The translations under genes and the position numbers were made by a program. Under the pieces are notes generated by a model that was not told the origin of the DNA, made no database searches, and worked only from the letters and a program-made list of their open reading frames with translations. This document shows positions 1 through 64,000 of a stretch of DNA of 64,000 nucleotides, one piece after another. The stretch is from Chloroflexota bacterium. Its GTDB lineage: Bacteria > Chloroflexota > Anaerolineae > Aggregatilineales > Ch27. Position 1 is the stretch's first letter, and each line of letters begins with the position of its first letter. The stretch covers positions 1 to 64,000 of the forward strand of contig JAIOAT010000005.1 of NCBI GenBank assembly GCA_019873685.1. The letters are read 5' to 3'.

Positions 1-1149
1 GTCCATCGGCCCGTACCTGCGAGCCATATCAGCCATGACGCTGTGGTAGCGGTCCATGCCATCAGTGGCAATAGTCACGATGACATCATCCGCGCCCATC
101 TCATAGTACTTGGCCGTCTTGATCGCGCCAATGATGTTGCAGATACTGCTGATGCCCAGGATACGCCCGAGTTTTTCAACCAGAGCTTCATCCAGTCCGA
201 ACCGCTTGACCAGCGTTTCCCGCCCGACTTCCTCAGCAAAGACCTGCAGCACACGCTTGGTCTCAATATCGTCAATGCACATGATCGCGTCCATGTTCAT
301 CACATTGTGGATCCACGTCACGTGCTTGTCACCAATACCCTGGATGTCATGCCCGCCATAGCCATTGTTGTACAGGGTCGGGCACTGGATCGGCTCCAGA
401 CCGACAATCTTGTGTTCAGGCCAGAGCTGCTTGAGCCGGTCGCCGGCGGCAATGGTTCCGGCGCTGCCCATTGCGGAGACATAAGCGCTGACGGCGCCCT
501 TGCCGATTCCCTGCGCTGCCAGTTCGCCAGCAAGCTCCGCAATCGTATTGCCGGTCACATAATAGTGAAACCGGTAGTTGCCCATCACCTCAAACTGGTT
601 GAGGATGCGGATGTTCGGGTCAGCGCGCCGCAGTTCCCAGGTCTTATCATAGATTTCCTTGACATTGCTCTCGCAACCGGGGGTCTTGATGACCTGAGCG
701 CCGTAAGCCTCGATCAGGTCAAAGCGTTCCTGACTCATTTCCTCGGGCAGGATCACGATACTCCGGTATCCCATGCGCCCGCCGATCCAGGCCCCACCAA
801 TCCCATAATTCCCGGTAGACGGCCAGACTAGGGTGTGTCGGTCGGTGTCAACCTCGTTGAACAGGGTCTTCTCAGTCAGGACGGAATAAGCCGCGCCTAC
901 CTTATGGCTGCCGCTGGGGAAGTCCGCGCCGTAAAGCACCACAATGTTGGCGTCCAGGCCCGTCAACGCCTTAGGCAGAACAACGTGGTAGACCTCATTC
1001 CGCTCATTTCGCCAGGTCACGTTGAACAGGTTAATCGGCGCAAGAGGGTCTTCACGCTTAGCTTTCAGGGCGCGAGCGCGTACATCCGGGTTAATCCGGG
1101 AAGGATGCAGCATTTCTTCAAACGTTGGACCTAGATACGCTGGGCACAT
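1..1149 (-). CDS. PLP-dependent lyase/cysteine-synthase-like enzyme, C-terminus cut by window edge
   Basis: An open frame of 383 codons runs from an ATG at 1149 off the left edge, so the C-terminus is missing. The protein is a fold-type II PLP enzyme (cysteine/threonine synthase and tryptophan synthase beta superfamily). The likely Schiff-base lysine is in FPSGSHKVGAAYS near residue 83, and the phosphate- or substrate-contacting loop is STGNYGIGGAW near 113. It resembles proteins usually named PLP-dependent lyase/thiolase or 'subunit beta'. The exact substrate cannot be read from sequence. It lies last in a minus-strand run containing a YgeW-type transcarbamylase and carbamate kinase. In the E. 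coli yge cluster the PLP lyase YgeX occupies the comparable role, so this could be an analogous ammonia-lyase, which is inference. It is not an obvious YgeX orthologue. Confidence 0.8.
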   Translation of the reverse strand, partial: MCPAYLGPTFEEMLHPSRINPDVRARALKAKREDPLAPINLFNVTWRNERNEVYHVVLPKALTGLDANIVVLYGADFPSGSHKVGAAYSVLTEKTLFNEVDTDRHTLVWPSTGNYGIGGAWIGGRMGYRSIVILPEEMSQERFDLIEAYGAQVIKTPGCESNVKEIYDKTWELRRADPNIRILNQFEVMGNYRFHYYVTGNTIAELAGELAAQGIGKGAVSAYVSAMGSAGTIAAGDRLKQLWPEHKIVGLEPIQCPTLYNNGYGGHDIQGIGDKHVTWIHNVMNMDAIMCIDDIETKRVLQVFAEEVGRETLVKRFGLDEALVEKLGRILGISSICNIIGAIKTAKYYEMGADDVIVTIATDGMDRYHSVMADMARRYGPMD

Positions 1150-1181
1150 GCCCGTTTCTCCTCCGTAAATGATAGCGAGTT

Positions 1182-1427
1182 TCAGCCTGCGTCTTCGCCC
1201 AGCAGCCGGACTTCCAGGCGCTTGAGCATGTCATAGAGGACATCGCGCCGGTGGGCCATATCGCGGTACAGCAGGTAATCTTCATCGCTCATCTTGACTG
1301 TACCGCCGTCATTGGCTTCCAGCAGCGCTGCGATTTCCTTTGTGATCTTCTCGTAGGCCAGCACGGCCTCACGATACTTCTCGATCAGCGTGGAGGTGGA
1401 GTCTTGCCCCTGTAGATTGTCGCTCAC
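1182..1427 (-). CDS. Small charged hypothetical protein (81 aa)
   Basis: The GTG start at 1427 is preceded by a strong AGGGAGGG ribosome site about 5 bases upstream. The 81-residue product is acidic and largely helical, with heptad-like stretches (EKYREAVLAYEKITKEIAAL and DVLYDMLKRLEVRLL) that suggest a short coiled coil. There is no signal peptide or membrane segment. I do not recognise a family. It sits 30 bases downstream of the glycosyltransferase gene and 32 bases upstream of the PLP-enzyme gene in the same direction, so it is probably cotranscribed. Its role is unknown. Confidence 0.6.
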   Translation of the reverse strand: MSDNLQGQDSTSTLIEKYREAVLAYEKITKEIAALLEANDGGTVKMSDEDYLLYRDMAHRRDVLYDMLKRLEVRLLGEDAG

Positions 1428-1457
1428 GGTTTCCCTCCCTCAACAGCACCTTCGCCA

Positions 1458-2531
1458 CTAATCCTCGCCTGTCACCTTTTCCAACACCTCGCTTGGCACA
1501 TCGTTGCCCTGCGCCTTTTTGTTCAGCGGCATGACTCCATGGCGTGGCGCCGCAGCAACCTCCTGGCTGCTGGCCGGCTCAAAGCCGTAAGCCTCCGCAA
1601 TCACATAGAGAGGGCGCCGGCGCACCTCGTCATAGATGCGGGCGATATACTGCCCCATGATATAGAAGAAAAACAACTGAAACGAACTCAGCAACAGCAA
1701 CACAATCAGCGTGGTTGCCTGCCCCTCGAAGATCAACTGCCCCGTTGCCAGCCGCAGGAGGGCAACCACCGGTATAGCCAGCACCGCAATGACCGCCAGC
1801 GCCAGGCTAACGTGCATCGCCACCTGGAGAGGGAAAAACGAAAAGCCCGTGATCGCATCGAGCGCAAAGCGGAACATCTTCCCCAGCGGATAATGTGTCT
1901 CACCCCAGCGGCGCTGTTCCCGCACATAGGTTACACCAGTCTGCCGGAACCCCACCCAGCTGGTCATCCCCCGGATGTACGGATTGTGTTCAGGCATATG
2001 CCGCAAGGCAATGACCACCCGCCGATCCATCAGGCGGAAGTCGCCGGTATCCAGCGGAATCTCGATCTCCGCAATCCGGTACACCAGCCGGTAGAACAGC
2101 CGCGCCGTCTGCAGTTTGAACCAGCTTTCGCCTTCGCGCTTCTCCCGAACGGCATAGACAACGTCGTAGCCCTCTTTCCACCGCTCGATCATCTGGGGGA
2201 TGATCTCCGGCGGATCCTGTAGATCGGCGTCGATCAGGATAACAGCCTGTCCATCCGCATAGTCCAGACCAGCCGTCACCGCGATCTGGTGGCCGAAGTT
2301 CCGGGAAAAGCTCAGGACACGCACCTGTGGAGCGCGGGCCTGCAATTCGCGCATCAACTGCAGCGAATTATCCCGGCTGCCATCGTTGACCAGGATCAGT
2401 TCCCAGGGTTCCCCAAGACTTTCCATAACAGCACTGATCCGGTCAAAGAGCGGGAAGATATTCCCCTCCTCGTTGTAGACCGGGGCGACTATCGAATAGA
2501 CAGGCCTGCTTTCCATGCCATCACCCGCCAT
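1458..2531 (-). CDS. GT2 family polyprenyl-phosphate-type glycosyltransferase (DPM1/GtrB-like)
   Basis: The 357-residue product has an N-terminal GT-A domain with the GT2 signature VAPVYNEEGNIFPLF (about residues 15-29) and the metal/nucleotide motif DADLQDPPEI (about 100-109). The LDTGDFRLMDRR loop is typical of DPM1/GtrB enzymes. Two hydrophobic helices near residues 230-260 and 270-300 anchor it in the membrane. The family transfers sugar from UDP or GDP to undecaprenyl phosphate for later use outside the cell. The last 50 residues are hydrophilic. An in-frame ATG five codons further in is a possible alternative start. Its link with the surrounding catabolic genes is positional only. Confidence 0.85.
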   Translation of the reverse strand: MAGDGMESRPVYSIVAPVYNEEGNIFPLFDRISAVMESLGEPWELILVNDGSRDNSLQLMRELQARAPQVRVLSFSRNFGHQIAVTAGLDYADGQAVILIDADLQDPPEIIPQMIERWKEGYDVVYAVREKREGESWFKLQTARLFYRLVYRIAEIEIPLDTGDFRLMDRRVVIALRHMPEHNPYIRGMTSWVGFRQTGVTYVREQRRWGETHYPLGKMFRFALDAITGFSFFPLQVAMHVSLALAVIAVLAIPVVALLRLATGQLIFEGQATTLIVLLLLSSFQLFFFYIMGQYIARIYDEVRRRPLYVIAEAYGFEPASSQEVAAAPRHGVMPLNKKAQGNDVPSEVLEKVTGED

Positions 2532-2535
2532 GACC

Positions 2536-2554
2536 GCAGCGGAGCCTCCGCTGC
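2536..2554 (-). promoter_or_regulatory. Perfect palindrome enclosing the Shine-Dalgarno of the glycosyltransferase gene
   Basis: Nine-base arms (GCAGCGGAG and CTCCGCTGC) are separated by one base in the 41-base gap between the threonine-synthase stop and the glycosyltransferase start. On the transcribed strand the GGAGG ribosome site lies inside the 5' half of the hairpin, so folding could hide it. There is no T-tract, so a terminator is unlikely. The regulatory role is inference. Confidence 0.4.
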
Positions 2555-2572
2555 ACTACCTCCTACCAGACC

Positions 2573-3832
2573 TTATCCGTTAACCACCGCCCGAACAGCC
2601 TCAAGACTGGGGGTCACCCGGACCGCGCTGCCCACCGACTTCATCGCACTGCGGATGTCCTTCAGGCCGCTCCCCGTTACCAGCACAGCTACACTCTCAG
2701 AAGAACGTACTCGCCCTTCGGCAACGGCTTGCTTCAGCCCGGCATAGGCCGCCGCCCCGGCTGGTTCAGCAAAAACCCCCGTCGCCTGGGCCAGTTCCGG
2801 GATGGCCTGGATGATCTGATCGTCGCTCACCCGGACGAACGCCCCACCGGTCTCCCGTACGGCGCGTAGGGCTTTGGCGCGGTCACGAGGCAGGCCGCTG
2901 CTGATGCTGTCAGCAATCGTGTGAGCGTCAACAGGCTTCATCTCCTGAGCCGTCAGGTTATGCTGCCACGCCTCCACCAGCGGGGAGCTGCCTTCAGCCT
3001 GTACACCGATCAGTCGCGGCACGCGCTCGATCCAGCCCATCGCCAGCATATCGACGAAGCCTTTATGCACGCCGCCGATGATGCTTCCATCCCCTACACT
3101 GACCACGACCACATCCGGCGTCTGCCAGCCAAGTTGCTCAGCCAGCTCAAACGACACGGTTTTCTTGCCTTCCGTGGTGAACGGATTGATACCTGTACTA
3201 CGATTGTACCAGCCAAATTCCTCACAAACATCCCAGCACAGGTCAAAGGCGTCATCATACGTGCCCTCGACCAGCAGGACGCGGGCGCCATAGACCAGCA
3301 ACTGGGCAATCTTGGCTTCCGGCGCTGACGCTGGCACGAAGATCGTGGCGTTGATCCCTGGAGTAGCCGCACAGACTCCTGCCAGCGCCGCCGCCGCATT
3401 GCCGGTGCTGGCGGTCGCCACTGTCGAAATCCCCATCTCCAGAGCGTGCGCTACTACCATCGCGCTGGCCCGATCCTTGAACGACGCCGTGGGATTGCGG
3501 CCATCATCTTTGACCCATACGCGAGCCAATCCAAGCGTCTCCGCCACGCGCGGCGCATCATAAAGGGGCGTTCCACCAATGTTCAGCGCGGGCAGTCGCG
3601 CTTCAGCGGAAAGCGGCGCAAGCTGCCGGTACCACATCGACCGTGCCCCGCCGTTCGGGCGCGCCGCGGGAATCCGATCGTAAGCGTAGACCACATCCAG
3701 CACGCCGACCGGCCCGCAGGCCGGACAGACGTACGTCACCTGATCCAGGCTGTATTCCGCCCCGCAGACAACGCACCGGAATCCTTCTACATGCGGCAGT
3801 CTGCTGGCAAGACTCACTCGCGAGTGATCCAC
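2573..3832 (-). CDS. thrC: Threonine synthase (or threonine-synthase-like PLP enzyme)
   Basis: The 419-residue fold-type II PLP enzyme normally converts O-phosphohomoserine to threonine. The N-terminus carries a rubredoxin-like CxxC...CxxC knuckle (CVVCGAEY and CPACG, about residues 20-40). The PLP lysine is in PTASFKDRAS near residue 117 and the phosphate loop near ASTGNAAAALAG. The GTG start at 3832 overlaps the end of the carbamate kinase gene by 19 bases and has a GGGGAG site upstream. A second GTG at 3817 would make a four-base GTGA overlap instead. Because it lies inside a purine-catabolic island, a side role in amino-acid deamination is possible, but the sequence looks like an ordinary long-form threonine synthase. 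Confidence 0.85.
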   Translation of the reverse strand: MDHSRVSLASRLPHVEGFRCVVCGAEYSLDQVTYVCPACGPVGVLDVVYAYDRIPAARPNGGARSMWYRQLAPLSAEARLPALNIGGTPLYDAPRVAETLGLARVWVKDDGRNPTASFKDRASAMVVAHALEMGISTVATASTGNAAAALAGVCAATPGINATIFVPASAPEAKIAQLLVYGARVLLVEGTYDDAFDLCWDVCEEFGWYNRSTGINPFTTEGKKTVSFELAEQLGWQTPDVVVVSVGDGSIIGGVHKGFVDMLAMGWIERVPRLIGVQAEGSSPLVEAWQHNLTAQEMKPVDAHTIADSISSGLPRDRAKALRAVRETGGAFVRVSDDQIIQAIPELAQATGVFAEPAGAAAYAGLKQAVAEGRVRSSESVAVLVTGSGLKDIRSAMKSVGSAVRVTPSLEAVRAVVNG

Positions 3833-4755
3833 GTCCCCGTCTCCCCGCGCAATGCCCGCACAATGTTCGGCGGATCGGTGATCAGCGCTTCCTGGCCGCC
3901 CTTTTCCAGGAAGCTGATGATCGCTTCAATCTTGGGCAACATGCTCCCTGGCTTGAAGTGCCCTTCCGCCGCGTAACGTCTGGCTTCGTCCAGCGTCATG
4001 CGATCCAGCCATACCTGGTTAGGTGTGTTGAAGTGCAGGGCGACTTTCTCCACCGCTGTCGAGATCAGCAGCAGATCGGCTTTGATCTCGCTGGCCAGCA
4101 GCGCTGTCGCCCGATCCTTGTCGATGACCGCAATCGCACCATGCAGGTCGCCGTGCTCATCTTCATAAACAGGGATGCCGCCGCCGCCGACAGCAATGAC
4201 AATCACGCCCTTCTCCAGCAAATCCTGGATCGCCCGCTGCTCGACAATCCGCAGCGGCTCAGGCGAGGCGATCAACCGCCGCCAGCCACGACCGGCGTCT
4301 TCTGCAACCGTCCAGCCCTGCGCTTCAAAGGTGCGTGCCGTAGCCTCGTCCATGAACCCGCCAATCCCCTTAACCGGATTCTGGAAGGCAGGGTCATTCC
4401 GATCGACCACCGTCTGGGTGATCACCGTGACGATGGTTTTCTCGATGCCAACCTTGCGGAAGGCGTTGCCCAGCGCCTGTTGGAGCATGTAGCCAATCGA
4501 ACCCTGTGTATCAGCGCCGATGAGGTCGATCGGAGTCGGGTGCACTTCGTGGGCCGCCAGTTCGTTGCGGCGCAGGATGAACCCGACCTGTGGCCCATTG
4601 CCATGGGTGACCACCACATTCCACCCCTGCACCACCATGTCCGCAATGTGCTTCGCTGTCTCGCGGACAGCTTCCCATTGATGTTCAACGGCTGTTTTAG
4701 TTTTGTCAGTAATGAGGGCGTTGCCGCCAACGGCAACCACCGCAGTCTTAGCCAT
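3814..4755 (-). CDS. arcC: Carbamate kinase
   Basis: The 313-residue amino-acid-kinase-fold protein is the usual length for the family. Motifs are VVAVGGNALI at the N-terminus, THGNGPQVG (about residues 50-58), AVGGGGIPV (about 200) and KPGSMLPKIEA near the C-terminus. The enzyme makes ATP from ADP and carbamoyl phosphate, leaving carbamate that decays to ammonia and carbon dioxide. It lies directly downstream of a YgeW-type transcarbamylase gene, the arrangement expected for a catabolic route that harvests carbamoyl phosphate. E. coli has the comparable pair ygeW and yqeA. No arginine deiminase gene is visible here, so an ordinary arginine deiminase pathway is not supported by this window. 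Confidence 0.93.
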   Translation of the reverse strand: MAKTAVVAVGGNALITDKTKTAVEHQWEAVRETAKHIADMVVQGWNVVVTHGNGPQVGFILRRNELAAHEVHPTPIDLIGADTQGSIGYMLQQALGNAFRKVGIEKTIVTVITQTVVDRNDPAFQNPVKGIGGFMDEATARTFEAQGWTVAEDAGRGWRRLIASPEPLRIVEQRAIQDLLEKGVIVIAVGGGGIPVYEDEHGDLHGAIAVIDKDRATALLASEIKADLLLISTAVEKVALHFNTPNQVWLDRMTLDEARRYAAEGHFKPGSMLPKIEAIISFLEKGGQEALITDPPNIVRALRGETGTWITRE

Positions 4756-4848
4756 AGATTCTGAACTCCCTTACTGGTGGGCAGAGACAGGACACCTCCC
4801 CTGCCCTCTGCCCACCCTCCATTTAGCGAAAACAGGCAAACGCCATCA

Positions 4849-5829
4849 TCAGCGCATGGTCAGCGCCATCACAGCTTTCTGGGCATGGAGACGATTCTCC
4901 GCCTGGTCCCAGACCCGGCTCTGCGGGCCATCGATCACGGCATCGGTGACTTCAATGTTGCGATCGGCGGGCAGCGGATGCATGTAGATGGCGTGTTCAG
5001 CCGCCAACGCCATGCGCCGCTCATCCGCGATCCAGTCCTGATACTTATTGGTAATGCGTGTTGTCTCATCAGGATCGAGCGTGGTCATCATTGGCCCCCA
5101 GCTCTTGGGGAGGACGATGTCCGCGCCCTTGAAGCCAGCGTCAAAGTCATCCAGCAGCTCCAGGCTGCCGCCGGCGCGTCTGGCATTCTCTTTGGCCTGC
5201 TCCACAATGTCCGGCATCAACTTGAACTCCGGCGGATGGGTGAGGCGCACGTTCATCCCGAAGCGCGTCATGAGCAGGATCAGGCAATGCGGCACCGACA
5301 TCGGCTTAGAGTAACTGGCGGCATACGCCCAGCTCACGTTGATCGTCCGGCCCTTAAGATTGCGGCCAAAGTTCTCGATGATCGTCATGGCATCGGCCAG
5401 AATCTGGAAGGGATGGTAAATCTCGCACTGCATGTTCAGCACCGGCACGCGGCTGGCTTCAGCAATGTCACGGATGTACTTGTTGCCCTCGCCCCACTCG
5501 ACATGGCGCACGGCGATCCCGTCGCAGTACCGGCCGATGATCTCGCCGAGTTCCTTGGGCGTATCGCCATGCTTGATTTGCGTGGTGCGGCTCTCAATGA
5601 ACTGCGCGTGCCCGCCAAGCTGAGCCATGCCCGCCTCAAAGCTGACCCGTGTGCGGGTGCTGCTGAAGAAGAACAGCATAGCCAGCACCTTGTCCCGCAG
5701 CAGCGCATGCGGCTCGCCGACCGCGCGCTTGCGCTTGAGGTCAAACGCCACATCCAGAATCGTCCAGATTTCGTCGTCAGTGAATTCCTGGGTCGTGATC
5801 ATGTCGCGACCGCGAAGATCTGTCTGCAT
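4849..5829 (-). CDS. ygeW: YgeW-type knotted catabolic transcarbamylase
   Basis: The 326-residue product carries the carbamoyl-phosphate site SSTRTR (residues 56-61), KHGDT (86-90), HPFQ (139-142) and MHPLPADR (283-290). From memory it matches E. coli YgeW closely through WAYAASYSKPMSVP and LMTRFGMNVRLTHP, better than ornithine transcarbamylase. YgeW is described as a knotted ancestral catabolic transcarbamylase of the urate/purine utilisation cluster. The expected direction is phosphorolysis of a ureido compound to an amine plus carbamoyl phosphate. I chose the ATG at 5829 because AGGAGA lies about 9 bases upstream. An upstream in-frame extension to 5889 has no such site. Carbamate kinase follows 93 bases downstream. 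Confidence 0.85.
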   Translation of the reverse strand: MQTDLRGRDMITTQEFTDDEIWTILDVAFDLKRKRAVGEPHALLRDKVLAMLFFFSSTRTRVSFEAGMAQLGGHAQFIESRTTQIKHGDTPKELGEIIGRYCDGIAVRHVEWGEGNKYIRDIAEASRVPVLNMQCEIYHPFQILADAMTIIENFGRNLKGRTINVSWAYAASYSKPMSVPHCLILLMTRFGMNVRLTHPPEFKLMPDIVEQAKENARRAGGSLELLDDFDAGFKGADIVLPKSWGPMMTTLDPDETTRITNKYQDWIADERRMALAAEHAIYMHPLPADRNIEVTDAVIDGPQSRVWDQAENRLHAQKAVMALTMR

Positions 5830-5938
5830 CGCTGCCAGTCTCCTGTCTGTGTGCCATCCCTTTGATTTACAGAAGATGGTGCCCGGCACACGCCGGGCAT
5901 CCGTATTCGCTTACCACACTCAAACCCCGCCTGGTGGA

Positions 5939-6892
5939 TTACTCCATCGCACCGAGGATCAGCGCCAGCAACGCCATGCGCATCACTACGCCGTTGAAAG
6001 CTTCCACCCAGTAACGGGCAAACCGCGTGTCGTCCACATCCACGGTCAGCTCGTCCTGGCGCGGCAGGGAGTGCAGCACAATGGCATCCTGGCGGGCCTT
6101 CTTGAGCAGGATTTCCTTGGTGATCTTGTACTCCGGCGGCGTGAGACCCTTATCCGCGGTCGCTTCCTGACGGGCTTTGGTATAGTCCGGCTGCACTACC
6201 GGCTCCATGTAGATCACATCCACATCGCCGATGACATCGTGCACGGAATTGACCACCTCGAACTGCGTCCCCATCTCGGTGATTTCCTTCTTGAATTCCT
6301 CGGTGAGGGCCATCTCCGGCGGGGAAACCACGTACGCCTTGACATCGAACTGCGACAGGGCATACAGCATCGAGTGCATGGTGCGCATTCGCATATCGCC
6401 GACCAGGAGAAAATCGAGGCCATCCAGCGTGCCCTTTTCCTCCAGGATCGTGTAGAGGTCCGTCAGCACCTGGGTTGGATGCTCACCCCAGCCGTCACCC
6501 GCGTTGATTACCGGGATGCTGGCCCAGCGTGCCGCCTCGTGGGGGGCGCCCTGCTGGAAGTGGCGCATAACGATCACATCGCCATAGTACTCCAGCATGT
6601 GCACGGTGTCCTTGATCGACTCCTGGTAGAAGTCACCAGCGCGGGTCATCTTGGCGTCGGCAAAGCCGGTGACCTTACCGCCCAGGCGCAGCATCGCGGC
6701 TTCGTGCGCCAGCCGCGTGCGTGTGCTAGGCTGGTAGAACGCCGTGACCAGGATCTTCTCCGCCAGCAGATCCGTGTTCTGCCGATTGCGGGCGAACGGA
6801 GCCAGTTCATCGGCCACTTCAAAAACGCGCTCAAACTCGTTGCGCTCGAAACCCTTGAGAGAGAGAATGTCCCGACCGGCAAAGCTCCTCAT
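5939..6892 (-). CDS. pyrB: Aspartate-transcarbamylase-like protein with non-canonical substrate loops
   Basis: The 317-residue product clearly has the aspartate transcarbamylase catalytic-chain fold: STRTR (56-60), IVMRH (107-111), GEHPTQ (136-141), MRTMHS (169-174) and LHSLPRQDE (273-281). The carbamoyl-phosphate residues are therefore present. The conserved S-x-x-x-K-G-E-T loop holding Ser80 and Lys84 of E. coli PyrB is replaced by MTRAGDFYQESIKDT (82-96). The RVQ motif that binds aspartate is replaced by EPVVQ (230-234). Proline 266 of the LHPLPR motif is serine. I see no pyrI, carB or other pyrimidine gene nearby. Instead it lies between adenine deaminase and the YgeW-type gene, so a catabolic or altered-substrate role is more likely than UMP synthesis. 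The pyrB symbol denotes family only. Confidence 0.75.
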   Translation of the reverse strand: MRSFAGRDILSLKGFERNEFERVFEVADELAPFARNRQNTDLLAEKILVTAFYQPSTRTRLAHEAAMLRLGGKVTGFADAKMTRAGDFYQESIKDTVHMLEYYGDVIVMRHFQQGAPHEAARWASIPVINAGDGWGEHPTQVLTDLYTILEEKGTLDGLDFLLVGDMRMRTMHSMLYALSQFDVKAYVVSPPEMALTEEFKKEITEMGTQFEVVNSVHDVIGDVDVIYMEPVVQPDYTKARQEATADKGLTPPEYKITKEILLKKARQDAIVLHSLPRQDELTVDVDDTRFARYWVEAFNGVVMRMALLALILGAME

Positions 6893-7024
6893 GACTGTGC
6901 TTTCTCCTTAGATAGGTAGTGGTAGCCGACCATGGCGATAATAAACACACAGGCTACCGGCAGGATGGTGACCTGCTGCCCCTTCCGGGCGCCTGTGTAG
7001 TGTAACCCGTCCCACAGGGACTGG

Positions 7025-8743
7025 CTAGTCCACCCACAGACTGACCTGTTCAAATCGATCGACATCGATCAAGCCGGCATCGGTTAGTTTCAGCTGCGGA
7101 ATAACTTCCAGCGCCATGAAGCTCATGGCCATAAACGGATCATGCAGCGTAGAACCCAGTTCATACCCGGCAGCGATTAGCGCGTCGATCGCCTGCCGTA
7201 CCTTGCTGATCGGCTGATCGCTCATCAGCCCGCCGATCGGCAGGGCCAGCTCAGCCAGGACACGTTCCCCATCGACAGCTACCAGCCCGCCGCCAAGTTC
7301 GCCAACGCGCCTGGCTGCTGCCATCATACTGGCGTCATCCGCTCCAATGACCACCAGGTTATGGTGGTCATGCGCCACCGTCCCGGCAATGGCGCCACGC
7401 CGGAGGCCAAACCCCTGGATGAACCCCTTGCCCATATTGCCACTGGCATGGTGGCGCTCAATCACCGCCATCTTTAGAATATCCCGCTCCGGGTCGCTGA
7501 CGGCATAGCCATCAACCAGCAGCGCGTCCTCAACCCGATGCTCGGTCACCAGTTGATCGCGAATGACGCCAATCACCCGGATGCGTTTTCCCTCAGCCGG
7601 GATGGCGAAATCCACAGCTTCCCAGCGCACGTTCATCGAATGCCGTAACTGCACCGGCTTGCGATCCGGCAGGGTAACCACCACCCTACCATCCTCAGCG
7701 ACCAGTTCCCCGCCGCGGTAGACGCTCTCGGCCTCAGGATGTCGCAAATCACTGAATACCACCAGGTCCGCCCGGCTGCCTGGAATAACAGCGCCCCGAT
7801 CGCGCAGGCCAAAATATTCCGCCGGATTAAGCGTGGCCATGCGAATGGCTGTGATGGGATCGATGCCTTCTGCTATAGCCACGCGCACCATGTAGTCAAC
7901 CGATCCCTGGTCAACTAGATCGGCGGGCTGTCGGTCGTCTGTACAGAACGATATCCGGCGGCTGTTCTCCGGCGTGATCATCGGCAAGAGCGCCAGCAGA
8001 TTGTGGGCATTGGTCGCTTCCCGGATGAAGATATGCATACCCAGCCGGAGCTTTTCCAGCGCCTCTTCAACTGTGGTGGACTCGTGCTCACTCTGGATAC
8101 CCGCCGCAACGTAGGCGTTAAGCGCCTTGTCGGTCAGGCCAGGGCAATGACCATCAAGCACACGATCCGCGAAGATCTCGATTTTGCGCAGCACCGACTC
8201 ATCGCCGCGAATCACCCCCGGATAGTTCATCATCTCCGCCAGTCCCAGCACCCAGGGGTTGCCGGCCAGTGTCTGCAGGTCATGGGCTTCCAGGCGCGCA
8301 CCGGCCGTTTCCATCCGCGTCGCTGGCACACAGCTCGACGCCATCACGTACATGCTGACCGGACTGTACTTGGCCGCGTCCAGCATGAAACGGATGCCTT
8401 CAAGGCCAAATACGTTGGCGATCTCATGGGGATCGGTTACGACCGTCGTCACTCCGCGGGCCAGCACCGCCCGGAAGAATTCCGGCGGTGTGCATAGACT
8501 GCTCTCGATGTGTACATGGGCGTCAATGTAGCCAGGGCACACGTAACGGCCAGCCAGGTCGATACTCCGAGCAGCCTCATAGCCTCTGCCCAGCGCCGCC
8601 ACGCGACTGCGCTTGATCACGATGTCCGTGTCCTGAATCTCGCCGGAGCATACGTTCACCAGACGGGCGTTACGTAGGACGAGATCGGCCGGTGCATCCC
8701 CGCGAGCGACAGCGATCAGGGCCTGCTTCTCTTCCAGCGTCAA
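7025..8743 (-). CDS. ade: Adenine deaminase
   Basis: The roughly 572-residue amidohydrolase-superfamily enzyme converts adenine to hypoxanthine and ammonia. Diagnostic motifs are PGYIDAHVHIESS (metal His pair), VVTDPHEIANVFG and FCTDDRQPADL, with the characteristic C-terminal Ade domain containing VAHDHHNLVVIG and a final LGSTLHDPFMAMSFMALEVIP stretch. The TTG start at 8743 is preferred because AGGAGG lies 6 bases upstream. An in-frame TTG at 8779 lacks a good site. The gene follows the hydantoinase-like gene by about 50 bases in the same direction and feeds hypoxanthine into the purine-degradation logic of this island. Confidence 0.92.
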   Translation of the reverse strand: MTLEEKQALIAVARGDAPADLVLRNARLVNVCSGEIQDTDIVIKRSRVAALGRGYEAARSIDLAGRYVCPGYIDAHVHIESSLCTPPEFFRAVLARGVTTVVTDPHEIANVFGLEGIRFMLDAAKYSPVSMYVMASSCVPATRMETAGARLEAHDLQTLAGNPWVLGLAEMMNYPGVIRGDESVLRKIEIFADRVLDGHCPGLTDKALNAYVAAGIQSEHESTTVEEALEKLRLGMHIFIREATNAHNLLALLPMITPENSRRISFCTDDRQPADLVDQGSVDYMVRVAIAEGIDPITAIRMATLNPAEYFGLRDRGAVIPGSRADLVVFSDLRHPEAESVYRGGELVAEDGRVVVTLPDRKPVQLRHSMNVRWEAVDFAIPAEGKRIRVIGVIRDQLVTEHRVEDALLVDGYAVSDPERDILKMAVIERHHASGNMGKGFIQGFGLRRGAIAGTVAHDHHNLVVIGADDASMMAAARRVGELGGGLVAVDGERVLAELALPIGGLMSDQPISKVRQAIDALIAAGYELGSTLHDPFMAMSFMALEVIPQLKLTDAGLIDVDRFEQVSLWVD

Positions 8744-8791
8744 GGCAACCTCCTCTCTCCCGGCCAGATCACTCACCAATGCTCAATATAC

Positions 8792-10192
8792 CTAACATGG
8801 GTCCAGCGACCGGCCACCCGGCAGGAACTGGCCGCGCCCCGCCTTCCCCTTGAATGCCCCTTCGTCCACGATAACCTCGCCACGGCTCAACACCATGCGC
8901 ACCCTGCCTCGCACAGGCATCCCTTCGAAGGGAGTATAGCCCGCCAGGTAATGCAGGTCCTGGTGGCGAATCACGCTTTGCGGCGCGGGATCGTAAATCA
9001 CCACATCCGCGTCGCTACCGGGCAGGATCGTCCCTTTGCGCGGGTACAGTCCGAACAACCGCGCCGGATTCTCCGCCAGCATTGCCATGAGGCGCGGCAA
9101 CCCCACATGATCGACAAACTGCGTGAACATCAGCGGCAATAGCGTCTCCACCCCCGGCAACCCGCCCGGCGTGCGGGTGAAGTCGCGTGTAGCCCGCTTT
9201 TGCGCCAGTGTGTAATCGCAGCTATCGGTGGAGAGCACGTCCACCATTCCTGCTCTGACATAGGCAGCTAGCTGCTCCATGTGGTGGGCTGAGCGCAGCG
9301 GCGGCTGCAGAATGTAACGCTCCGGATGCTCACCGGCATAGACGCTGTCATGCAGCAGCACATACTGCGGACAGGTTTCGCAGAAGAACCTGCCGCGTTG
9401 CTTGCCTTCTGCCTGTGAGCGCATACGGTTCACCAGGCTGGTCGCGTCGGCAGTAGAGTTATGCACGATGTACACCCGCGCCCCGACCAGCGAAGCCAGG
9501 TAAAGCACGCGGTTGACCGCTTCAGCCTCAGCCTCCGCCGGCCGGGCCTCGCCATGATGCCGCCAGTCAGTCTTGCCCTGTTCCACCAGCGCCTGCGTTG
9601 CCGCGGTGACCATGCTGTCATTCTCGCAATGAACCATCGCGATCATGCCGTCCGGCATGGCCCGCAACACCCGCAGAATCGCCGCATCATCCAGGTAGTA
9701 GTTCGGGCGGTACGTCGTAAACAGCTTGATGCTGGGGATGCCCAGCGCCATCAACTCGCCCAGGCTGGCCTGCAAGGCATCCAGTTCAACCTCCGGACGC
9801 AACACCACCATATGCAGCGCATAGTCAATAACTGCCCCAGTGGCTTCAGTTTGTCGCGCGGCAAGCGCCTCCGCATATGGCCTGCCCGGAATCTGATTCG
9901 CGAAGTCAATGACGGTAGTCACGCCGCCAAATGCCGCCGCCCTTGAACCCGTCTCCCAGTCATCAGCCGTCTGGTAGATGCCTGTATCAAGCTTGATGTG
10001 GGTGTGGGCATCTACAACTCCAGGGAGAACAAAGCATCCCGCCGCACTGATCACGCGATCAACTTCGCGGACCGCGCCGGGTGAGAGAATGCCAGCGATG
10101 TGTTCGCCTTCGATCAGAACGTCAGCACGCAGTAATGTCTGGCCGGTCACGACCTGGCCGCCAGTGATCAGTATCCGCTGCACTTCACCCAC
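8792..10192 (-). CDS. Hydantoinase/dihydropyrimidinase-family amidohydrolase (HyuA-like)
   Basis: The 466-residue cyclic amidohydrolase has the metal motif VVDAHTHIKLDTG (about residues 51-63), the carboxylated lysine in GIPSIKLFTTYRP (about 150) and further ligand motifs MVHCEND and YIVHNST. The late Asp is in STDSCDY. Dihydropyrimidinases, hydantoinases and allantoinases share this fold, and all open cyclic ureides. E. coli HyuA of the yge cluster is the natural comparison. The GTG start at 10192 begins one base after the 8-oxoguanine deaminase stop, with GGAGGG eight bases upstream. A GTG at 10183 is the alternative. The tight spacing implies translational coupling with the deaminase. Confidence 0.85.
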   Translation of the reverse strand: MGEVQRILITGGQVVTGQTLLRADVLIEGEHIAGILSPGAVREVDRVISAAGCFVLPGVVDAHTHIKLDTGIYQTADDWETGSRAAAFGGVTTVIDFANQIPGRPYAEALAARQTEATGAVIDYALHMVVLRPEVELDALQASLGELMALGIPSIKLFTTYRPNYYLDDAAILRVLRAMPDGMIAMVHCENDSMVTAATQALVEQGKTDWRHHGEARPAEAEAEAVNRVLYLASLVGARVYIVHNSTADATSLVNRMRSQAEGKQRGRFFCETCPQYVLLHDSVYAGEHPERYILQPPLRSAHHMEQLAAYVRAGMVDVLSTDSCDYTLAQKRATRDFTRTPGGLPGVETLLPLMFTQFVDHVGLPRLMAMLAENPARLFGLYPRKGTILPGSDADVVIYDPAPQSVIRHQDLHYLAGYTPFEGMPVRGRVRMVLSRGEVIVDEGAFKGKAGRGQFLPGGRSLDPC

Positions 10193-10193
10193 C

Positions 10194-11549
10194 TCAGACT
10201 CCCTCCACCAGCGTCCGCGCCAGCCGGTTGTGCCGTTCCAGAACCACCGGAAGATCGATCGTTTGCAGGTGCCCCTGCCGCACGACCACGCGCCCATTGA
10301 TCACAGTGTAGTCCGCATTGACCGGCATGCAGAATAGCAGCGCAGCAACCGGGTCATGCAGGGCGCCGGCAAAGCCCACCTGCTCCAGATTATAGGCAGC
10401 AAAATCCGCCGCCATGCCGGGCGCCAGAGCGCCAATATCGTCCCGCCCCAGCACCCTGGCTCCGCCGCGTGTCGCCAGCTCCAGCGCTTCCCGCGCCGAA
10501 AGTGCTGCCGGATCGCCGCCAAGGCGCTGAAGCAACAACGCCTGCCGCGCCTCAGCCAGCAGATGCCCGCTGTCATTCGACGCCGAACCGTCCACCCCCA
10601 GCCCGACCGGCACGCCTGCGTCAATCATAGCCCGGACAGGCGCTATGCCCGAAGCCAGGCGCGCATTGGAGCCTGGGCAGTGAGCCACGCCGGTGCCTGT
10701 ACGACCGAACAACGCGATCTCAGCAGCGTTGAGCTTGACACAGTGCGCGTGCCAGACATCCTCGCCAACCCATCCTACGCTCTGCACATAGTCGCCGGGA
10801 CGCATCCCAAACACTTCCCGGCTATAGTCGATGTCGTTCTGGTTCTCCGCCAGATGCGTGTGCAGACGCACGCCATAACTGCGCGCCATCGCCGCCGCTT
10901 CGCGCATCAGGGTGGTGGTTACACTGAACGGCGAACAGGGCGCCAGGCCAATCCGCAACATCGCGTAGCGTCGGTCATCGTGGTAGGTCTCGATTAAGCG
11001 CTGCGAATCGGCCAGAATCGCCCGTTCATCCTCCACAACCCTGTCCGGCGGCAACCCACCCTTGCTTTCCCCGAGGCTCATACTGCCGCGCATGGCGTGA
11101 AAACGAATCCCAATTTCCTCTGCAGCGCGGATCTCGTCGTCCAGCTTACAGTCGTTGGGGAAGATATACAGGTGATCGCTGCTGGTGGTGCAACCCGAGA
11201 GGATCAGTTCAGCCATGGCGGTAAGCGCCGAAACATACACATGCTCGGCCCGTAGCCCGGCCCAGATAGGGTAAAGGCTCTTGAGCCAACCAAACAACTC
11301 CGAATTCTGGCAGGCAGGGATGGCCCGTGTGAGCGTCTGGTACATATGGTGATGCGTGTTAACGAGGCCCGGAATGACCACGTGCCTCCTCAGTTCAAGC
11401 ACCTCATCAGCGCTGGCAGGCAGCGAGTCAGTCTCGCCCACGGCTTCGATCACACCATCCCGGATAAACAACGCGCCGTTTTCAATCTCGCGGCGCGCCT
11501 CATCCATAGTAACCAGCCTGTAGATATGCCGTACCAGAAGTGTTGCCAT
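10194..11549 (-). CDS. 8-oxoguanine deaminase (TRZ/ATZ family amidohydrolase)
   Basis: The 451-residue amidohydrolase has the HxH motif VNTHHHMYQTLTRA (about residues 63-76), which is characteristic of 8-oxoguanine deaminase. Other ligands are in LHTHLAEN, WHAHCVKL and GLGVDGSASNDSG. The family hydrolyses 8-oxoguanine to urate and ammonia. SsnA, guanine deaminase and atrazine hydrolases are related, but the NTHHHMYQ signature argues for the 8-oxoguanine group. The ATG at 11549 has GGAGGG eight bases upstream. A GTG three codons earlier would abut the site. A promoter candidate lies just upstream, so this may be the first gene of the catabolic operon. Confidence 0.82.
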   Translation of the reverse strand: MATLLVRHIYRLVTMDEARREIENGALFIRDGVIEAVGETDSLPASADEVLELRRHVVIPGLVNTHHHMYQTLTRAIPACQNSELFGWLKSLYPIWAGLRAEHVYVSALTAMAELILSGCTTSSDHLYIFPNDCKLDDEIRAAEEIGIRFHAMRGSMSLGESKGGLPPDRVVEDERAILADSQRLIETYHDDRRYAMLRIGLAPCSPFSVTTTLMREAAAMARSYGVRLHTHLAENQNDIDYSREVFGMRPGDYVQSVGWVGEDVWHAHCVKLNAAEIALFGRTGTGVAHCPGSNARLASGIAPVRAMIDAGVPVGLGVDGSASNDSGHLLAEARQALLLQRLGGDPAALSAREALELATRGGARVLGRDDIGALAPGMAADFAAYNLEQVGFAGALHDPVAALLFCMPVNADYTVINGRVVVRQGHLQTIDLPVVLERHNRLARTLVEGV

Positions 11550-11579
11550 ATGGATCACCCTCCGGGGTATGTTCCGGAC

Positions 11580-11608
11580 ACTATACTATTGTGCGCCATA
11601 CCGGGCAA
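11580..11608 (-). promoter_or_regulatory. Sigma-70-type promoter candidate for the purine-catabolic operon
   Basis: On the minus strand TTGCCC (11603-11608) is separated by exactly 17 bases from TATAGT (11580-11585). The start of transcription would fall about 25 bases before the 8-oxoguanine deaminase start codon at 11549. The -35 box touches the arm of the 12-bp hairpin at 11608-11652. Confidence 0.45.
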
Positions 11609-11652
11609 CACTCCCCGGCATAGGGGCATGGCCTGTCCCAGCCGGGGAGTGT
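11608..11652 (-). terminator. 12-bp perfect hairpin between folD and the 8-oxoguanine deaminase gene
   Basis: Arms ACACTCCCCGGC (11608-11619) and GCCGGGGAGTGT (11641-11652) are perfect complements around a 21-base loop. The hairpin lies 15 bases after the folD stop on the minus strand. No clear T-run follows, so it may be a factor-dependent terminator, an mRNA-stability element or an operator next to the promoter at 11580-11608. Confidence 0.45.
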
Positions 11653-11666
11653 CGACACATACCAGA

Positions 11667-12557
11667 CTACTTACCGGCTTTGGCGATGGCCATCTCCGCC
11701 GCCCGCAGGGTGTTCTTCAGCAGCATGGTGATCGTCATTGGCCCGACGCCGCCCGGCGATGGCGTAATCGCGCCGGCGACCTCCTTGACCTCATCAAAGG
11801 CCACATCGCCGACCCAGCGGTAACCCTTCTCCGCAGTCGGATCCTCGATCCGGTTCGAGCCAACATCGATCACCACCGCGCCCGGCTTGACCCAGTCCGC
11901 CTTGACCATCTCCGGACGTCCCACCGCCGCAATAAGAATATCTGCAGTGCGTACCACTGCAGGCAGATCTTTGGTCCGGCTGTGGCAGATGGTCACCGTC
12001 GCATTCCGGTGCAGGAGGAGCATGGCGGCAGGCAGGCCAACGATATTGCTGCGGCCCAGCACCACAGCGTTAGCCCCTGATACCTGGACACCCACCTCGT
12101 CCAGCAATACCATGCAACCATATGGCGTCGCCGGAATGAACAACGGTTCGCGGCCCTTCATCGCCAGGCGTCCGATGTTCACCGGGTGGAAGCCGTCAAC
12201 GTCTTTCTCAAGTTGTATCGCGCCCAGTATGGCTTCTTCATCAATATGATCGGGCAGAGGCAACTGTACCAGAATGCCGTGTACTTTGGGATCGGCATTC
12301 AGTTCTAGAATCAGCTTGTGGAGTTCCTCCTGAGTGGTGGTGGCAGGCAATTCGTAACCGAAAGAGTCAATCCCCACCTTGGCGCAGCGTCGCCGCTTCA
12401 TCCCCACATACTGGCGCGACGCCGGGTTGTCGCCGACGAGCACAGCGGCCAGCCCCGGGGTTACACCGTGCTCATCCTTCATCTTCTGCACAGCGGCAGC
12501 GATCTCCGCCTGCATCCGTTCGGCAATGACATTGCCATCAATGATCTGTGCGCTCAA
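11667..12557 (-). CDS. folD: FolD bifunctional methylene-THF dehydrogenase/cyclohydrolase
   Basis: The 296-residue protein is standard for FolD. Motifs are the PGLAAVLVGDNPASRQYVGMK region (the catalytic Lys/Tyr neighbourhood; Tyr in SRQYV, about 50), HGILVQLPLPDHI (about 95-107), KDVDGFHPVNIGRL (about 120) and the NADP-binding VVLGRSNIVGLPAA (about 164). It interconverts methylene-, methenyl- and formyl-tetrahydrofolate. The TTG start at 12557 has AGGAGG seven bases upstream. An upstream open extension to 13172 lacks folate-enzyme features and runs antisense to the next gene. It is on the same strand as the purine-catabolic genes but separated from them by a hairpin and a promoter candidate. 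Confidence 0.93.
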   Translation of the reverse strand: MSAQIIDGNVIAERMQAEIAAAVQKMKDEHGVTPGLAAVLVGDNPASRQYVGMKRRRCAKVGIDSFGYELPATTTQEELHKLILELNADPKVHGILVQLPLPDHIDEEAILGAIQLEKDVDGFHPVNIGRLAMKGREPLFIPATPYGCMVLLDEVGVQVSGANAVVLGRSNIVGLPAAMLLLHRNATVTICHSRTKDLPAVVRTADILIAAVGRPEMVKADWVKPGAVVIDVGSNRIEDPTAEKGYRWVGDVAFDEVKEVAGAITPSPGGVGPMTITMLLKNTLRAAEMAIAKAGK

Positions 12558-12761
12558 AGCTGCTCCTCCTTTGCATCGCCCTGATACCCGCCGCAGCCGG
12601 CATATTCTGAGCTTAGCATGGCTGGCCCTCCAGCGCCTAGTGCCATTCTTCATCACCGCATCTGCATTCCTGACCGCCAGGACAAAAAAGGACTGGATTG
12701 AACGCCATCCGCCTGCTACACTTGCAGCCTGACCCGCGCTAACACGGGTAGGAGAATGCAC

Positions 12762-13697
12762 ATGATTGACGATGCCCCCCGCCGTGGGCTGATCTTCGTC
12801 CTTGTTGGCCCCTCCGCAGTCGGCAAGAACGCCATGATGCAGGAGGCTCTGAAACAGGTAGGCAACCTCAGGCAACTCCCCACAGCCACAACACGGGAGA
12901 AGCGCCACACCGAGCAGGAAGGTCGGGAACATTTCTTTCAAACCGAAGCCAGTTTCGTGAAGCTGATCGAAGAAAACGCCCTGCTCGAATGGCAATGGGT
13001 CCATGGCCACCGCTATGGCATGCTTCGCCAGACGGTGGAAAACGCGATCACCGATACAACCGATCACGTCGCTGACATTGACGTGCTGGGTGCGGCCATC
13101 CTCAAGCATCGCTATCCGGAGAACTCGGTGCTGGTGTTTGTCTGCCCTCCTGACGCCAGGGTACTGGAACAACGGATTCGAGATCGCGCTGAAGAGACTG
13201 AGGAAGAGATCAACAGACGGCTACAGCGGGTCCCCTTCGAAATGAAATTCGCAGCCATGTGTGACTATCTGATCGTCAACGATAGTCTCAGCCAGGCTGT
13301 GGACGAGTTTATCGGGATCATCCGTGCCGAACGCAGCCGCCGCAACGCTCACAGCACCCGCGTCACCGCCCTGTTCTGCCACCAGGATCAGGCGCTTGTC
13401 CGCGCAGGTACAAAGGCCGAACTACCCAACACGCACATCCTCAGGCACGAAAAGGCAGAAACCGCGCTCAGTCGTCTGGCTGCCAGCGTCGGCATCGCCG
13501 CCTATCAGATCAGCCGTCAACCTCAGGCTCCGTCTGATGGCCTCGCTCCCTCCCACTATGTGGTCTGCCGCCAGGATGGTACAGCCCAGGTCAATCTGAT
13601 TTTCTCCTGCACTATCCTCGATCCACTGGATAAGCCGCCCACAGGCTGGGAATGGCAGCCACTGAGCACCCTCAGCCCGGATACGTTTTGCCGCTAG
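12762..13697 (+). CDS. Guanylate-kinase-like protein with altered P-loop and C-terminal Nudix-like extension
   Basis: The 311-residue product has an N-terminal domain of about 190 residues with the guanylate kinase layout: P-loop GPSAVGKN (16-23), TATTREKRHTEQEGREHFF (GMP-binding region), LEWQWVHGHRYGM and DIDVLGAAIL. The P-loop Ser/Thr after the lysine, which helps bind Mg, is Asn here. Residues after about 190 form a second domain not found in ordinary Gmk (about 205 residues). It has an alternating strand pattern and a degenerate ALSRLAASVGI helix that recalls a Nudix box without its glutamates. The start at 12762 is favoured because TAGGAGA lies seven bases upstream. It is a kinase-fold protein, but catalytic competence as Gmk is doubtful. 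Confidence 0.7.
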   Translation: MIDDAPRRGLIFVLVGPSAVGKNAMMQEALKQVGNLRQLPTATTREKRHTEQEGREHFFQTEASFVKLIEENALLEWQWVHGHRYGMLRQTVENAITDTTDHVADIDVLGAAILKHRYPENSVLVFVCPPDARVLEQRIRDRAEETEEEINRRLQRVPFEMKFAAMCDYLIVNDSLSQAVDEFIGIIRAERSRRNAHSTRVTALFCHQDQALVRAGTKAELPNTHILRHEKAETALSRLAASVGIAAYQISRQPQAPSDGLAPSHYVVCRQDGTAQVNLIFSCTILDPLDKPPTGWEWQPLSTLSPDTFCR

Positions 13698-13726
13698 GCA
13701 GTTGGTGTCCCGCTGGCTGAACAAAG

Positions 13727-13762
13727 AATCAAGCGGTACCGCCTGCGCGATACCGCTTGATT
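13727..13762. terminator. Bidirectional terminator between convergent genes
   Basis: Perfect 12-bp arms AATCAAGCGGTA (13727-13738) and TACCGCTTGATT (13751-13762) flank a 12-base loop. The hairpin sits between the ends of the convergent guanylate-kinase-like gene and gyrB. The T-runs are short on both sides. Confidence 0.6.
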
Positions 13763-13801
13763 GACTCCGGGCAAGATAGGATGGAGACAACCACCCGTCT
13801 G

Positions 13802-15784
<1,983 letters not shown>

Positions 15785-15795
15785 TCAACTTGGCT

Positions 15796-15824
15796 ATTTT
15801 AACGCATATTCCCCCACCGAGCAA
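15796..15824 (-). promoter_or_regulatory. Promoter candidate for gyrB
   Basis: On the minus strand TTGCTC (15819-15824) and TAAAAT (15796-15801) are 17 bases apart, about 39 bases upstream of the gyrB start. Confidence 0.45.
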
Positions 15825-15921
15825 AAGTTCTAGAGCCTTAGCGCTGCGCTACTAGTATCACATAAGTCCGCACGATGCACAGCCCCCAGGTAGCCAGAAA
15901 CGCATAATTGATTTTTGCAGT

Positions 15922-15949
15922 TTGCTATCTGCACTGTTAGACTTATATG
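15922..15949 (+). promoter_or_regulatory. Promoter candidate for the pth-mfd-mltG operon
   Basis: TTGCTA (15922-15927) and TATATG (15944-15949) are 16 bases apart in the AT-rich divergent region between gyrB and pth. The start codon of pth is 61 bases downstream. Confidence 0.35.
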
Positions 15950-16009
15950 TTGCTTTGTTCACGGCTACCCTCACGGCATTCGTGCGGTTGTTTTGGTGGT
16001 ACGGCTATC

Positions 16010-16729
16010 ATGGCTGAACGCTACCTGATTGTCGGCCTGGGAAACCCGGGCTTCAAATACGCAAATACCCGCCACAACATTGGCTTCCGCTGCGTGGATG
16101 CACTGGCCGAACGGCATGGCCTGTCATTCGACCGCAAACAGGGGAAAGCCCTCGTCGCCAGCGGAACCATCGCCGGGCAGCCAGTCCTGCTGATCAAGCC
16201 ACAGACGTACATGAACCTCAGCGGTGACGCCGTCAGCGCCGTGGCAAACTTCTACCGGATTACGCTGGATCGCCTCCTGGTCATCTTCGATGATCTTGAT
16301 CTGCCTGTCGGGACTATTCGTATCCGCAAGAGCGGCGGCGCTGGCGGACACAAAGGGATGATCAGTATCATCGAGCGGCTTGGCACACAGGAATTCAGTC
16401 GCATCCGGGTCGGCATTGGACGTCCTCCGGGGCGAATGGATCCCGCCGATTATGTTCTGCTACCCTTCCACGAGGGCGATGAATCCATCCTGGTTGCGGA
16501 AACAATCGACCGCGTTGTTCAGGCGGTGCAATCCTGGTTGACAGACGGCATCGAGATCACCATGAACCGCCACAATCACAATAACGGCAGCAAGGAACAC
16601 AAAGTGAGAGCCAAGGCTCAAAGCGCTCCCGGTGAGCCTCCGCCTGCCAGCGACAAGAAACCTGTAGCGCCTGCTTCGGATGCGAGCACTGCCGATAACG
16701 ATCTATCAGAGGATACCAAGAGCGGTTGA
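16010..16729 (+). CDS. pth: Peptidyl-tRNA hydrolase
   Basis: The 239-residue protein releases tRNA from stalled peptidyl-tRNA. Motifs are the N-terminal LIVGLGNPGFKYANTRHNIGF (split here as GLGNPG and TRHNIGF, including the catalytic His), KPQTYMNLSG (about 63-72), DDLDLP and GGAGGHKGMISI (about 108-119). The normal domain ends near residue 190. About 45 extra residues rich in Lys, Pro, Ala and Asp form a disordered tail. The ATG at 16010 matches the family start. Longer upstream extension to 15947 is cysteine-rich and not conserved-looking. The ribosome site is weak (GGTGG). The stop overlaps the upstream leader of mfd. Confidence 0.93.
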   Translation: MAERYLIVGLGNPGFKYANTRHNIGFRCVDALAERHGLSFDRKQGKALVASGTIAGQPVLLIKPQTYMNLSGDAVSAVANFYRITLDRLLVIFDDLDLPVGTIRIRKSGGAGGHKGMISIIERLGTQEFSRIRVGIGRPPGRMDPADYVLLPFHEGDESILVAETIDRVVQAVQSWLTDGIEITMNRHNHNNGSKEHKVRAKAQSAPGEPPPASDKKPVAPASDASTADNDLSEDTKSG

Positions 16730-16734
16730 CCAGC

Positions 16735-19700
16735 ATGCAACTCAGCGGTTTACGAGAACTTCTGCGGGACATCCCCGCCTATACAGCACTGCGCAACCAG
16801 GTCGAGACCGGTCTCAATGTAGCTGACCTGAACGTGCTGCGCTCTGCGCGGCCCTTTCTGGCGATGGCCCTGGCCACAGACCTTGGGCGCCCGCTCCTGT
16901 ACATCACCGGACGCACCAGTCGCGCCTACAATATCGCTGAGCAACTTCCGGTCTGGAATGACACGGCGGAGATTCTACGCTTTGCGGAGCCTGGGCCGTT
17001 GTTCTACGAGCGTGTGCCCTGGTCAGATACAACCATTCGCAGCCGCTTACAGACACTGGCTGCGCTTTGCCCACCGCCGCTGGAGCAACGCACCTCCGCG
17101 CCCATCGTTGTGACCTCAGCGCGCGCTCTGATGCAGAAGACTCTGCCTGTCCGGGAATTCCGCTCTGGCTCTCGCGCCCTCAAACTTGGCGCACACACCG
17201 ACCCGGAAAAGTTACTGCGCTTGCTCTTGGATATTGGCTATGAGCCGGCCACCATTGCCACAACGCCGGGCACCTTTAGCCGCCGGGGCGGCATCGTTGA
17301 CATCTATCCGATCGCTGCCGAACTTCCGGTGCGCATTGAATTCTTTGGGGACGAAATCGAGAGCATGCGACGCTTTGACCCGGCCTCCCAGCGGTCTGAC
17401 GCTGAGATTGCCCGTGTTGTGGTCACACCTGCTCGCGAAGCCTTGCCCCGCCTGGCCCCCCCGGTTGCCGGCCGTCTGGCAGACTGGTTCGCGGCTCAGC
17501 CTGATCCAGAGCAGGACGGTAGCTCCTCACGCCCGGATGGGATTGCGCTGGCCAATGGCGTGGCTTTTCCGCTGCTGGAGTATTACCTGCCCTATCTCTA
17601 CTCGCACCCTGCCGGTCTCCTCGACTATGTTCCTGAAGACGCTCTGATTGTGGTCGACGATTGGGCGGAACTGCGCGATGTCATTGAAGAGCTGGAGACG
17701 CAGGCGGTCGCCCTCCATACCGAGAAAATGGCGGGCCGCCAGATTCCGGCGGACTACCCCCTGCCCTACCTGACATGGGACGAGATTCACGAGGAACTGT
17801 CAACCCGCCGGGTATTGCATTTCGGGGAAGGCCCGGCGGCGCTGGATGCGCCACTATTCGATGACGCGCCAGCCCTGGCAGAAACCTTCAGCCCCGGGCC
17901 GCGCTTTAGCGGGCAGATCAAGCCCTTCCTGGATTACCTGTTTGAACTGCGCCTGAACAACCAGCCCGCCGTGGTGATCACCCGCCAGGCTCAGCGGCTG
18001 GCTGAATTATGGGGTGAGGTTGACAGCATCATCAAGCCGATCGAAGGCATCCACAGCATGGCTGAGATTGGCTCGCTGCAGTTTGTCGAGGGAGCGTTAG
18101 CCGAAGGGTGGACTCTTCATGGCCCCGACGGCCCAATGCACCTGCTCACCGATGCCGAGATTTTCGGCTGGCAGCGCCCGGAGCCGCGCCGGATTCGCCG
18201 CCCGCGCCCACACACGCCGGAAGCACGCTTTGCCGACCTTGAACCTGGCGATTATGTCGTCCATGTCGAATACGGGATTGGCCGTTTTGTCGGGTTGCAC
18301 AGGCGTGTACTCGGCGGCGATGAGCGCGAGTACCTGGTAGTGCAGTATGCCGGAACTGACCAGCTCTTTGTGCCTATCCATCAGGCCGATCGGCTGGCCC
18401 GCTACATCGGCGCTGACGACCGACCGCCCCAGCTCAGCAGCCTGGGCACCGCTGACTGGTCACGGGTAAAAGAAACAGCCCGTCAGGCCGTCGAAGAACT
18501 GGCCCGCGAACTCCTCGAACTGTATGCCAGACGATCCAGGATCCGGGGCCACGCCTTTGGCCCGGATACCCCCTGGCAGCACGAACTGGAAGCCTCCTTC
18601 CCGTATATCGAAACTGAAGACCAGCTCCGCGCCATTATGGAAGTTAAGCGGGATATGGAGCGCCAGCAACCGATGGATCGGCTAATCTGTGGCGATGTCG
18701 GCTACGGCAAGACGGAGGTTGCGCTGCGGGCAGCCTTCAAAGCGGTAATGGACGGCAAGCAGGTTGCGATGCTGGTGCCGACGACCGTCCTGGCCCAGCA
18801 GCACTTCAACACTTTCACGCGTCGTCTGGCGCCATTCCCCGTCAAGGTGGAGATGTTGTCGCGCTTCCGCGACCGGCATGTCCAGCGTTCGATCCTCCAC
18901 GATTTATCGACAGGCGCCATTGACATCATCATCGGCACGCACCGCCTCCTGCAATCGGATGTGCAGTTCAAGGACCTCGGCCTCCTGATCATCGATGAGG
19001 AACAGCGCTTTGGCGTCACCCACAAGGAACGCCTCAAACAGATGCGCACCGAGGTTGATGTCCTGACCATGACGGCAACGCCCATTCCACGCACGCTGTA
19101 CATGGCCCTGACCGGCATCCGCGACATCAGCACGATCCAGACTGCGCCGGAAGAGCGCCTGCCGATCACCACCCACATTGGCGTCTATGATCCCCAGCTG
19201 GTTCGCCAGGCCATCCTGCGCGAGCTTGAGCGCGGCGGGCAGGTCTACCTGGTGCACAACCGCGTGCAGACCATCCAGATGAAAGTCAAGGAAATCACTG
19301 CCCTGGTGCCGGAGGCGCGGGTGGCAATGGCACACGGGCAAATGGCCGAACATGAACTGGAACAGGTGATGCTCGGCTTTGCCCGTGGCGATTTCGACGT
19401 GCTGGTCTGTACCAGCATCATCGAGTCCGGCGTGGATATCCCCAACGCCAACACGATCCTGATCGACCGGGCCGATTGGTTCGGTCTGGCGCAGTTGTAC
19501 CAGTTACGTGGGCGTGTAGGCCGCGGCGCACAACGCGCTTACGCTTACTTCTTCCACCCGCCCTGGAGCAAGCTGACCGAGGATGCTATCCAGCGCCTGC
19601 AGACCATCAAGGAATACAACGACCTGGGCGCGGGCTTCCACATTGCCATGCGCGATCTGGAAATCCGTGGCGCAGGCGACATCCTGGGAGCGCGTCAGAG

Positions 19701-20265
19701 CGGTCACATTGCCGCCGTCGGCTTCCATCTGTACACGCAGCTGCTGGCGCAGGCCGTGGAGCAACTCAAAGCCAGCGGCAGCCTGGCTGCGCCAGCACCC
19801 AGAACTCAGGAGCCGACTGCAACAATCGATCTGCCATTGCCAGCCTTTATACCGACAGACTACATCGCCGATGTCACCCTCCGCCTCCAGCTCTACCGGC
19901 GTATGGCCGATCTGAGAGACTTGCAGGCCATCGACGAGATCGGCGCGGAACTGGCCGATCGTTTTGGCCCACTGCCAGACGCTGTGCAGGGGTTGCTCTT
20001 CCAGCTACGCATCAAGCTTCTGGCGCAGCAGGCACGAGCCACAGCCATCGGCCATGAAGCAGAGCAGATCTACATCCGCCTGCCCTACCTCGCGGAAGTG
20101 GACCGCCCAGCCCTGCAACGCTACCTGGAAAACGACGTGCGCGTCAGCCGCACCGCTGTCTGGCTACCGCGCAACCTCTCCCGCTCGGAGTGGCAGGCGC
20201 GGTTGATCGACGTACTGACACGACTGGATCGGCGCACAGAACTGGCCGAGGCCCGCACCATGTGA
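16735..20265 (+). CDS. mfd: Transcription-repair coupling factor Mfd
   Basis: The roughly 1,176-residue SF2 translocase frees stalled RNA polymerase and recruits UvrA. The N-terminal UvrB-like module includes TPGTFSRRGGIVDIYP. The polymerase-interacting CarD-like domain starts at LEPGDYVVHVEYGIGRFVG (about residue 505). The translocase has Walker A GDVGYGKTEVALRAAF, the helicase box DEEQRFGV, TATPIPRTL and the motif VI region QLRGRVGRG. The C-terminal TRCF domain ends the protein. The ATG at 16735 follows the pth stop (TGA ending 16729) by five bases. The length is close to E. coli Mfd (1,148). Confidence 0.95.
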   Translation: MQLSGLRELLRDIPAYTALRNQVETGLNVADLNVLRSARPFLAMALATDLGRPLLYITGRTSRAYNIAEQLPVWNDTAEILRFAEPGPLFYERVPWSDTTIRSRLQTLAALCPPPLEQRTSAPIVVTSARALMQKTLPVREFRSGSRALKLGAHTDPEKLLRLLLDIGYEPATIATTPGTFSRRGGIVDIYPIAAELPVRIEFFGDEIESMRRFDPASQRSDAEIARVVVTPAREALPRLAPPVAGRLADWFAAQPDPEQDGSSSRPDGIALANGVAFPLLEYYLPYLYSHPAGLLDYVPEDALIVVDDWAELRDVIEELETQAVALHTEKMAGRQIPADYPLPYLTWDEIHEELSTRRVLHFGEGPAALDAPLFDDAPALAETFSPGPRFSGQIKPFLDYLFELRLNNQPAVVITRQAQRLAELWGEVDSIIKPIEGIHSMAEIGSLQFVEGALAEGWTLHGPDGPMHLLTDAEIFGWQRPEPRRIRRPRPHTPEARFADLEPGDYVVHVEYGIGRFVGLHRRVLGGDEREYLVVQYAGTDQLFVPIHQADRLARYIGADDRPPQLSSLGTADWSRVKETARQAVEELARELLELYARRSRIRGHAFGPDTPWQHELEASFPYIETEDQLRAIMEVKRDMERQQPMDRLICGDVGYGKTEVALRAAFKAVMDGKQVAMLVPTTVLAQQHFNTFTRRLAPFPVKVEMLSRFRDRHVQRSILHDLSTGAIDIIIGTHRLLQSDVQFKDLGLLIIDEEQRFGVTHKERLKQMRTEVDVLTMTATPIPRTLYMALTGIRDISTIQTAPEERLPITTHIGVYDPQLVRQAILRELERGGQVYLVHNRVQTIQMKVKEITALVPEARVAMAHGQMAEHELEQVMLGFARGDFDVLVCTSIIESGVDIPNANTILIDRADWFGLAQLYQLRGRVGRGAQRAYAYFFHPPWSKLTEDAIQRLQTIKEYNDLGAGFHIAMRDLEIRGAGDILGARQSGHIAAVGFHLYTQLLAQAVEQLKASGSLAAPAPRTQEPTATIDLPLPAFIPTDYIADVTLRLQLYRRMADLRDLQAIDEIGAELADRFGPLPDAVQGLLFQLRIKLLAQQARATAIGHEAEQIYIRLPYLAEVDRPALQRYLENDVRVSRTAVWLPRNLSRSEWQARLIDVLTRLDRRTELAEARTM

Positions 20266-21560
20266 TGGACGACCGACACACAGGCAAACAGCAGCATGGC
20301 TTCCAGCCTATCGCGGCAGCCGCGTTGCTTCTGGGGGGCGTGGGCCTCTGCGCACTGGCCGCGCTGCTGGTCACTGGCGTACTGCTTGTATCCGATATGC
20401 CTGGCCGTCAGGCTACCTCACGCCACGTCGAAGCAGTCGCCATACCAACGCTTGCGCCAAGTCCGGTAGCCACACTGGCAGGTCCGCTGAGGTCTTTTGC
20501 CCCAATAGCCGGGGCAACGGCAACCATCCCCGCAACGGACACACCCTCGCCAACAGAGACCCCCCACTCTGAAACACCAGTGCCAGTCTCAGAGAGCAAC
20601 TGCCCGCCGCCTCCTGGCTGGGTAGTTCACCATGTGCAACCGGGCGAGACTCTGTTCGCGTATGTGCTTGGCGCAGCCGTCGCCGGAACCGTAATCACCA
20701 CGAATGACCTCCGCCAGGCCAATTGCCTGGCCAGCGACCTGCTGCAGATCGGGCAGACGCTCTATCTCCCTCCCGGCGCCGCCGAGAACGCGCCTTCCAG
20801 CGAACCGGCGGGCGTCGCAGCCGTCGCTGGAGCTGGACCACGCGTCCCCCAGTGTGATCCTCACTGCACGATCAGTATTCGTCCCGGTTGGCGAGCTGAA
20901 CAGATCGCCGCTGTGATCGACGCCTCGCCGGTGGCATTCTGGGGCGCGGATTTTCTGGCAGCTCTCCGTCCGGAGGCAGGTCTGCCTGCCTATGAGTTCC
21001 TGGCCAGCAAGCCTCCCGGCGCCACGCTGGAAGGCTTTCTGTACCCCGGCACTTACGAGTTGACCAACGACACGACCGCCGTCGCCTTTCGCGACATGCT
21101 GCTGGCTGCCTTCGCCGCGCATTACGCACCGGAGATGAGCGCCGCTGCTGCCGCGCATGGCCTGACCTTCTACCAGGCGCTTACCCTGGCCTCGATCATT
21201 CAGCGTGAATCATGGGCCTACGCCGAGCAGACCCTGATCAGCAGCGTCTTTCACAACCGCTTGCGGCGCGGCGAAAAGCTCGGCGCAACGGTCACACTTC
21301 AGTACGCCCTGGGAGGGCCGGGGAACTGGTGGCCGCCGATCCGGGGCAACATGGTCAATACGCCTTCCCCCTACAACACTCACCTCAACGCTGGCCTGCC
21401 TCCCTCGCCTATCAACAGCCCGGACATTGACGCTATTCGCGCTGCCCTGTACCCGGCAGAGACAAATTACCTGTTTTTCACCGGCAACTGCAACGGGCCC
21501 GGTAACCTCTACGCGGCCACCTACGAGGAGCACCTGGCCAACGTCAATGCCTGTCGCTAG
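20265..21560 (+). CDS. mltG: Endolytic transglycosylase MltG-like protein with LysM-like module
   Basis: The 431-residue product begins with a cytoplasmic head and one transmembrane helix (about residues 15-43). A Thr/Pro-rich linker follows, then a LysM-like segment around GWVVHHVQPGETLF to IGQTLYLPPG (about 115-170), and finally a YceG/MltG domain. The catalytic motif is LASIIQRES, with Glu at about 315. Other family landmarks are SVFHNRLRRGEKLGATVTLQY and NTPSPYNTHLNAGLPPSPI. MltG cleaves nascent glycan strands and ends their growth. The ATG overlaps the mfd stop by one base (TGATG), showing translational coupling. Confidence 0.88.
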   Translation: MDDRHTGKQQHGFQPIAAAALLLGGVGLCALAALLVTGVLLVSDMPGRQATSRHVEAVAIPTLAPSPVATLAGPLRSFAPIAGATATIPATDTPSPTETPHSETPVPVSESNCPPPPGWVVHHVQPGETLFAYVLGAAVAGTVITTNDLRQANCLASDLLQIGQTLYLPPGAAENAPSSEPAGVAAVAGAGPRVPQCDPHCTISIRPGWRAEQIAAVIDASPVAFWGADFLAALRPEAGLPAYEFLASKPPGATLEGFLYPGTYELTNDTTAVAFRDMLLAAFAAHYAPEMSAAAAAHGLTFYQALTLASIIQRESWAYAEQTLISSVFHNRLRRGEKLGATVTLQYALGGPGNWWPPIRGNMVNTPSPYNTHLNAGLPPSPINSPDIDAIRAALYPAETNYLFFTGNCNGPGNLYAATYEEHLANVNACR

Positions 21561-22948
21561 TCCGTCTCAACCGGCGCGAGGCGAGCACTGAAATGCCTCA
21601 GAAACGGCGCCTGCTCCACGATTCGAAAGCCGCGGATACTGTCCTTGCGGGCGTTCACCCGACTGATCACCTCGATCACATAGTCGATATGGCTCTGCGT
21701 GTAAACCCGGCGCGGGATGGTCAGCCGCACCAGTTCCAGCATCGCCGGTTTCTCCGTGCCATCGGGCTGCGGCTTGCCAAACATGAGCGAGCCGATCTCC
21801 ACTGAGCGCACACCCCCTTCCCGGTACAGTTCCACCGCCAGCGCCTGCGCCGGATACTGGCAGGGTGGAATGTGCGGCAGCATCGCCCGCGCATCAATGT
21901 AGACCGCATGACCGCCCGGCGGCTGGACGATCGGTACGCCAACCTTCAGGAGGGCTTCCGCCAGATAAGCCGTCACCCGGATGCGGTAGCGCAGGTAATC
22001 CTCCTCTAGCACTTCCTCCAACCCCTGGGCGATTGCCTCCATGTCGTACCCGGCCAGCCCGCCGTAGGTGGGGAAACCTTCGGTCAGGATGAGCAGATTG
22101 CGACACTGCGCCGCCAGCGCATCATCGTTCAGCGCCAGGAATCCGCCGATGTTGGCCAGACCATCCTTCTTGGCAGACATGGTACAGCCATCCGCATAAC
22201 TGAAAGTCTCCCTGGCAATCTCCAGTGGCGTCTTATCAGCATAGCCTTCTTCCCGCTGCTTGATGAACCAGCTGTTCTCGGCAAAGCGGCAGGCGTCAAT
22301 AATCAGCGGGATGCCATGCGCATGGGCGATCTCGCTGACAGCACGGATGTTGGCCATGCTGACCGGCTGCCCACCGCCCGAGTTGTTGGTCAGCGTCAGC
22401 ATCACCATCGGGATGTGTTCCCGCCCAACTTCCGCAATCGTTTGCCGCAGCGCCTCCACATCCATATTCCCCTTGAAGGGATGAATCACCCCTGGTTGCC
22501 GCCCTTCCGGAATCACCAGGTCGCGGGCTTCAGCGCCGGCATACTCGATGTTGGCGCGGGTCGTGTCGAAGTGCGTGTTATTGGGAACGACATCACCAGC
22601 CTTGACTGCTGTCGAAAACAGGATGCGTTCGGCGGCCCTCCCCTGATGGGTAGGAATCACATGTTTGAAGCCCGTGATCTTCCGCACCACAGCCTCCAGG
22701 CGGAAGAAGGAGCGTGAGCCAGCGTAGCTCTCGTCGCCAACCATCATCGCGCCCCACTGCTTGGCTGACATTGCCCCAGTGCCGCTATCTGTCAACAGAT
22801 CGATCAGGACATCTTCCGCAGCGATCAGGAACAGGTTATATCCGGCCTGGCGCAGCACTTCTTCGCGGTGTTCGCGGGTGGTGAACTTGATCTGCTCAAC
22901 ACTCTTCACCCGGAACGGCTCAATGATCGTCTTAAATAACGGGTCCAT
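21557..22948 (-). CDS. tnaA: Tryptophanase
   Basis: The 463-residue beta-eliminating PLP lyase splits tryptophan to indole, pyruvate and ammonia. Landmarks shared with E. coli TnaA are PTHQGRAAERIL, NNTHFDTTRANIE, the PLP lysine in CTMSAKKDG, EGFPTYGGLAGYDMEAIA, GGHAVYIDA and RLTIPRRVYTQSHIDYV. The segment RSVEIGS carries Ile-Gly, as in tryptophanase, where tyrosine phenol-lyase typically has Arg-Gly. The ATG at 22948 has GGAGATAACGGTT directly upstream. An upstream in-frame extension is not supported. It converges on mltG with a four-base overlap of the stop regions. No tnaB transporter or tnaC leader is visible. Confidence 0.9.
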   Translation of the reverse strand: MDPLFKTIIEPFRVKSVEQIKFTTREHREEVLRQAGYNLFLIAAEDVLIDLLTDSGTGAMSAKQWGAMMVGDESYAGSRSFFRLEAVVRKITGFKHVIPTHQGRAAERILFSTAVKAGDVVPNNTHFDTTRANIEYAGAEARDLVIPEGRQPGVIHPFKGNMDVEALRQTIAEVGREHIPMVMLTLTNNSGGGQPVSMANIRAVSEIAHAHGIPLIIDACRFAENSWFIKQREEGYADKTPLEIARETFSYADGCTMSAKKDGLANIGGFLALNDDALAAQCRNLLILTEGFPTYGGLAGYDMEAIAQGLEEVLEEDYLRYRIRVTAYLAEALLKVGVPIVQPPGGHAVYIDARAMLPHIPPCQYPAQALAVELYREGGVRSVEIGSLMFGKPQPDGTEKPAMLELVRLTIPRRVYTQSHIDYVIEVISRVNARKDSIRGFRIVEQAPFLRHFSARLAPVETD

Positions 22949-23018
22949 AACCGTTATCTCCTCTGGATTCCCGCAGGAATATACGCCCAAACATGTGGAT
23001 GCAGGTCAGCCGGGCTGC

Positions 23019-23306
23019 CTACAGACCAAACCACACGCAGAAGTTGACCGCCTGAGGCGTGCCACAGGTGGACAGTACGTAACTGATCAGCGCGGCCAAC
23101 CCGCAACACCCCCCGATGACAACCAGCGCCAGCAAACACCCGCACCAGGTGATCGGCCCGCCGGTCAGCAGATCCATCACGAAATCGAGCAAACCGCCAA
23201 CAATGGACAGGATGGCCGAAGCCAGCGGCAGAATGAGCGCCAGCGCAAGTCCGGCGACACAGACCAGCAGCGCGATGCCTGCCAGCGTGCTCAACTGTGG
23301 CTCCAC
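23019..23306 (-). CDS. Small Cys-rich membrane protein (95 aa)
   Basis: The GTG start at 23306 has GGGGGGAATATT upstream. The 95-residue product has three hydrophobic stretches (about 8-27, 30-48 and 52-78). Cysteines cluster in ITWCGCLL and GGCCGLAA, and another occurs in LSTCGTPQ. I do not recognise a family. It lies between the acyl-CoA ligase and tryptophanase genes in the same direction. Function unknown. Confidence 0.6.
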   Translation of the reverse strand: MEPQLSTLAGIALLVCVAGLALALILPLASAILSIVGGLLDFVMDLLTGGPITWCGCLLALVVIGGCCGLAALISYVLSTCGTPQAVNFCVWFGL

Positions 23307-23367
23307 AATATTCCCCCCTTGCTAGGAGATCTGACTCCAACGCCAGCCGAGAACAGCCGGTCAGCCT

Positions 23368-25134
23368 TCAGCGATCCTGCTTCATCTGCCGGGCTTCCAG
23401 TTCCATACGCACCAGTTCTCGCCGCAAAATCTTCCCCACGGTTGTCTTGGGCAGTTCCGCCACAAACTCGAATCGTGTCGGAATCTCGTAGCGAGCCAGG
23501 TACTGCCCGGCAAAGGCAACAAGTTGTTCCGGCGTGACCGTCCGTCCCGGTCGTGTGACAACCCAGGCTTTGAGCGCCTCCTGGCCTTCCTTCTGCGGGT
23601 CCGGATGCGGAATCGCGGCCACCCCGACCTCCAGCACATCAGGATGACTCATCAGCACATCCTCAACATTCCGGGGGTAGACGTTAAAGCCGCCGATCAG
23701 CGCCATGTCTTTTTTGCGATCGACAATGTAGAAGTAGCCATCCTCATCCATCCGGGCGATATCTCCGGAATAAAACCACTTGCGGCCCTCGCTATCCTCG
23801 CGCAGGGCGTTGGCCGTCTCGGTTGGCATGCCATGATACCCGATCATCATCTGCGGCCCCCGCAGAATCAACTCCCCAATCTCACCCACAGGGACGTCTG
23901 TCTCTCCATCATCCAGGCTGACAATCCGGCATTCAACATCCGGGAAGGGCAGCCCAATCGAGCCAGTACGGTTTTCGCCCAGCAAGGGGTTGGCGTGCGT
24001 CGCGGTCGGCATTTCGCTCATCCCGAATCCCTCCAGCAGCTTGCCGCCACTTAGCGCCTCAAATTTCTGCTTGGTCGCCGGCGGCAATGGCGCTGAGCCA
24101 CTCAAACACGCCCGCAGCGACTTCAACGACACCGCTCCCGACTGTGCCCGCGCATTGTTGTTGATCGCGTTGTACATCGCCGGGACGCCCATGAAAAGGG
24201 TGGGCTTGTAAACATGGATATTGTCCAGTACTTCATCGATGTCCCGTGGGTTGGGCACCATGATCATGGCGGAGGCCATCGAGACGGCGAAGCTCATCAC
24301 GGCTACCATCCCGAACACATGGAAGAGTGGGATGGCCGCCAGAAAGCTTTCCTCGTGTGGCGCGCCGCGCATATCCGAGGAAAGCCAGGCCCGGCACTGC
24401 ATGGTATCCGCCACCAGGGCGAAGTGCGTCGAGACCGCCGCTTTGGAGACTCCGGTAGTGCCGCCGGTGTACTGGAAAAGCGCTCGATCCTCAGGCGTGA
24501 CTTCTACCCCTGCTTTACGCCCTCTGTAGCGCTGCAGGAGTTCCTGCAGCCAGTAATCTTCCGGACGCTTCTGGATGGCATGACCGTCCTTCTTCTCCCG
24601 CGCCAGGGTAAAGAGCACCCGTCCTGCAGCGGGAAAGTACTCCTTGATGTTTGTCACGATCACCCGTTGAAGCGGGGTATTAGGCTGAATCTGTTTGATG
24701 GACTCGTAGAAGAGGCTCAGGGTAATCGCTACAGTTGCGCCGGAGTCAACAATCTGCTCCTGCAGCCTGAGCGGAGGATAGGTCGGATTCACCGCCGCCA
24801 CAACCCCGCCCGCCTTGAGCGTAGCATAGAAGGCGATGACGAACTGCGTGCAGTTGGGCAGGATCAGCGCCACACGATCGCCCTTCTTGAGTCCCAGATC
24901 CACCAGCGCCGCTGCCAGCGCATCCACGGCGGCATCCAGTTCTCCATAAGTGATGCTGGCATGCCTGCGTCCAAGCAAGGGAAGCTTGAGCGAAGTCAGG
25001 CAAGCAATAGCATCCGGATGTTCACGTGCGCTCTGCTCCAGAAAGCCATGCAGCGGAATCGCTGGATACTGCAGCGTGTGCGGAATGCCGGGGTCATAGT
25101 GTTTGAGCCATGGACGATCGCTGTATGAAGTCAT
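23368..25134 (-). CDS. fadD: Long-chain fatty-acid--CoA ligase (AMP-forming)
   Basis: The 588-residue ANL-superfamily enzyme activates fatty acids through acyl-adenylates. Core motifs are the P-loop-like YTGGTTGVSKAAV (about residues 212-224), LLEGFGMSEMPTATHANP (A5), WFYSGDIARMDEDGYFYIVDRKKD (A7-A8) and the lysine motif PKTTVGKILRRELVR near the C-terminus. The ATG at 25134 is chosen because GGAAGG lies five bases upstream and the product then begins like other FadD proteins (MTSYSDRPWLKHYDPG). It follows a lipase-fold gene and a thioesterase gene and may supply acyl-CoA to the split CoA-transferase further upstream. Confidence 0.9.
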   Translation of the reverse strand: MTSYSDRPWLKHYDPGIPHTLQYPAIPLHGFLEQSAREHPDAIACLTSLKLPLLGRRHASITYGELDAAVDALAAALVDLGLKKGDRVALILPNCTQFVIAFYATLKAGGVVAAVNPTYPPLRLQEQIVDSGATVAITLSLFYESIKQIQPNTPLQRVIVTNIKEYFPAAGRVLFTLAREKKDGHAIQKRPEDYWLQELLQRYRGRKAGVEVTPEDRALFQYTGGTTGVSKAAVSTHFALVADTMQCRAWLSSDMRGAPHEESFLAAIPLFHVFGMVAVMSFAVSMASAMIMVPNPRDIDEVLDNIHVYKPTLFMGVPAMYNAINNNARAQSGAVSLKSLRACLSGSAPLPPATKQKFEALSGGKLLEGFGMSEMPTATHANPLLGENRTGSIGLPFPDVECRIVSLDDGETDVPVGEIGELILRGPQMMIGYHGMPTETANALREDSEGRKWFYSGDIARMDEDGYFYIVDRKKDMALIGGFNVYPRNVEDVLMSHPDVLEVGVAAIPHPDPQKEGQEALKAWVVTRPGRTVTPEQLVAFAGQYLARYEIPTRFEFVAELPKTTVGKILRRELVRMELEARQMKQDR

Positions 25135-25241
25135 GCCTGCCTTCCAGAGAACTGTTGGATCCCCTGTCGCCAGAGCCAACGACATCGCCATCGCCCAGGG
25201 CGACAGCCATCAGCTGCAGCTGCGGGATGGCGAGAGCCTGC

Positions 25242-26006
25242 CTAGCCCTGGCTATCCTGTGCTGATCCTTCCGCAACAGACTCCAGCAGAGCCGCAGTCG
25301 CAGCAACAACCTGATCCTGTTGCACCGTCCGCGAGATCGTCGCCTCGCCATCACCGCCCTGGGAGCCATACCAGCCAAACTGAGCGTGGTTTCCGCCTTC
25401 AACAGCGACAAAACGTGCGTCATCGGGAAGTAACCGCGCCGATGCCAGCACCTTGTCAGGCGTCGCCAGGCCATCCTGCGTGCCGTAAATCGAAACCACC
25501 GGCAGATCCGCCCCGGCAAGGCTGTTATTATCGGCAGGATACGCCGCCCACAGCACCAGGCCGGCAACCTGCGTGGGATGGCTGTAAGCAAAGCTGGCGG
25601 CCATCGCGCCGCCCAGCGAATGCCCACCCACAACCCAGCGAGAAACATCAGGAAAACGGTCAATCACATCCGCTGCTCGCCCTGGCGCCAGCACCGCCAG
25701 GTTGAGCGGCATCGGCACAATCACCGTCAGGTAACCCTGCTCAGCAATGGCGCGCGCATAGGGTGCATACGCGCGAGGATCCACTCTCCCACCGGGATAG
25801 AAAATGAAACCCGTTGGCCTGGCCGCACCAACCGGCTCAAACACCAGCCATTCGCCCTGAGCCACGCGCACAGCAGCATCGCTTTCCAGCGCAGCCAGCG
25901 CCTCCGCCATCGGCGGCAGAGGATTACTGGCCCACAGCACAAATCCTATCAGCGCCAGAACCAGCATCACCGGGATCAACCACAACCACCGCTTTGAGAC
26001 CCGCAT
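25242..26006 (-). CDS. Membrane-anchored alpha/beta hydrolase
   Basis: The 254-residue product has an uncleaved signal anchor (about residues 6-27) followed by an alpha/beta-hydrolase domain. The nucleophile elbow is GGHSLGGAMAASFA (Ser about 130), the acid is probably Asp in YGTQDGLATP and the base His in EGGNHAQFGWYG. It resembles the dienelactone-hydrolase-like group of small extracytoplasmic hydrolases. The substrate is unknown. It is in the same direction as the thioesterase upstream (30-base gap) and the acyl-CoA ligase downstream (107-base gap). Confidence 0.78.
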   Translation of the reverse strand: MRVSKRWLWLIPVMLVLALIGFVLWASNPLPPMAEALAALESDAAVRVAQGEWLVFEPVGAARPTGFIFYPGGRVDPRAYAPYARAIAEQGYLTVIVPMPLNLAVLAPGRAADVIDRFPDVSRWVVGGHSLGGAMAASFAYSHPTQVAGLVLWAAYPADNNSLAGADLPVVSIYGTQDGLATPDKVLASARLLPDDARFVAVEGGNHAQFGWYGSQGGDGEATISRTVQQDQVVAATAALLESVAEGSAQDSQG

Positions 26007-26036
26007 CGCTTCGCCCCTGTGTCCTACAGTCTCCGG

Positions 26037-26450
26037 TCAACCCTGCAATCGCGCGCGCCACTCTGGTGGAATGGCCGTCACCTGTCCCCCATGATTAACG
26101 CAGATATGCTTGCTGTGCCCGGTCACATGCAACGTCCCGGTGTCAGCATCAACGATCTCATACCCGAAGGTCACCGAACGACTCCGCAGGTCCTCAATCC
26201 AGCAGCGTACGGTCAGCCTCTGGCCGTAACGGGCCGGCTGCTGATAGCGAGCATAGACTTCACTCACCGCAAAATAGTGTCCTGTGCGCTCAAAGGCAGC
26301 GTAATCAGCGCCGCGCGCCCGCGCATAGTGCGACCGCCCTTCTTCAAAATAGACGACATAACTGGCGTGGTGGACGATCCCCATCGCATCAGTCTCAGCA
26401 TACCGCACATAGAAGGTCGTCTCAGCCACAAAGCGATCCACTGGAGCCAT
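26037..26450 (-). CDS. Acyl-CoA thioesterase, 4HBT/YbgC type
   Basis: The 137-residue single hotdog domain has the YbgC-type active-site segment VRYAETDAMGIVHHASYVVYFEEGR, whose Asp in the ETDAMGIVHH core is the catalytic residue. It hydrolyses acyl-CoA thioesters, commonly short-chain or hydroxybenzoyl substrates. I chose the ATG at 26450 because GGAGAGG lies about nine bases upstream. ATGs at 26459 and 26468 are alternatives. It follows the CoA-transferase beta gene by about 30 bases. Confidence 0.85.
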   Translation of the reverse strand: MAPVDRFVAETTFYVRYAETDAMGIVHHASYVVYFEEGRSHYARARGADYAAFERTGHYFAVSEVYARYQQPARYGQRLTVRCWIEDLRSRSVTFGYEIVDADTGTLHVTGHSKHICVNHGGQVTAIPPEWRARLQG

Positions 26451-26481
26451 CCGCCCCATCCTCTCCATCCCATGCAATCGG

Positions 26482-27306
26482 TTACAATGCACCCTCCTGA
26501 GCAAGGATTTCGCGCAGCAGGGCCTTACGCGCTGCGCCACCCAGCGTCTCCAGCTTGCGCAGTCCCAGGGGATCGATCTCTTCGCGCAACAGACGCAATT
26601 CCTCAGCCGTTGGCGGCGGGGTTTCCGCCAGGTCCGATGCAATCAGCAGTTCGCAGCCAGTCTTGGCGACAACACGCTCCACCGTCACGCCGGGATGACA
26701 GGCAAACAGCCGCAGCCGTCCATCAACCCAGTCAAACTGACCCAGGTCGCTGAGCAGGTATACCGGGCCGCGCCCACGCCGGCGCGCCGGGCTATGCCCC
26801 AGACCACTGACCACATCCACCCGTGCAACAAAGACTGCCCGTGAATGGCGAGGAACGTACAGGTGCATATCGTTGTACACCACGCTCACATCCGGAATGC
26901 CACCTGAACCCGGCAATCGCATCCTTGGATGCCAGTAATCTTCGCCGATCGCCAGATTGTTGAAGTTGCCCTGCGCGTCGATCTGAGCAGGCCTCAGGTA
27001 CTCAATGGGATGCAGGCGCGGCAGCAAATCGGCTGCCACGGTGATAAACCCGACCGTAGTCAGCGCCTTATCCAGCCAGAGCGCCTCCGTGCGTGCCAGG
27101 CCCAGCGGCGCCCAGTCCTGGCAAATGCCCTGGCCGATAGCCGAGGCAAAGCGCAGGTTAGGTGCATGCATGAGTTTGGCCAGCAGGTAACCGGCAGCCA
27201 CCAGTGGCGTGGCAATCCCCTGGGCAACCGTCGCCTCATCGCTCAGACGGCGGGCGATGCAGACCGCCATGATCTCGTCAACCGTGTAATCGTTGCCCGC
27301 TGGCAC
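26482..27306 (-). CDS. Family I CoA-transferase, beta-type subunit, catalytic Glu apparently replaced
   Basis: The 274-residue product resembles the B subunits of glutaconate CoA-transferase and of the IpdAB ring hydrolase. The family glycine loop is in MRLPGSGGIPDVS (about 130). In Acidaminococcus GctB the catalytic Glu is residue 54, in an ESG context. Here the aligned stretch reads FASAIG (53-58), with Ala at the corresponding place. IpdB proteins also lack that Glu and act as hydrolases. The GTG start at 27306 has GGGGAG upstream. The matching alpha subunit is not adjacent: an S41 protease gene lies between them. Confidence 0.75.
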   Translation of the reverse strand: MPAGNDYTVDEIMAVCIARRLSDEATVAQGIATPLVAAGYLLAKLMHAPNLRFASAIGQGICQDWAPLGLARTEALWLDKALTTVGFITVAADLLPRLHPIEYLRPAQIDAQGNFNNLAIGEDYWHPRMRLPGSGGIPDVSVVYNDMHLYVPRHSRAVFVARVDVVSGLGHSPARRRGRGPVYLLSDLGQFDWVDGRLRLFACHPGVTVERVVAKTGCELLIASDLAETPPPTAEELRLLREEIDPLGLRKLETLGGAARKALLREILAQEGAL

Positions 27307-27345
27307 AGTGCCCCGATCTCCCCGTTCTGCTACCCTGTAAACCGA

Positions 27346-28515
27346 TCATGGCAATGCCGGAACCCGCTGCCGCAGAAGCTCAATGGCCGTCTGCAACTGA
27401 GCATCGGTCTCCGGCGCGTCGACATCCTGCTCGACAATAACATCAGGCGAGACCCCAACCTCGTGAATCGTCCGTCCTGCCGGCGTATACCACCGGGCAA
27501 TCGTCACTCTGATCCCGCCGCCATTGGATAGCTCACGCCATGTCTGCACCGTCCCCTTGCCGAAGGTCCTTGTCCCAACGATCGTTGCCCGCTCGTGATC
27601 CTGCAACGCCGCGGCGACCAGCTCAGCGCCGCTGGCGCTGCCCTCGTCAACGAGGACGACCATCGAGACTGTTGGCGCACTGGCTATGCCAGAAGCGCGA
27701 TAGACCTGTTCGTGGTCGCGCAGCCGTTCGGTCAGGATCACGCCTTCCTGCAGGAATTCGCTGGCCACATCCACAGCGCTGGTCAGGAATCCGCCGGGGT
27801 TGCCACGCAAATCGAGAATCAATCCAGCCCGATTTTCGGCATCCAGCGTCTGCAGTTGTTCTCGCAGATGGTCGGCGGTGTCCTCCCCAAACTGGAGGAG
27901 TCGGATGTAGGCAATGTCGCCATCCAGAATCTCCCCTTCGACCGTAACCAGCGCGATACGTGCCCTGACAATCGGGACTATCAACATCTCGCTTTCCCCC
28001 GGCCGCAGGATACCAAGTTCGACAGTTGTGCCTTCCGGGCCGCGGATGGCGCCGATGATCTTCGTCTGCGGCATCCCTCTGACATCCATGCCGTCAACCT
28101 GCACAATAGCATCCCCGCGGCGCAGCCCCGCCGTCTCAGCGGGAGAACCGGGCAGCGTGCTCATGATCACCAGGGCGCCAGTCTCCTCATCCAGCTGGAC
28201 CGTCGCACCTATACCCTCAAACTCACCTTCAAGATCGCTGTTGGCCATCCGGAAGGTATCCGGATCCATGTACAGGCTGTACGGATCGTTGAGCGCCGTC
28301 ATCAGACCGTTCAGCGCAGCTTCAACCAGCACCTCTGGCTCAGGCGGATCGACAAACTGCTCCTGGATGATCTCCCAGGCTTCCTCTACCGGCGCCAGAG
28401 CTGCGTCTGTCTGCTGCCCTGTCCCTGCCAGCGCTGGCGTAATCTGGCCGCCCAGCAGCAACCCGGCCCCGAAAGCGCCCAGTACCAATGTCCAGAGTGC
28501 CAATCGTCTCCACAT
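27346..28515 (-). CDS. ctpA: C-terminal processing protease (S41, PDZ)
   Basis: The 389-residue product has an N-terminal signal/anchor helix (about residues 7-25), a PDZ domain (about 98-185; GIGATVQLDEETGALVIMST and AGLRRGDAIVQVDG) and an S41 catalytic core. The nucleophile is Ser295 in DEGSASGAEL and the general base is Lys320 in RTFGKGTVQ, with the canonical 25-residue spacing. It cleaves extracytoplasmic proteins near their C-termini. It is a standalone housekeeping protease by sequence but sits between the two CoA-transferase subunit genes, all on the minus strand with short gaps (39 and 72 bases). Confidence 0.92.
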   Translation of the reverse strand: MWRRLALWTLVLGAFGAGLLLGGQITPALAGTGQQTDAALAPVEEAWEIIQEQFVDPPEPEVLVEAALNGLMTALNDPYSLYMDPDTFRMANSDLEGEFEGIGATVQLDEETGALVIMSTLPGSPAETAGLRRGDAIVQVDGMDVRGMPQTKIIGAIRGPEGTTVELGILRPGESEMLIVPIVRARIALVTVEGEILDGDIAYIRLLQFGEDTADHLREQLQTLDAENRAGLILDLRGNPGGFLTSAVDVASEFLQEGVILTERLRDHEQVYRASGIASAPTVSMVVLVDEGSASGAELVAAALQDHERATIVGTRTFGKGTVQTWRELSNGGGIRVTIARWYTPAGRTIHEVGVSPDVIVEQDVDAPETDAQLQTAIELLRQRVPALP

Positions 28516-28587
28516 ACCTGTTCACCCACTCCACCGACACAGCAAACCACATTCAGGCGCAATCCAGCAGAACCGATCCGACCAGGC

Positions 28588-29382
28588 TCACTCCTTCAGA
28601 AAATCCTGCACATACCGATCGAACTCGCCGGAAGCGCAGGCATCGATGTAACGCAGCAACTCACCCCCCGCCACCGGATACAGCGGGTGACAGGATGTCG
28701 GCCAGGCTCCCCGCGGGGCATGGGCAACCATCGTCGTCAGCGGCGCAGCGATATCCACATCTTCAGTCAGCCGGTCGACCACCTCTTCCGCCGTCACGAT
28801 AACCGTCCCTGCCAGGTAGGCCAGTTCGCAATCGATAGCCAGATTCCTGTTCAGCCGGGCGTTACCCTGCCTGTCGGCAACAAGAGCATGTATCACGGCA
28901 ACATCGCAGGGAATCGCCGGGAAAGCCATCAGTTCCTCACCGCTATAGGGATCGATGATTGTTTTGACATCCGGTCGCAGGCGCGGCAGGTCTGTACCGA
29001 TCCACGCCCGTGATGGCATGAAGCCAACCGCGCTCAGGGCGGCCCGGATACCCATCGCCAGGCTGGCTTCCGTTTCCTCAATCACAGCGACCTGGCCCCG
29101 CGTTGCCGCTTCGGTGAACATCGGCGCCAGGCCAAATGCCTCCAGGCCAAAATAACACGTCCGGGTGCGGGCAATACAGCCAGCCCCGACCAGCAGATCG
29201 GACTCATATCCCGCTGTGAAATTGAGTAGCGTCAGGCCAACAGGCCGATCAGGACGTCGCAGCAGCGCCCGCACAAAGGCCACCGGTCGCCGGTAGAGAG
29301 TCATCCCGCCCAGCGCCAGCGTCTGACCGTCATGGACGGTCTGCGCAGCCTCCGCAAGCGACACAAGTCGGTCAACTGCCAT
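28588..29382 (-). CDS. Family I CoA-transferase, alpha-type subunit
   Basis: The 264-residue product resembles GctA/IpdA. It has the N-terminal GQTLALGGMTLYRRP loop and the core CYFGLEAFGLAPMF. The C-terminal region carries VIVTAEEVVD, a segment typical of the alpha fold. It should pair with the beta-type gene located two genes downstream. The ATG at 29382 has GGAGAGTCGCC directly upstream, and the start overlaps the preceding ADP-ribosylglycohydrolase stop by 11 bases, suggesting coupling. Confidence 0.8.
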   Translation of the reverse strand: MAVDRLVSLAEAAQTVHDGQTLALGGMTLYRRPVAFVRALLRRPDRPVGLTLLNFTAGYESDLLVGAGCIARTRTCYFGLEAFGLAPMFTEAATRGQVAVIEETEASLAMGIRAALSAVGFMPSRAWIGTDLPRLRPDVKTIIDPYSGEELMAFPAIPCDVAVIHALVADRQGNARLNRNLAIDCELAYLAGTVIVTAEEVVDRLTEDVDIAAPLTTMVAHAPRGAWPTSCHPLYPVAGGELLRYIDACASGEFDRYVQDFLKE

Positions 29383-30322
29383 GGCGACTCTCCACAAGCT
29401 GCATCCGTTTTTCCGCCAGGCGCGTCCCGAGATCAAGGAGGCCATCGCGGTTCTCACACCGGTTGCGCCAGTCTGCCGGGATAGATTCCAGTCCCAGGCG
29501 AGCCGCGGCAATCCCACCCGCGATACAGGCGACAGAATCGCTATCGCCATCTATGTTTGCCGCCCTCCGGACGGCGGCAACGTAGTCGTCCGGGTAGCGC
29601 ATCACGCAGTAGAGCGCCAGGCTCACGGCTTCCTCAGCCACCCAGCCCTCGCCGATATGGCGCATTGCCATGATCTCGTCGCCCCAGGCCAGGACATGGC
29701 CCACCCGCAGCAGCACCAGGTCCAATTCCTCGGAAAGCCCGCAGACGAAACCAGCGACCTCGTGCAGATAACGCTCAGGAGCAATGCCATCCAGCGCCAG
29801 CTTCACCAGGTACGCCGCGGCAACACTGGCAGCCAGTGCCGTCGGATGGCCGTGCGTGATCAAGCTCGTTGCCTGTGCGACTTCCCGCAATCGTTCCGGA
29901 TCGTGCTGGTAGAGGTACCCGATTGGGGCCACACGCATAGCCGAACCACACCCTTTCGAATTCGCCAGGCCGGACTGACGCCAGGACTCCCCGCGCTCAT
30001 ACCGCCGCACACCAAGGAGGCAGGCCCTGCCCGGCGACCGGTCGTTGTCCGGGCTGTTTAGCCAGCGCACGAAGTGCTTTCCCACAGCGCCCATCAGCGT
30101 GTCAGGATCAGCTTCGCCGGCTTCCACCAATCCTTCGGCCAGGGCGAGGGTCATTTGCGTATCGTCGGTATACAGAGCCGGATTCGGAGGCTCTTGAATT
30201 CCCCCGGAGCCATACCGCGCGTTGATCTCAGCCAGCTTCATGAACTCGACCTGCGCCCCCAGCGCATCGCCAAGCGCCAACCCCAGCAGAATCGCCTGTG
30301 CTTGCGTTACACTCATGGCCAT
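29372..30322 (-). CDS. ADP-ribosylglycohydrolase (DraG-like)
   Basis: The 316-residue all-alpha hydrolase has the DraG metal motifs ALYTDDTQMTLALAEG (about residues 50-65) and NIDGDSDSVACIAGGIAAARLG (about 265-286), which bind two Mg ions. The family removes ADP-ribose from proteins or small metabolites. The ATG at 30322 follows AGGATGCAGT. The next gene, a CoA-transferase alpha subunit, overlaps its 3' end by 11 bases. A partner ADP-ribosyltransferase (draT) is not visible, so the substrate is open. Confidence 0.85.
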   Translation of the reverse strand: MAMSVTQAQAILLGLALGDALGAQVEFMKLAEINARYGSGGIQEPPNPALYTDDTQMTLALAEGLVEAGEADPDTLMGAVGKHFVRWLNSPDNDRSPGRACLLGVRRYERGESWRQSGLANSKGCGSAMRVAPIGYLYQHDPERLREVAQATSLITHGHPTALAASVAAAYLVKLALDGIAPERYLHEVAGFVCGLSEELDLVLLRVGHVLAWGDEIMAMRHIGEGWVAEEAVSLALYCVMRYPDDYVAAVRRAANIDGDSDSVACIAGGIAAARLGLESIPADWRNRCENRDGLLDLGTRLAEKRMQLVESRHGS

Positions 30323-30377
30323 ACTGCATCCTGTTTGCGTGGTGCGCCAGACCAAAAGCGTCCGGAATTGCGCCGGA

Positions 30378-30386
30378 ATTGTAGCA
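30378..30386 (-). promoter_or_regulatory. Extended -10 promoter candidate for the ADP-ribosylglycohydrolase operon
   Basis: On the minus strand TGC-TACAAT gives an extended -10 with no clear -35, 56 bases upstream of the start at 30322. Confidence 0.3.
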
Positions 30387-30490
30387 CACGGCCCAACAGG
30401 TTGCGATCAGGCTGCAATGCCTATAGGATCATCAGCGCAAAGAGAACGGAACACATCGAAAGCAGGCCTTCTATCTTGGGTGAGAACAGC

Positions 30491-31405
30491 ATGACATCGA
30501 CGACGACAACCAGACCTCTGCGTATCATCGGGGTTCGCTTCACCAAGATCGGCAAGCTCTACCACTTTGACTGCACCGACCACCCGGAGGTTCAGCCGGG
30601 GGATTATGCCATCGTGGAAACCACGCGCGGGCGGCAGATGGGACAGGTCATCGGCTTCGCTGAAGAAGAGGAAAACCGCGAGTACAAGCCCATTCTGCGC
30701 AAAGCCACTCCCCGGGACCTCGCACTCCAGCGAGCCTGGCAGGAGCGCGAGGTTGGCGCCCTGATCACCTGCCGCGAAGCAGCCAGTAAGTTCAGTGAAT
30801 ACAGCGAGGTGAAATTTGTTGCGGCGCAGTACAACTATGACGGCAGCATGTTGACTTTCCTCTACTACAACACAGAATCCGAAAACAAGTCGCCCAACAT
30901 GAACCGTCTGCGCAATGAGCTGGGCCGCCTGTTTCCTGGCACCAAGCTTGAACTTCACCAGGTTGGCCCGCGCGATGTCGCCAAGCTGCTTGGCGGCTAC
31001 GGAGCTTGCGGGCAGCCGCGTTGCTGCAGCACTTTTCTGACCGACTTCAGCCCGATCTCCATCAAGATGGCCAAGGCCCAGGGCATCTCGCTTAACCCCA
31101 CCGAGATCACAGGCATGTGTGGGCGGTTGCGTTGCTGCCTGATCTACGAATACGAGCAATATGTGGAGGCGCGTAAGCACCTTCCCAAGCGTAACAAGCG
31201 CGTAGGCACCCCCGCCGGCGAAGGCAAAGTCCTGGATGTCCAGCCGCTGCAGGATACAGTGACCGTTAGCATCGAGAACGAGCGCTACACCTTCAAGCGT
31301 GAGGAGATCATCCCTCTGGAGGAATGGGAAGCGCTTCAGAAGAAGGCTGAACAGGGTTGCAGCAAACACGAGGGTGGCGGCTGTGACTGTGGAGCAAATC
31401 GTTAG
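30491..31405 (+). CDS. ricT: PSP1-domain protein RicT (YaaT)
   Basis: The 304-residue protein has the full PSP1 C-terminal domain. The conserved cysteines lie in GGYGACGQPRCCS and GMCGRLRCCLIYE (about residues 175-220). In Bacillus, RicT works with RicA and RicF in an iron-sulphur complex that affects RNase Y and mRNA processing. The extreme C-terminus adds CSKHEGGGCDCG, three further cysteines outside the core. The ATG at 30491 matches the typical N-terminus (PLRIIGVRFTKIGKLYHF). An upstream in-frame extension is antisense to the divergent gene and was not used. RicA and RicF are not in the window. Confidence 0.88.
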   Translation: MTSTTTTRPLRIIGVRFTKIGKLYHFDCTDHPEVQPGDYAIVETTRGRQMGQVIGFAEEEENREYKPILRKATPRDLALQRAWQEREVGALITCREAASKFSEYSEVKFVAAQYNYDGSMLTFLYYNTESENKSPNMNRLRNELGRLFPGTKLELHQVGPRDVAKLLGGYGACGQPRCCSTFLTDFSPISIKMAKAQGISLNPTEITGMCGRLRCCLIYEYEQYVEARKHLPKRNKRVGTPAGEGKVLDVQPLQDTVTVSIENERYTFKREEIIPLEEWEALQKKAEQGCSKHEGGGCDCGANR

Positions 31406-31443
31406 CGGATTGCCGGGGAGCATACTGCTGCAAGGATAGGGCT

Positions 31444-32625
31444 ATGACTGTTGACTTTCTGCAGGGCGCGCGAGAATTGGCGCCCCGGCTGATCGACTGG
31501 CGTCGTGATTTCCACCGCCATCCCGAACTGGCGTTCACGGAGACGCGAACCGCCAGCCTGGTCGCTGACCAGCTCCACCAGCTTGGCCTTGAGGTCCAGA
31601 CAGGTGTCGGGCGGACTGGCGTCGTGGCATTGCTCGATGGGGCGTCTGATGGCCCGACCGTCCTGCTCCGCTTTGACATGGACGCTCTGCCCATCCGTGA
31701 GGAGAACCAGGTGCCTTACGCCTCAGTCAATCCGGGGGTGATGCATGCCTGCGGCCACGATGGGCACACCGCTATTGGCCTTGCCGTTGCGCGCCTGCTC
31801 AGCGATCAGCGCAGCCGGATACATGGCCGCCTGAAGTTTGTCTTCCAGCCGGCTGAAGAGATCGCTGAAGGCGCACAGGCGATGATCCAGGATGGCGTCC
31901 TGCAGGACCCGGAACCGGAGGTCGCCCTGGGGTTGCACCTGTGGAACACGCTCCCGGTCGGTCAGGTGGGGATCATGGCCGGCCCGGTGATGGCCGGGGC
32001 GGATATCTTCGATGTGATTGTTCGCGGCGCGGGTGGCCATGGAGCGTCGCCTCATGAAACCCGTGACCCTCTGCTGGCCGCGGCGCATATCGTCACGGCG
32101 CTGCAATCGGTAATCAGCCGTAACGTCAACCCGCTGGATTCGGCAGTTCTGTCGGTCACCAGTTTCATCGCCGGTACGGCATCCAACATCATTCCTTCGG
32201 AAGTAACGCTCAAGGGGACTATCCGCACCTATACGGACGCGGTACATGACCTGACCATCCGCCGGCTGAAGCAGGTTACTGAAGGCATTGCCCAGGCGAT
32301 GGATTGCGTCGCTGAGGTCACGGTGACGTCACTGACCCCGCCGCTGGTGAACCATCCGGAAGTTACGCAGGTGGTGCAGCAGGCCATTGCGCCATACACC
32401 GAACCGGAGAACCTGCTGCCGGATATCCGTACCATGGGCGCAGAGGATATGGCCATCTTCCTGAACCGGATTCCGGGCTGCTTCTTCTTCGTCGGTTCGG
32501 CGAACAGTCAGCGTGACCTGTCCTATCCTCACCATCATCCCCGTTTTGACTTCGACGAAGCGGCGCTGCCACTGGCAGCGGCCATGCTGGCCTCGGCGGC
32601 AGCCGCCTATGTCCTGCCAGGCTGA
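31444..32625 (+). CDS. M20D-family amidohydrolase/peptidase
   Basis: The 393-residue product is a dinuclear amidohydrolase of the IAA-amino-acid hydrolase/hippurate hydrolase group. Motifs are DFHRHPELAFTE (about residues 21-32), MHACGHDGHTAIG (about 100-112), FVFQPAEEIAEGAQAM (about 133-148) and a C-terminal HHPRFDFDE. The dimerisation domain sits between about 185 and 295. Substrates are N-acyl amino acids or N-acetyl peptidoglycan precursors. It is not YgeY, whose M20 subgroup differs in the metal loop. An AAGGATAGGGCT site precedes the ATG. It lies 38 bases after ricT in the same direction. Confidence 0.88.
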   Translation: MTVDFLQGARELAPRLIDWRRDFHRHPELAFTETRTASLVADQLHQLGLEVQTGVGRTGVVALLDGASDGPTVLLRFDMDALPIREENQVPYASVNPGVMHACGHDGHTAIGLAVARLLSDQRSRIHGRLKFVFQPAEEIAEGAQAMIQDGVLQDPEPEVALGLHLWNTLPVGQVGIMAGPVMAGADIFDVIVRGAGGHGASPHETRDPLLAAAHIVTALQSVISRNVNPLDSAVLSVTSFIAGTASNIIPSEVTLKGTIRTYTDAVHDLTIRRLKQVTEGIAQAMDCVAEVTVTSLTPPLVNHPEVTQVVQQAIAPYTEPENLLPDIRTMGAEDMAIFLNRIPGCFFFVGSANSQRDLSYPHHHPRFDFDEAALPLAAAMLASAAAAYVLPG

Positions 32626-32693
32626 GCAGCCTGCTCGTTGTACAACGTACCTACCACGACCGGAGCACAAGAGAGGCGACAACCAGAGCGAAC

Positions 32694-33371
32694 ATGATGC
32701 AGAGCAGCATTTTTGAATGGCGGCAGGGTGCAGGGTGGCTTGTCCTGAGCAGCGGCGGTCGCTTTATGGATGGCGAAACCGAAGCCATCGATACGCGGAT
32801 GCTCAGCCGGTCTGCGGCTGACGGCGCTCTGGTCTACATCGGTGCCGCGGACGAACCGGAAACCGCTGAGCAGTACCTGATGTACCTGGGCGATCTGGGC
32901 AGCCGCAGTGGCTACGCGATCGACATCGTTGCCGAGGATGATGCTTCGCTCAAGACACACCTGGGAGAAGCGGGCATTATCGTCATCGGCGACGGCCCTC
33001 AGCACGCCCGGCTCTACAACGGCTTGCAGGGCGCCGCGCTGGAGGGCATCCTGCGCGCGTATGAGAATGGCGCCCTGATCATGGGCATCGGTTTCGGCGC
33101 AGAATTGTTCGGGCAGTGGGTCCTCAGACCGTCTCCGTTGGCTCCCTATCCGGGCTTCACCTGGCTGGCTAACGCCGCCATTCTCACCGGTGTGCCGGAA
33201 CTCGCGCAGAAACGGACATTGCAGGACCTTCTGCACAAGCGTCCGGTGACCTATGGCCTCAACATCCGCCCCGGCTCGGCGTTGACTTTTGGCCCGGATG
33301 GCCAGGTCGAGCTATGGGGCACAGAGCAGATCATCATCTCACTGGGGCAAGCCTACAGCGTCCGGGAGTAG
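32694..33371 (+). CDS. Peptidase S51/cyanophycinase-like protein without an obvious catalytic Ser
   Basis: The 225-residue product has the flavodoxin/GATase-like alternation of the S51 group (cyanophycinase, peptidase E): GWLVLSSGGRFMDGE, GALVYIGAAD, IIVIGDGPQH and a nucleophile-elbow equivalent ALIMGIGFGAELFG (about residues 122-135). S51 enzymes have Ser in a GxSAGA elbow. Here the turn reads G-I-G-F-G-A and no Ser is present, so peptidase activity is doubtful. The next gene begins six bases after its stop, and the two are surely cotranscribed. The family assignment is tentative. Confidence 0.55.
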   Translation: MMQSSIFEWRQGAGWLVLSSGGRFMDGETEAIDTRMLSRSAADGALVYIGAADEPETAEQYLMYLGDLGSRSGYAIDIVAEDDASLKTHLGEAGIIVIGDGPQHARLYNGLQGAALEGILRAYENGALIMGIGFGAELFGQWVLRPSPLAPYPGFTWLANAAILTGVPELAQKRTLQDLLHKRPVTYGLNIRPGSALTFGPDGQVELWGTEQIIISLGQAYSVRE

Positions 33372-33377
33372 GAACCA

Positions 33378-34235
33378 ATGCTGCTCTCTGATGAAACCGG
33401 GTACCGATTTGGCCCTGCGCTTACTCAACCACCGCGCCGCGTGGTCTCCCTGGCCCCCGCTCTGACTGAGTCGCTCCGCGACCTGGCGCTGGCCGACCGG
33501 CTGGTTGGCGTCACCGATGACTGCCTTCAGCTTGACCCGACGCTACCCCGGTTGGCCCGCTTGGGCAGGGCCAGCGCTCCCGACATTGAGCGTATCAGCG
33601 CTCTGCAACCTGACCTGGTGCTGCTCGATCAGGATCTGACTCCACCGGAACACATCGAGAGTTTGAAGACCGCTGGTCTCCGTGGCTGGGTATGCCATCC
33701 GTGCACCGTTCAGCAGGCCATCAACCTGCTCTGGGAAATCATGGACGTCTTCGAAGAGGCCACCATGGTCGAACGTGTGCGCTGGATCGAGCGCCAGATG
33801 GACTGGACATACAGCGCCGCCAGCGTCCGGCAGCCGGTGCGGGTTCTGGTACCAGCAGTGGCGACGCCGCGCCTAGCGTGCGTCCCCGGCACCTATGGCC
33901 ATGATCTGCTGCGAATATGCGGTGGTGAGTGTGTCGGCCCCTGGCAGGAGTCTCAGGCCCCTTCAGCACCCGCCAACCAGCCACCCAACGCGGCTGACAT
34001 CCAACTCCTTACCAGGGCAGCCCTGCAGGCTCAGCCGGAAGTGATCCTATTGCCGGGGAAGCCCTGGCCGTTCACTGATCGGGACGCCGCTGAACTGGCT
34101 CGACTGGATATCCCGGCGGCGCGTTCAGGGCGTATCCATCTAATTGACGGCACGCTGCTCACCTGGTATGGCACACGGGTAGCCAGAGCGCTCGCCGAAC
34201 TGCCTCCGCTATTGCTGCCCGACCCGGCAAGCTGA
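33378..34235 (+). CDS. BtuF-like metal/cobalamin receptor domain protein, no signal peptide
   Basis: The 285-residue product has the helical-backbone receptor fold of BtuF/FecB: RRVVSLAPALTESLRDLALADRLVGVTDDC (about residues 20-50, split motif), a central long helix and DIQLLTRAALQAQPEVILLPGKPWPF in the second lobe. ABC-transporter receptors of this type need a signal peptide or lipobox. This one has neither and begins MLLSDETGYRFGP, so it may be cytoplasmic. No permease or ATPase gene is adjacent. It starts six bases after the S51-like gene. Confidence 0.7.
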   Translation: MLLSDETGYRFGPALTQPPRRVVSLAPALTESLRDLALADRLVGVTDDCLQLDPTLPRLARLGRASAPDIERISALQPDLVLLDQDLTPPEHIESLKTAGLRGWVCHPCTVQQAINLLWEIMDVFEEATMVERVRWIERQMDWTYSAASVRQPVRVLVPAVATPRLACVPGTYGHDLLRICGGECVGPWQESQAPSAPANQPPNAADIQLLTRAALQAQPEVILLPGKPWPFTDRDAAELARLDIPAARSGRIHLIDGTLLTWYGTRVARALAELPPLLLPDPAS

Positions 34236-34282
34236 CCAGATAGCCCGAACCGGGAGGCTGTGCTTCAGGCAGAAACGCATCG

Positions 34283-34291
34283 TGCTACAAT
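34283..34291 (+). promoter_or_regulatory. Extended -10 promoter candidate upstream of the acidic protein gene
   Basis: TGC-TACAAT, with no convincing -35 box, lies 81 bases before the ATG at 34372. Confidence 0.3.
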
Positions 34292-34371
34292 GGGCGCAAC
34301 GCTGAAGGAGCGCACCAGTTCCATAGGGCGGTATGTTTGCCTAACCTGACGACAAAGCGAAACCGACGACC

Positions 34372-34923
34372 ATGGCAGACAGTATGGAGAGCCACGAAAC
34401 AAACGGTATACCGTTGGGCGAAGAACCGCCGCAGAGCCTGAGCGCTACTGGCGCCTCCCAGCAACCGGTTGCTGACAGCGACCATGGCATCGACTATGAC
34501 AGCCAGGTGACGGCTGCCGAAGCCGCTGATGTGGTTATTGACAATGCACAGGAGACAGGCGAAGACTCCACCGCCGCGGAAGAAGAAGCCCCGCAATGGC
34601 AGCCGGACACGGCGAAAGCCGGTCCTCCAGCATCCAGACGCCCATCTCAGGCATTCGTCCCACCGCCAGGCAGCGCTGCCCCGGATCGCCCGGCTGAGCC
34701 GCTCACAGCTGATCTGGACTCAGACATTCTGGAATCTGCTGGCGAAACCGCGGACGTCGTTCGGGATGCTGCCCAGACCGGGGAGGATAGCCAGGCTGAT
34801 AACGCCGAAGACTCTTCTACCGAACGGGAGGCGCCCCGCGATGCGCCGAACAGCTACCTGCCGCGCCGCGTCCCAAAGAATGCGGAATCCGGTAGTACGC
34901 GGCGCAAAAGCGGCATGGGCTGA
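34372..34923 (+). CDS. Acidic, low-complexity protein with internal repeat (183 aa)
   Basis: The 183-residue product is strongly acidic, rich in Glu, Asp, Ala, Ser and Pro, and probably disordered. Two copies of a block occur at about 50-75 (AEAADVVIDNAQETGEDS core) and 124-156 (GETADVVRDAAQTGEDS core). The last 25 residues turn basic (PRRVPKNAESGSTRRKSG). There is no signal or membrane segment. I do not recognise a family. It lies between the BtuF-like gene and a small membrane protein gene. Confidence 0.5.
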   Translation: MADSMESHETNGIPLGEEPPQSLSATGASQQPVADSDHGIDYDSQVTAAEAADVVIDNAQETGEDSTAAEEEAPQWQPDTAKAGPPASRRPSQAFVPPPGSAAPDRPAEPLTADLDSDILESAGETADVVRDAAQTGEDSQADNAEDSSTEREAPRDAPNSYLPRRVPKNAESGSTRRKSGMG

Positions 34924-35004
34924 ATTTGCGCAATAATGTACAATACAGGTCTTGAATTGGCTGCCCGATACTGACTGACTTTGCCCGGATAGAGGAGGTC
35001 TTTT

Positions 35005-35289
35005 GTGAGTCGTTCAACAGTGGCTGTTGCCGCGCTGATAGTGCTTATCGTGGGCGGGTTCATCACCCTCCAGATCATCCTGAGCGGTCCCGGCGGCCCG
35101 CTGCCCGTTCGCGTACAAACGCTCAATCCGGAGGCGTCCACGCTGGAAGCAACGCCAGCACAGGCGCTTTACTTCCTCATCTTCGCCGCTGTAGCCGCCG
35201 TTTCGCTGATCGGCGGTGGTATTGTGCTGGGTTTGGTCATTCGCTTTCTGGATCGTGAGATCACACGCAACCGGCAGAACAGGAAGTAA
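35005..35289 (+). CDS. Small two-helix membrane protein (94 aa)
   Basis: A GTG start with AGGAGGTCTTTT upstream gives a 94-residue protein. Two transmembrane helices (about residues 5-26 and 52-78) flank a short loop rich in Pro and Thr. The tail is basic (RFLDREITRNRQNRK) and should face the cytoplasm. No family is recognised. Confidence 0.6.
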   Translation: MSRSTVAVAALIVLIVGGFITLQIILSGPGGPLPVRVQTLNPEASTLEATPAQALYFLIFAAVAAVSLIGGGIVLGLVIRFLDREITRNRQNRK

Positions 35290-35382
35290 TGCGGCGGTCA
35301 AAGCCGCAATGGCAGGCCACATCTTCCGCCAATCCAGTCTCCTGATTCGAAAGCCTGGCTGGCTGATGCGCCATTATCGGCG

Positions 35383-36039
35383 TCAGCCAGCTTCTCGTTC
35401 ATCCGTGCCGACCAGATTGAGCGCTTGACGATGGCAACGGGCATGGTCGAACGATAGCCCCATCGCGTCCATCAGCTCATCCGGTCGAGCCGTCCCTTCC
35501 GCGCCAAGAGCAAGCCGTACCCGAAATGTTCGCGTGTCCACCGGTTCCAGCGCCAGGATCAGCGGGCGCAGATCGTAGCTCTTGCCCCGCCGCTCACGCT
35601 CGATCCGTTCCCGGCTCAACAGATCGGCGATGCGCTGCGGCAAATCGGGAGTCACTTCCTCCGCAAGCGTGATGAGGTAATCTGCGCTGTGTAACAGCGT
35701 TTGCAACGCCGGCGCTTTAGGAGGCACTTCCTGGACGCGGTAGGTACGCAGTCCCGGTGGGCTGACGGCATTCAGCCGTTCAGGCAGAGTCTCCAGGTTA
35801 ACCGGCTCCAGCAGCCAGATGTCGAGCAACTCGCAGTCACTACTGATGCCAAGCGGCAGGGCCGAAGCAAGCTGCATCTTGGGCTGGGGGTTATAGCCCT
35901 GCGAATACACCAGCGGCATCTCCGCCCGCCGCAACACCCGCTCCCAGAGCTTGGCCAGGTCCAGATGCCCGATGAAGCGCAGGGCATCGTTCTTGCCAAA
36001 GGTAATACGCACGCGATACTGCATCGATTGTTGAAGCAT
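35383..36039 (-). CDS. DUF2344 (TIGR03936) radical-SAM-linked protein
   Basis: The 218-residue product matches the DUF2344 family: YRVRITFGKNDALRFIGHLDLAKLWERVLRRAEMPL near the start (RFIGHLDL is the core) and YSQGYNPQPKMQLASALPLG. In most bacteria the domain is fused to, or encoded beside, a radical-SAM protein of the TIGR03960 family, often near rplU or RNase G. Neither is adjacent here. The ATG at 36039 has GAGGATTCGG upstream. Molecular function is not established. Confidence 0.82.
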   Translation of the reverse strand: MLQQSMQYRVRITFGKNDALRFIGHLDLAKLWERVLRRAEMPLVYSQGYNPQPKMQLASALPLGISSDCELLDIWLLEPVNLETLPERLNAVSPPGLRTYRVQEVPPKAPALQTLLHSADYLITLAEEVTPDLPQRIADLLSRERIERERRGKSYDLRPLILALEPVDTRTFRVRLALGAEGTARPDELMDAMGLSFDHARCHRQALNLVGTDEREAG

Positions 36040-36112
36040 CCGAATCCTCAACTACAGCGCCGTCAGGCGCCCGTGAATAGCGGACATCGCAACGGCCAGC
36101 AGGAATGTGATT

Positions 36113-37258
36113 CTACCGGCCAAGCGCATACTGTCCTGTGACTTCCGGAGCGAGGTTGAGAACAGCGGCGATATAGCACGCCAGCCACCATACCACCGCC
36201 TGAATATCCGGCAGATGCATAGTCTCATTGCCAGGACGCGCTCTGTTGATCGCGGGGCCAATGTACCCCAGAACGCGTTCGCGCCAAGCGCCAGAAGCCG
36301 TCCCCAACCATTCCTCAGGGCAAGCACGCCGCAATTGGACTGAAGCCGGTCTGGCATCATTCAGCGCCACCGCCAGCGTCTGAGCGAGTTGCTGATAATT
36401 CAAGGGCACGACCAGGCCGTCTGCCCGGCTTCCGGCAAGGACACAGACCGCGCCAGTGCCCGGCTGCTCACCGGCATCCTCTGCTTCCACCACATCCACA
36501 ATGATCGCGCCCAGCGCGGGCCGCAGGGCAGGACACGCCGCCATTAACGTCGTCAGTGAGTAATCCTGCCGATCAGGGAACACAAACAGGCAACGACGGT
36601 CGTACTCCAGTAGAGTCTCCTCAACCCGCCGCAAGGCGGCAGCAGCGCCGAGCGCGCTCAGCACACCGGCGGCGTTGTCCAGACCTCCCCCGCTGACCCG
36701 GTCGCCCTGGCGCCGGGGATTGCCATCAACCGTAATCAGATCGGATGGCAACAACAGGCCCTCTTCAGCCTGAAAAAACACCCCTTGCGCGTCAGCATGC
36801 AGGCGACCCCGTGCGCCCACCTCCAACCGCCCATCCTGCATGCGCAAAGCTCGCCCCGGGACAGACGCAACTACCGCATAGGGCTTCGCGATGCATACGG
36901 GCATCAGCCTGGCAGACCGGTCATCGTCCTCCAGCCGGTCAACCCGGAAGGTCTGCCGATCCAGATGAGCGACTACCAGCACGTCGGCCTGCCCGCCAGC
37001 CACACCCAGCCACAGACCAGCATTACCCACGCCTCCTAGGTCCGCCTCCAGCCGGTCGGCCAGCCCGAAGGCAGCAGCGATATCGCTGACCTGATCCAGG
37101 ATGCTATTCGGAAGCGTCGTGCCGGTAGAAGGGGCGAACGCCTGCAGCAGGCTTCGTAGCATGACCCAGGAGGCCTCGCGATCCGCCGCCAACGGTTGCT
37201 GGCGAATCGCGCTTTCCAGACCGGGCACAGCACGCCATAATTGCTCAAGCACCATCAT
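36113..37258 (-). CDS. M42/M28-like peptidase-fold protein lacking the catalytic Glu pair
   Basis: The 381-residue product follows the M42 aminopeptidase layout. It has a first metal motif VLVVAHLDRQTFRV (about residues 94-107), a central inserted beta domain (about 115-200) and RVSGGGLDNAAGVLSALG (about 209-226), which supplies the bridging Asp. Where M42 enzymes have an EE pair (VQEEVG), this protein has VFPDRQDYSLT. Tetrameric M42 activity is therefore unlikely unless other residues substitute. The ATG is at 37258, divergent from psuG. Substrate unknown. Confidence 0.6.
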   Translation of the reverse strand: MMVLEQLWRAVPGLESAIRQQPLAADREASWVMLRSLLQAFAPSTGTTLPNSILDQVSDIAAAFGLADRLEADLGGVGNAGLWLGVAGGQADVLVVAHLDRQTFRVDRLEDDDRSARLMPVCIAKPYAVVASVPGRALRMQDGRLEVGARGRLHADAQGVFFQAEEGLLLPSDLITVDGNPRRQGDRVSGGGLDNAAGVLSALGAAAALRRVEETLLEYDRRCLFVFPDRQDYSLTTLMAACPALRPALGAIIVDVVEAEDAGEQPGTGAVCVLAGSRADGLVVPLNYQQLAQTLAVALNDARPASVQLRRACPEEWLGTASGAWRERVLGYIGPAINRARPGNETMHLPDIQAVVWWLACYIAAVLNLAPEVTGQYALGR

Positions 37259-37311
37259 GCCCCCTCTCCATCCGGATGGGCAGACGCGAAGATGGCCTCA
37301 ACCCGCATTCC

Positions 37312-37320
37312 TGCTATTAT
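37312..37320 (+). promoter_or_regulatory. Extended -10 promoter candidate for the psuG operon
   Basis: TGC-TATTAT forms an extended -10 in the short divergent gap, 58 bases before the psuG ATG. No clear -35. Confidence 0.4.
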
Positions 37321-37377
37321 AGACCAAGGATCAGAACTGAACAGCGAACTGCTTACCCTGGAAGAGAATGAAACCCC

Positions 37378-38304
37378 ATGACCGTTCCACTTGACCTGCA
37401 CCCCGACGTCCGCGCTGCTCTGGCGGAGGATCGCCCGGTTGTTGCTCTGGAATCCACCCTGATCACCCACGGCTTGCCCTACCCGACTAACTTGCAGACG
37501 GCCCTGGCCATGGAGCAGGCCATCCGTGACCACGGCGCAACACCGGCCACGGTCGCCGTACTGGACGGCCGGATTCGTGTCGGCTTGGAACTGGCGGATA
37601 TTGAGCGCTTGATCGAACTCGGCCCTGAACAGGTGCGTAAGTGTAGCCGCCGCGACCTGCCGCTGGTAGTCGGTCTCAAAGGGCACGGCGCAACAACCGT
37701 CGCCGGGACCATGATCGTCGCTCATATGGCCGGGATCGATGTATTCGCCACCGGCGGAATCGGCGGCGTACATCGCGGCCATCCACAGGACATCTCCGCC
37801 GATCTGGTTGAACTGGGCCGGACGCCGGTTGCCGTCGTCTGTTCGGGCGCTAAATCGATCCTTGATCTGCCGCTCACGCTTGAGGTGCTGGAAACCCAGG
37901 GCGTTCCAGTCATCGGTTACGGCACGGACGAACTGCCTGCCTTCTACTCGCGTTCCAGCGGGCTGCCGGTCGACCTCCGGATTGAGTCGCCTGCTGAAGC
38001 CGCCGCTATCATCGACGCGCGGTCGACGCTTGGCCTGCCTCAGGGCATCTTGATCACCGTCCCCGTCCCGGCTGAGCATGAGCTGCCCGCCGAAGCAGCG
38101 GAGCAAGCCATTGCCGAAGCCACCCGCATTGCGGATGAGCAGGGGATAACCGGCAAAGCGATCACGCCTTTTGTCCTGGGTAAGGTACTCGAACTAACCG
38201 GCGGACGTTCCCGCGACGCCAACACCGCGCTGCTGGTCAACAATGCTGCCGTTGCCGCGCAGATCGCCGTCGCTCTGGCTGAACGCAGACTCACCGGGAG
38301 ATGA
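37378..38304 (+). CDS. psuG: Pseudouridine-5'-phosphate glycosidase
   Basis: The 308-residue product is a standard-length PsuG. Motifs are VVALESTLITHGLPYPTN (about residues 21-38), the catalytic-lysine region RRDLPLVVGLKGHGATTVAGTM (KGHGATTVAGTM core), DVFATGGIGGVHRG and VVCSGAKSILDLP. It reversibly splits pseudouridine 5'-phosphate into uracil and ribose 5-phosphate. The following nucleoside hydrolase gene overlaps its stop by four bases (ATGA), and a PfkB kinase gene follows, giving a three-gene nucleoside salvage unit. Confidence 0.93.
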   Translation: MTVPLDLHPDVRAALAEDRPVVALESTLITHGLPYPTNLQTALAMEQAIRDHGATPATVAVLDGRIRVGLELADIERLIELGPEQVRKCSRRDLPLVVGLKGHGATTVAGTMIVAHMAGIDVFATGGIGGVHRGHPQDISADLVELGRTPVAVVCSGAKSILDLPLTLEVLETQGVPVIGYGTDELPAFYSRSSGLPVDLRIESPAEAAAIIDARSTLGLPQGILITVPVPAEHELPAEAAEQAIAEATRIADEQGITGKAITPFVLGKVLELTGGRSRDANTALLVNNAAVAAQIAVALAERRLTGR

Positions 38305-39287
38305 TTCGCATGCCGCGAGACTTCCTGATCGATACGGATACTGCTTCAGATGATGCCGTCGCCTTGCTCATGGCCCTGCGCTGGCCGGATGTGGCCGTCA
38401 GGGCGATCACGGTGGTCGCCGGCAATGTGCCGGTCGACCAGGGCGTAACTAACGCCCTCTACACAGTTGAACTATGCGGGGCGGACGTGCCTGTCTACCG
38501 TGGCGCCGACCGTCCCTTAATGCGCGAGCCTGTCCACGCGCAATTCTTCCATGGCCAGGATGGCATGGGCGACCAGCACTACCCGCCGCCAAAGGCCTCC
38601 CCCCGCCCGGGGCATGCCGTAGACGCGCTAATCGAGACGATCAAAGCGTATCCCGGTCTCACCCTGGTCACGCTCGGCCCGCTGACCAACATCGCGCTGG
38701 CCTTGGCCCGTGCGCCGGAAATCGCCCGGATGGTCGGGCGCTGCGTCGTGATGGGCGGTGCGGCCAATACCGTCGGCAATGTGACGCCTGCCGCCGAATA
38801 CAATATCTGGTTTGATCCGGAAGCGGCGCGGCGCGTCTTTCACAGTGGGCTACCCATTGAGATGGTCGGCTGCGAGCTTTCCACCGGTTCCGCCAACATC
38901 ACCGAAGCAGAAATGGCTGAGATCCGCGCCCTCAATACGCCGCTGGCCCACTTCACCCTGGACTGCAACCGCGCTGGCATCCGGGCTAACCGCGAATGGT
39001 TGGGCGACCCCGGCCTGGCCCTGCCCGATCCGGTAGCCATGGCTATCGCCCTGGATCCGACCATTTGTACCCGCAGCAGCCGCCACCACGTCGAGGTGGA
39101 AACCAGCAGCTCGCTGACGCGGGGGATGACCGTTGTCGACAGGCTGGGCGTGGCGAGCGATGAGCGCAACCGCCCGATCTGGGGAACGCTTGTCGATCGG
39201 CCACCCAGCGTCACCGTCTGCTGGGCGATCGACATTCCCCGCTGGAAGGCCATGCTTTACAGCGTGCTGAAGGAGCAACCGGCCTGA
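38301..39287 (+). CDS. Inosine-uridine-preferring nucleoside hydrolase family protein
   Basis: The 328-residue product has the calcium-binding signature FLIDTDTASDDAVALLMAL near the N-terminus, VTLGPLTNIALALARAPEI (about residues 118-136), VVMGGAANTVGNVTPAAEYNIWFDPEAA (PAAEYNIWFDPE core, about 158-170) and a late metal Asp region. The family hydrolyses ribonucleosides to base and ribose. Specificity cannot be read reliably. The start overlaps psuG by four bases, and a second ATG nine bases on is possible. The next gene begins three bases after its stop. Confidence 0.92.
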   Translation: MIRMPRDFLIDTDTASDDAVALLMALRWPDVAVRAITVVAGNVPVDQGVTNALYTVELCGADVPVYRGADRPLMREPVHAQFFHGQDGMGDQHYPPPKASPRPGHAVDALIETIKAYPGLTLVTLGPLTNIALALARAPEIARMVGRCVVMGGAANTVGNVTPAAEYNIWFDPEAARRVFHSGLPIEMVGCELSTGSANITEAEMAEIRALNTPLAHFTLDCNRAGIRANREWLGDPGLALPDPVAMAIALDPTICTRSSRHHVEVETSSSLTRGMTVVDRLGVASDERNRPIWGTLVDRPPSVTVCWAIDIPRWKAMLYSVLKEQPA

Positions 39288-39289
39288 GT

Positions 39290-40234
39290 ATGAGCGTCCG
39301 TTATCTGGCTCCCGGCATCATTCTGGATGACATCGTGTTTCCTGACGGTCGCACCCGTATGGGCACCCTGGGCGGCGGCGGCGCTCAGGCAACTTGGGGG
39401 ATGGCGCTCGCAGCGGAATCGGGCGACCAGGTAGGTATGCTTGCCGGAGTCGGGCGGGACTTTCCGTTTGAGGCCCTTGCACCGCTGGCGGCAATGGGCA
39501 TTGATCTGACAGGAGTGCACGTCACCGATCTACCGACGCCACGCGCCTGGCAAATCCTGGAAGCCGATGGCCGCCGGACACATGTCTGGCGCGTTGATCA
39601 GTCCACCTCTGATCACCAGACTCATCCCGACGCCGCAACGATTCTGCGCTTCTATCCGGCGGTGCAGGTCCTCCACTGGGGCATTCATCCGGAAGCCCCG
39701 TACCTCGCTCCCTGCCAGGCGCTACGGGAACAGGGGGTGCTGGTCAGCCTTGAGCCTTTCAAAGCCCCGGAACAGCCACCCGCAGAAGAAGAGGTAGCGT
39801 TGATCCTGGCCGCCAGTGACATTTACTCGCCGAACTGGCCGGAGGCGATCGCGCTGTTTGGCACCGACCACAGGCGAACACTATTGGAACGCGCCCGCGC
39901 TCTCGGCGGCCATATTCTGGCGTTGAGGCTTGGCGCAGCCGGCGCTGAAGTCTGGGACCTCCATACAGGGGAAGGCGTCGCTGTGCCGCCCGCGCCCTCC
40001 GGACCGGTCGTTGACCCGGTCGGCGCAGGTGATGCTTTCTGCGGGGCGTTCGCTGTCACCTGGCACCGCACCGCCGACCTGGCTGAAGCGGTCGTCAGCG
40101 CAGCCGTAGCCGCTTCGTATATGCTGGAACAGGTTGGCCTTCCTCCCTCGCGCCCGCCGCTCGCAGATCAGCAGGCGCGCAACCGCGCAGTCCGCGCCGG
40201 TCTGCAGCGGCTGACGCTGTCACAGTTGGCTTGA
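39290..40234 (+). CDS. PfkB-family kinase (Mak32-like subgroup; possible nucleoside/pseudouridine kinase)
   Basis: The 314-residue ribokinase-fold protein has the N-terminal glycine motif MGTLGGGGAQATWGMALA (about residues 24-41) and the anion-hole/catalytic motif VVDPVGAGDAFCGAFA (about 241-256), with the catalytic Asp in GAGD. The GGGG motif is reminiscent of the Mak32-like branch. Its position behind psuG and a nucleoside hydrolase suggests a pseudouridine or ribose kinase supplying the PsuG substrate or trapping ribose. That is inference from context. Confidence 0.85.
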   Translation: MSVRYLAPGIILDDIVFPDGRTRMGTLGGGGAQATWGMALAAESGDQVGMLAGVGRDFPFEALAPLAAMGIDLTGVHVTDLPTPRAWQILEADGRRTHVWRVDQSTSDHQTHPDAATILRFYPAVQVLHWGIHPEAPYLAPCQALREQGVLVSLEPFKAPEQPPAEEEVALILAASDIYSPNWPEAIALFGTDHRRTLLERARALGGHILALRLGAAGAEVWDLHTGEGVAVPPAPSGPVVDPVGAGDAFCGAFAVTWHRTADLAEAVVSAAVAASYMLEQVGLPPSRPPLADQQARNRAVRAGLQRLTLSQLA

Positions 40235-40263
40235 GGAAAGTGGCTGGGTAGTATGCTCCGCTT

Positions 40264-42276
40264 TCATCCAGTCCATCCTGGGGTTGGCGGCTCGACCGCA
40301 TAAGCGATCATCAGATCGTGTAGCGCACTACCGGACTGGACGCGGATCGGTAGAACAATCTCTGGCTGAGCCACAAAGCACAGCGTCTCGTTGACCGCCT
40401 CACAGTAGAAGATCATCGCCTGCGCCTTCAGTGTCGTCTCTCCCGCTGCGAACACCACCGGCGTAGTAATCGTCCGGGCGGCCTCTGTGATTGTCTGCGT
40501 AGCCCCTGCCTGTTCGATCCGGACAATTGCCCCATCGGCTTGCCAGGTTACGGTCGAAGTCGCCAGGTCATTAATCTTGTACCCTTCCGGCAGATCAATC
40601 TGCAGGGTCAGTGTGCCACTGCCCGGCGCAACGGTCTGCAAGGCCAGAACCACCTCTTCGCCGCTGGCGGGGGCCGCACTGTCAGCCTCTGCTCGTCTAG
40701 TGAGCAGCACATCAGGATTGGCGAAGGTGACACTGCTCACTGTCTGTGTCGCCAGATCGATCACCCGGATGGCGTGATTGTTGGTGTCGGCGACATACAA
40801 CCGCCCGGCTGCATAGGAAAGACCACCCGGCTCGTCAAAGAGGGCATCCTCAGCGCAACCATCCCGGTAGCCGCCAGGCGCCTCCCCGGCCAGAGTGCGC
40901 ACTTCCCCACTGACCGGGTCAACCTGTTTGATCTTGTTGTTGTAGGTGTCCGCCACGTACAGTAGCCCATCCCCGTACGCCACCCCCAGCGGATGCTGGA
41001 GCAGGGCCGCACTCCCGACGCCATCGCGATCACCGAAGTCAAACAGCCCCGTACCAATGATTGTACGCACACCGCCAGCGGGATCGGTGTCCGCCATACG
41101 TATAGCGCTGGCTTCACTGTCGGCAAAGTAAAGCATCGTCCCATCGGTCGTGATGCCGCTGGGTTGCGCCAGCGCCGCGTCGGCGTGCAGTCCGTCAACC
41201 AGCCCCTCCCGACCGCTACCGGAGTGCACCGCTATCGCCCCGGTAACCGTATCATAGCGCCACAACTGATGCGTTCCCGCCATGGCCACATACAGGACAT
41301 CGCCCACGCGTGCGACATCCCACGGGCTGCTCAGCGCCACTGACATTGCGCGACCGCTGGGCGGCTGCCCTCTGCCCTGCTGACCGGAACCCGCCACAGT
41401 TGTGACAGTCTCTGCTACCAGGTCAACCGCTCGCAACATGTGATTCCCGGCATCCGCGACATACAGGATGCGCCCGTCAGCAGCCAACGCCATCCCCTGT
41501 GGCGTATTGAAGCGAGCCGAGTCATAACGCCCATCCGCGTAGCCGGCCACGCCCTCCCCGATCACCGCCAGCACTTCGTAGGTGTCCAGAGCAGCCACAA
41601 CAATTCGATGATGATTGGAGTCCGCGATAAATAGCCGCCCACCGGCCTCATCCGCCAGCACCTTGCCCGGAAACGCCAGTCCGCCCTCCGGGCGCTCTGC
41701 AGCAGCCGCAGCCATTGGAAGCGGTGTACGTACGATTTTGCCTGCCGCCTCATACGTTGCGACCAGGTCGGCGATCACCGGCTGGAGGACATCGTACACG
41801 CCCTCCCCTTCGTGATAGCCAACAACATAGCCTTCCGGGTCAATGAGCATGACTGTCGGCCACGCCCGGATTCCCCAGGCGTTCCAGATGCGAAAGTCGC
41901 GGTCATTGACCACCGGATGGGCAATCTCATACCGCTGCAGAATCTGGCGGATGTTCCCAGAATCCTTTTCGTTTTCGAACTTGGCGCTATGCACGCCGAT
42001 CACCACCAGCGTGTTAGGAAACTCATCCTCAAGCCGCTTGAGATCAGGCAGAATGTGGATGCAGTTGATGCACCCATACGTCCAGAAATCCAGGACAACC
42101 ACCTTGCCGCGTAGCGTCTCCCAATCCAGCGGGCCGGAGACGTTGAGCCAATCCACATCAGCAGGGAAAGGCAAGGCTGGTACCCGGTCGGTTTCACTCT
42201 GCCCCACTACTGGCGTCGCCAGCGGCGCCACACCAACGATGAGCAGCAGAATCACACCGAGTATGTAGCGAACCAT
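40264..42276 (-). CDS. Secreted thioredoxin-NHL propeller fusion with DsbD-alpha-like C-terminal domain
   Basis: The 670-residue product has a signal peptide (about 1-25), a TlpA-like thioredoxin domain with CINC at residues 69-72 (VLDFWTYGCINCIHILPDL), then NHL repeats (about 185-530; recurring LFIADSNHHRIV, LYVADAGNHMLRAVD, LYVADTYNNKIKQVD and LYVADTNNHAIRVID). The layout resembles NHLRC2. A further beta domain of about 130 residues ends with IFYCEAVNETLCFVAQPEIV, which recalls the DsbD alpha domain and its redox cysteine pair, here spaced C-x7-C. The protein probably acts on extracytoplasmic thiols. The ATG at 42276 has TTGAGG upstream and starts directly at the signal peptide. Confidence 0.82.
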   Translation of the reverse strand: MVRYILGVILLLIVGVAPLATPVVGQSETDRVPALPFPADVDWLNVSGPLDWETLRGKVVVLDFWTYGCINCIHILPDLKRLEDEFPNTLVVIGVHSAKFENEKDSGNIRQILQRYEIAHPVVNDRDFRIWNAWGIRAWPTVMLIDPEGYVVGYHEGEGVYDVLQPVIADLVATYEAAGKIVRTPLPMAAAAAERPEGGLAFPGKVLADEAGGRLFIADSNHHRIVVAALDTYEVLAVIGEGVAGYADGRYDSARFNTPQGMALAADGRILYVADAGNHMLRAVDLVAETVTTVAGSGQQGRGQPPSGRAMSVALSSPWDVARVGDVLYVAMAGTHQLWRYDTVTGAIAVHSGSGREGLVDGLHADAALAQPSGITTDGTMLYFADSEASAIRMADTDPAGGVRTIIGTGLFDFGDRDGVGSAALLQHPLGVAYGDGLLYVADTYNNKIKQVDPVSGEVRTLAGEAPGGYRDGCAEDALFDEPGGLSYAAGRLYVADTNNHAIRVIDLATQTVSSVTFANPDVLLTRRAEADSAAPASGEEVVLALQTVAPGSGTLTLQIDLPEGYKINDLATSTVTWQADGAIVRIEQAGATQTITEAARTITTPVVFAAGETTLKAQAMIFYCEAVNETLCFVAQPEIVLPIRVQSGSALHDLMIAYAVEPPTPGWTG

Positions 42277-42436
42277 TGTGCATACCTCAAGATAGAACCT
42301 GTTGCTCATGCCAGGCTATGATACAGCATTGCAAAGCAAGTTAAGGATACCCTGATAACCCGCTGAGACCCGTCTAAGAAGCAGGGGACGACACGCCGCC
42401 CGGTTCTGGTGCCTTGCACCCTGTCAAAGATCAATC

Positions 42437-42461
42437 GAGCCGGGACGTGACGCCCCGGCTC
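42437..42461 (-). terminator. Hairpin downstream of icd
   Basis: Eight-base arms GAGCCGGG (42437-42444) and CCCGGCTC (42454-42461) flank a nine-base loop, 34 bases after the icd stop on the minus strand. Only a short T stretch follows, so termination strength is uncertain. Confidence 0.45.
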
Positions 42462-42494
42462 ACAACTCTGAGTGGCATGCTCTGCAGGGGCAAC

Positions 42495-43742
42495 TCAGCC
42501 CATGTTGGCGATCACGGCAGAGGCGAATTCGCTCGTACCGACTTCGGTTGCGCCTTCCATCTGACGGGCGAAATCATACGTGACGATTTTCTGCTCAATC
42601 GTCTTCTCATACGCCCGATTGATCAACTCCGCCGCTTCCCACCAGTTCATATATTCCAGCATCATCACACCGGAGAACAGCAACGACCCCGGATTGACCT
42701 TGTTGAGATTCGTGTACTTGGGGGCCGTCCCATGTGTGGCCTCAAACACCGCGACTTCATCCCCGATGTTCGCGCCGGGGGCGATTCCCACGCCGCCGAC
42801 ATGCGCCGCTGCTGCATCACTGAGGTAGTCGCCGTTGAGATTCATGGTGGCGATAACATCAAATTCGTCCGGACGCAGAAGAAGATGCTGGAAGATGATG
42901 TCAGCGATGCGGTCTTTGATCACGATCTTGCCGTCGGGCTGCTTGCCGTTGTACTTCTCCCACAGTTCGTCCTCGGTGATGGTCACCTCGCCGAACTCCT
43001 CGGCAGCGACCTCGTAGCCCCACTTGCGGAACGCCCCTTCCGTGTACTTCTGGATGTTCCCTTTGTGTACCAATGTGACGGACTTCCGCCCACGCTCCAG
43101 CGCATAGCGGATCGCCTGTCGAACCAGCCGTTTACTGGCGAACGCACTGATTGGCTTGATCCCCAGCCCGGCGCCCTCAAAGAACTGCGCACCGAACTCC
43201 CGGCGCAGGAAGGCAGCCAGCTTCTCGTTCTCCGGCGTGCCGGATTCAAACTCAATCCCCGCGTAGACATCTTCCGTGTTCTCGCGGAAGATCACAACGT
43301 TCGTCTTCTCTGGCTCGCGCAGCGGGCTGGGCACCCCCCGGTACCAGCGCACCGGACGAACACACGCATACAGGTCCAGCACCTGCCGCAATGTGACGTT
43401 CAGGCTACGGAAGCCGCCCCCAACCGGCGTCGTTAGCGGCCCCTTGATGCCAATGTGATACTGCCGCAGCGCCTCAAACGTCTCCTCAGGCATATAGTCA
43501 CCGTCATAGATGCGCGCTGCCTTCTCCCCGGCGTAGATCTCCATCCAGTGGATCTTGCGCTGCCCACCGTACGCCTTCTCTACAGCCGCATCCCAGATCC
43601 GCTTGGACGCGGTCATAATGTCATAACCGATGCCATCACCTTCGATGAACGCGATGATTGGCTGATCCGGAATATGCAGCTTGCCATCCTTCACCGTGAT
43701 CTTCTCACCGGCCGCTGGCGGTACGATCTTCTGAAATGGCAT
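42495..43742 (-). CDS. icd: NADP-dependent isocitrate dehydrogenase
   Basis: The 415-residue product is the length of E. coli Icd. Substrate motifs are [13 protein letters not shown] (Ser site that AceK phosphorylates in enterobacteria), [24 protein letters not shown], the Lys/Tyr helix and the metal Asp segment [16 protein letters not shown]. The coenzyme region is [23 protein letters not shown]; the Lys-Tyr pair in TAPKYT fits NADP preference. The enzyme makes 2-oxoglutarate in the TCA cycle. GGAGACACTCCAAG precedes the ATG at 43742. The gene appears monocistronic. Confidence 0.95.
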
Positions 43743-43881
43743 CTTGGAGTGTCTCCTCGCTAAAGTGTCAAGCTTGAACCGGGGCGAATTATACCCTACC
43801 GGCGCTGCACAGTAGGATGCAGATCGGAGTCAAACGGTCGCATAACGCCACTGGAATTGTGCAGCAACACTGAAGACGGCG

Positions 43882-45528
43882 CTACTTGGCCAGCCGCACT
43901 TTCAAAAGCCCCAGTAGCCAGGTCAACTCACCAATGCGCAGCACGAGCGCCAGCGCCACAAACACTGCGGCGCCGGCTGCAGCCGCGCCAACGACCAGCA
44001 GCATCTCTCCCGCCACCCCTGACGGAACCAGGCCGGCCAGCAGCCGATTAGCGTCAGCGGCCACGAACCCCATCACCGCTGAGGCCAGGGCGGTCTTCAG
44101 CACGGTGGTCACAAGGCCATTCCTGTAACGGCCGCCGATCCGCCGGCGCAGTAGCCACGCGGAGATGCTGGCGTGCAGGATATGCTTGACTGAGTCCGCG
44201 ATCATCAGGCTGAACAGGCCGTACCTATCCATCAGACCCAGCGCCACCGCCATATAAGCCGCCAGGCTGATCACGCCAACAATGGCCGGGGTCAGGGTAT
44301 CCTGCTGCGAGTAGAAGGCGAAAACCAGCAGCAAGTCTACCGCGGCGAACGGCAGCCCGAACAGGTAGAGTTGCAGGGCCAGGACGGTGTGGGCCGTATC
44401 AACCGCAGTAAATGAGCCATGCTCAAATATCAGCCGCACAATCGGCGCTGCCAGCACGAACAACCCGACTGATGCCGGGACTATCAACGCCGCGGCCAGG
44501 CGCAAGCCGCGACTCAGGGTATCCTGATAAGTGCGCAACCCGTTATCCGAATACAACAGTACCGCCTGCCGGGAGAGCGTCGGCAGGATGGCGATACTGA
44601 TCGCCGTTGCCACCAACCCGTGCGGGAATTGCACCAGCGTCGTGGCAAAATTCATATAACTGATACTTGCCGGGCCAACCTGCGCCGCCAGCCGGTAGCT
44701 CACCAGGCGGATCACCAGTGTGTCGATCACCAGCGAGGCCAGCACTGGCACGTAGAGCACCAGAATGCGTCGCAGGCCGGGTTCCTGCCACGCGCCACGC
44801 AATACCAGCCGCAATTGCGTACCGCGCAGACCCCAGCACTGAGCGCCCATCTGCACCGCCGCGCCGATCAGCCAGCCTAGCGCCATCGCCTGAATACCCA
44901 GCCGGGGCGCAGCGATGACCGCCACGAGTACAATCGTGCCGTTGAACACTGCCCCGGCAAAGGCAGGTAGCGCAAAACGTCTCAGCGCGTATAGCAGACC
45001 GCTCAGCAGGGCAAATACACCGAGGAATAGCAGGGCAGGCATGGTGATCCGCAGGAGCACCGTCGCCAGTTCCTGCACCTGCGGGACGGCTTCCCCGGCG
45101 ATCAGGCCGACAATCTGCGGCGCCAGGAGCTCCAACACCAGAACAAGGATGGCCAGCGCGGAAACCACCACCCCTAGCAACAGGTTGACCAGCCGCCACA
45201 GCGCTGATCGATCTTGCTGCATGGCGTATTCACTGAGCACCGGCACCAGGGCGCTATTGACGTGCCCCCCGATGAGCAGGTCGTACAGCGTGCGCGGCAC
45301 GATCAGGGCGATATTGAAGGCGTCAACTGCCACCCCTGCGCCGAACAGGTTGCTGAGCAACATCTCGCGCCCAAGTCCCAGCACCCGGCTGGCGATATTC
45401 CCCAGGGCGTTGATGCCAGTCGCCCTGGCCACACCGGCGTCATCTACCGCCTGCGTTTCAGTGGCCATCGGCGGTACAGGCTGAAGCAAGGGAGAGGATT
45501 CGGCGCCAGGATTCGTCCCGGAGGTCAT
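43882..45528 (-). CDS. murJ: Lipid II flippase MurJ (MviN)
   Basis: The 548-residue MOP-superfamily membrane protein has about 14 predicted transmembrane helices. The N-terminal family signature is INALGNIASRVLGLGREMLLSNLFGAG (ASRVLGLGREM core, about residues 46-56), followed by DAFNIALIVPRTLYDLLIGG. It flips lipid-linked peptidoglycan precursors. The first 35 residues are hydrophilic and poorly conserved. The start ATGA overlaps the rfaE2 stop by four bases, and GGAGGGTGA supplies the ribosome site, so translation is coupled to rfaE2. Confidence 0.9.
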   Translation of the reverse strand: MTSGTNPGAESSPLLQPVPPMATETQAVDDAGVARATGINALGNIASRVLGLGREMLLSNLFGAGVAVDAFNIALIVPRTLYDLLIGGHVNSALVPVLSEYAMQQDRSALWRLVNLLLGVVVSALAILVLVLELLAPQIVGLIAGEAVPQVQELATVLLRITMPALLFLGVFALLSGLLYALRRFALPAFAGAVFNGTIVLVAVIAAPRLGIQAMALGWLIGAAVQMGAQCWGLRGTQLRLVLRGAWQEPGLRRILVLYVPVLASLVIDTLVIRLVSYRLAAQVGPASISYMNFATTLVQFPHGLVATAISIAILPTLSRQAVLLYSDNGLRTYQDTLSRGLRLAAALIVPASVGLFVLAAPIVRLIFEHGSFTAVDTAHTVLALQLYLFGLPFAAVDLLLVFAFYSQQDTLTPAIVGVISLAAYMAVALGLMDRYGLFSLMIADSVKHILHASISAWLLRRRIGGRYRNGLVTTVLKTALASAVMGFVAADANRLLAGLVPSGVAGEMLLVVGAAAAGAAVFVALALVLRIGELTWLLGLLKVRLAK

Positions 45529-46007
45529 TCACCCTCCGCCAGGGCCTTGATCCGCGCAATCAAATCTGAGGTGCTATGGCCGGGCAAGAACGGGATTAGC
45601 ACCACCCGCCCGCCCAGCGCTTCGACGGTGGCTCGTTCGGGCAGTGTTTTGTGTTCATAGTCGCCGCCCTTGGCGTAAATATCCGGGCGCAGCTGCCGGA
45701 TCAGGCCATCAGCCGTATCGCTGGAGAAGATGATCACCGCGTCAACCACCGCCAGCGCCGCCAGCAGTCGTGCCCGCTCTTCCGCCGGAATCAGCGGGCG
45801 GCCCGGCCCTTTGAGCCGCCGTGTGGAATCGTCATCATTCACGCCGATAAACAGAGCGTCGCCCAGCGCGCGCGCCTTCTCCAGGTAGTCCAGGTGACCA
45901 ACATGGAAAAGGTCAAAATGACCGTTGCTGAAGACCAGCTTCTGCCCGCTGGCTGCCAGCGCTTCCCGCCAGGCTTTGGCTTCCTCAAGTGAAAGTACTT
46001 TGCCCAT
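45525..46007 (-). CDS. rfaE2: RfaE2/HldE C-terminal-type nucleotidyltransferase
   Basis: The 160-residue cytidylyltransferase-fold protein has the HxGH nucleotide motif in VFSNGHFDLFHVGHLDYLEKA (GHFDLFHVGH core, about residues 29-38), the KGPGRPLIPAEERA loop and the late IYAKGGDYEHKTLPE and PGHSTSDLI motifs. The family adenylylates D-glycero-beta-D-manno-heptose 1-phosphate. It is a standalone domain without the kinase half of HldE. It may act in ADP-heptose or another NDP-sugar route for surface glycans. It is coupled to murJ by a four-base overlap. Confidence 0.88.
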   Translation of the reverse strand: MGKVLSLEEAKAWREALAASGQKLVFSNGHFDLFHVGHLDYLEKARALGDALFIGVNDDDSTRRLKGPGRPLIPAEERARLLAALAVVDAVIIFSSDTADGLIRQLRPDIYAKGGDYEHKTLPERATVEALGGRVVLIPFLPGHSTSDLIARIKALAEGE

Positions 46008-46102
46008 TGTGCCGTGTGCTCATCGCTATGGTGAATCCGGGCCGCTCAGCCCGGCGTAATCCGGCAGGCCATTGTAGCAGCCGGGAGGCATTGCATCAAT
46101 CG

Positions 46103-47632
46103 TCACTGACCGGAATCGCGGGTCAGGCTCAGCCGGTAGTTGCCCGTCGTCTTGCCGTTCTGAAACTCAAACCGCGTTGCCACAATGTAGTACGTCCCAT
46201 CCGCGGGGATACGATAGGCAGCAATGCGGGCATTCTTGCCCGGTCCAGAATCGTCATCCAGCGCCAGCTGGACGCTTTCCGCCGAGAACAGCACCAGCAG
46301 CGGATCCAGATCGCTCTCTGCCGCCGTCATCTCGATCGTCACCACGTCTCCCGCCCTGCCCAGGAAAGCATAAGTCACAGCGCTGTTTTCGTTGCTGATG
46401 GCGCCGGTCACGGTGCTCCCCGGCAGAATCGTCAGTGTGCCGGGCGCGACAATCGGCGCCTCCCCGGTTACCCCGTCCAGTCGCAGGATGTAGTCGCCGG
46501 TAGTCGTGCCCTGAGCACGGTCAAAGCGGGTCGCCTGGACGTAGTATCTGCCTGTCGCCGGGATGATATAGGATTGGATCAGGGCGTTGTTGCTGGGGCC
46601 AGAATCATCATCCTCCGCCAGCACAGTGCCCGCTTCGTCCAGGATCGCCACCAGCGGATCGAGATCACGACTGGCGCGGTTCATGGTGACCGTGATCACA
46701 TCGCCCCGCATCGCTCCGAAGCTGTAGTAACGCGCAGGGTAGTCACGATCGATCAGTCCTCTCACCTCATCACCATACCGCAGAAGAAGCGCCGATTCGA
46801 GCGTCGCGCCCTGACCGCTCGTCGGCGCGGTATCCAGGCTGAGTACAAAGCTCCCCGTGCTACGCCCGGCTTCCTCGCCGAAACGCGTGGCCACAATGGT
46901 ATAGAAGCCCGGCTCCAGGATCAGCAGGTTGGTGATCGCTGCATCAAGCGACGCATCCTGATCATCGTTGACAGCTAGCAAGGCGCTATCCGGCCCCAGT
47001 ATTGCCACACGGGCGTCCAGGTTACCGGCGATCCGGCGCATGGCCACGTTGACGATGTCGCCACGCCTGGCCTCAAAAACATACGTAACCCGCGGGTTCG
47101 CGTCATCCACCGAGCCAACAACAGAATCGCCGTAACTGAGAAATACCCCTGCCTGGGACGACACGCCCACCCGCTGCAACTCCAGCCGGAAGCGACCTTC
47201 GGTGACGCCCAGACCCTGCCCGAAGCGTGTCGCTACTACGAAGTAGTAATTGTCTTCCGCAATCTGAATGGTATCGATCCGGGCGCCCAGGGCGCCATCA
47301 GCATCGTCCGAGGCAGCCATGATCTCGCCAGTGTTGGCAGCCAGCAGCAGCACCGGGTCCAGGTTGCCGTCCAGTCGCGTCAGCGCCAGGGAGATGACAT
47401 CGCCGCGCCGCGCCTGAAAGTAGTACACCTGCCGCGGCTCCGCCTGCGTGATCCGCCCCTCAATCGCTTCACCATACAGGATCTGGCGGCCCTCCTGCCC
47501 GCTCACGAAAGTGACCTGACCCGGCCAGCAACAGCACCAGAGCGCCGCCAGGCCCAGCGTCAGCGCCCAACGCCTGATCTGCCTGAACCGGCCAGCAGCA
47601 TTAGCGCGCCACAACGCTGAGCAGATACTCAC
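46103..47632 (-). CDS. Secreted protein with four tandem pre-peptidase C-terminal (PPC) domains
   Basis: The roughly 509-residue product has an N-terminal signal helix (about 22-42 from the GTG at 47632) and then four beta-sandwich repeats of about 110 residues. Each begins YGExxxGxI and contains GDVIxxxMxRxxxxLDPxLxIL, an Asp-rich DDDSG or DDADG loop and a closing YYVxATRF...G.YxLxL. The Asp loops are plausible calcium sites. PPC domains usually follow secreted peptidases, but here no catalytic domain is present. The start is uncertain: it overlaps the upstream gene by about 32 bases at GTG 47632, and TTG at 47614 is possible. Confidence 0.78.
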   Translation of the reverse strand: MSICSALWRANAAGRFRQIRRWALTLGLAALWCCCWPGQVTFVSGQEGRQILYGEAIEGRITQAEPRQVYYFQARRGDVISLALTRLDGNLDPVLLLAANTGEIMAASDDADGALGARIDTIQIAEDNYYFVVATRFGQGLGVTEGRFRLELQRVGVSSQAGVFLSYGDSVVGSVDDANPRVTYVFEARRGDIVNVAMRRIAGNLDARVAILGPDSALLAVNDDQDASLDAAITNLLILEPGFYTIVATRFGEEAGRSTGSFVLSLDTAPTSGQGATLESALLLRYGDEVRGLIDRDYPARYYSFGAMRGDVITVTMNRASRDLDPLVAILDEAGTVLAEDDDSGPSNNALIQSYIIPATGRYYVQATRFDRAQGTTTGDYILRLDGVTGEAPIVAPGTLTILPGSTVTGAISNENSAVTYAFLGRAGDVVTIEMTAAESDLDPLLVLFSAESVQLALDDDSGPGKNARIAAYRIPADGTYYIVATRFEFQNGKTTGNYRLSLTRDSGQ

Positions 47633-50198
47633 CGCTGGTTGTCCCTTCAAGAAGATCATACCGGCTGGCAACCACATAGTAACGACCGTCCACGGGCAGG
47701 GTATAGATCACGCGGGCGTTTTGCCGGCCAGCGCTATCATCGTCAAACGCCACAAGCGTCTGCGCCGGGTCCAGCACGGCCAGGAAAGCATCCAGGTCAC
47801 CTCCCAGCCGCACCATATCCACCTGGATGGTCGTCCCGGCCATCCCGTCGAGCGCATAGAACACCGCTGCCTGCGCGTCGCTGATGGCGCCGCTGACGGT
47901 CTGGCCAGGAGCCAGCGGCAATGCCGTTGCCAGGTCAGCCCCCGTCTGGCCTTCCCGTATCTCCGGCTGGGTCACCGGGATGCCGCTCAATGTCAGTTCG
48001 TAGCGTCCGCGTGAAGTGCCGCTGGCCTCACCGGCCCGGGTAGCTACAATGGTGTACTCACCTCCCTGTGTCAGGAGGTACGGGCCAATCAGGGCGTTCA
48101 GGTTGCCTGCGCTGTCGTTATCGCGCATAACCGGCGTGCCATCCGGCCCCAGCAGGATGAGCAGCGGGTCGAGCGTCGCGTCAAGGGCCTCCAGTGTGAT
48201 CGAGATCCGATCCCCCTGCTGTCCCATGAATCGGTAGGTCTGGCGCGGCGTCGCATTGTCGATGGCACCGGTCAATACCACCCCGTAGGGTACGACATCT
48301 CCTGGCTGATATTGTGGCTCCGAGCCGCCCCCCAGTCGCTCGGCGGCAGTCGGATCTGCCCCCGTCAGCGACAGGCGGAAGAAACCTCGCGCTGTGCCCA
48401 GAGGCCCGCCCAGGCGCGACACGATCACAGTGTACATGCCATCCTGAGGAATCGTATGGCGCAGGTTTCCGTCTGCGCTGACCGCAAGTTCCTGCAAGGC
48501 TGGATCCGCCAGGATAAGCAGCCCCTCCTCCTGCAAAGGGCCGCTGGTTTCCAGGGTTAACTCAACTGTATCGCCAGCCGCAGCGAAAAACCGGTACAGT
48601 GTGCCGGGTGCATCAGCCAGCTGGCCGTTCAAAACCTCGCCTTCATGCAGGGTCTGCGCGGGAAGCACCGTGGCGATCTGACTCTGGGAAAGCACGCCCG
48701 GCGCGGTAATGGCCAGCCGGAAACTGCCGCTGGTTGTCCCGGCTTCACCGTTATAGCGGCTTGCCAGGATGGCGTAGTAGCCGTCAGCAGGTATGGTCAG
48801 GGTAAGCCTGGCATTCTTGTTAGCGGCGCTGATGTCATCGTGTTCGGCCAGAGTCTCAAGCCGGTCGTTGAGCAGGCGCAGGATAGGGTCCAGGTCACCC
48901 TGCGTCGTCTGCATCGTAATCTCGACGGTATCGCCAGCCCGTGTCTGGAAAACATAGGCCCGGTAGGGCACTGTGTTATCAAGACGGTCAGTGATCACAT
49001 CACCGTAACGCACTCGCGGCAGGTTCTGGAAATCCGCGGGCAAAGCCTCGCCAGCGTTCCGCCCTTCGGTTGTAACGTCGTTGACCCCGGCGCCTTCCAG
49101 GGTAAGCGTGTATCCGCCTGCAGAGGCGCCACTGGCCCCGCCAAAGCGGCTGGCCACCACGGTATACCGGCCATCAGCAGGCAGCACAACAGCCAGTTCG
49201 GCATCCGGTACGCCTGCTCCGTCATCATCCTGGCCGATGATCTCCCCTTCCGGGCCGTACAGATACAGAAACGGATCCAATCCTCGATCGACAGCCTGCA
49301 TCCGAATGATCACCTGATCGTTCGTGTGTCCCTCGAAACTGTACCGGTCAGCAGGATGGTCGTCGTCCAGACTGCCCCGCATGGCATCGCCATAGACCAG
49401 CGGTAGCAGCGCTTCATCACCGGCCGTGATGTCGCTGGCGCTGCCGGTGAGTCGCACGGCGTAGGTGCCCGCCGGGGAATCTTCTGCCAGCGCCAGCCCA
49501 ATGAAGTAGATGCCCGTAGCCGCTAGATCCGCCTCCACGACTTGCCCGGCAGGATCACGCTGCAGTTCAGCAAATGCTGGGTCGTAGAGCACCAGTGTCG
49601 CTTTCATCCCCGCGCTCAGAACACCCCGGACGGCGACTCGATCGCCGCCCTGAGCATAGAACCAGAACAGCCGGAAGCGGTCAGCCTGGCTCAACAGCCC
49701 TCGCGAGGTATTGCCAAACCTCAATGGTGCAAATATCCCCGCCAGCTGATCCTGCGTTCTGCCGCGCCCCTGATCGACAAGCAGAGTCAGACGAAAGTCT
49801 CCAGTACTCTGTCCAGCCTCGGAATCCTGACCGTAGCGCGTGGCCTCCACGATGTACACACCATCCGCTGGCAGTGTGACTTCCAGCCGGGCGTTAAAGC
49901 CGCCGCCGCTGTCATCGTCCTCAGCGATCAGATTGAGGGCCGAATCCCCCAACAACAGGAGCGGGTCCAGGTTGCCCGAAAGCGCCTCCATCGTGATTAC
50001 CACCCGATCCCCCGCTGCGCCATTGAAGCTGTACTGCTGGAAGAAGCGAGCATGGGAAATGGTGCCTGTCACCGAATCGCCATAGCGCAGCGGCAGGCGT
50101 TCCTGCAGCTGCGGCCACATCCGGGCCATGCCGGCCCCTTCCGCCAGCAACAGAGCCAGGACCACGCCAGTCACCAATCGCCACACAGATCGCATCAT
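47601..50198 (-). CDS. Secreted protein with seven tandem PPC-like domains
   Basis: The 865-residue product has a signal peptide (about residues 1-24; MMRSVWRLVTGVVLALLLAE) and seven repeats of about 105-115 residues starting near 36, 150, 262, 392, 510, 635 and 750. Typical landmarks are RYGDSVTGTI, GDRVVITMEAL, GNLDPLLLL, EDDDSGGGFNAR and DGxYxVxASRYG. Repeats 2 and 5 are more degraded and lack the Asp loop. No catalytic or anchoring domain is seen, so it may be a released or surface-attached scaffold. The next gene encodes four more such repeats, and the two frames overlap. Confidence 0.82.
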   Translation of the reverse strand: MMRSVWRLVTGVVLALLLAEGAGMARMWPQLQERLPLRYGDSVTGTISHARFFQQYSFNGAAGDRVVITMEALSGNLDPLLLLGDSALNLIAEDDDSGGGFNARLEVTLPADGVYIVEATRYGQDSEAGQSTGDFRLTLLVDQGRGRTQDQLAGIFAPLRFGNTSRGLLSQADRFRLFWFYAQGGDRVAVRGVLSAGMKATLVLYDPAFAELQRDPAGQVVEADLAATGIYFIGLALAEDSPAGTYAVRLTGSASDITAGDEALLPLVYGDAMRGSLDDDHPADRYSFEGHTNDQVIIRMQAVDRGLDPFLYLYGPEGEIIGQDDDGAGVPDAELAVVLPADGRYTVVASRFGGASGASAGGYTLTLEGAGVNDVTTEGRNAGEALPADFQNLPRVRYGDVITDRLDNTVPYRAYVFQTRAGDTVEITMQTTQGDLDPILRLLNDRLETLAEHDDISAANKNARLTLTIPADGYYAILASRYNGEAGTTSGSFRLAITAPGVLSQSQIATVLPAQTLHEGEVLNGQLADAPGTLYRFFAAAGDTVELTLETSGPLQEEGLLILADPALQELAVSADGNLRHTIPQDGMYTVIVSRLGGPLGTARGFFRLSLTGADPTAAERLGGGSEPQYQPGDVVPYGVVLTGAIDNATPRQTYRFMGQQGDRISITLEALDATLDPLLILLGPDGTPVMRDNDSAGNLNALIGPYLLTQGGEYTIVATRAGEASGTSRGRYELTLSGIPVTQPEIREGQTGADLATALPLAPGQTVSGAISDAQAAVFYALDGMAGTTIQVDMVRLGGDLDAFLAVLDPAQTLVAFDDDSAGRQNARVIYTLPVDGRYYVVASRYDLLEGTTSGEYLLSVVAR

Positions 50199-50350
50199 CG
50201 ATTAGCTTCCTGCTGCCAAAATGCCCTGCCGCGACTTCTGGATTCTACGTGCCCGCCCTGCATGCGGCAAACCGCTGACCGGCTGGCAGGATGCAGGCTG
50301 AGCCGGTAGCATTGAGGCGCGACTGGCATTAGCCGGGGAAAGAATGCCCC

Positions 50351-51691
50351 ATGAACCGTCTGCTTTCTTGGACGTTGATCGCCGCCCTCTCCACTGCCTG
50401 CATCGCGGTGGCCGTCGGTCTAGGCCCTGTCTTTGCCGGCCCGGTACCACCGCCATCATCTCCCCCTGCCGCGATGCAGTCCGGTTGCCATCCACAGGGC
50501 ACAATTGTAACGCAGCCGATCGTCGATCCGCTTCGATTCTGCCCGGAATATCTGGTCAACAACCTGCCCTACTCGGCCCTGGCAGCGATCACCTCAATTG
50601 CCTACGCCCCACCCTGCGACGAAATGGCTGAGCCGGTTGCCTGGTGCGGCAGGCTGTTCCTGACCCGCCCGGATGAAGGTCTCATTCAGTGGGTAGGCGA
50701 CTTTGACTCGAACGCTGGAACCTACAGTCTGCACACTTTCGCTTCAGGACTGGACACACCCAATGGCCTCGTCTGGCACGAAGGCGCGTGGTATGTATCC
50801 GGCGACCGTGCCATCTATCGACTGATCGACGAGGATGGGGATGGTCACGCGGAAGTACAGCAGGCCATCATTGAGGGGCTTCCCGGCGGAGCAGGACTGT
50901 GGACAGGCAGTATAGGCTTCGGCCCCGATGGGCGTCTGTACGTGAGCAAGGGCGCCTCTTGCAGCGACTGCGTGGAAAGCGATCCGCGCCGTGCGGTTCT
51001 TCTTAGCTACACCTCTGACGGCGGGGATGAACAGGTTATGGCGCGTGGACTATACGATGCTTTTGACTTCGCCTGGCATCCCGGAAGTCGCGATCTGTGG
51101 ATTGTGGATAGCGCACCCGGCGGCAGCAATGGCGAACAACCTCTTGACGAGCTTAACCGTCTTACTGTGGGCGGCCAGCATTTCGGCTGGCCTTATTGCG
51201 CGGCATCCGCCAGTGGCTTGCTTGCGGATTTCCCGTTGCCCGCGCCGCAGCCAGACTTCTGCCAGCAGACTGCCCTCCCTGAATACACGTTTCCCGCTCA
51301 CAGCACTCCCGGCGGTATGGCCTTTTACCGGGGAGACGCCTTCCCGGAATTTCAGCACGATCTGCTTGTCGTCCTGCGTGGCAGCACTGCTGGCTACCTC
51401 CCTGCCGGTTACGCGCTCTACCGCTTCTGTTTTGACGCACAGGGGCGCGCTGAGACCTGCCGCGACGCCGCCGGGCATCCCGTTCGCGACGAGACCGGCC
51501 AGCCATCCGTGCGCGAACTTCTCGTGCCTGTTGATGTCTATTACGGCTATCCGCTCGAGATCATGACTATCCAGGGGCAGAACTTCTACCCCGAACAGCC
51601 GGTCGATGTGGCCGTCAGCCCGGAAGGATACATCGCCCTCTCCGTTCTGGAGGGCCGCATCATCCGCCTGTTACCGGGCAGCGGGCAGTAG
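50351..51691 (+). CDS. Secreted PQQ-type sugar/sorbosone dehydrogenase-like beta-propeller
   Basis: The 446-residue product has a signal peptide (about 1-29) and a six-bladed propeller of the soluble glucose dehydrogenase/L-sorbosone dehydrogenase type. Landmarks are GLDTPNGLVWHEGAWYVSG, GDRAIYRLIDEDGDGHAE (a calcium-like DEDGDG turn), SIGFGPDGRLYVSKGASC, LYDAFDFAWHPGSRDLWIVD and HFGWPYCA. The family oxidises aldoses or is a sugar-binding propeller. PQQ dependence cannot be shown from sequence, and no PQQ biosynthesis gene is nearby. Cysteine pairs suggest disulphides, consistent with export. Confidence 0.78.
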   Translation: MNRLLSWTLIAALSTACIAVAVGLGPVFAGPVPPPSSPPAAMQSGCHPQGTIVTQPIVDPLRFCPEYLVNNLPYSALAAITSIAYAPPCDEMAEPVAWCGRLFLTRPDEGLIQWVGDFDSNAGTYSLHTFASGLDTPNGLVWHEGAWYVSGDRAIYRLIDEDGDGHAEVQQAIIEGLPGGAGLWTGSIGFGPDGRLYVSKGASCSDCVESDPRRAVLLSYTSDGGDEQVMARGLYDAFDFAWHPGSRDLWIVDSAPGGSNGEQPLDELNRLTVGGQHFGWPYCAASASGLLADFPLPAPQPDFCQQTALPEYTFPAHSTPGGMAFYRGDAFPEFQHDLLVVLRGSTAGYLPAGYALYRFCFDAQGRAETCRDAAGHPVRDETGQPSVRELLVPVDVYYGYPLEIMTIQGQNFYPEQPVDVAVSPEGYIALSVLEGRIIRLLPGSGQ

Positions 51692-51801
51692 CGATGCCGC
51701 TGCATAAGTACCGCCGGGCGAAGCCAGGCCGTATCTTCAGCGGACCTCCCGGCATCCCGGTCTTCTGACATCTCACGGACAGGACTTGCCCACTCCAGGC
51801 A

Positions 51802-51828
51802 TTAGCACTCGCATAAGAAGTTTGCTAG
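51802..51828 (+). promoter_or_regulatory. Upstream CIRCE-like operator (degenerate right half)
   Basis: TTAGCACTC (51802-51810) is a perfect CIRCE left half. After nine bases, GTTTGCTAG (51820-51828) matches the GAGTGCTAA right half at six of nine positions. It ends six bases before the groES -35 box. HrcA binding is inference. Confidence 0.55.
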
Positions 51829-51834
51829 AATTGC

Positions 51835-51863
51835 TTGACAACCCCCCTGTCCTCTGGTATATT
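51835..51863 (+). promoter_or_regulatory. Sigma-70 promoter of groES-groEL
   Basis: A consensus TTGACA (51835-51840) is separated by exactly 17 bases from TATATT (51858-51863). Transcription should start near 51870, just before the downstream CIRCE. Confidence 0.85.
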
Positions 51864-51877
51864 GCCGACGGTGAAGA

Positions 51878-51904
51878 TTAGCACTCTAAAGCCTACAGTG
51901 CTAA
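51878..51904 (+). promoter_or_regulatory. CIRCE operator (HrcA site) of groES-groEL
   Basis: TTAGCACTC, nine bases, then CAGTGCTAA: one mismatch from the CIRCE consensus TTAGCACTC-N9-GAGTGCTAA. It covers the start of the transcript, the usual place for HrcA repression of groESL. Confidence 0.9.
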
Positions 51905-51977
51905 CGCCGGATGATCTCTTTCACTGGCAAGAACGTGTTATGCCTATCAGCATCTAACTCCGAGGAGGTGGCTGAGT

Positions 51978-52277
51978 ATGTCCATCAAACTACGCCCGCT
52001 GAATGATCGGATCGTGGTCAAGCCGTTTGAGGGCGAGGAGAAGACCGCGAGCGGGCTTTACCTGCCGGAGACGGCCAAGGAAAAGCCCCAGCAGGGTGAG
52101 GTCCTGGCGGTTGGCCCGGGGCGCTTTGATGAAGACGGCAAGAAGCGCATCCCCATGGAAGTCAAGGTCGGCGATCAGGTGCTGTTCGCCAAGTACGGCG
52201 GCACCGAGATCAAGCTCGACAATGAGAAGCTGCTGATCCTCAAGGAAAGCGACGTCCTGGCGGTTATCGAGAAGTAA
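51978..52277 (+). CDS. groS: Co-chaperonin GroES
   Basis: The 99-residue GroES has the N-terminal [26 protein letters not shown] (mobile loop [11 protein letters not shown], about residues 19-29) and the C-terminal [28 protein letters not shown], all typical. It caps the GroEL ring. The CGAGGAGGTG ribosome site is strong. It is the first gene of the heat-shock operon and is controlled by the promoter and CIRCE sites upstream. Confidence 0.97.
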
Positions 52278-52329
52278 AGCAGTCTCCTCAGCAACTGGCG
52301 TTTATCCTGACCGTTGGAGGTTATAAGCT

Positions 52330-53967
<1,638 letters not shown>

Positions 53968-53990
53968 ACCCTGTCCTGTCCACAGTACGA

Positions 53991-54026
53991 AAAGCGGGCT
54001 GTCTCCTTCCGGGGGCAGCCCGCTTT
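53991..54026. terminator. Hairpin terminator between groEL and convergent rfbB
   Basis: Perfect 11-bp arms AAAGCGGGCTG (53991-54001) and CAGCCCGCTTT (54016-54026) flank a 14-base loop. It lies 24 bases after the groEL stop and about 56 bases beyond the rfbB stop, and could serve both. Confidence 0.75.
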
Positions 54027-54081
54027 CGCATTCAGGTGACCTACCACCGCGCCGCAGCACGCCATGCGGCAACCATTGATC

Positions 54082-55095
54082 TCAGCCCAGGCGGCTGGCG
54101 TACTGGGTTTTGTAGTACTCCAGGTATTCGCCGGTCTTGATCTTGCGCCACCACCACTCATTCTGCACATACCACGCCACGGTTTCACGCAGCGCCTCTT
54201 CGAAGCTGTGCTGGCGCTGCCAGCCCAGCGCCCGCAGTTTATCGCAGTTCATCGCATAGCGGCGGTCATGACCGGGGCGGTCAGCGACATGGCGGATCAG
54301 ACTTTCCGGCTTACCCAGCTCCTTCAGCAGCGCCCGAACCACATCGATGTTAGGGCGCTCATTCTCGCCGGCGATGTTGTAAGCCTCACCAGCCACGCCT
54401 TTGTGCAGTACCGTATCAATGCCGGTGACATGATCCAGCACATAGAGCCAGTCCCGTACCTGTCGGCCATCGCCATACAGCGGCAGCGGCCGGTTGTCAA
54501 TGGCCTCCGTGATGAATAGCGACATCAATTTCTCCGGGTACTGGTATGGCCCAAAGGTATTGCTCCCGCGCGTCACCACGACGTTGAGGCCGTAAGTCTG
54601 GTAGTAAGCCCGGATCATCAGTTCCGCCCCAGCCTTGGAAGCGGCATACGGGCTGTTCGGCGCAAAGGGATCGGTCTCAACCGAATAGCCCTGAGGGATA
54701 TCGCCGTAGACCTCATCAGTGCTGACATGCAGCAGGCGCTGCACCCCCTTCTGACGCACCATCTCCAGTAGTACATACACGCCGACCACATCAGTGTAGA
54801 TGAAAGCATCGGGCTGCAGAATGCTGCGGTCGACATGCGTCTCCGCTGCGAAATTGACAATCGTATCGATGCCGTGCTGCTCAACAATGCGCTCGACAGC
54901 AGCGCGGTCGGCGATATCCGCCCGTTCGAACCGGTAACGCGGATTGTCCCGGACTGGCAACAGGTTATCCAGGTTGCCGGCGTAAGTCAGCTTATCCAGA
55001 ACAACGACATGGTAGTCAGGATAGGCATCGATCATGTAGCGCACAAAGGCGCTGCCGATGAACCCCGCCCCGCCGGTTACGAGGATGTTCTTCAT
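54082..55095 (-). CDS. rfbB: dTDP-glucose 4,6-dehydratase
   Basis: The 337-residue extended SDR enzyme converts dTDP-glucose to dTDP-4-keto-6-deoxyglucose. The NAD motif is ILVTGGAGFIGSAFVRY at the start. The catalytic region has HVSTDEVYGDIPQGY and the YxxxK motif YAASKAGAELM. The substrate loop TRGSNTFGPYQYPEKLMSLFI is diagnostic of RmlB. The ATG at 55095 follows AGGACACG. It directly follows the rmlA-type gene (35 bases). RmlC and RmlD are not in the window. Confidence 0.92.
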   Translation of the reverse strand: MKNILVTGGAGFIGSAFVRYMIDAYPDYHVVVLDKLTYAGNLDNLLPVRDNPRYRFERADIADRAAVERIVEQHGIDTIVNFAAETHVDRSILQPDAFIYTDVVGVYVLLEMVRQKGVQRLLHVSTDEVYGDIPQGYSVETDPFAPNSPYAASKAGAELMIRAYYQTYGLNVVVTRGSNTFGPYQYPEKLMSLFITEAIDNRPLPLYGDGRQVRDWLYVLDHVTGIDTVLHKGVAGEAYNIAGENERPNIDVVRALLKELGKPESLIRHVADRPGHDRRYAMNCDKLRALGWQRQHSFEEALRETVAWYVQNEWWWRKIKTGEYLEYYKTQYASRLG

Positions 55096-55130
55096 GGTCA
55101 CGTGTCCTATCGCTCTTGTGGCCGTCGGCG

Positions 55131-56201
55131 CTAGACCAGGCCGATCTTGCTGTAATCACCCAGATTCAGCTTGAGCGCCCTGGGGCGGTATTCGCTGCGC
55201 TGCACCAGGGCATGACGCCCGATCAGGCTGTCCTGGACGCGCACGTTGATATCGCGCATCACGCTGTGTTCCAGGACGATCGAACGGTCGATCTCACAGT
55301 TCTCGATGACCACATTGTGGTAGATGCTGGTGAACGGCCCGATATAGCTGTTCACAATGCGCGTGTTTTCGCCAATGATCGCCGGGCCGCGAATAGTACT
55401 GTTGATGATCTGCGCCCCCGCCTGGACCGTCACCCGCGAGTCAACATCAGATTGCTCATCGACAAATCCCAGAATCTCCGGCGTCAGTTCCTCCAGCACC
55501 TTGCTGTTGGCTTCCAGCATATCATCCGGACGTCCCGTATCGATCCACCAACCCTGATGCACGTACGGATAGACCGTATGCCCGTGATCGACCAGCCACT
55601 GGATCGCATCGGTGATCTCCAGTTCGCCGCGCCAGGATGGGCTGATTTGCTCAGTCGCCTCGAAGATGTGGGAGTCAAACATGTAGATGCCAACCAGCGC
55701 CAGGTCAGAAGGCGGCGTTTTGGGCTTTTCAATCAGGCGCTCAACCCGCCCATCCGCCGTCAGCTTGGCCACCCCGTATTGCTCAGGATGCTCAACTCTG
55801 GTGAGGACGATCTGGCTGTTCCATTCCGGATGCCGGGCAAAGTCCGTGATCAAGCGGTGTATCCCGCCCTGAATCACGTTATCGCCCAGGAACATCACAA
55901 AACGCTCGTCGCCCAGGAAGTCCCGTGAGATCTTGACGGCATGAGCCAGCCCCAGCGGCTGCTCCTGCTGGATGTACGTGATCGTCGCTCCCCAGCGACT
56001 GCCATCACCGACAGCCTCGCGGATTTCCGGCCCGGTGTCGCCGATGACGATCCCGATCTCCGTGATTCCTGCCTCTCGGATCGCCTCAATGACCCGGAAG
56101 AGAATGGGCTTGTTGGCGACCGGGATCAACTGTTTGGCGCGCGTATAGGTCAGCGGATAAAGCCGGGTTCCCTTACCGCCGCTCAAAATCAGACCTTTCA
56201 T
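55131..56201 (-). CDS. rmlA: Glucose-1-phosphate thymidylyltransferase, long form
   Basis: The 356-residue product begins with the nucleotidyltransferase motif MKGLILSGGKGTRLYPLTY and has EQPLGLAHAVKISRDFLGDE and FLGDNVIQGG (metal Asp). The C-terminal about 100 residues form a left-handed beta-helix (INSTIRGPAIIGENTRIVNSYIGPFTSI, repeated hexapeptides). This long form is typical of archaea, Actinobacteria and Chloroflexota. It makes dTDP-glucose for RfbB. It lies 15 bases downstream of the CpsD-like gene in the same direction. Confidence 0.92.
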   Translation of the reverse strand: MKGLILSGGKGTRLYPLTYTRAKQLIPVANKPILFRVIEAIREAGITEIGIVIGDTGPEIREAVGDGSRWGATITYIQQEQPLGLAHAVKISRDFLGDERFVMFLGDNVIQGGIHRLITDFARHPEWNSQIVLTRVEHPEQYGVAKLTADGRVERLIEKPKTPPSDLALVGIYMFDSHIFEATEQISPSWRGELEITDAIQWLVDHGHTVYPYVHQGWWIDTGRPDDMLEANSKVLEELTPEILGFVDEQSDVDSRVTVQAGAQIINSTIRGPAIIGENTRIVNSYIGPFTSIYHNVVIENCEIDRSIVLEHSVMRDINVRVQDSLIGRHALVQRSEYRPRALKLNLGDYSKIGLV

Positions 56202-56216
56202 GCGCTCACCTACCCT

Positions 56217-56879
56217 CTAGGCGTAGTAACCGGCCACCGCTGCGTCACGTGGAGCGTTGGTGAGCACACTGCCGACGATGCGCACATGCACCTGGTCCAG
56301 CAACTCCTTAGCCCGGATGGCATGATCACGCCGCGTTTGCCCCGCCCGCACGACCAGCAGCACGCCATCCACTTTAGAACCAAGGATTGCGGCGTCAGCC
56401 ACTGCCAGCACCGGCGGCGCGTCAAACAACACAAATTCCGCCCGTGCCTTCAACACGCCGATCACCTCATCCATTCGCCGACTGCCCAGCAGATCAGCCG
56501 GATTGGGGGGCAACGGGCCTCCGGGCAATATGCTCAGGTGTTCCACGTTAACGGATTGCAGGGGCGGCTGCGCCAGGGCCGCCGGATCAAGCATCATCGT
56601 GGTCAGGCCGCGCTGGTTGTCCACGCCCCACAGCTCGTGCTGCCGGGGTTGGCGCAGGTCACAATCGACCAGGATGGTTTCATGTCCCCCCTGAGCCAGG
56701 GTAATCGCCAGGTTGGCAGCGACAGTACTCTTGCCCACCTCAGGCGTCGGGCCGGTAATCACCAGAGTATTGGCCGGGTGATCCACGGTGGAAAACAGCA
56801 GATTCGTCCGCAGCGCACGGTACGCTTCAGCCGCAGCTGACTGCGGCTCGGCGAGCATGATCAAGCCTACGGTAGCCAT
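56217..56879 (-). CDS. CpsD/CapB-family ATPase (bacterial tyrosine kinase fold)
   Basis: The 220-residue ParA-like ATPase has EAYRALRTNLLFS (the BY-kinase oligomerisation motif, about residues 18-30), Walker A GPTPEVGKST (about 43-52), Walker A' ILVDCDLRQP and Walker B FVLFDAPPVL. In polysaccharide systems the kinase autophosphorylates a C-terminal tyrosine cluster. Here only the terminal YYA is present, so the regulatory cluster is minimal or absent. It is followed by rmlA and preceded by a Wzz-domain gene, the expected partner. Confidence 0.85.
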   Translation of the reverse strand: MATVGLIMLAEPQSAAAEAYRALRTNLLFSTVDHPANTLVITGPTPEVGKSTVAANLAITLAQGGHETILVDCDLRQPRQHELWGVDNQRGLTTMMLDPAALAQPPLQSVNVEHLSILPGGPLPPNPADLLGSRRMDEVIGVLKARAEFVLFDAPPVLAVADAAILGSKVDGVLLVVRAGQTRRDHAIRAKELLDQVHVRIVGSVLTNAPRDAAVAGYYA

Positions 56880-56906
56880 TGGTCTTGCCTGTCTCCTTCC
56901 GCCCCC

Positions 56907-57569
56907 CTAAGACCGCGTTTCTTCCGCCGGGATTGTGCCCAGCACCGGTACATCCAGCGAACGGAGAACATCGTCCCGCCGGCGGATGATATTGGATTCA
57001 AAGTATTCCAGCACAAACACAATCACGCCACCCAGGATCAGCCCCAGCACGGCCCCCGCCGCCACATTGACTGCCGTCCGTGGCACAATCTGGCTATAGG
57101 TGGGGTAATCCACCAGCGACGCCCGGATGCGGTCCTCGTAGCGCGTGCGCTGATTCTCCTCGTTACGCCATTCAATGAACAGGTTGCCCCACTGCCGGGC
57201 TACGTCGTTGGCCAGATTGCCGTCAGGCAGGTCAACATCAATCGTGATCAGCAGGCGACTCTCATCGGTATCCACCGTTACATGTTGACGCAGTTCTCCC
57301 GGCGTCATGTCAAGCTTCAGCGCGTCAATCACCTCCCGAGCGCGGTCGTCGCTATCCAGAAAGACCACGTATGATCGCATCAGGCGTGTTGTCGCTTCTG
57401 CCAGACCAAAGTCGATCCGCGAGGGCTGCATCAGAATCTTCTGCGTCGCCCGGTAAACTGGCGTCTGTAGACGGCTCAGGACAAAAGCCGCAGCCATGGT
57501 CAACGCCATCAACAACACGATGATCCACAGCCGGCGGGTGATAATCCGCACATATTCCATCAGGTTCAT
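56907..57569 (-). CDS. Wzz/CapA-type chain-length determinant protein
   Basis: The 220-residue product has two transmembrane helices (about residues 14-31 and 178-199) flanking an extracytoplasmic helical segment. This is the Wzz topology. The N-terminus MNLMEYVRIITRRLWIIV and the C-terminal EYFESNIIRRRDDVLRSLDVPVLGTIP (motif LDVPVLGTIP) are typical. It is short compared with enterobacterial Wzz, as in Gram-positive CapA. It should activate the adjacent CpsD-like ATPase. The ATG at 57569 follows GAGGAGGGCGTCT, a strong site. Confidence 0.85.
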   Translation of the reverse strand: MNLMEYVRIITRRLWIIVLLMALTMAAAFVLSRLQTPVYRATQKILMQPSRIDFGLAEATTRLMRSYVVFLDSDDRAREVIDALKLDMTPGELRQHVTVDTDESRLLITIDVDLPDGNLANDVARQWGNLFIEWRNEENQRTRYEDRIRASLVDYPTYSQIVPRTAVNVAAGAVLGLILGGVIVFVLEYFESNIIRRRDDVLRSLDVPVLGTIPAEETRS

Positions 57570-57638
57570 AGACGCCCTCCTCAAAACGGCGCTATTGTAC
57601 CCGGCAACGCGCCATCGTGCGACAAAAGTGTCAAACAC

Positions 57639-57666
57639 AAAAAAGGGGCTGCACCAGGGCAGCCCC
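57639..57666 (-). terminator. Rho-independent terminator of trxB
   Basis: On the minus strand GGGGCTGC, a six-base loop and GCAGCCCC are followed by six T residues (57639-57644). It lies 32 bases past the trxB stop and isolates it from the Wzz gene. Confidence 0.88.
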
Positions 57667-57697
57667 GTCCAACCGCCGCTATTCTCGCTAGCCTGGT

Positions 57698-58624
57698 TCA
57701 GCCCTCGCGTTCGGCCAACCAGCGCTCGCACATCATCGCCGCCGCCGCGCCCTGCCCTACTGATGTCGCAATCTGGCGGTAAAGGCGATCCTGAATCTCG
57801 CCCGCCGCGAAAACCCCCTCTACACTGGTGCGCATCTGCTTGTCGGTGATGACATAGCCATCCTGATCCATCGCCAGCTGACCCTTGAAGATCGAATTGT
57901 TCGGGTCGTGGCCGATGAAAATGAACACGCCATCCGTCGGCAGGACACTGTCTCCGCCGGTTTTGCGGTTATGCAACCTCACCCGCTGCACCGTGCCATC
58001 GCCTTCAATGGCTGTCACCACCGTATCCCAAATGTAGCCGATCTTCTCATTTGCCGCTGCACGCGCCTGGAGGGTGGCCCCGGCCCGCAACTGGTCGCGC
58101 CGATGGACAATTGTCACCTTGCTGGCGAACTTGGTCAGGAAGAGGCCCTCCTCCAGCGCGCTATCACCGCCGCCAACCACAACGACATCCTTCCCCTTGA
58201 AGAAGAAGCCGTCGCAGGTCGCGCAGTAGCTGACGCCGCGCCCGGTGAACTCTGCCTCGCCGGGAATACCCAGCTTACGCGGAGAGGCACCAACCGTCAC
58301 GATGACCGCTTCCGCCTCATACTCAGCCATGGTGGACTTCAGGTAGAAGGGCGATCCTTTGCTGAAGTCGACCGCCACCACCGAATCATACTCAAGCCGT
58401 GCGCCAAAGCGCTCGGCCTGTGTCTTCATCAGATCAACCAGCTCTGCCCCGCTCACCCCCTGTGGAAAACCGGGATAATTCTCCACCTCGCTGGTTAGCG
58501 AAATCTGGCCACCCAGCAGGTCCCCGGCCAGAACCAGCGGATTGAGATTCGCCCGCGCAGCATAGAGCGCCGCCGTCAGCCCGGCGGGGCCAGAGCCGAT
58601 GATGATTACTTTTTCCTTCTGCAT
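57698..58624 (-). CDS. trxB: Thioredoxin reductase
   Basis: The 308-residue flavoprotein has the FAD motif [20 protein letters not shown], the redox pair CATC in [12 protein letters not shown] (about residues 135-146), the NADPH motif [17 protein letters not shown] and the C-terminal [10 protein letters not shown] (usually GVFAAGDV; here Glu-Ile-Gln replaces Asp-Val-x). It reduces thioredoxin with NADPH. No thioredoxin gene is adjacent. It is divergent from the cyclase pair and ends at a strong terminator. Confidence 0.93.
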
Positions 58625-59062
58625 CTCGTACCGTTCTCCCTCCAGCAGGCGTTGAGGCCCACCTGTTATGTAACCACCTGCCCCCCGGACGCGGGGGATT
58701 TCCTACATCCGAGAGCGTGCATGCGTCACTACTGGAACCCGGCGAAGGAGTCCCGCCAGGCAACACCTTACTTGGATGCAGTTAGTCCCCAACAGGTTAC
58801 CGAGGCCTGTTGCCCGGTGGCATCCTGTCCAGGTTCTCCTCGTTACCCCGACTTGACCGAATGCGATTCTACCCATCAATTCTGTCATCGCCATCAGACC
58901 GCTGTTGCAGGCCCCTATCCGCCGGGTATAATGCCTCGTGAGCCGGTGAGCGCCTTTCCAATGCAGCGAAATCATGCCCGCCTGCAACGAAAACTAACGC
59001 TCCACACACCCGCCATCGGCCAGACTACGATACCCGGAGACCGTCCACAGGTCGGGGGTAAA
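58625..59062. other. Divergent intergenic region between trxB and the cyclase pair
   Basis: This 438-base stretch carries no convincing gene. It holds a six-bp hairpin (CCCCCG at 58682-58687, CGGGGG at 58692-58697), the promoter candidate at 58915-58942 and a leader of about 115 bases before the first cyclase ATG. An open frame in phase with the cyclase extends back through it, but it has no family features and crosses the promoter. Confidence 0.6.
58915..58942 (+). promoter_or_regulatory. Promoter of the cyclase gene pair
   Basis: TTGCAG (58915-58920) and a consensus TATAAT (58937-58942) are 16 bases apart. The start of transcription near 58949 leaves a leader of about 115 bases. Confidence 0.65.
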
Positions 59063-60823
59063 ATGACCACACAGTTCAGGCCAACTGATACGATCCGCCA
59101 GGAAGCCCAGGCCCTGGGCCGTAACCTCCACAATTTGCAGGGCGTGTTGCTCTCCCAGCGCGAGATTCTGCGCCAGCGGGGCATGACCCTGCCCTCTGCG
59201 GTCTTCACCCTGCTGGAAGATGCTCAGATCACCATGCAGGACCTGATCAATGGCCTGAAAGAGGAGGAGGAGGCCCTCCGCCAGCTTCGCGCCCTGACCC
59301 AGACCGCCGCCCTGATCAATAGCACCCTCGATCTCGATGAAGTGCTGAGCCAGGCCATGGACACCGTGCTGCGGTTGACTGGCGCCGAGCGGGGTTACCT
59401 GATGCTGCGTAACGAACAGACCGGGGAGATGGAGTACCGCGTTGCCCGCAACCTCGACCGGGAAACCATCGCTCAGGACGCCTTTACCGTCAGCCGCAGC
59501 GTCATCAAGCGCGTAGCTGAGACCGGCGAGCCGGTGGTCACCACTAACGCCCAGGATGATCCCCGTTTTGCCGCCCAGGAGAGCATTGTCTCTTTTGCTC
59601 TGCGCAGTATCCTCTGCGTCCCTCTCAAGAGCAAAGGCCACGTCATCGGCGTGATCTATGCTGATAACCGCATCCGCGCAGGTCTGTTCGGCGACAGCGA
59701 ACTGGCGATGCTCAATGCGTTCGCCAATCAGGCTGCCATCGCCATCGAGAATGCCCGCCTGTTTGAGCGTATCCGTGCTGCCCTGGCCGAGATCAGCGAG
59801 ATCAAGGCATTACTCGACGATGTATTCGCCTCCATCCCCAGCGGCGTCATCGTGACCGACGCCAGCGACCAGATCACGCTGCTCAACGATGCGGCATGTG
59901 ATATCCTGCGCCTGACGCCTGAGCAGGTCATCGGGGGCGTTCTGCCTGCTCGCCTGCCGATGCTGGCCGATAGCCTGAGCCGCGCCCTAGAAGCAACCCG
60001 GCTGGAAAACCGGCGGATGAGCGTGGAGCTGCAGGCCGAAGTAGAAACACGCGGCACCCGCACGCTGAGCGTCAGGCTCAGTCCCCTGCGCGATGCCCGA
60101 CAGTCGATCGAAGGCGTCGCGATTGTCATGGACGATCTGACGGAAGCCCGCCAGCGCGAAGCCCAGTTGAACGTGATCCGGCGTTATCTTCCGCCAGCCA
60201 TGGTTGACAACATTCAGAGCATTGCCCAGCTGGGACTGGGCGGCGTCCGGCGAGACATCACCGTGCTCTATGTAGACATCCGCCTCCCTGGTGTGCTGCT
60301 GGCCGATCTATCTCCGCAGCAGCAACTGGCTGAACTCAACCGCTATGTGGCCCTTTGTTGCGAGCCAATTCATCGCTTTGGCGGCGTGATCGACAAATTC
60401 ATGGGCACGGAGATCATGGCTTTGTTCAACACGCAACTGAACCCCAGCGCTACCCACGCCTGGGATGCAGTGCGCGCTGCGCTGGATATTGCCGCAGCCT
60501 TTGCCGGGTTAGGTGATCCCGATACACCTCCGACTCAGCCGTGTTACGCCATTGGCATCCACAGTGGCATTGCTACCATGGGCAATGTCGGCAGCAAAGT
60601 CCGCCGGGAATTCACGGCTATCGGCGACACGGTAAACCTGGCGCATCGCCTCCTGGACCTGGCAGGTGACAACGAAATACTGGCCAGTCAGGAGGTCTAT
60701 AACGCTTGCGAGGTGCATCTGCCACAGATCACCGAACACGTGCGCACTACCGATCGTGGTGAGATCGAAATCCGCGGACGCCAGCAGCCCGCTCGTATCT
60801 ACCAGTTCGAGTGGGAGGGGTGA
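59063..60823 (+). CDS. GAF-PAS class III nucleotidyl cyclase, C2-like: keeps Asn/Arg, lacks second metal Asp
   Basis: The 586-residue cytoplasmic product has an N-terminal coiled coil (about 1-80), a GAF domain (about 85-230), a PAS domain (about 250-360) and a class III cyclase domain (about 395-580). Active-site residues by family alignment: first metal Asp present (Asp405 in VLYVDIR); second metal Asp replaced by Thr449 in IDKFMGTEIM (normally GD); base-recognition Lys445 and Thr518 present, which suggests ATP in the manner of cyanobacterial cyclases with Lys/Thr; transition-state Asn525 and Arg529 intact in DTVNLAHRL. This is the residue pattern of mammalian C2. A homodimer should not bind two metals normally. 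The ATG at 59063 has a GGGGG site. The next gene encodes the complementary half. Confidence 0.85.
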   Translation: MTTQFRPTDTIRQEAQALGRNLHNLQGVLLSQREILRQRGMTLPSAVFTLLEDAQITMQDLINGLKEEEEALRQLRALTQTAALINSTLDLDEVLSQAMDTVLRLTGAERGYLMLRNEQTGEMEYRVARNLDRETIAQDAFTVSRSVIKRVAETGEPVVTTNAQDDPRFAAQESIVSFALRSILCVPLKSKGHVIGVIYADNRIRAGLFGDSELAMLNAFANQAAIAIENARLFERIRAALAEISEIKALLDDVFASIPSGVIVTDASDQITLLNDAACDILRLTPEQVIGGVLPARLPMLADSLSRALEATRLENRRMSVELQAEVETRGTRTLSVRLSPLRDARQSIEGVAIVMDDLTEARQREAQLNVIRRYLPPAMVDNIQSIAQLGLGGVRRDITVLYVDIRLPGVLLADLSPQQQLAELNRYVALCCEPIHRFGGVIDKFMGTEIMALFNTQLNPSATHAWDAVRAALDIAAAFAGLGDPDTPPTQPCYAIGIHSGIATMGNVGSKVRREFTAIGDTVNLAHRLLDLAGDNEILASQEVYNACEVHLPQITEHVRTTDRGEIEIRGRQQPARIYQFEWEG

Positions 60824-60830
60824 TAGCGGC

Positions 60831-62591
60831 ATGTCAACGCTCTTCGGGACTCAGTCCTTTGCCAGTCCTGGCATCGTTACCGCCGAACGGATCAAAGGCA
60901 TGATCCACGAGCTGGATGGTCTTCTGCGCGCTCAGCGTGCCCTGCTGCAACAGCGCGGCATGAGCTTGCCGCCTGGGGCCTTGCAGGATGTCGCCACCGC
61001 TGAACAGGACATTGAGAAGCTGGCCGCCCACCTGCGGGCGCAACAGATCGAGTTAACCCGGCTACGCGCCCTCGCTGATACCTCGGCACTGATCAACAGC
61101 TCGCTTGGTCTGGACGAGGTCCTTAACCGCGTGATGGACACGGTGATCCGCCTGACTGACGCCGAGCGTGGTTACATCGTGCTGCGCGATGAGCACACCG
61201 GCAGCATGACGGTACGGGTCGCCCGCAACCTTGATCGGGAGACCATCGAGCGCAGTTCGTTTACGGTAAGCCGTAGCGTTGTCAACAGCGTCGCCCAGAC
61301 AGGCGTGCCCGTAGTCACCACCAACGCTCAGAGCGATCCGCGCTTTGCCGAGCAGGAAAGCGTGGTGTCCTATTCTCTGCGCAGTATTCTGTGCGTCCCG
61401 CTCAAAATCAAAGAGGATGTGATCGGGGTAGTGTACGCTGATAACCGCGTTCGCTCCGGTCTGTTCGGTGAGAGCGAGCTTGCGCTTCTGACCGCCTTTG
61501 CTGATCAGGCGGCAGTAGCCATCGAGAACGCCCGCCTGTTCGAACACGTCAGAACCACCCTGGAAGAGGTCACCGAGAACAAGGAACTGCTGGAGAGCGT
61601 GTTTGCCTCGCTCGCCAGCGCGGTGATCACCACCGATTGTGACACCAGAGTGATCATCTGGAACCAGGCGGCGGAACGCATCTTTGGCCTGGAACGCCAG
61701 CAAGTCCTGAGTAGCCCTCTTGCAGATATCCTCCCGGACCTCGGTGCAGAGTTCTACGCAGCGCTGCAGCGTGCCCTCAGCGATGGCCTCAGCTACGCTG
61801 CGGAGCTTGAGCCGGTCCTTGCCGGGCGTGGAAAAGTGGTATTCGCCGTGCGGCTCAGCCCGCTCAAGACCCATGATCAGGGTATCAGTGGGGCAACCAT
61901 CCTTGTTGATGACCTGACCGACATCCGTCGCCGGGAAGCAACGCTGGCCGAAGTGCGGCGGTACCTCCCGCCCGCGATGGTGGAGAACATCCGGGCCATC
62001 GACACCCTTGCCCTCGGCGGGGAAGAGCGCGAGATCAGCATCATCTTCGCTGACGTACGCGGTTTCACCGGCTTCTCCGAGCAACTTGAGCCAGAGGCGC
62101 TGATGACCGTGATCAACCGTTACCTTGAGGTCGCCAGCGACGCCATCCACCTGTACGAAGGCATCATCGACAAGTACATGGGCGATGCAGTGGTTGGCCT
62201 CTACAACACCCAGCTCAACCCTCAGGAAGAAGATCATGCCCTGCGGGCGATCCGCGCTGCGATGAGCATGATCTACGATGTCAAGGTGCTCCACGAACTG
62301 ATGCCGCCCAACGCCCGTTTGTGGTATGGCATCGGCATCGACACCGGCATGGCCGTTCTGGGCAATGTGGGGACCGATGAGCGCAAGGAATTCACGGCCC
62401 TGGGCCAGCCGGTTGCTCACGCCAAACAACTTCAGGAGGCGGCGGAGCGTGGCGAGATCATCATCTCGGAAGCCACCTACCAGCGCGTCCGCGACCGGAT
62501 CGATGCTGAGCCAGTTCAGCGGCCATTCCGTGACGACCCTGGCCTGCACACCGTTTACCGCGTCATCGGCTTCAAACGGCGGAACCGTTAG
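60831..62591 (+). CDS. GAF-PAS class III nucleotidyl cyclase, C1-like: keeps both metal Asps, lacks Asn/Arg
   Basis: The 586-residue product has exactly the same length and domain order as the preceding one and is clearly paralogous through the GAF, PAS and linker regions (for example FTVSRSV and IENARLFE). Metal residues are intact: Asp408 in IIFADVRGFTGF and Asp452 in DKYMGDAVVG. The transition-state pair is lost: the canonical V-N-L-A-x-R-L reads VAHAKQL, giving Ala529 and Gln533. This is the mammalian C1 pattern. The ATG begins seven bases after the upstream stop, with GGGAGGGG as ribosome site, so the two are made together. Catalysis is expected only from the heterodimer. Product identity (cAMP likely) is inference. 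Confidence 0.87.
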   Translation: MSTLFGTQSFASPGIVTAERIKGMIHELDGLLRAQRALLQQRGMSLPPGALQDVATAEQDIEKLAAHLRAQQIELTRLRALADTSALINSSLGLDEVLNRVMDTVIRLTDAERGYIVLRDEHTGSMTVRVARNLDRETIERSSFTVSRSVVNSVAQTGVPVVTTNAQSDPRFAEQESVVSYSLRSILCVPLKIKEDVIGVVYADNRVRSGLFGESELALLTAFADQAAVAIENARLFEHVRTTLEEVTENKELLESVFASLASAVITTDCDTRVIIWNQAAERIFGLERQQVLSSPLADILPDLGAEFYAALQRALSDGLSYAAELEPVLAGRGKVVFAVRLSPLKTHDQGISGATILVDDLTDIRRREATLAEVRRYLPPAMVENIRAIDTLALGGEEREISIIFADVRGFTGFSEQLEPEALMTVINRYLEVASDAIHLYEGIIDKYMGDAVVGLYNTQLNPQEEDHALRAIRAAMSMIYDVKVLHELMPPNARLWYGIGIDTGMAVLGNVGTDERKEFTALGQPVAHAKQLQEAAERGEIIISEATYQRVRDRIDAEPVQRPFRDDPGLHTVYRVIGFKRRNR

Positions 62592-62620
62592 CCTACCAAG
62601 CTAGTCTGCGGGACCATTCC

Positions 62621-63487
62621 TCACTGAATACGCTGAGACTTCGATTCCACCGTGACGCCGGAGAATGTCAGCCGAATTTCATATTCGCCCGGCGCAAAGC
62701 CTTCAGCATCACCAAAGAAATAGAGCGCGGTCCCTTCGGCGCCGCCATTCCACAGGTATGCCCCGCCCTGAATAACGCGCCCGTCACGCAGCAAGAGTCG
62801 TTCCCAGGCCACCCCGTCCACCATCCCGCGATAGGCAACCCAGAAGTACAGCCGGGTGATGCCCGCCTGCAAGGGGGCGTCCGGGTTAGCCGGTTCCAGA
62901 TCGGCGGTCACCGCGCTGGCCACAGCGACAATCGTCAGGTCAGCACCGGGCAGTGGCGTCACCTCGGACGTAAGCGGCCACACCTGAACCTCTGTCGCAG
63001 TGGATGTTGCAGTCGGACTAACAGGCGTCGCTGATGCCGCCAGCCGCGTTGGACGGGGCGGTAGCGTGATGCTGGCTGTTACGGTGGCCGTCGCCGACGG
63101 TGTAGCGGTCGCAGGTTGTAGCGTGGGCGAAGGCGATGGTGAGGGGGTCGGTGTAGTGGCGACCGGCTGCGCCGTAGGCGAGACAGTTACCGGCGATGCC
63201 AGCACCATGGGGGAGCCAATTGCAGGTGCAGGCGATGCCTGTGAACTACCTTCCAGCACCAGCGACGCGAACCCGCTGAACAGGCAGACCGCCGAGGCAA
63301 CGAAAACCAGCGTGAGCGAGATAAGAAACAACTGCCAACCAGTAAGGCTGGCGGCGCGGCGAAGCCGCCAGTACCGATCGCGTTTCCCACGCCGGAAATA
63401 CACCAGCGCCACCAGGAACAGAACCAGGGCGAGAAGCAGCATCCCGCCCACAATATACGGTACCAGTCTCTGCAGGATATCCGGCAT
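62621..63487 (-). CDS. Membrane-anchored protein with Ser/Thr/Pro linker and C-terminal beta domain
   Basis: The 288-residue product has two transmembrane helices (about residues 8-30 and 50-76), a long linker of Pro, Ser, Thr and Ala (about 80-165) and an extracytoplasmic domain of about 110 residues (LTIVAVASAVTADLEPANPD to the end; YFWVAYRGMVDGVAWERLLLRDG). That domain looks like a beta sandwich. I do not recognise a family. It ends 29 bases from the second cyclase gene, convergent. Confidence 0.6.
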   Translation of the reverse strand: MPDILQRLVPYIVGGMLLLALVLFLVALVYFRRGKRDRYWRLRRAASLTGWQLFLISLTLVFVASAVCLFSGFASLVLEGSSQASPAPAIGSPMVLASPVTVSPTAQPVATTPTPSPSPSPTLQPATATPSATATVTASITLPPRPTRLAASATPVSPTATSTATEVQVWPLTSEVTPLPGADLTIVAVASAVTADLEPANPDAPLQAGITRLYFWVAYRGMVDGVAWERLLLRDGRVIQGGAYLWNGGAEGTALYFFGDAEGFAPGEYEIRLTFSGVTVESKSQRIQ

Positions 63488-63773
63488 CCCTCAGCCGCCT
63501 CATGCAGTCCGCAATGGCTCTATTATACGCCACCATGCCTGCAAACTGGCAGGCAGCACACCTCCGCTGGCCGCATCTTCCAGCGATGCTTCCGCAGCAC
63601 TCCCAACTCTCCTCTGTGAGCGTCATCTCCTTGTCTCAGAAGTCACCCGGTCTCCTGGACTCCTGGTCTCTGCGCTCACCTGCCACTACCCTGGCCCACA
63701 TTACCCTGTGATGAACCTGTCGGGCGCGGTATTCTCTTAACCACCCGGACACAGACTCAGAGGTAACTGGGCG

Positions 63774-64000
63774 ATGCCCGCGATCGCCAATCCCGATCTT
63801 CACCCCTGGTACCTGAATCCTGATGACGCCGTGGCCCTGCAGATGGTACTCGCCAGCCGCCTGCGAACACAGGCCGGCCCTGCGCTGGCGGATATCCGCA
63901 CTGTAGCCGGTGTTGACGTAAGCGTTCGGGATGAAGTCTCCCGCGCCGCGATTGTGGTGCTTCGCTTCCCGGCGCTCACCATCCTTGAAGTCAGCCAGGC
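63774..64000 (+). CDS. nfi: Endonuclease V, N-terminal part (cut by window edge)
   Basis: The first 75 residues are visible. They contain LASRLRTQAG and the conserved TVAGVDVSVRDEVSRAAIVVLRFPALTILE, which matches the N-terminal block of endonuclease V, including the metal Asp in GVDVS. The enzyme nicks DNA (or RNA) next to deoxyinosine. AGAGGTAACT precedes the ATG at 63774. The rest lies beyond the window. Confidence 0.85.
   Translation, partial: MPAIANPDLHPWYLNPDDAVALQMVLASRLRTQAGPALADIRTVAGVDVSVRDEVSRAAIVVLRFPALTILEVSQ

Follow-up and report, generated by a model that had tools for sequence, protein, structure and literature searches.

Adjacent genes of Aggregatilineales (Chloroflexota) probably encode the complementary halves of a heterodimeric class III adenylate cyclase

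The active sites of class III cyclases form between two domains, with the metals bound by one domain and the Asn and Arg residues, together with the purine-binding residues, contributed by the other. In mammalian membrane adenylyl cyclases (AC1-9) both domains belong to one membrane polypeptide, in which C1 holds the metals and C2 provides Asn and Arg. Soluble adenylyl cyclase (sAC, ADCY10) also consists of complementary C1/C2 halves, arranged as tandem domains of one chain that continues into an ATPase region, and has a Lys/Thr purine pair. Heterodimeric class III cyclases encoded by two genes are represented by the NO-sensing soluble guanylate cyclase alpha/beta and the chytrid RGC/NeoR, which are eukaryotic and GTP-specific. 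RGC1/2 retain all catalytic residues, so that their obligate pairing has another basis (PMC8815786). Bacterial class III adenylate cyclases are described in reviews as homodimerising (PMC9552081; PMC4886424), and the duplication behind animal C1/C2 was placed in early eukaryotes by a recent review (PMC9552081). No bacterial two-gene heterodimeric class III cyclase was found in the literature searched, which is weak evidence, as most subscription papers were outside its scope.

Here we describe two adjacent genes, A and B, from a 64,000-nucleotide stretch of a Chloroflexota genome (the window). With a probability of about 0.88, their products together make up a single class III adenylate cyclase, an obligate heterodimer with A and B as its subunits. 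As in mammalian membrane adenylyl cyclases, the metal-binding residues reside in one partner (B, like C1) and Asn and Arg in the other (A, like C2), in the same alignment columns; unlike in these enzymes, the halves are products of two genes, carry GAF and PAS domains and use a Lys/Thr purine pair. The A-B pair resembles sAC in this purine pair and in having complementary halves, but sAC has two cyclase domains per chain followed by the ATPase region, whereas A and B each consist of a coiled coil, GAF, PAS and a single cyclase domain. What appears to be new, judging by the literature searched, is the bacterial two-gene form of a C1/C2-type heterodimeric class III cyclase; that kind of cyclase itself is already known.

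Both genes are intact open reading frames on the forward strand, encoding 586 amino acids each. The C2-like subunit is encoded by gene A (59063..60823) and comprises a coiled coil, a GAF domain (aa 90-228), a PAS domain (aa 255-364) and a class III cyclase domain (aa 398-575). Its ATG start, chosen in an earlier interpretation of the window made from the letters and open reading frames (the sequence-only reading), agrees with the homologues; the open frame extends farther upstream. The C1-like subunit encoded by gene B (60831..62591) has the same layout, with the GAF domain at aa 94-231, the PAS domain at aa 259-366 and the class III cyclase domain at aa 400-554 in Pfam. The stop codon of A and the ATG of B are 7 nt apart (junction at 60811..60833, forward strand), and the purine-rich GGGAGGGG immediately 5' of the B start is a possible ribosome binding site for B, with coupled translation. 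GAF, PAS and Guanylate_cyc domains were detected in both proteins over the Pfam cut-offs; for Guanylate_cyc (PF00211) the scores are 43.2 bits in A and 52.8 bits in B (cut-off 21.9). Pfam detected no other domains in A or B, and in particular no membrane domain of the mammalian type. The single-chain models (pLDDT 81.9 for A and 85.8 for B) both show the class III cyclase fold, and the top PDB matches of both cyclase models in Foldseek are CyaB, Cya2, and CyaC. An Rfam search revealed no structured RNA near the two genes, and promoter and terminator scans around them gave signals barely above those in shuffled sequence.

The catalytic residues are divided between the two proteins. In A, the first metal position is occupied by Asp405 (60275..60277), replaced by Glu, Asn, Ser or Thr in many relatives, and the second metal Asp is lost, with Thr449 in its place (60407..60409). 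The purine-site Lys445 (60395..60397) and the transition-state residues Asn525 (60635..60637) and Arg529 (60647..60649) are invariant among A-types; the class IIIb-type purine-site residue Thr518 (60614..60616) is Thr or Ser across all of them. In B, the first and second metal residues Asp408 (62052..62054) and Asp452 (62184..62186) are invariant among B-types, and the transition-state Asn and Arg are lost, being replaced by Ala529 (62415..62417) and Gln533 (62427..62429); all these codons are on the forward strand. The spacing is 44 between the metal positions and 4 between the Asn/Arg positions in both proteins, and the four catalytic positions of A and B share alignment columns. For comparison we used rat AC5-C1 and AC2-C2, with letters verified against the PDB chains. 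Thr449, Asn525, and Arg529 of A align with Ser, Asn, and Arg of AC2-C2, whereas Asp408 and Asp452 of B align with the two Asp residues of AC5-C1, and Ala529 and Gln533 with its Thr and His. Neither chain contains the full catalytic set of two Asp, Asn, and Arg, which is complete only across A and B.

At this level the sequence-only reading is borne out. The two adjacent 586-codon genes of shared coiled coil-GAF-PAS-cyclase layout that it described agree with the open reading frames and Pfam domains, the residues and spacings that it listed at the four catalytic places are correct in the translations, and the alignment with mammalian C1/C2 that it proposed does put Thr449, Ala529, and Gln533 in catalytic columns, with A corresponding to C2 and B to C1. 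Class IIIb adenylate cyclases recognise the purine by a Lys and a Thr (or Ser). In the proposed dimer A is the purine-binding half, and all A-types have Lys at the first of these positions and Thr or Ser at the second. Judged from this signature only, the product of A-B is probably cAMP rather than cGMP.

The distribution of the pair was studied in 61 genomes of the same order, and 57 regions were fetched from relatives; the named relatives are metagenome-assembled genomes labelled Aggregatilineales, Ardenticatenia, and Anaerolineae bacteria (Chloroflexota). A and/or B are present in 49 of the 61 genomes, nine others contain one complete solo gene, and three contain neither. These last three (G003, G033, and G048) lack the pair as a unit, even though G033 and G048 have a completeness of 94-96%. 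The two genes occur together at 46 loci, invariably in the same orientation and with A first; each of the three one-sided loci is interrupted by a contig end. The junctions are mostly short or overlapping, many with an overlap of 1 or 4 nt. Comparison of flanking genes across families revealed no gene family common beyond single families and provided no functional clue; hence, the adjacency of A and B itself is what is conserved.

A-type proteins follow the pattern [DENST]-K-[TNSGE]-[TS]-N-R (first metal, Lys, second metal, purine Thr, Asn, and Arg positions). The second metal Asp is missing and Asn and Arg are retained in every A-type. The first Asp is often also lost in other families, being replaced by Glu, Asn, Ser or Thr; its retention in A of the window is a counterpoint to a full half-site split. 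Every full-length B-type retains both Asp residues and lacks Arg, while Asn is still present in ten B-types. The search of the order for reciprocal pairs, of the kind suggested in the sequence-only reading, yielded 46 linked pairs with the same division: both metal Asp residues on the B side, and Asn and Arg on the A side, without exception among full-length copies. The same reading held that a lone gene with a complete site would speak against obligate pairing. Such genes do occur, both in the sister family f3 and beyond the order; however, the complete proteins that they encode branch apart from the A+B clade and are not lone A- or B-types.

In an unbiased scan, all columns of the cyclase domain were ranked by entropy difference, with catalytic sites not specified. 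Among columns conserved in A and variable in B, Asn525 and Arg529 have ranks 1 and 2. Since the reciprocal losses are kept in every full-length pair of seven families and these two residues head the scan, the pattern seen in the sequences is not a matter of chance. When changes are counted along the tree, A has none in the columns of Asn and Arg, against at least 16 (Asn) and 11 (Arg) in B; conversely, B has none in the two Asp columns, against at least six and ten in A. In the solo proteins none of the four catalytic columns changed. The two columns with most changes in B among the 24 that are invariant in A are exactly those of Asn and Arg. Such a pattern in the alignments marks two half-sites maintained by selection, one per protein.

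Because a class III site is shared between domains and the losses are complementary, a complete site is expected only in A-B dimers, once per dimer. In the head-to-tail dimer, B would provide the metal-binding Asp408 and Asp452, and A would provide Lys445 and Thr518 for purine binding and Asn525 and Arg529 for the transition state, forming one working ATP site with B; the mirror-image site, made of the Thr449 side of A and Ala529/Gln533 of B, would be dead. A-A dimers would be inactive owing to the missing second metal Asp. B-B dimers would be inactive or very weak, with Arg missing and Asn mostly missing. The missing Asn also occurs in some mycobacterial cyclases, e.g., Rv1900c (PMC4886424), and, given this and the ten B-types that still have Asn, slight B-B activity is possible. 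Being adjacent and probably co-translated, the genes would keep their products matched. In this lineage the GAF domains of A and B are alike, and they would probably sense a common ligand as a pair; the enzyme probably makes cAMP that is detected by proteins of the CRP family, and the genome encodes six cNMP-binding (CRP-type) domains. It is almost certain that neither protein works without the other, much as with the two halves of animal adenylate cyclase. This was also the core of the sequence-only reading (complementary C1/C2-type halves, an obligate heterodimer with one active and one degenerate site), for which conservation, linkage, trees, and column constraint give strong support at the sequence level.

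The loss of essential residues from each protein could also mean that both are pseudoenzymes, with cyclase activity lost and the pair serving as a GAF/PAS sensor scaffold. This is unlikely, as the surviving residues are complementary and invariant, the two Asp in all B-types and Lys, Asn, and Arg in all A-types. Losses in two pseudoenzymes should be independent, yet among the columns invariant in A it is precisely those of Asn and Arg where B varies most. The same columns bear on a second scenario, in which B is the true enzyme, acting as a weak homodimer, and A is its regulatory pseudocyclase partner. Although B has both metal Asp residues, in family f4 and some others also Asn, and deviations at the Asn position are known from other class III cyclases, Arg is missing from every full-length B and its column has changed at least 11 times in B, never back to Arg. 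In addition, Asn and Arg of A never change, and a purely regulatory A would need none of its Lys, Thr/Ser, Asn, and Arg residues, which makes this scenario very unlikely.

Finally, A and B could each pair with another cyclase and not with each other; a candidate is the third cyclase domain of the genome, which is complete. That explanation has hardly any plausibility, since A is followed by B at all 46 loci despite the reshuffled flanks, and the A and B trees mirror each other, with the third protein on a separate branch. The distances among A proteins and among B proteins correlate at 0.92 over 38 loci, and none of 2000 permutations gave a value as high. We therefore retain the obligate A-B heterodimer as the most probable explanation of the locus.

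If A and B form such a heterodimer, one of its two sites is degenerate. It had been proposed that this dead site could bind a regulator, as the forskolin site does, and we found no support for this suggestion. The columns in which B has lost its catalytic residues belong to the fastest-evolving ones and have no residue common to all families, and hence a conserved forskolin-like ligand is unlikely there. Lys448 of B is retained in all B-types except one, and the Arg column is lost. The bicarbonate site of human sAC involves Lys95 and Arg176, and its switch has Arg176 gripping Asp99 (PMC12250328). Judged by spacing, the column of Arg176 should be the catalytic-Arg column lost in B. As Arg is missing from B at this presumed position, we would not expect a bicarbonate switch of the sAC type in A-B.

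The sensor and catalytic parts of the two proteins have diverged to different extents. In the window, the identity between A and B is 74% in the GAF domains (about 59330-59746 in A and 61110-61523 in B), 38% in PAS, and 33% in the cyclase domain. Within genomes, GAF identity ranges from about 74% (family f1) to 81% (f6), and cyclase-domain identity is 33-40%; the f6 value for GAF exceeds the mean A-A identity between families (54%). In trees built from GAF or PAS alone, A and B are intermixed. In our reading, this mixing does not speak against the A/B split of the cyclase domains; together with the likeness of the sensor parts, it suggests repeated gene conversion, of the sensor part only, or shared constraint. 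Because the GAF domains are alike within a genome, one common ligand for both is more likely than an AND gate. Thus, the two GAF domains probably sense the same ligand as a pair, the PAS domains may differ between A and B, and the earlier proposal of a two-signal AND gate is unsupported. By sequence, the GAF domains of A and B resemble those of PDE5/PDE10. The cyclic-nucleotide motif of GAF domains is NKFDE; as its Lys and Asp read, by eye, Arg and Ser in A and B, we do not propose a cyclic nucleotide as the ligand.

The closest proteins with a complete site are solo coiled coil-GAF-PAS-cyclase proteins of Anaerolineae, which have the same cyclase fold and align with A and B over equal length. 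CyaB of P. aeruginosa, CyaC of Spirulina, and Cya2 also share the fold and are the nearest in PDB by sequence and model. All these proteins differ from A and B, which carry half a site each, in having the complete site in one chain, and are therefore expected to be homodimers. The solo genes of f3 and of 20 near relatives outside the order all encode a complete site, and no second cyclase gene was observed in the fetched flanks of these 20 relatives; the f3 genomes are the nine solo-gene genomes mentioned above, with one gene each at the similarity level searched. The other matches listed from class and phylum searches, which covered sampled genomes and best matches, have both Asp residues, Asn, and Arg; a few best matches elsewhere in the phylum have a different residue at the Lys position. 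The genome of the window encodes one more PF00211 cyclase, the third and only other one found (L093:7040-8644, reverse strand; own-genome contig C7:105060-105581), with the complete site DKDTNR.

In a tree of 98 full-length proteins, built by a quick method with SH-aLRT as the only support measure, the A clade has a support of 99, the B clade 98, and A+B 100, with f3 and class-level solo proteins outside. In the tree of the cyclase domain alone, too, A and B each form a clade. The simplest history starts from a solo coiled coil-GAF-PAS-cyclase homodimer that underwent a single tandem duplication within one order of Anaerolineae, followed by reciprocal loss and vertical inheritance, and the solo complete gene of f3 and of relatives outside the order is likely the ancestral state. 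Family f3, which the trees put outside A+B, probably split before the duplication, although it may instead have reverted to a single gene. The A+B clade is also separate from AC5-C1/AC2-C2, with long branches, so its origin appears to be independent. On the whole, we consider it likely that bacteria have here a natural class III cyclase that is an obligate heterodimer, encoded by two genes and inherited vertically. It would have arisen separately from animal C1/C2, when a solo homodimer was duplicated once and the copies underwent reciprocal loss; a related family still has the homodimeric form, and gene conversion would have preserved the likeness of the sensors during the divergence of the catalytic halves. 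Bacteria thus appear to have made the step from homodimer to heterodimer separately, as two genes. Both the state before this step (the solo complete gene of f3 and outside the order) and the state after it (A+B) are alive, so that the route to an obligate heterodimer is directly testable with small proteins, and the halves of such a two-part cyclase could be controlled separately.

Complementary halves as such are not unique to A-B, as relatives contain single-chain sAC-like proteins (L166:1-1868 and L167:623-2326 on the reverse strand and L168:4140-8891 on the forward strand). In all three, domain 1 has both Asp residues and lacks Asn and Arg, and domain 2 lacks the Asp residues and has Asn and Arg; L166 continues into a P-loop motif, as the sAC layout predicts. 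By these residues they are putative bacterial C1-C2 pseudo-heterodimers in one chain. Their domains fall outside the A+B clade in the tree, again with long branches. Bacteria thus appear to have evolved complementary halves repeatedly, and the two-gene GAF-PAS pair stands as a separate case.

Two smaller observations concern individual families. In one f6 genome (L047, G015:C23:260450-263901), A and B are each split over two frames and the metal positions of A are Asn and Glu; the split frames could be sequencing errors or decay. In several f3 genomes (L038, L045, L056, L065, and L079), a conserved gene of about 150-200 amino acids lies upstream of the solo complete gene on the same strand.
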